20,976 nucleotides of DNA. Source: Chrysophaeum taylorii (Eukaryota; Sar; Pelagophyceae; Pelagomonadales; Pelagomonadaceae). Positions 1 through 20,976 of this stretch are shown here, piece after piece (the first letter of the stretch is position 1; every line of letters begins with the position of its first letter). Below the pieces are notes generated by a model. That model ran no database searches and had not been told where the DNA came from. It saw only the letters and a list, made by a program, of their open reading frames with translations. The position numbers were made by a program, and so were the translations under genes. The stretch is from NCBI GenBank assembly GCA_029834535.1, contig JAQMWT010000690.1:1-20976 (forward strand). The letters run 5' to 3'.

Positions 1-423
1 TCACGCAGAGTGAACTTGGGAATCAACACATCGATCTCGTGCGGAGCAGTCGGTGACACAGGGAGTGGTACTGCTGCGACGGACATATCGATGAAACTGC
101 GACCGTCCACGTCCTTGTAATCTGGCTTGAGCTCGCGAGTAGAGAGATGCGAGGTGGGCTTATAGTAGGAGACTTGTCTTGCGGACCGAGATCAGAGTCG
201 AAATGCAGAGCTACTCGCTCGTTAGCGTAATCATAAGGCTATAAACTTCAGCCACGTAGATCTTTTGCGCCAATCGGACCGTTTGCGATCGGGGATCGAA
301 AGACAGCGAACTAACCGTGCTTAAAATCGCCCCGAAAGGCTTGGGCTTAGGCACGGCTCGATCGACCACTGGAGAAACCATCACAGGGTGATCTGACTAA
401 CATGAACAGAACGGCGTTCGGGC
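1..423. other. 3' flank of a Ty3/gypsy relic, no gene recognised
   Basis: No convincing coding region is visible on either strand. On the minus strand it lies just past the integrase C-terminal motif of the neighbouring gypsy relic, so it may hold the end of pol and perhaps part of an LTR. No matching LTR partner could be recognised in the window. Confidence 0.35.
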
Positions 424-1295
424 GGAGAGTCGAGTGACTCGATATTGTAGGTGACAGGACAGGCGTTCCACGACAATAAACGGGCCTCGCCATTCCGGTC
501 CGATTATAGCAGAACGCAATAAATTATGCAAAAGCAGGCCAGTCCGTGATGTGCCGGTCCTGAAGGCACGCACGGAGAAAGGCCTTGATAAAGCGGCTGA
601 CCCGCTCAGCCGGATTCGCTTGAGCATGATACGGAATCGTAGTGCTATACCGCATGTTCAATAGCTGACAAAATTCTCCCATCAACTTGTTGACGAACTC
701 TTTACCATTGTCGGTATGAATCTTCAGAGGCAAGTGCCCCTTGAGCAAGATATTCGCGACGAAAGACTCGAGGGTCGCCTCAGCAGTCTTATGACGCAGC
801 ACGTCGAGAATCGGGAAATGAGAAAATGGATCGAAGAACACCAGGAGATACGTCTCGGGACCTGCACTGGGCAAAGGTCCGAACAGATCCATGCAGAGGA
901 CGGCGCAGTCGCCGCCATACACCGGTTGCGGAAGAAGGCCAGCTCTCTTGGGTTCTGGCGTGCGGGACTTCCCACACGCAAACATCCAGCGATGTATCTG
1001 CCCACTTCATTTGACATGTGGGGCCACCAAAAGCATTAGTGTCGATTGCACGGTACTGCCGACCCATGCGACCACCATTGAGAGGGATATCATGGTAAAG
1101 TCGGATAATGTGCTTCCGCAAGGTGCGGGGTGCGACTATCATTGGATGAACATCAGGTGCGACACGGTAGGGGGCACCCTTCACAGCTTGATAGCGAATG
1201 TTAGCCTCTTGTCGGCGAACAGTATGCCCCGAGCCATGCGATGGCGAATGTCTTCGCACGGCGTCAGTGATCTGTTCCTTGGCAATCTCATCCAA
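424..1295 (-). pseudogene. Ty3/gypsy-type integrase relic (H2C2, catalytic core, GPY/F)
   Basis: Remnant of a gypsy-type pol integrase, which joins retrotransposon cDNA to host DNA. Reading right to left, a zinc-domain stretch (VAPRTLRKHIIRLYHD, then FWWPHM and a Cys pair) runs through ~1150-960 but needs frameshifts. The catalytic core is open at 524-985: Asp in MDLFGP (residue 33), Asp in HTDNGKEF (residue 92) and Glu in NPAERVSR (residue 127), spaced D-34-E. About 25 bp after the core frame ends, the GPY/F motif IGPEWRGPFIVVE appears in another frame (424-507). Intact integrases have roughly 100 residues between these points, so an internal deletion plus a frameshift is inferred. It is non-functional. 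Assignment to gypsy rests on the GPY/F motif and the core sequence; a BEL-type origin is less likely. Confidence 0.8.
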
Positions 1296-1630
1296 AGTAA
1301 ATTATCGGAATCTTGTCGATGTACTCTTGGTAATCATTGGCATCTCGGAAATAATCGGTGGGGATCACGCGCTTCTTCTGACGTTGTCGTGGGGTGAGAC
1401 GTAGCCAACTGCATGGGTTGTCGCGATCATCTTCTTCTTCCTCCTCAGGCAACTCAGTCGTGATAAACGATAAATGACATGACATCCAGCTAGTGGTACT
1501 CCCTTTGCCATCAATGGGCCGAGAGTTCTTGGCACACCACATAGGCATGATTCCAGAGAGCTGACTACGATAATGTACACGGCACTCTGGAGCTCTTCGC
1601 ACCTTTTCTCACACATCATCTTCATGAGGG
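1296..1630 (-). other. Probable upstream part of the gypsy pol relic
   Basis: A minus-strand open frame (1288-1602) contains an acidic run (EEEEEDD). It sits where the RNase H to integrase linker of the gypsy element would lie. No catalytic motif is recognisable, so the assignment is by position only. Confidence 0.3.
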
Positions 1631-1710
1631 TACTCTCTCCGAATTAATACGGCATTCCCTCATGCTTACCCCGCCCTTCGCATTCTATCCTTACTAATCG
1701 ACAGATGTTT

Positions 1711-1746
1711 GTCGGTCTGTCTGTCTGTTTGTTTGTTTGTTTGTCT
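1711..1746. repeat. GTCT/GTTT microsatellite
   Basis: Tandem GTCT units pass into GTTT units and run directly into the first copy of the neighbouring 171-bp tandem repeat, which itself starts with GTTTGTTTGTC. Slippage in this tract may have seeded the larger repeat. Confidence 0.85.
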
Positions 1747-2131
1747 TTAAATGTCGACTGCTAAGGGTGTGTGTGTGGGGAGCATGAAGGGATGTGTTTG
1801 TTTGTCTTTAAATGTCGACTGCTAAGGGGTGTGTGTGGGAAGCATGAAGGATGGGGGTGGGTGTGTGGTGGGAGAAGGGATGTGCCTGACGGGCGAGATA
1901 AGTACGCGGGACCTAGTCGGGGTCATCGCCGAGTCGTGAGGACAGGCGAAGAGAGGACGGGCACGTGTTTGTTTGTCTTTAAATGTCAACTGCTGAGAGG
2001 GGTGTGTGTGGGGCATGAAGGATGTGGGTGGGTTTGTGGGGTATGAGGGATGTGCCTGACGGGCGGAGATAAGTACGCGGGACCTAGTCGGGTCATCGCC
2101 GAGTCGTGGGGCAGGCGAAGAGAGGACGGGC
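1740..2131. repeat. Tandem repeat, unit about 171 bp
   Basis: The string TGTCTTTAAATGTC recurs at 1742, 1803 and 1974, and GACCTAGTCGG at 1910 and 2081. This gives a 171-bp period for two near-full units plus a truncated 61-bp first unit. Each unit ends in a GAAGAGAGGACGGGC block. Copies differ by scattered substitutions and short indels. Open frames crossing this tract follow the repeat and are not taken as genes. Confidence 0.85.
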
Positions 2132-2229
2132 CCCGCCCGTAGATCGTACGAATGCTGCCGCCGGATGTATGTGCGACGAAGGGTGACGTCCTGCTGGGAT
2201 CGGGCGGCCTGGGTGGTTCCCCGAGGCGG

Positions 2230-2484
2230 CGACATGGGTGAGGGCGGTGAGGGCACAGCGAGCCGGCTAATGCGTTGGCGATCCCCACTCACGGTAGATG
2301 CGGCGAGTTTGGGCCGCCTTTGCCTCTGAAGTTGGCGCAGCCGCTTGTCACCCAGGTTCGCGCAGCATGCGCTCTGCGCATGTTTGGGCGAGGCGTGGCA
2401 CGCCGCGCTGGCCTCACCGAAGGCACCAAAGACGAGGCCGGCGACGGTGCCGTAGCTACGTAGCCGCTGTTCGACAGGGCCCAA
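2230..2484 (-). pseudogene. Possible retroelement-derived fragment
   Basis: The minus strand reads GLVFGAFGEASAACHA followed by a basic stretch before running into the tandem repeat. The GAFGE pattern is reminiscent of conserved sequence in some retroelement-associated open frames of algae and protists, but this is recollection without a search. No catalytic residues are visible. It could equally be a chance frame in GC-rich sequence. Confidence 0.25.
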
Positions 2485-2541
2485 GAAGCCAGGCGGTGGT
2501 GCTGTACCCGGCTGGGGATGTGGCTGTCCCTCGATTTAGGG

Positions 2542-2587
2542 TAAGGATCAGGTAGGCGCGAGAGTAAGGATCAGGTAGGCGCGAGAG
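2542..2587. repeat. 23-bp perfect direct repeat
   Basis: TAAGGATCAGGTAGGCGCGA plus GAG occurs twice back to back (2542-2564 and 2565-2587), immediately upstream of the helicase relic. The inverted helicase copy near 5640 keeps a related TA-GC-C-CGCGAG string only once, so the doubling is probably local. Confidence 0.85.
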
Positions 2588-2844
2588 CCAGACAGTGATC
2601 CTCCAAGCCGTCTACGGCGACCTCGCAGACTATTTCCACGACCCGCGGCGGCTCTTTCAGCGCGCCATTCTCACGCCCCGTCGAAACGATGTTGTCGATG
2701 CTGACAACGCGCGCATGACCGCGGCCTTTTTCCCGGAGACGAGGCGTCGGAGTTCTTTTCGGCTGACTAGGTTGGGTCGGAAGACGACGCCTCGCTCTTT
2801 ACAGTCGAGTTTTCAACTCCCTGACAACCAACGGCATGCTGACT
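2581..2844 (+). repeat. Inverted repeat copy A (helicase fragment)
   Basis: About 260 bp are repeated in reverse orientation at 5375-5633 with only scattered differences (by eye about 95% identical). For example, CTCACGCCCCGTCGAAACGA is shared exactly. The repeats enclose the cysteine-rich and poly(A) polymerase genes. Confidence 0.9.
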
Positions 2845-3185
2845 TTGATCGCGAGCTTAAAGTCTTCGCAACCTCGACCCGTCGCACGGCCACTGCAACG
2901 GTACCAGATACATGATCGATCGTGTCGTTGTCACCGAGGCTCCTCCAACCTGTATCCCTTAAGGCCCGCCTACGCCAAACGATCAACAAGAGCCAGGGCC
3001 AGACGCCCCGCGAGGTCGGCGTCCTCTTGCCCAAGCCCGTCTTCTGCCACGTCCAGCTCTACGTGGCTCTCTGTCGATCGGCAACCCCGAGGATATGCTC
3101 TTCTGGGTCGACGACTCCACCCTACCCCACGTGCTGCGCAATACCGATAAGCCCCCTCCCGGCGTCTACACGCGCACTATAGGTG
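2589..3185 (+). pseudogene. Helitron/PIF1-like helicase C-terminal relic
   Basis: Decayed C-terminal part of a superfamily 1B DNA helicase of the kind encoded by Helitron transposons and related PIF1 proteins. An N-terminal stretch reads YGDLADYFHDPRRLFQRAIL (from ~2604), matching the conserved 'ATP-dependent helicase' block that precedes RAILxPxN. A second frame from ~2922 reads TINKSQGQTPREVGVLLPKP, then QLYVALCRS, the helicase motif V/VI region. The usual final Ser-Arg is Cys-Arg here, and an LRNT...VYTRTI tail follows. At least two frameshifts and a stop (2913) separate these parts, so it is dead. Whether the source was a Helitron or a PIF1 gene cannot be settled because the Rep domain and Helitron termini are not seen. 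Confidence 0.75.
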
Positions 3186-3492
3186 AACTTACTGGGACCA
3201 CGTGAACTTACTGGGGTTTGAGATTGGGACTAGGTGAACTGAGTGACCAGGTGAAACTGGGACCAGGTGAGCTTACTGGGGGTTTTAGAGTAAAGGGTTT
3301 TTAGAGTAAAAAAAAAAGGTTGGCGGCGCGTGCGGATCAAAGCAGCTTAGATTGGCGGAGGCGAGAGCGACGAGCTCAAAGGAGTTGGTGTGAGCTAGGT
3401 GGACTTACTGACCAGGTGAACTTATATGAAACTTACTGGGACCAGGTGAACTTACTGGGGTTAGAGATTGGGACTAGGTGAACTTACTGGCC
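3182..3492. repeat. GTGAACTTACTGG minisatellite
   Basis: Irregular repeats of GGTGAACTTACTGGGACCA fill 3182-3290 and 3395-3492. A larger unit of about 57 bp (TGAACTTACTGGG through GATTGGGACTAGGTGAACT) occurs at 3183-3240 and again at 3427-3484. Between them lie an A-run at 3309-3318 and ~70 bp of unrelated GC-rich sequence. Confidence 0.85.
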
Positions 3493-3562
3493 TGCACTTG
3501 TTATTATTATAGCCTTGTTGTTGTTGTTGTCTTCTGGTTTTTTAACGCACGTTGCAGGAGGG

Positions 3563-3579
3563 TTTTTTTTTTTTTTTTT
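3563..3579 (-). repeat. A17 tract downstream of the cysteine-rich gene
   Basis: Seventeen T on the plus strand, so seventeen A on the coding strand of the 3611-4228 gene, starting 31 nt after its stop codon. It may be a genomic poly(A) relic of a retrocopy, or a simple homopolymer. No AATAAA is obvious between the stop and the tract. Confidence 0.7.
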
Positions 3580-3610
3580 CAAACCAGGACACCACTTCTT
3601 CAGTCGTAGT

Positions 3611-4228
3611 TCAGGCGCGGTCTTGGCAGAGGACGGAGAGATCGTTCAGGAGCTGGAGTGCCCGCGGACCCATGCCGTGGGTATCCTCCAAACCGCGGTA
3701 CTTGGCGAGAAGACCCTGGCACTGGAGACCGCAGGCCGAACAGTAGATGTGCTTGTCGCAGCCGTAGTTCCCGCCCTCGCAGACGTTCGTCCCGAAGAGG
3801 TCGGCGCCAGAACGCTCGAAAGATCCCGGCACCTCGTTGCTCCAGTCGACCGTCTCGCAGATCGAATCGAGTTTGTCCAGGGTCTGCATCGCGCACCCGG
3901 CGCCCTCGCTCCGGTCGCACGAATCGCCGCACAAAAAGTAGCACCACCCGCTCTGGCAGTGCGTGTTGCACGCCGACAAATCGCACCCGCTGCAGGTCGC
4001 GTTCGTGTACACCTCGTCGTCGGCGTAGTCCCCGCACGCCGCCCGATCGAAAAACAGCTCGATTCCACCAACACTTTCTTGCCGCCAAGCCACGCTTGCG
4101 GCGGCGGCGCACACCACGGCAGCCGTCGCGACGCCCGCGAACACCACCCTTACAACCCTGCGCCGCGTGTCCACGATCGTAACCACCACCACCACCACCA
4201 ACCACACTGTCTGTCTCGTGTGTGGCAA
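3611..4228 (-). CDS. Membrane-anchored or secreted cysteine-rich protein, function unknown
   Basis: A 205-residue intronless frame not assigned to any family. The N-terminus has a Val-rich stretch (residues 8-19, encoded by GGT repeats), basic residues (RRR, 22-24) and a hydrophobic segment at about 25-48. This fits a signal anchor or an uncleaved signal. The remaining ~155 residues are polar and carry about 17 cysteines in two clusters, including CSGCDLSACNTHC, CYFLCGDSC and CSACGLQC, plus one N-glycosylation sequon (NAT, residue 76). This suggests a disulfide-stabilised extracellular or lumenal domain. It lies 52 bp downstream of the poly(A) polymerase gene on the same strand, across an AT-rich gap. 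The plus-strand frame over the same DNA lacks any such organisation. An A17 run begins 31 nt past the stop. The start at 4228 is the only upstream Met before residue 114. Confidence 0.6.
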   Translation of the reverse strand: MPHTRQTVWLVVVVVVTIVDTRRRVVRVVFAGVATAAVVCAAAASVAWRQESVGGIELFFDRAACGDYADDEVYTNATCSGCDLSACNTHCQSGWCYFLCGDSCDRSEGAGCAMQTLDKLDSICETVDWSNEVPGSFERSGADLFGTNVCEGGNYGCDKHIYCSACGLQCQGLLAKYRGLEDTHGMGPRALQLLNDLSVLCQDRA

Positions 4229-4280
4229 AAATTAAAACTAAATTAAATTTTAATACACCCCCTACTACTACAACTATAGT
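4229..4280. other. 52-bp AT-rich intergenic spacer
   Basis: It separates the poly(A) polymerase stop from the next start on the same strand. It includes an A/T-only run of about 20 bp (AAATTAAATTTTA region) inside otherwise GC-rich DNA. It must hold the upstream gene's 3' end signal and possibly the downstream gene's promoter, unless the two genes are co-transcribed. Confidence 0.55.
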
Positions 4281-5288
4281 CTAGGAGCATCTCCTCTGTA
4301 GGGCCGGGTCCTCGGGGTCGATGACCCCCGCCAAGAGAGATGCGTTCGAGTGGCGCGCCGCGTGGTTGAGAGCGCGGTAGGCGTGATTGAAGGCGCGGCG
4401 GATGCGGGGCATGTTGAAGGCGCAGTTCGTGACGTCGAGGCGCGGATCGAGGGGGTTTTCGATCGCGAGGAGCGTCGAGGCCGGGCGGCTCGAAGGGGAC
4501 TTGGCATGCTTGTGGAACTGGACCTTGTCGCAGTAGCGGCCGTTCGACCGGATCGAGAGGGCGGTCCGCGCGAGGTTGAGGTCGCGGCCGTACAACTCGA
4601 AGTACTCGACGAGGAGACATCCCAAATTCGCCGGCGACGGCAGCTGGGTTGCCACGTCGACGCGGTGCCTGTGCTGGAGAAAGGAGACCACGGTCAAAAA
4701 GGTGGCGAAGGACCCCAAGCCTCCGTTGTAGGGTTGATTGAGGACGCGCTGGGCGAGAAAGTACTTGATTACGACCACGAGCGGCCTGAGGCAAGGCATT
4801 GACGCGAGCGCCTCCTTGGCCACCTCCGACATGCGGATGCCCGAGTCGGTGTCGAAGCTGATATCGATCGATACTCCATCGATCACGCCCTTGACGATCG
4901 GGACCGTCGCGTTCTCGATGGCTTCGACCCTGCTCGCGAAACCCTCTAGCCTCGACCTCAACGTCTGAAGTTTGTCGCCGGACGCCCCGAACACGACGAG
5001 ATCGATGTCGCTGCAGAACAAGGCGAGCCCCGTCACCTCGGACCCAAACACCCGCACCTCGCACGCGGGCCACGTCTCCCTGCACACGCGGCGCACCACA
5101 CTCACGGCTTCGCGCCGCGCCACCCGTTCCGCGTCGTTCACGCTCGCCAACGATGCAAACGACACAATCTCGTTGTGCAGCCGCACCATCGGATTCGACT
5201 CCCCAGACTCGTGCGCCGCCCAAGGCACCTCTTGTTTTCGTTCTTCTCTTTTTTCGGACCCTCCCAGCGGGATGAACTCGAGCGTCAT
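4281..5288 (-). CDS. TRF4/PAPD5-type non-canonical poly(A) polymerase
   Basis: Predicted nucleotidyltransferase that adds short A (or mixed) tails to nuclear RNAs for exosome processing, as in the TRAMP complex; that role is known for the family and inferred here. The 335 residues show the Pol-beta-type signature GSEVTGLALFCSDIDLVVFG (residues 82-101), with Asp94 and Asp96. The third acidic residue is Asp142 in VSIDISF. The central domain has LRPLVVVIKYFLAQRVLN (168-184) and GGLGSFATFL. The PAP-associated domain has NLGCLLVEYFELYG (221-234) and AIENPLDPRLDV (275-286). All catalytic elements appear present in one uninterrupted frame without introns. It is shorter than animal PAPD5/7, lacking long N- and C-terminal extensions. 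The start at 5288 lies 85 bp from an inverted helicase fragment, so the 5' control region is short. A cytoplasmic Cid1/GLD2-like relative is less likely given the GGLGS and ENP motifs. Confidence 0.85.
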   Translation of the reverse strand: MTLEFIPLGGSEKREERKQEVPWAAHESGESNPMVRLHNEIVSFASLASVNDAERVARREAVSVVRRVCRETWPACEVRVFGSEVTGLALFCSDIDLVVFGASGDKLQTLRSRLEGFASRVEAIENATVPIVKGVIDGVSIDISFDTDSGIRMSEVAKEALASMPCLRPLVVVIKYFLAQRVLNQPYNGGLGSFATFLTVVSFLQHRHRVDVATQLPSPANLGCLLVEYFELYGRDLNLARTALSIRSNGRYCDKVQFHKHAKSPSSRPASTLLAIENPLDPRLDVTNCAFNMPRIRRAFNHAYRALNHAARHSNASLLAGVIDPEDPALQRRCS

Positions 5289-5374
5289 CGCGCAACCAAT
5301 TTATTACTTACTAACCCTGCGCACTGCTAATAATCGAAAGGGGAAATCGCAATTAGGGCAAGGGCGGATTAGTT
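5289..5374 (-). promoter_or_regulatory. Short presumed 5' region of the poly(A) polymerase gene
   Basis: Only 86 bp lie between the start codon and the inverted helicase fragment. On the coding strand it reads ...AAATTGGTTGCGC just before ATG, an inverted CCAAT-like string, with AT-rich sequence upstream. No TATA box is evident. This is inference from position; no promoter element is proven. Confidence 0.3.
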
Positions 5375-5633
5375 AGTCAGCATGCCGTTGGTTGTCAGGG
5401 AGTTCAAAACTCGACTCTTGAGAGCGAGGCGTCGTCTTCCGACCCAACCTAGTCAAAGAACTCCGACGCCTCGTCTCCGGGAAAAAAAGGCCGCGGTCAT
5501 GTGCGCGTTGTCAGCATCGACAACATCGTTTCGACGGGGCGTGAGAATGGCGCGCTGAAAGAGCCGCCGCGGGTCGTGGAAATGGTCTGCGAGGTCGCCG
5601 TAGACGACTTGGAGGATCAATGCCTGGCTCGCG
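5375..5633 (-). repeat. Inverted repeat copy B (helicase fragment)
   Basis: Reverse-complement copy of 2581-2844, reading YGDLADHFHDPRRLFQRAIL on the minus strand. Compared with copy A it lacks a short insertion near the EFF/TRR region and keeps a longer recognisable reading of the helicase. It ends abruptly in AGTTAGTC on the gene side and near the GA microsatellite on the other. Confidence 0.9.
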
Positions 5634-5643
5634 GGCGTACCAG

Positions 5644-5646
<3 letters not shown>

Positions 5647-5692
<46 letters not shown>
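5647..5692. repeat. (GA)23 microsatellite
   Basis: A perfect GA dinucleotide run lies between the helicase fragment and copia element 1. Open frames read Glu-Arg or Ser-Leu repeats through it on either strand. These are artefacts that fuse the helicase fragment to the copia frame. Confidence 0.95.
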
Positions 5693-5695
<3 letters not shown>

Positions 5696-6053
5696 GAGAA
5701 CTTCTTTAACAAGTTCATCACCGGAGTTCAAGTTGCTCGGCATCATCATCAAGATTTCCCTGGCGCTCTTGCGTTGCAATTGCTTCACACCAAAATTCCA
5801 GATTCCATCTTGTCTAAGGATCTCATTGCGCTTGATCCCAAACTGCGCACATATGATGGTTTCGTTGATCGCCCCAACAGCAAGGTGTTTGATTATCTCC
5901 AGACCAAGCCCTCGCTTGTCAACGTTGCTATAAGTCAGGGCCCCCGTCATCGCGACCGTGGTTCTCATCATCGCTCTAATGACTCCAACTCTCGTATCTG
6001 TGACTTTTGTGGTGACCGCAACCATACAGCTGCTCAATGCTTCCATCGCCTCC

Positions 6054-6216
6054 GTCGTCTTACTCCCTTGCGCTTCAATCCGCGCTACCGCCCCCGCCCG
6101 TCTTTCCGTTCCAGGCCTCAGCCTCCATTTTTTTTTTTTGTCGTCTTACTCCCTTGCGCTTCAATCCGCGCTACCGCCCCCGCCCGTCTTTCCGTTCCAG
6201 GCCTCAGCCTCCATTT
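6054..6216. repeat. 86-bp tandem duplication with T12 junction
   Basis: The block from GTCGTCTTACTCCC to CCTCCATTT occurs at 6054-6130 and 6140-6216, separated by a run that makes twelve T (6128-6139). The added 86 bp is not a multiple of three and moves the second zinc knuckle out of the gag frame. Confidence 0.9.
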
Positions 6217-8274
6217 CACCGTGGCTCTCCTAATCCCAAACGCCCACACCCTACTGACCTTTGTCACTTTTATGGCATTCCTGGTCATTACAAGAAAGAT
6301 TGTCGCAAGCGCCAGCGCTACTTACTCTCCCAAGCCCCACCCCGCCCTCTCCCTCATCCCCAATACCAACCTCGCCCAAATCCACCATTATACCACAACT
6401 ACCTCTCCGCCCCCATACTCTTGCCCCCCTCTCAACCCTCTCCGCCGATTCTTGCGTTGCCACCCTCCACCACACCCTCTGTCCCGCCTTCCACCGCCAT
6501 GTCTTCCCCTCCCGACCCACCTTTCACTGCCCCCCACCTACCCGTCTTTCACCTTCCACCTCTTTTCCATCTCGCCAACCATTCACCAAGCCTTGTCTTC
6601 TACCAACTCACTCAGCGCTCTGCTCACCGCCCGTGAGCGCGACTATCTTCACTCCAACAACCTTCGCCTTGTTGTCTACGATACGGGTGCCAACGTCAAT
6701 CTCTTCAATTCCCCTTCTGGATTTACGGACCTTGACAACACTCAACAGCACTCAATCAACTCTGCTATTGGCACTGGCTCTGTTTCTGGCTCTGGCACTG
6801 CTCACTTAACGTTCCCTTCTATTGGTCCTCTTGACAATCGTGGTCTTCCATCCCCAGCGCCCGCTCTTTCCGCCCCTCATGGCATCCATATCGCACTCCC
6901 ACATACTCTCATCTCCCCTGGCCTTGGTGACAAGCGGATTCTTTCTGACCATGCCCTTCAGCAGGCTGGTTACGATTGTCATACGATCCAGGATGTTGGC
7001 CCTACTCATCCTCAACGAATCTTACGTCACCGCCAGACGCATCATGTCATTCCTCTGCTCCGTCGCTGTGGTCTCCTATTGATCGTCTGTTGGATCGGCA
7101 ATACAACCGCTGCACCCTACGCGGACTTTGTTTCCCCGTTTGTGGCATTTTCTTCTTGCCCTCGCCTACACGACCCTTGCGCCTTTCCCGTTGTGTCTCA
7201 ACGCACCCAACTTACCTTCGACCTTTGGCATGCTCGTCTTGGTCATTATAGTCCCTCTTACATCCGACGTTTGTCTTCTCTCGCTGTCGGCGCACCTTTC
7301 TTCCCAAGTTCGGCGTCTCTTTCTTTTTGTCCTGCATGTGCTTTGGGTAAAATGCATGCTGTTCACGTTGGCCATCGCAACCGCGTCCCACGTGATCAAG
7401 CTACCAGCTCTCTTCCTGAAAACGAAGTCTTGCCGCGCCCACGTGCCGTCGCGCCCTACCTCATCATCCACGCCGATCTGATGTTCACCGGCGTTCCTAC
7501 TTTCATTTACCAAGATCGTGCCATTCTTACTTTTGTCGATGATCACACGCGCCGCCGCACGCGTTACTTCGCTCCTCGCCACGACTCGCTCACAAACGCT
7601 CGTCAACTCGAACTTTTCTTGTGTACCGTGGTTCGACCCTTTGGCTATCGCATTGCCCTCATCTACACAGATCGTGACAAGTCTCTCATGGGCCAATTTG
7701 AAACCTTCTGTCTGGGCAACAACATCGCCATCAAACGTTCCCCCGCTGCTCAATCCAAACATTCCCAAGCGCACGCTTTTTCAGGTGTTGTCGAACGCTC
7801 CCATCGTGCAACTGCTGATATTACCCGAACTCTTTTGGTGCATGCGCACCGTCCACCCGATTTTTGGCGTTGGGCCATGGAAACGGCTGACTTCATCTCC
7901 GAGCGGATGCCAAACGCCTCCAACCCTGGTTACCTGACTCCATATGAAATGCTCCACGAAACCTTGCCTCGCGTCGATTTTCTTCGTGTTTGGGTCTGTC
8001 CCGCGGCTATTCTCACTGGCGACAAATGGCCTACCAAAGCCATTACTGGCGTCTTTATTGGCTACCCCAGTGCTGGTCCCGGTTATCGCATCCTTCTTCA
8101 GCGGGCTACAGGTCCCGTTATTCTCACTTCTATCGACGTTACCTTCGATGAGAGCTTTGCTTTGCGTAAGTCCCTGTCCTCCCACCCCCTTCCTCCGCCC
8201 CTTGTGGATTCTCGTTTCCCCGATTTGCTCTACTATGATCCTCGTTTGTCTTCCGCTGTTGCTCCCTTGTCTCC

Positions 8275-8308
8275 TGTTTTTGATGCTCAGGTGTTTTTGA
8301 TGCTCAGG
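8275..8308. repeat. 17-bp tandem duplication breaking the copia frame
   Basis: TGTTTTTGATGCTCAGG occurs twice in succession. The frame entered by skipping one unit stays open for about 85 codons with a polar, basic linker composition, so the original polyprotein probably continued there. Confidence 0.8.
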
Positions 8309-8459
8309 AGCCGGCCTTATCGGGACTGGCCACCCCAGAAACAATACCAGAACCATCAGCGAACAATGCGAAAAGTGCACCATCACGCCGAGCCAAACGG
8401 AGCCGACCGCGCAAAGTCGACAAAAGCGCACATTATTCAGAAACAACTGACCAAACAAC

Positions 8460-9077
8460 TTGCGACACCACGAAACCAACGATTCTGGCGTTTCTCCACA
8501 ACGCACTGTCGATTCTGTGTCATCCTGTCATTCCCTGTATGTTAATTATTCTAGCTTTCGTTTGTTAGTTCATTATGTCTTCCTTCCCCTTTGTCTCGCC
8601 CATACCCTTGTTGATCCCCAACGTGTCGAAGCCCATCGTGTCCTCTACTCTGCTTCCGAAGAGACCTCTCAATATTCCTACATTGATGACGGCGCCATCA
8701 CTTCCACTCATTTACGTGACGCTTTAGCACATACAAATCCTGAACGACCAGGCTGGCTACAAGCCATTGCCAAAGAATATTATTCCCTCGGTCAGCTCGG
8801 TTGCTGGGATGTTGTTCGCGTTCCTTCTACTTTTTCTGGCAACATCTGTACTTTAAGGTGGGTCCTCCGCAAGAAGTATGAATCTGGCCGCTTCAAATCT
8901 GCAGAGAAATCTGCTGCCTCTTACCCTTATCCGTCCGTCGAGAACGTGATCTCTTCCTTACCCTTCTTCTTCCTTTCTACACAGCCAATTAGTCCTCTGA
9001 TTTGTGCTCAAGCTCATCATCATGGTCTAGCGCGTCCCGGGGTATGTAGCTCTATACGCTTAACCTTTCTCGTGTAG
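8460..9077 (+). pseudogene. Copia element 1 reverse transcriptase, N-terminal fragment
   Basis: From about 8610 the frame reads the opening of the copia RT domain: an HLRDAL...NPERPGWLQAIAKEY block, then LGCWDVVRVP and LRWVLRKKYESGRFKSAEKS. These correspond to the fingers region (A-x-x-x-E-x-x-x-L, W-x-x-V, C-x-W-V-x-K). The palm motifs with the catalytic aspartates are absent; homology stops near 8960 and the frame drifts to a stop at 9077. The fragment is in a different frame from the integrase and cannot be active. The stretch 8460-8600 in this frame is probably not the original coding frame. Confidence 0.75.
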
Positions 9078-9097
9078 TTCTAGATGCCGCCTGTCGT

Positions 9098-9109
9098 GTT
9101 CTGAGGATA
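9098..9109. repeat. Left target-site duplication of SINE copy 1
   Basis: GTTCTGAGGATA immediately precedes the TAAC tail and is repeated exactly at 9467-9478. A 12-bp direct repeat of this kind is expected from target-primed reverse transcription. Confidence 0.9.
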
Positions 9110-9466
9110 ACTAACTAACTAACTTCAGACCTCTCCCGAGCATGGGAGCCAGGCCGGACCGACAGGAGCCAGCCCGGAATCACGGGCCTGTAGACGAGGA
9201 GCGCCGAAAGGTCGGTCGGCGGTGAGTGACCATCAAGCTTGTCGCCATGCGACGAGGAGACCGCGATGTGACTGACAACCAACTCGTCGATAACCTTCCG
9301 TATTCGCCCCCCGGCCATACCCCGTCCCACTGCGAACGTTCCGGCTGCCAACCGGCCCGCCCGGGGGGCGAATAGGTGCCAACCTACGCCGGGAGGGCGT
9401 ATGCCCTCGCAAGGCTCAGGATTCATGAGGCACCGTCCTCCATCGCAACCGCAGTCGGCGATCAGG
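9110..9466 (-). mobile_element. SINE-like element, copy 1
   Basis: A 357-bp non-autonomous retroelement in minus orientation. Its 5' end is CCTGATCGCCG (right side) and its 3' end is GGGAGAGGTCTGAAGTTAGTTAGTTAG (split here as GGGAGAGGTCTGAAG plus GTTA units, left side). Near-identical copies lie at 17622-17972 and 18693-19047. The last ~70 bp match the 3' end of the LINE at 16313-17622. Clean 12-bp target-site duplications flank it. No obvious tRNA box A/box B could be picked out, so it could alternatively be an internally deleted LINE. A frame of ~115 codons (ending SHARERSEVS) stays open in all three copies. Confidence 0.85.
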
Positions 9467-9478
9467 GTTCTGAGGATA
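9467..9478. repeat. Right target-site duplication of SINE copy 1
   Basis: GTTCTGAGGATA follows the CCTGATCG end of the element and is an exact match to 9098-9109. Confidence 0.9.
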
Positions 9479-9583
9479 TAGGGAACATAACCTTTCATTC
9501 CCCGAATTAAATACTTCCAGACGCTCATGATGAGACGGGATGGTTTCCCAGGTGACTTACCACTGCTTGCTGAATGCTCTGCA
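9479..9583 (+). mobile_element. Probable 3' end of the 5' LTR of copia element 2
   Basis: The sequence ends in TCTGCA directly before a copia-type primer-binding site, as an LTR ending in CA should. The left LTR edge is not identifiable and may lie beyond the SINE insertion. No second copy of this LTR is seen in the window. Confidence 0.5.
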
Positions 9584-9597
9584 GGTTATGGGCCCAG
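9584..9597 (+). promoter_or_regulatory. Primer-binding site, half-tRNA-iMet type (element 2)
   Basis: GGTTATGGGCCCAG is complementary to the CTGGGCCCATAACC anticodon stem-loop of eukaryotic initiator tRNA-Met. Internal (half-tRNA) priming at this position is known for Drosophila copia. It follows the LTR-like CA end with no gap. Confidence 0.8.
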
Positions 9598-10104
9598 GCG
9601 GGTCCCTGAGAAACCATGTGTTAAAACGTGCACGTAACCTAGGGGTATTGGGCCGTTACCGCGCCGGCTCAGCCTCGACACGTAAACACACTTGTAAATA
9701 CAACGCCATTACCATTGGGCTGTATATAGCATATTTTGCACACGTGATCGTGTAACCTTGTGTGCACCTGTTCATAGTATCGTGTTGTCATGTTAATGTT
9801 GATGTGTGTGTAAGTTGGCTAACCTGTACTCTTGTACACATGTTATGGAATATTTTGGGTACGTCCACTCGTACATTCCATGGCAATGCACTTACCAAGC
9901 TCCTTGAGAGCACCAAAATAACCAGCTGCCATTAGTGACTACGCTTAGCGGCACTACTCTGGACTCACAGCTTGCACAGTTGTCAAATAGACATTTTCCC
10001 ATCGATAACGCATGAGTGTACATAGACACCGATAGACAGACCCCTTAGAATGTCTAGACAGTGTCAACTGCGTGACTGAACCCACAGGTTCCCCGTCAAC
10101 TGCT
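9598..10104 (+). other. Untranslated leader of copia element 2
   Basis: About 500 bp between the primer site and the gag start, rich in stops. A 71-codon frame at 9540-9755 overlaps the primer site and is not credible. The stretch contains several TGTAC/GTGTAC strings but no structure that could be named. Confidence 0.5.
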
Positions 10105-11819
10105 ATGGCAGAACACGCAGCACGAGCCGCACCCAAAGCGATCACAGGTGCGGACATATTGAAGCTCGAAGCTCGTGTAGTTGAGTTTCTCAACGAAGGA
10201 AATCGATTTCAGCTTCAGACCCGCAAGGTATCCTTGCAAATTAAGCACATCCAACAATTATTACGGTCCAGTCATGCCAATGTTTTCCTCGATTACGACT
10301 CGTACGAAGCATACACTCGGTCATGCAAGGACTACGAGATCCTCCGGAATCAAATTCTCGATCGCGTTTTCCTGGAATGGAAGACCAATAGAGCTGCTGA
10401 TCTCCATTTAGCTGTAGATGAATTGCCCCCTGAGTATCAGGAATGGCACTTCACCAATGAAGCTTTCCCAAACTTACCTGACGCAGAAGTAGCTCAGTTA
10501 GCTACTGTCTGTTACGACAATGAAGTCAAGGCATTACGCCCTGAAATCAATCCCCGTTTCTTAGAAGAGGAACGAACATTAAATCGCGCGCACCCGAGAG
10601 CATTAGCTTTTGACACCCGTGTTCGTGCCCCTGTTACCATGTTTTCGTTAACTGCTGCTGACTGGCACACTTATCAGAACACGTATGCTACATTCTTGCA
10701 TACTTACTTCAATCTTGAAAGTGTTGGAAAACCAGCACCTGCGGCCTGGCCCGCCATCAATGAGGTGTATAACAAAAGTTATTTTCCCAACAAGGCTCGA
10801 CACAACAGCAGTTTAACTCTGTTGTTTATAATCCTAACTGGTATGTCCATGTCTTTATTGAAGCTGTCCTAGCATTTAGGCAAATCTCTTACCAACTTAA
10901 CCAGGAAGAGACTGACCTTCAATTCGACTTTGGTGCACTTTGTAGGAAAATTTATGAAGATATACATCGGCATTATGCCGATAATACCAGCAACAATCGT
11001 TACGATCGTGGTTGGGTAGATTGGTATTATATGTATGAAACTCGATCTTCATCTCGGCCTGTGCCAGACGCTGAACGATTGTGTCACCCTGCCAACCCCA
11101 GCTATATCTTAGAATACGCATTAGACTTATATAATGCGGCATCAAATGGGTCGAGCAAGAGACGCTTAGAACGCCCTGTTTCTTGGCAACCTTATGTTGA
11201 AGGACTGACACCACAACCAAAGCCAAAATTACTACTGACAAACACGCTGGATCTATCAGACAAAAGTCTGACTCAAACTGCAAACGCACTCGCGTCCATT
11301 ACCTCTTCTCAACCTGGAACATCCTCCACGTTTAACGCTAGACGCTTGCGTAACTCTAACGATGCATGCCAGCCTTTCTCTCGCAGCGACCTACCGTATT
11401 GTCGTTCTGGTGATTCTTATGTCACCACGAAAACTGCTGGACAGTCCCATGACCGTCCAATTTACCCTCGTACTTTCGACAGGTCCTCTCGATCCAATAT
11501 GAAACTATTGGACCGAACGAAGCATACCATAAATACACTGCAAGAGCAGTGTAGCGAACTTACGAAGCATGTGGCAGATAATGATATCACGGCTCAGCTA
11601 CAACAGAACATCACCAAGTTATTTGAGACTCTTCCAGAGAGCTACACTATTATGTGTACGACACTGGAACATTTCACGCCTTTCACACCTATCTCTGCAA
11701 GAGGGTTTTCTCTCCGTAATACGGCTTTCCCTCTTTCCTTCCTTACCCTTCCGCAATTATATATATATTTTCATGACTATGAAGAACCCAGTCTGAAGCT
11801 CTTTTCCAACATGGAGTAG
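10105..11819 (+). pseudogene. Copia element 2 gag (no zinc knuckle), one frameshift
   Basis: Structural protein of the second copia family. The Met at 10105 (MAEHAARAAPKAITGAD) opens a frame that runs to 10872, but homology to element 3 switches frame near 10803 and then continues to the stop at 11819. Shared blocks with the element 3 gag include FNLESVGKPAP (FNLESQERPAL in element 3), NPNWYVHVFIEAVLAF (NVNWYALVFVEQLLAF), RPVSWQPYVEG (KPASWIPYIPG), FNARRLRN (FNARKLRN) and RSNMKLLDR (RSNMSLMDR). No Cys-His knuckle is present. The last ~50 residues lose similarity, and no protease or pol follows before the next LTR, so the element is truncated at its 3' end. Confidence 0.75.
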
Positions 11820-12041
11820 GCCACCAGGTGCGTACCGTCAGGTACGGGGTCTTCTGTTTAATTAACAGTGGCTTCGTTCCTCGTTGTCAGTGTAAACGCT
11901 TCTATGGGACCTAATGTCCTTAAGGAGTTAGGGCTTAAATCCCTACCTTGTGTAGTAGCATGTGACAAGCGGAATGGTCTGTACACGCCTAAGACTGCAC
12001 GCAGTCTCTACCATGTACCCGGAGAGGGTCAAATCTCTCCA
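11820..12041 (+). mobile_element. Probable 5' LTR (3' part) of copia element 3
   Basis: The stretch ends ...TCTCTCCA directly before an exact primer-binding site. A short frame at 11868-12152 runs across the LTR and primer site and is rejected as a gene. The left edge and any matching 3' LTR are not visible. Confidence 0.45.
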
Positions 12042-12055
12042 GGTTATGGGCCCAG
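12042..12055 (+). promoter_or_regulatory. Primer-binding site, half-tRNA-iMet type (element 3)
   Basis: GGTTATGGGCCCAG is identical to the site at 9584-9597, although the flanking sequences differ. This supports both the site and the family relationship. Confidence 0.8.
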
Positions 12056-12436
12056 ATGCGTAGGTGTGTCAGCCCAATTGTGTTGTGCGTATAATGGAGT
12101 GATCAGTTTGCGCCTGATTACGAGTTCAATCCGACAACGTGTTTGGCGGTAGTCTACTGTACATATCAGTTTTGTGACGGTATTTGACTACCAGTTAATT
12201 TGGTTTGTGACCGAGTTGGGTCGGTCACTGGTCATATGCACTCGCATAGCCAATAAAATTAAAGTTTTTCCTATACAAGCCGCGGAAACTTACGGGTTTT
12301 TCCTCCCATTCCCCAACAAAAGACTGACTACTCGAGAATTAATCCATTCTTCAGTCTCAAGTCATCCTGTTTAAATAGCATGTTGATTTGTTTGGTCTTG
12401 TAAATAAGCCCACGCTTAAAATAGCGTACTGTACAT
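12056..12436 (+). other. Untranslated leader of copia element 3
   Basis: About 380 bp between the primer site and the first gag-like ATG (12437). The 66-codon frame at 12174-12374 shows no similarity to the element 2 leader or gag and is not accepted as a gene. Confidence 0.5.
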
Positions 12437-14845
12437 ATGACCCGCACTCAAGAAACCCTTCATTCTTATGTGTCGAATCTGTCTATCAATCCTCTAACCT
12501 ACCTTGATCAGTCACGATACTTCTCCTAAAAATACCAATATCCGGAATGCTCCGGAATACAGTCAAATCCTTGATAACGAAGTAGATGCCATCTTTTCAA
12601 GATGGATATCTGAGAAAATTGACGAATTACATCTGCATTAATGAAGATGCCTTGCCCGAACATTTAAAGACTTGGCACGTCAGCTCTTCCCATCAACTAT
12701 CAGTCGATGCTCGTAACAATCTCGAACGACTTTACTACCAAGAGTCATACAATCTCGTTCGTCCTGAAGATCAAACACTGCGAAACTTATGCTGGTTTAT
12801 TGTACACATTCTCTAATTTGGAATCACAAGAACGCCCCGCACTCGCTATGTGGCCTCAATTAAAGAAAATATATGCACTTACTGCACATCCTAATAAACT
12901 ATGTGCAGTAATGCTTTTAGCTTACCATTACTATGAGACAGTGTCTTGTACAGATGTAACTGAGCTTAAATCTCAGTTTAATCGAATGTCTTTAAATGTT
13001 AATTGGTATGCCCTTGTATTTGTCGAACAACTCCTTGCTTTCCAATCTCAGGCAAAGCAATTAAATAACGATGAAGCATCAATCCAATTTAATGATTCCA
13101 TCATCACTCTCGAAGCTCACGAGGAGATCTATCGTCTATATGCTAATCCCTCGGATCACGAGCGATATTCTCAATCTTTATTGGAATGGTGTAAACTCTA
13201 CGATACACGCTCTGGGAACAACTCGACTCACGATCCTGAAGTATTAAAGCTAGTTGATCCTAACGACGTTCGTCCGTTATTGGAGTTCCTGTTAAAGATA
13301 TATAATGAAACAAAGTTTTCCTCTAACCGACGCTTTGATAAACCCGCTTCATGGATCCCTTACATCCCTGGTACTACCGCTACCAAGCCACCTAAGGTAT
13401 TATTGATGGATACTATTCATCAATCCCACAACTCTCTAAACAATGCTTTCTCGTTGTTAGCTACTGTGGCTGGACAGTCTGGCTTCAACGCTCGTAAGCT
13501 TCGTAATGCAAAAGATAAAGCATCGACAATTTCACCTCGTGACACGTCGTACTATCGTCCACCTTCAAATTATAACGTCAAAGGTACCAGCTTCGATCGT
13601 CCTGTCTACTCACACTCCTCTAACCGTAATGCACGCTCTAATATGTCTCTTATGGACCGGGCTACTTATCAAGTTGATCGTCTTCGCCACCTGTTTGGTA
13701 AATTACAGGAAGCGAATCCCAACCCCTCTACCGACTCTAAAATGGTACAGGAGGAAATGAAAAGCTTACTGAGTACCCTCTGGACAACCGCTTCTCAAGC
13801 TTCGACACAGTCCTTAGATCCTGATGAAGCCACCCAAGTTCATCTCTACTTATCTCGAGTTGATACTATGTCCAATACCATCATGAACCTCGTAGAAGCC
13901 GATAAGGAATCTCATGTTTCAGAAGAAAAGTATCAAGCTGAAACATCTGCTCCTGAAGCGTCCCCCAGTGATGCGGAGCAGAGGGGGACTGCTGGTACAG
14001 AGAAAATGTTCCACACTTTTCTGTCCATTAAAGATGATGAAATCGATAACATCCCTCAGCCGCTATTGCAGCACATAAACGCTAAAGCTCAGAATGCTAT
14101 CGTTCGTCGTCAAGCTCGGGAAACTTCCTCGCACTCTGAGCTCCCCAATAATCTACCCAACGAAGATAATGAAGATGGCACCGACCCCCCTGTATTGCTA
14201 CCAAAATTAAACACTGGTTTTACACTTGTCGTTGTGCCTTCTGAACAAACGCAAAGTTTCATGACACAGTACGTGTTTGGTCAAAGCTCAACACATGCCT
14301 GTTATGCAACAATGCTTAAACTGTACAACGAGTACAATTTGCCGCTAATGACTACGCCAGGATATGCTGACACATGTGCTTCTCAACATGTAATTAATTT
14401 TAAACGCTACGCTGATCCTATCCACATCGTAAAGCTACACGAGTCCTTATCACCTGCTATCCAGACTGCTACGGATACGCAGAGTATCACGCATGCTATG
14501 ATTATAAGGACTGTCATTCCCGCTCTCCCAAAGCATCCAAATGTGGGATATGTAAAGCTAGACGTTGCGCTTTTCCTACCCAAGCAAAACGACCATAACG
14601 ATCCCGATCTGCACATCATCAGTATGACTCAATGGGGAGAAGATAAACTTGGTATACATCTTTGTGGAGTTGAATTTAAAGGACAATCATCTATCCAGAG
14701 TAAAATTGATGATAATGTCAAGAGTACTTTGTTTAGACTCAATAACCTGTTGCCTACTCTACCAATTTATTCGCTACAACAAGCAAAAGCACGTAAAATG
14801 GAACTTCGCTCACTACAGTTCAGACTATGTGCTTTTAATGAATAA
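12437..14845 (+). pseudogene. Copia element 3 gag and protease
   Basis: The gag N-terminus (12437-12800) is broken: fragments in three frames match element 2, for example EVDAIFSRWISEK against QILDRVFLEWKTN, and ~40 residues are missing. From ~12795 one frame runs 2 kb to the TAA at 14843. It holds the conserved gag core (NVNWYALVFVEQLLAF, RPEDQT upstream, FNARKLRN, RSNMSLMDR) and an acidic linker with PSDAEQRG (~13962). Next comes a retropepsin-like segment: YADTCASQHV (Asp at 14369), then VALFLP and LHIISMTQWGEDKLGI, the copia pattern DTGAS...LxxP...NLLSVSQL. The usual DTG is DTC, so activity is doubtful. No Cys-His knuckle occurs. The stop at 14843 and a TGA at 14972 separate protease from the downstream methyltransferase, which starts in the same frame. 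Confidence 0.75.
13962..13989 (+). other. AGAGGGGGA purine tract in a GATGCGGAGCAG context
   Basis: Encodes PSDAEQRGT at the gag-protease linker. The same context recurs at 20213-20240 in the integrase-RT linker. It resembles a polypurine tract, which primes plus-strand synthesis in LTR elements, but its coding position leaves a protein-level explanation open. Confidence 0.4.
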
Positions 14846-16312
14846 CGCGAAATGCTTAAACTATATTCCACCCTCGTGGAACGCGTAATTTACGTCCCAT
14901 GGCTTAAAACCATCCTGGAGTCAATGCATTCGCAGCTGCCTTACATACGCAAGCATTCCCCACCTCCCGTATGACGCAAGGTTACCACACGTTTGCTTCA
15001 CACAGTAACTACGTCTCCTAGCTCACGAACACCTACTGTAACTCTACTTTGCTCTGGGATGTCCACTCCTGCATTCTTGGCTTGCGCTTCTAATGACTTG
15101 CAAATCAACATCAACGTTAAAGTTCTTGTTGAGAGCGACGACAATCTCACGAACATGCTACGAAGACGTTTTGGTAATTCCATCGAAGTTTTCCCATCCC
15201 TAACAAGTTTCTCACATATCTCCATCGAGCATCGGACGTCGAACGTGCAAGATATTACACCGATATAGTGGAATTGACATCACCATGCACAAATCGCAAC
15301 ATAATCAATGGGAGATCCATTTCCACCTTCGAGCGTGATATGGACGATTCCTTGTTTCCAAGTGCTCTAAGTGTACTTGAGCTTTTAAAGCCGCTTGTTC
15401 TTTTCATGGAAATGACACCACCACACTCCGCATCGTATGAAGACCATATACGAGTTGCTAATCTCATCTTCTCAACGATGCTTTATACGGTGGATATATG
15501 TGACCGATTTCCATGCTATCTGTGTGGAGATTATCAAGCCAGAGAAAGATGGATCCTCGTTACGCGCAAATATAACACCGGCCATCTTGATCTGCTTTCC
15601 TGGCATAACAAACGAGTTACTTCCTTTCTGGACATTGCAGACCACGCTAATTCCATCCGTCGCAAGTTAATAGTCGACGAACCTTGGACGCAGGTCTTTC
15701 CCGACATACCATTCGTGTCCGTCCACACCTAAAACCTACAACATCTTCAGTCGCACAGGATCTGTTCGTCTAACTGTGACTGAACTTGAAACCTTAACCA
15801 TGTTGTTTCTTCGTCTGCACTCTAACAAAACAGTCGAACATCCAAGTCAAGATGAAATGGAGGGCATTTCTAACTTTCGCCTGGGATTCTTGACTAATCC
15901 AAGAAAACCACTTGCTTGTATGAAATCTCCTATTGAACTCAAAGCTTTTGTGCTCCTCTATAATATTATAGGACGTTTATTCCCTAAATCTATCACATTA
16001 CCTGTGTCCTTTCGTATTACAACTATCGAATCTAACCAACCATCTCACAGGTTATTCTTAAATAAAGCCTCTACTTCCTCCATCATTTACATCACCGGTG
16101 GAAGACACACAGGCGGAGACATAACAGTTTCTAACTCCTCTTCTAAATACCAGGCACATATAATGCTTTTGGCGAAACCTATACCTTCCTAACACATGAT
16201 GCCGGAATCGACAAGACCGCTTCTCTCGAACCTGTTACTGGTTTTCTTTGGCTTTGCCAAGCATACCATAATAATAATGAAAATCAAGACACGCGTCGTC
16301 TAGTACAAACTA
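14846..16312 (+). pseudogene. C5-cytosine DNA methyltransferase domain inside copia element 3
   Basis: This family transfers a methyl group from S-adenosylmethionine to C5 of cytosine. Motifs in order: I, VTLLCSGMSTPAFLACA (~15037-15090), like VxSLFxGxG; II, KVLVESDDN (acidic E at 15131); IV, DIVELTSPCTNRNIINGR, with the Pro-Cys nucleophile at 15283-15288; VI, LVLFMEMTPP, Glu at 15409, where ENV is usual; VIII, CGDYQARERWILV, with QxRxR at 15535-15549. A possible IX-region stretch (GSVRLTVTELETL) follows near 15750. Three frames are used, with shifts near 15180-15265, 15700-15732 and 16150. Motif I lies in the gag-protease frame, so the domain was probably part of the polyprotein. Downstream, the final frame reads to RRLVQT and resumes after the LINE insertion. 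Motifs I, IV and VIII together make the family call fairly firm; target specificity is unknown. Confidence 0.75.
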
Positions 16313-16320
16313 ACTAACTA

Positions 16321-17532
16321 ACTAATTTCGTTAAGGCGTTCGACCGCGTCCCGCGAGAGCTTCTCTGGGAGGTGCTCCTGAAGTTCGGCGTCCCGCCGAA
16401 GCTCGTCGCAGTCATCAAGGGCCTCCACCGAATCCAGGTCCACTTCTCGGTCAGCGGTGTCGTCGCCTCGGTTGACTCGATCATCGGCGTCAAGCAGGGC
16501 GACGTCCTGGGCCCCGTCCTGTTCGTGCTTTTCATGGCGGCACTGACGACGTCGTTTCGACGACGCCATGGCCGCACCCCATGTGTCTACCGTACGCGGA
16601 AAGACTTTCAGATGACGAACCGGAGTTGGTCCGCTCGCGGCGACGAGTTTCCCTTCGATGAATCGGCGTACGCCGACGACGTTGCCTTTCTCTTCTGGGA
16701 CCGCCACATCGCCGCCAGCGAGACACCGCGCCTCATCGAACACTGCGACGCCTGGGGCATGGAGGTGCATTGCGGCAACCGACACACGAAAGCGGCGTCC
16801 AAAACGGAGATGCTGTTCGTCGCTCGCCCGGCACACCTGTACGGCGACCCAAAGTCGTTCGACGACACGAACCTCTCGGACATCGAGCTCGGGCGCGGCC
16901 GCTTCATACCGGTCGTCGACCAGTTTAAGTACCTCGGCTCGGTCCTCTCGCGCGACTGCCGCGACGACTCAGACGTCGACGCGCGGATCAAGAAGGCGTC
17001 TCAGGCCTTCGGTGCCTTGCGGGACTGCATCTTCGCCTCGAAGTCCGTCTCTGCTCGCGCCAAGCGCCTCGTCTATGTCTCGCTCGTCCTGGCCATCCTC
17101 CTTCACGGTGCGGAATCGTGGTGCCTCACCGAGGTCCTGTTCCGCCGGCTGCGGTGTTTCCACGCGCAGTGCGCCCGCGTCATGTGTCGTGTGACCCGGA
17201 AACACACCTGGTCCCACCACATCTCAACGGAGATCCTGCGGCGGCGCCTCGGCCTCGAGTCCATCGACGTCTACGTCACGCGCCGCCAGCTCCGCTGGGC
17301 CGGTCACGTCGCCCGCATGCCCTTCTCCCGACTCCGTCGCAAGATGCTCTCGTCTTGGGTCCGCTCCAAGCGCCCACCGGGGTTTCCGCAGATGACGTAC
17401 GGGAGGTCGCTCGCCAAGGCACTCCGGAAATGCGACATCCCCTTCAACTCGTGGCACGACCTCGCACAAGACCGCGCGCAGTGGCGGTCCGCCATCCATG
17501 CACTTTCCCAAGCTTCTACCCCAACTGTGTGA
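16321..17532 (+). pseudogene. LINE reverse transcriptase, truncated at motif A
   Basis: The frame begins at NFVKAFDRVPRELLWEVLL, the palm motif A region, cut just after where the first catalytic Asp should be. It stays open to the stop at 17530. Motif B reads GVKQGDVLGPVLFVLFMAAL, motif C is AYADDVAFLFWD (YADD at 16669-16680), and the thumb region has FKYLGSVLSRD. The C-terminal domain carries RRQLRWAGHVARMPFSRLRR and a final W-x-x-LAQDRAQWRSAI block, common in RTE-like and related LINE clades. No stops or frameshifts occur over 400 codons, so insertion is fairly recent, yet the missing N-terminus (endonuclease, fingers) makes it inactive. GC content is much higher than in the copia sequence around it. 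Confidence 0.9.
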
Positions 17533-17543
17533 ATTTTTGCTCT

Positions 17544-17622
17544 GTGATCCTGGACCGGCTACTACCGGCCCAGCCTGGCTCCCATGCCCGGGAGAGGTCC
17601 GAAGTTAGTTAGTTAGTTAGTT
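17544..17622 (+). other. LINE 3' tail: two hairpins and (GTTA)n
   Basis: TGGACCGG / CCGGCCCA can form a stem with one mismatch, followed by CTCCC-ATGCCC-GGGAG. The matching SINE region has GGACTGGC-TCCT-GCCGGTCC (8 bp with one G-T pair) and CTCCC-ATGCTC-GGGAG. Both end GAAGTTAGTTAG. Base changes in the first stem largely keep pairing, as expected for a structure recognised by the RT. Confidence 0.6.
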
Positions 17623-17972
17623 AACTAACTTCAGACGTCCCCCGAGCATGGGAGCCAGGCCGGACCGACAGGAGCCAGTCCGGAATCACGGGCCTGTAGA
17701 CGAGGAGCGCCGAAAGGTCGGTCGGCGGAGAGTGACCATCAAGCTTGTCGCCATGCGACGAGGAGACCGCGATGTGACTGACATCCAACTCGTCGATAAC
17801 CTTCCGTCTTCGCCCCCCGGCCATACCCCGTCCCACTGCGAACGTTCCGGCTGCCAACCGGCCCGCCCGGGAGGTGAATAGGTGCCAACCTACGCCGGGA
17901 GGGCGGATGCCCTCGCAAGGCTCTGGATTCACGAGGCACCGTCCTCCATCGCAACCGCAGTCGGCGATCAGG
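17622..17972 (-). mobile_element. SINE-like element, copy 2
   Basis: Minus-strand copy of the 9110-9466 element, with its tail touching the LINE tail at a GTTAGTTAACTAAC palindrome. Its 5' end (CCTGATCG) faces the methyltransferase fragment. Differences from copy 1 are few and scattered. Together with copy 3 it forms a ~350-bp inverted repeat. Confidence 0.9.
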
Positions 17973-18107
17973 GTAAGGGTAAGGTCCTTCTTTAGTAGGA
18001 GATGATATATCTGCGGATAAGGTATTAGAGAGGAAGACATGAGCTACTGAACCGAGATGAAAAGATGGAAGTTCGTGGTTAGAAGCAGGATTATCGCAAC
18101 ATGAGAG
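17973..18107. other. Flank between SINE copy 2 and the methyltransferase fragment
   Basis: It begins GTAAGGGTAAGG, a mirror of the CCCTTACCC that precedes copy 3. No gene, RNA or repeat is recognised in the rest. Confidence 0.4.
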
Positions 18108-18689
18108 TTATTTGTTGGAGATGTAGAACATTGTAATGGAACTCTGGTGTAATATTAAGGATGTATCTGTTGGGAATATATTTGTGAAGAAGGTTGACCT
18201 ATAGTTTTTGGTTAGAGAAGCATGATCAGGGTCAAAAGATGATGATAGCGTTAATTTACGCAAGTCATAGACAAGCTGACAAAAATGTTTATAAATTATA
18301 TGATATGTTCCAGCCGGAATAGCATTAGCGATTATGTCACAGCATAGGTCCGGGGACAAAGACAAAAGAAACTTGATTTGGTACGCTGTGAAGTTATTGG
18401 CGCGTGCCAATTCACGAGTTGAGTAATGTCGAATGCGATCGAGTCGTGGATCGTACACGAGCATATTAGCAAATCCACGAATGGTAGGAGTGGGAGTGTA
18501 TATAGAATGAACTTTGGCACCCATCTTCCTATCGCTTGATGTAATAAAGCCCAGGTATCTGGTTTGGGACAGATGCATGTCACTTAAAGCAAACACTTTA
18601 TCGATAAATTCGAGACGATGTTCCTGAGGGTAGAAGACAAAAGAATCGTGGAGTGCAGGAGAAGTATAGGGAACCAGTGTTTGTACCCT
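18108..18689 (-). pseudogene. C5-cytosine DNA methyltransferase C-terminal fragment
   Basis: An open frame of ~193 codons that starts inside SINE copy 3. The SINE-encoded residues are not part of it. It matches the end of C5-methyltransferases: a target-recognition-like stretch (HRLEFIDKVFALSD), then KVHSIYTPTPTIRGFAN, like the VYSxxGPAPTI block before motif IX. Next are RIRHYSTRELARANNF (RxLTxRExARLxGF) and IIANAIPAGTYHIIYKHF (motif X, IGNAVPxxLAxxI), where Ala replaces the first Gly. The catalytic half (motifs I-VIII) is absent, so it has no activity. Element 3's own methyltransferase has a weakly similar region near 15690-15790, suggesting a diverged member of the same family. It lies between inverted SINE copies. 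Confidence 0.7.
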
Positions 18690-18692
18690 TAC

Positions 18693-19047
18693 CCTGATCG
18701 CCGGCTGCGGTTGCGATGGAGGACGGTGCCTCATGAATCCTGAGCCTTGCGAGGGCATCCGCCCTCCCGGCGTAGGTTGGCACCTATTCGCCTCCCGGGC
18801 GGGCCGGTTGGCAGCCGGAACGTTCGCAGTGGGACGGGGTATGGCCGGGGGGCGAAGACGGAAGGTTATCGACGAGTTGGATGTCAGTCACATCGCGGTC
18901 TCCTCGTCGCATGGCGACAAGCTTGATGGTCACTCTCCGCCGACCGACCTTTCGGCGCTCCTCGTCTACAGGCCCGTGATTCCGGACTGGCTCCTGCCGG
19001 TCCGGCCTGGCTCCCATGCTCGGGAGAGGTCTGAAGTTAGTTAGTTA
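18693..19047 (+). mobile_element. SINE-like element, copy 3
   Basis: Plus-strand copy, CCTGATCGCCGG to (GTTA)3, followed by element 3 coding sequence (CTAAAGAAAGAC). Tail outward and 5' end inward, mirroring copy 2. The ~115-codon frame is open throughout (ATG at 18733 is internal). Confidence 0.9.
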
Positions 19048-19049
19048 CT

Positions 19050-20948
19050 AAAGAAAGACAAATTCCTCTCATAACACCAAGACAGCTCCATGAGAAGCAT
19101 GCGCCCTTCGATAAGAAAGTTCATGCCAGGGGCACCCTCGCATTTCGAGATGCGCAACAACGAGCTACCAATTTTCACAACATCCACCATTCTAGTGATT
19201 CTCAAGCTACAAAAGCTGTTCAGGTTATTGCCAGTCCTGGACATCACCCATCTGACGTACCCTACCGTAAGTTCTGTGTGGATTGTACGATTCATAAAAA
19301 ACGCTTCCCTCATCCACACCACCTTACCAAGCAACCATCATTCGCAAAAATTTTTCAACCTGGTGAAGCCTGGGCATGTGACGGTGGTTACGTATCTGTT
19401 TTCTCGGAATGGGGATCCTTTCGACATATCATTGTTTTTAAGTGTCTCATTTCTAAATTTCTGTTAGTGTACTTTTGTCGTAGCACTAATTCTAGCGAAT
19501 TTTGTAACGCCCTTGAGTTTGTCCGCAATTTTTGCTCTACTTATGTTCATGTACAACTAAAACAAATCTATTGTGATTCCTTTAAACCCCATTTATCTCA
19601 GCATGTTACAACCCCCTTCCGTGTGGAACATGGTATTAATATGTCCGCGTTCCCCCCTTACTTACATGTCTTTAATCATGAAGTATAAGCCGCTGTTGGT
19701 CACATAGCCACTGCCGCGTCTACACGACTCCGGCATATGCTTAATGTATCCTATAAAGGTCACCCCCTAACAGATCCGGCACCACACTACCCGTGGGCTG
19801 TTATACATGCCATCCAATCGTATAATCTCCTCCCTAACGTTTCCCTCGAACGTATTTGTAATAAAGTCCTATGCCCCCAACAAGTTTGGTTAGACCAATG
19901 TAATGTTTCCCAACAGGACTACCTCAAACCTTTTGGTTCTGTTTGTTATCTGCATTTGGAACCTAACGAATTTCATAAATATGAGCCTCGATGTCGTCCT
20001 TACATCTACTTATGTGGTGCTAATATCATAAACCCTTTAATAACACCCCATGTTAATCATTTAGCCGATGTTGTCCTTAATCCTGAAAACGGCCAAGTCC
20101 GTGTTTCCTCTAAACTGACCTTTCCTCATCTTATTTCCAAATTTCCTCCTGATTATGAACAGCATCCACCTCCCGCACCTTCACCCGACATTCCCTTCTC
20201 TGTTCACAGCACCCCCAATGATGCGGCGCAGAGGGGGTATGCTATGCCTACCGACACTGACCACGAGAGGGGGACTCCTTCTTCTCCTCTCCATGCTCCC
20301 TCTCCCGTTCCCGCATGTGCTCCAGCTGCTTCTGCACCCGCTACTTCCGCCACCACACCTACATCTGAAGTGTCCTCAAACACTTTGCCACTTTTACCAT
20401 CTTATCGGTCTCTCTATTCCCAGGATGTCCTACGTCTCACCCGTGGTCCTCATCACCCTCAGCCTCGTCGCAAAACCAACCTCAAGGATGTTGTTACTCG
20501 TATTGCCTCACCTACTGTTGCCGCTTATAAACAAGCCGGTGGTACGCTTGCCGACTTCAAGTATGACCTCTCCAAGCAGTACATAACTTTCTGCGACCCC
20601 ACCCTCCACTCCCTTCATCTGGCTCATGGCATCCACTGGACGGCTATACCTCCAGAGGGGGAATTTACACCATCTCTTCATCACCATGTTCACCAAGCGC
20701 TTTCACAGTCTTCTTCCGTTATGTTTCATAGGAGCCATAGCCATCCATCGCCTGATGCTCCTCACGTTCATTTCTGCGACGACGTCAACCTTGCAGACTT
20801 TCACCTTCCTCAAGCTCTCGTTCATCTAATTTCTGAACATGCTCACGCCTTTCAAGTTCCTCCCGCTCAATATGTTTTTGCTTTGTTCACACCCCACTCC
20901 ATTTTGGATCATAATGACGCTTCTTATGGTGCCTCCGAGCCTCAATGA
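19050..20948 (+). pseudogene. Copia element 3 integrase and linker to RT
   Basis: One frame from 19050 to 20948 with a single stop (TAA, 19686). The zinc domain has two His (NFHNIHH, ~19165) and FCVDCTIHKK (~19270). In the core, the first Asp is in AWACDGGYV (19380) and the second in IYCDSF (19575). The expected Glu falls at or next to the stop, in the string FNHEV-stop. Then HYPWAVIHAIQSYNLLPN, FGSVCYLHLEPNEFHK and PRCRPYIYLCG follow the usual W...FGC...R...F/IxGY course after the core. The long tail has Pro/Ser-rich sequence and a TRGPHHPQPRRKTNLKDV block before the stop, where a 31-bp-offset duplication occurs. RT would follow beyond the window. The stop makes it inactive unless suppressed. 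Confidence 0.8.
20213..20274 (+). other. Two AGAGGGGG purine tracts
   Basis: Tracts at 20230-20237 and 20266-20274; the first sits in CCAATGATGCGGCGCAG, like 13962. They encode PNDAAQRGY and HERGT. A fourth tract (AGAGGGGGAA) lies at 20654-20662. They may be internal plus-strand primers, or repeated peptide sites. Confidence 0.4.
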
Positions 20949-20976
20949 CGCTTCTGGTGATTCTTATGGTGCCTCT
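20913..20976. repeat. Imperfect tandem duplication at window end
   Basis: AATGACGCTTCT ... TATGGTGCCTC occurs at 20913 and again from 20944, offset 31 bp, the second with an extra GGTGATTCT. The offset puts TGA (20946) into the integrase frame. Confidence 0.75.

Follow-up and report, generated by a model that had tools for sequence, protein, structure and literature searches.

A predicted C5-cytosine methyltransferase between protease and integrase in Copia retrotransposons of Chrysophaeum taylorii

The window, by which we mean the whole stretch of 20,976 nucleotides analysed here, almost certainly contains, to judge from its sequence, a dead and broken copy of a Copia-superfamily LTR retrotransposon in which a C5-cytosine methyltransferase (MTase) lies between the protease and the integrase. 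The ordered Pro-Cys, the Glu of motif VI, the Arg of motif VIII and the Asn-Pro of motif X mark the domain as a predicted C5-cytosine MTase, and the dN/dS values of related copies indicate that this enzyme, carried inside a mobile retroelement, is kept under strong constraint.

Anatomy of the window copy

The features of the element are compiled in Table 1. A preliminary description had read MTase motifs I, II, IV, VI and VIII in this order, and they are indeed present between 15035 and 15552, spanning two frames: motifs I and II are read in frame 2 and motifs IV to VIII in frame 1, which implies a frame break in between. The protease motif shares frame 2 with motifs I and II, as had been proposed for the starting frame. 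A LINE fragment interrupts the element, as do two inverted repeats that have the inverted C-terminal part of the MTase between them; these insertions, the inverted motifs IX and X, and the TGA ahead of the MTase had escaped the preliminary description. The contig ends at position 20976, before the reverse transcriptase (RT), which is therefore not in the window. Scans of the window against Rfam and for tRNAs were both empty. A further Copia element, at 5453-8545, has no MTase. The gag had been described as free of a zinc knuckle, and none was detected in the single gag frame examined from each family.

Table 1. Features of the element in the window, with position, strand and basis or remark
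Feature	Position	Strand	Basis or remark
Family-A gag-protease frame, 725 codons	12668..14845	+	translation, motif reading
Protease motif DTCAS	14366-14383	+	frame 2
In-frame TGA in the protease/MTase interval	14972..14974	+	present in 16/16 distinct family-A places read
MTase N-terminal part with motifs I and II, frame 2	14975..15268	+	motif reading
MTase motif I	15035-15076	+	frame 2
MTase motif II	15116-15136	+	frame 2
MTase core with motifs IV, VI and VIII, frame 1	15178..15732	+	P0001 and P0002 matches
MTase motif IV, Pro-Cys	15268-15288	+	frame 1
MTase motif VI	15400-15423	+	frame 1
MTase motif VIII, QARERW	15532-15552	+	frame 1
MTase middle part (presumed target-recognition region), back in frame 2	15722..16310	+	
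LINE-type insert with reverse transcriptase, outside the Copia element proper	16318..17532	+	RVT_1, 2.4e-8
360-bp repeat, inverted pair, left arm	17622..17981	+	
MTase C-terminal part, inverted relative to the element	17988..18686	-	matches L043:2482-3180 at 92%
MTase motif IX	18390-18431	-	in the inverted C-terminal part
MTase motif X	18315-18338	-	in the inverted C-terminal part
360-bp repeat, inverted pair, right arm, 98% complementary	18684..19043	-	
Integrase, one TAA break at 19686-19688	19046..20945	+	rve 0.0035, SH3-like 5.2e-5, both below the Pfam cut-offs

Family members, relatives and the identity of the methyltransferase

The window copy is a member of a large family (family A): a search of the 70.8-Mb genome with its protease/MTase junction gave 204 matching places. 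Among the 40 of 332 candidates that were scored against the 2-kb stretch, the window itself included, 39 further places match at 94-98% DNA identity. A family-A MTase match lies on the same strand as, and within 6 kb upstream of, at least 61 of the 124 integrase matches listed, and in 48 of these 61 listed places the distance is 687-1119 nt; the other 63 listed matches are not absences of the MTase, both the integrase and the MTase counts being lower bounds. Related copies therefore do not lack the segment between protease and integrase, the case in which the preliminary description would have treated it as an unrelated insertion. An unrelated gene inserted by chance into one Copia copy, a reading to which the strong rearrangement of the window copy lends itself, is ruled out by these places and has practically no chance of being correct, the same gene order being common to the two groups of relatives described next.

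The first of these, family B, has the protease motif, the MTase and a Copia RT in one open frame, and the second, the marine environmental contig L049, is a single gag-protease-MTase-integrase-RT frame of 2557 codons. Two family-B members (L019 and L020) match both PF00145 and RVT_2 in a single frame, with rve below cut-off in L019 and not listed for L020; L049 matches RVT_2 at 4.5e-45 and rve at 21.3 bits (cut-off 32.6), and was the only relative among 15 pattern matches in genome contigs. These three open frames bear out the proposed Copia element with an MTase between protease and integrase, and they answer the earlier question of whether the domains share a frame in intact copies: protease, MTase and RT do so in family B, and integrase as well in L049. 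In family A, a Copia RT (RVT_2, 2.1e-25) is found at L038:332-1798, about 0.5 kb past the integrase and on the same strand of contig C587, and presumably belongs to the same element. RVT_2 downstream of the integrase, by which the Copia superfamily is recognized, is thus read in the sequences of families A and B and of L049. Terminal repeats together with a target-site duplication are seen in family B only: the ends match in all three copies tested, 9.2-9.6 kb apart (194 bp at 96%, 208 bp at 89% and 89 bp at 95.5%), and one copy has a candidate duplication of 5-6 bp, judged by eye. For family A, comparison of a single pair of flanks (L035/L042) revealed no terminal repeats. The idea of a separate MTase-only reading frame in family A was dropped because L033 ends by a frame change and 65 of 104 family-A rows are without a stop; some family-A frames reach at least 1184 codons.

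The profile search proposed for the MTase gave a divided answer. Neither the window pieces nor the family-A frames matched PF00145 directly in Pfam, but a sister copy has a homologous frame of 403 aa, and this frame matches two MMETSP proteins (1.3e-76 and 1.4e-17) that themselves match PF00145 at 4.4e-4, below cut-off, and 1.2e-10, which argues that the motifs in the window are not due to chance. The homology of family A to PF00145 was reached in this way via P0001 and P0002. The curated cut-off of 22 bits is passed by family B (L019, L020, L026), P0002-P0008, P0010 and P0011, and narrowly missed by P0001 (20.2) and P0009 (20.3); L049 scores 18.5 bits as a whole frame and 22.9 bits as a piece. 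Among solved structures the best profile match is M.HhaI (1.6e-7, spanning motifs IV-VIII). P0005 is matched by PADLOC models for type II MTases, and the NCBIfam model dcm covers its residues 69-530 at 35.5 bits, far under the cut-off of 100.65.

Three of the relatives are MMETSP transcripts from marine microbial eukaryotes, and a third MTase set is also abundant in the genome. P0001 is a stand-alone frame of 392 aa, which counts against the explanation favoured below. Family B had no match among long proteins in the first protein search, and IMG/VR searched with P0005 and the A7 alignment returned no relatives, so that, at the sensitivity of these searches, there is no support for a viral carrier.

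The Pro-Cys, the motif-VI Glu, the last motif-VIII Arg and the motif-X Asn and Pro are identical across family A, family B, P0005 and L049 (one member each), and the first three are also present in all 11 rows of a wider MTase alignment. The inverted C-terminal part of the window, misplaced by MAFFT, was excluded from alignments A7 and A9. Motif VI is EMT in family A and most relatives and ENV in family B. Motif VIII is a full QxRxR in family A, whereas in family B the canonical Gln and the first Arg have been lost and the last Arg alone is retained; its motif I is divergent. The divergent motif I and the lost first Arg would fit a domain kept for structure, as a Pol spacer or nucleic-acid binder, after the loss of catalysis. 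We regard this as very unlikely, given that the four members compared share the catalytic Cys and Glu and the motif-X residues without exception and that, in both families, dN/dS is lower in the catalytic half than in the other two MTase parts. The median dN/dS of the MTase, calculated from copies picked for the absence of stops, is 0.09 in family A (7/10 loci) and 0.14 in family B (13/20 loci, 12 places), close to the 0.08-0.10 of the integrase.

A phylogenetic tree separates the retrotransposon MTases from DNMT1, DNMT2, DNMT3A and DNMT5 by a 98/98 branch, and the same split appears in three variants (98/97, 88/86 and 100/100). The tree is small and long-branched, holds no published retrotransposon DNMT and includes human DNMT3A, on a very long branch, as its single DNMT3; such joins may be false. 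On this tree, with DNMT3 represented by DNMT3A alone, the retrotransposon MTases fall outside DNMT3. Their distance from DNMT3A, whose class is the one found in SymbioDIRS and KnitGypsy, supports the separate acquisition that had been suggested, without proving it.

The TGA codon ahead of the methyltransferase in family A

The TGA occupies the same place in every distinct family-A place read, including five with 76-89% protein identity, and this position ahead of motif I suggests stop-codon readthrough. All 100 zero-mismatch junction places listed carry it exactly, as would also be expected from a recent spread from one founder; the heptamer TGACGCA is, however, unchanged in copies with just 76-77% protein likeness in which the neighbouring bases vary. 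No Met codon is present between the TGA and motif I in the translations of seven diverse copies, and family B and L049 have no stop at the corresponding position.

Readthrough of the UGA in family A is, on this pattern, likely. The alternative that it is not read through, being either a selenocysteine codon or a defect handed down by a single founder, is unlikely, although four of the five diverged copies have a frame broken somewhere upstream: L045 becomes open once a frame change is passed, L044 contains another stop, and L046 and L047 change frame shortly before the TGA. L048 alone has an uninterrupted frame over all of the stretch read, from the protease to the TGA, and it is open again past it. 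By eye, no Cys was seen at this position in the relatives without a stop. A stem in the RNA immediately downstream of the TGA pairs in 97.5% of cells, exceeding slid controls, but is no better than shuffles (260 of 500) and is not claimed.

Possible role and comparison with known systems

As an overall explanation we favour, with some reserve, an MTase-bearing Pol, UGA readthrough in family A and a packaged enzyme that methylates the element's cDNA. Ribosomes would read through the conserved UGA, so that the MTase would head a less abundant MTase-integrase-RT product and could be packaged together with RT and integrase. It might then methylate cytosines of the double-stranded cDNA before or at integration, in which case new copies would reach the genome already methylated and would either resemble host DNA or be shielded from cytosine-targeting or restriction-like attack. 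Activity of the enzyme on DNA is reasonably probable; that the element's own cDNA is the main target is possible, at somewhat less than even chances.

Another substrate could be RNA, either the genomic RNA of the element or the tRNA that serves as its primer, modified in the manner of DNMT2. RNA methylation is suspected for the SymbioLINE MTases in the cited part of de Mendoza et al. 2018 (PMC5890265), and family A and most relatives have EMT, not ENV, as motif VI. The MTases lie apart from DNMT2 on the tree, the sequence does not tell DNA from RNA substrates, and we consider this option improbable.

Equally improbable is an action on host chromatin, at or near insertions or genome-wide, in which de novo marks would be propagated by a host DNMT5. 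The host has a DNMT2-like locus (L001, 3.9e-39) and a DNMT5-like locus (L002), which matches chain 7r76_A at 3.3e-94; this chain is listed as 'DNA repair protein Rad8', and we take it to be the Cryptococcus DNMT5. DNMT5 is a maintenance enzyme. The high copy number of MTase-bearing elements would also suit such an action, as would the result that a human DNMT3A fragment had no match in the genome, in a search for DNMT3A that ran without a positive control. Strong CpG deamination in family-A copies was looked for and not seen: CpG transitions are only slightly more frequent than those at other C/G sites (0.0153 vs 0.0125 per site), a difference giving no sign of strong CpG methylation. By contrast, the CpG observed/expected ratio of element pieces (0.78-1.05) lies below that of two host genes (1.26-1.46), which have a different GC content from the pieces. 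Less probable again is a broader scenario, in which a Copia lineage with its own old MTase class, also present in other marine microeukaryote or environmental sequences, would supply de novo methylation to a host relying on DNMT5 as its sole DNA-maintenance enzyme, the parasite writing marks that the host copies. Should DNMT3 truly be missing from the host, the elements would allow the origin of de novo methylation in a DNMT5 organism to be tested. The 70.8-Mb genome with its many copies is a far easier study system than dinoflagellate genomes, and the comparison of family A, with its conserved UGA, to family B and L049, with no stop, makes control of MTase dose testable.

MTase-carrying LINE, DIRS and Gypsy retrotransposons have already been published; in the portions of that paper drawn on here, the SymbioDIRS and KnitGypsy enzymes are of the DNMT3 class, a SymbioDIRS-type enzyme methylates DNA in yeast, Dnmt3 elements have many copies in Symbiodinium and fewer in K. 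nitens, and the Symbiodinium Copia elements are without any DNMT (PMC5890265). A 2025 sentence citing it places DNMT3 members in 'LTR Copia and DIRS' elements (PMC12344493); the 2018 paper terms the streptophyte element Gypsy (PMC5890265). That sentence names Copia as a carrier, as here, but speaks of DNMT3.

M.HhaI and other type II C5-MTases have the same motif order as the present enzymes, which differ in being fused in a retrotransposon Pol and, in family A, family B and P0005, in their larger middle region. LINEs are not known to encode an integrase. SymbioLINE-Dnmt, as far as the cited part describes it (PMC5890265), likewise represents an orphan MTase lineage in a retrotransposon, but it is a LINE with the MTase in a frame upstream of the RT frame. 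SymbioDIRS-Dnmt3 and KnitGypsy-Dnmt3, in the same portions, share with the present elements a C5-MTase within the Pol polyprotein, the lack of introns, purifying selection and, in Symbiodinium, many copies; they are DIRS and Gypsy elements, whereas here the carrier is Copia, with the MTase between protease and integrase and apart from human DNMT3A. Copia, with an MTase group that falls outside DNMT3 on our tree, thus joins LINE, DIRS and Gypsy as an MTase carrier, the 2025 sentence having already named it.

Open frames of the methyltransferase-bearing Copia elements

The C5-cytosine methyltransferase (MTase) between protease and integrase is part of the Copia element, and open frames are present in its relatives. 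In one group of these, family B, both the C5-MTase profile PF00145 and the Copia-type reverse transcriptase (RT) profile RVT_2 fall within a single frame at locus L019 (at least 1767 codons up to the locus edge, and 1952 when read in the genome) and at locus L020 (1868 codons). The L019 frame also contains the integrase profile rve, under its cut-off, and, reading by eye, the protease motif LIDGGAS at residue 80. Matching ends, separated by 9.2-9.6 kb, were present in each of the three copies of family B that were tested, with lengths of 194 bp (96%), 208 bp (89%) and, in the third, 89 bp (95.5%), and a candidate 5-6 bp duplication, seen by eye, flanks the ends of one copy. In family A, to which the window copy belongs, the frame of the sister locus L043 runs from MTase to integrase (1184 codons), and an RVT_2 frame lies downstream of the copy on contig C587, on the same strand. 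The marine environmental contig L049 (NHBR02000125.1, 7673 bp) consists of a single 2557-codon open frame with RVT_2, a sub-cut-off rve and a borderline PF00145, in which a protease motif and an RNase H of Copia type can also be recognised by eye; it is filed in a marine bacterial MAG bin, Muricauda sp. TMED12, of which it is probably a eukaryotic contaminant. The second Copia element of the window gave no match to PF00145, and the MTase therefore belongs here to certain Copia lineages and not to every one.

The motifs of the preliminary description (I, II, IV, VI and VIII) were found again in the window sequence, coordinates unchanged; the frame that they were said to share holds for I and II, which continue the gag-protease frame, and not for IV, VI and VIII, which lie in another. 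The window copy is dead: it has changes of frame and stop codons, carries nested insertions and is partly inverted. In its closest sister (contig C520, 98% DNA match), one 360-bp repeat stands where MTase and integrase meet, and the MTase's C-terminal part has its normal orientation. From this we infer that the window copy may have gained a further repeat, after which recombination between the pair may have turned the middle piece around.

Features of the window surrounding and composing the family-A copy
Feature	Position	Details
Cid1/TUTase-type poly(A) polymerase frame, probably a host gene	4281-5297, minus	MTPAP-like 7.2e-15; PAP_assoc 8.7e-9
Second, ordinary Copia element	5453-8545	gag-pre-integrase and SH3 domains; rve below cut-off; zinc-knuckle-like CX2CX4HX4C (by eye)
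Third copy of 360-bp repeat	9112-9468	
Gag-like frame pair, a relative of the family-A element upstream of the window copy	10036-11819	34% identity to family-A gag over 280 residues
Gag-protease frame	12668-14845	725 codons
In-frame TGA	14972-14974	between gag-protease frame and MTase motifs I, II
LINE-type RT fragment	16318-17532	RVT_1 2.4e-8; interrupts element after 16310
72 bp directly 3' of LINE-type fragment	17544-17615	ends TTAGTTAGTTA; 88% identity to end of 360-bp repeats (18976-19047), as expected of a SINE mobilised by this LINE
Two 360-bp inverted repeats	within 17622-19043	98% complementary; interrupt element
Inverted C-terminal part of MTase	17988-18686	699 bp, between repeats; matches L043 in reverse, 92%
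Integrase	from 19046	contig ends at 20976, ahead of RT

Judged from motifs and relatives, the domain is a predicted C5-MTase. Family A did not directly match PF00145 or the NCBIfam model dcm, so that the membership of family A rests on intermediates and conserved motifs. The 403-aa frame of the sister locus L033 is 41% identical to P0001 (1.3e-76) and 31% to P0002 (1.4e-17), two MMETSP proteins that match PF00145 at 4.4e-4, under the cut-off, and at 1.2e-10, respectively. A profile of both families with P0001 and P0002 retrieves eight more metagenome or transcript relatives (P0003-P0010) and one ordinary DNMT, P0011; in profile comparisons, M.HhaI matched at 1.6e-7 and P0011 at 96.4% probability, each over the N-terminal half only. 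P0005 (617 aa) shows that a single enzyme extends as far as the integrase. Its motifs IX and X can be aligned to those of both families and of L049, dcm spans residues 69-530 (8.3e-9, score far beneath the model's cut-off), and the C-terminal part (354-539) is matched by one of the type II MTase models of PADLOC.

Copy numbers and coding constraint

Family A has at least 104 protein-match rows in the genome, 65 of the 104 listed being free of internal stops, and merging them with 40 DNA matches gives at least 115 places. Family B has at least 125 rows, and a third MTase set, known here from MTase matches alone and nearest to P0002 and L049 (33-38%), has at least 119, some with open frames above 1100 codons; all these counts are lower bounds, and a row is not equivalent to a copy. 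Among stop-free MTase stretches, a restriction that biases dN/dS downward, the median was 0.09 in family A (range 0.03-0.26; 21 pairs; 7 of 10 loci passed) and 0.14 in family B (0.09-0.67; 78 pairs; 13 of 20 loci passed, one place counted twice). Constraint on the catalytic half of the MTase is similar to that on the integrase, and the remaining MTase parts are somewhat looser.

dN/dS by element part, with number of copies in brackets
Part	Family A	Family B
Gag part		0.06 (8)
Protease		0.12 (7)
Protease-linker	0.19 (9)	
MTase I-VIII	0.07 (8)	0.11 (13)
MTase middle	0.09 (8)	0.19 (11)
MTase IX-X	0.15 (8)	0.18 (11)
Integrase	0.10 (3)	0.08 (10)

Stop codon and frame overlap ahead of the methyltransferase

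The family-A TGA occurs at the identical place in 16 of the 16 distinct places read, five of them only 76-89% identical in protein, and sits 23 codons ahead of TLLC in the nine measured; TGACGCA is constant in eight aligned rows, in which the bases around it vary. In the five diverged copies (L044-L048), the MTase side is open across the stretch read, while the protease side is open throughout in L048 only, is open after a frame change in L045, has an additional stop in L044, and changes frame shortly upstream of the TGA in L046 and L047. The junction has at least 204 genome matches at up to three mismatches with the stop left free, compared with none for a reversed control pattern at the same tolerance and at least 203 when TGA is required; the last pair of counts on its own proves little, and the 100 matches listed, all without mismatch, are identical by eye in both lists. 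Translations of seven diverse copies lack any Met from the TGA to motif I, and initiation at a new in-frame AUG would therefore leave motif I out. Ribosomes would reach MTase-Pol by reading through the TGA.

The overlap of gag and pol frames with pol in the -1 frame is common to many retroelements. By arithmetic from the coordinates of five family-B loci, it is present at four (L019, L023, L027 and L028), where it suggests programmed frameshifting; at L026 the overlap has the other relation. L049 runs through without any stop. These arrangements look like different means of setting the amount of MTase-Pol.

Origin and published carriers

A 26-row tree was built from the retroelement MTases, human DNMT1, DNMT2 and DNMT3A, chain 7r76_A (which we take to be DNMT5), two host loci and P0011. 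A 98/98 branch (98/97, 88/86 and 100/100 in three variants) set the retroelement MTases apart; the tool warned of long branches meeting there. P0001 joined family A at 99/98 (98/96, 98/96 and 95/91). The sole claim that we draw from these trees is that nothing links the retroelement MTases to DNMT3. Host locus L001 matches DNMT2 (3.9e-39), and the first 300 aa of host locus L002, the part tested, match 7r76_A (3.3e-94); a human DNMT3A fragment gave no match in the genome, in a search run without a positive control. A light-harvesting protein near L001 has its best match among chlorophyll a/c-type complexes, so the host is probably an alga of the red lineage.

Among the titles and opening lines of abstracts listed by full-text searches of open-access papers, none described a Copia element that carries a C5-MTase in the protease-integrase interval. 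Passages of De Mendoza 2018 (PMC5890265) describe LINE, DIRS and Gypsy carriers of MTases, a portion of PMC6338049 names Gypsy and DIRS as carriers of cytosine methylases, and an excerpt of PMC12344493, citing PMC5890265, places DNMT3 members in "LTR Copia and DIRS" elements.
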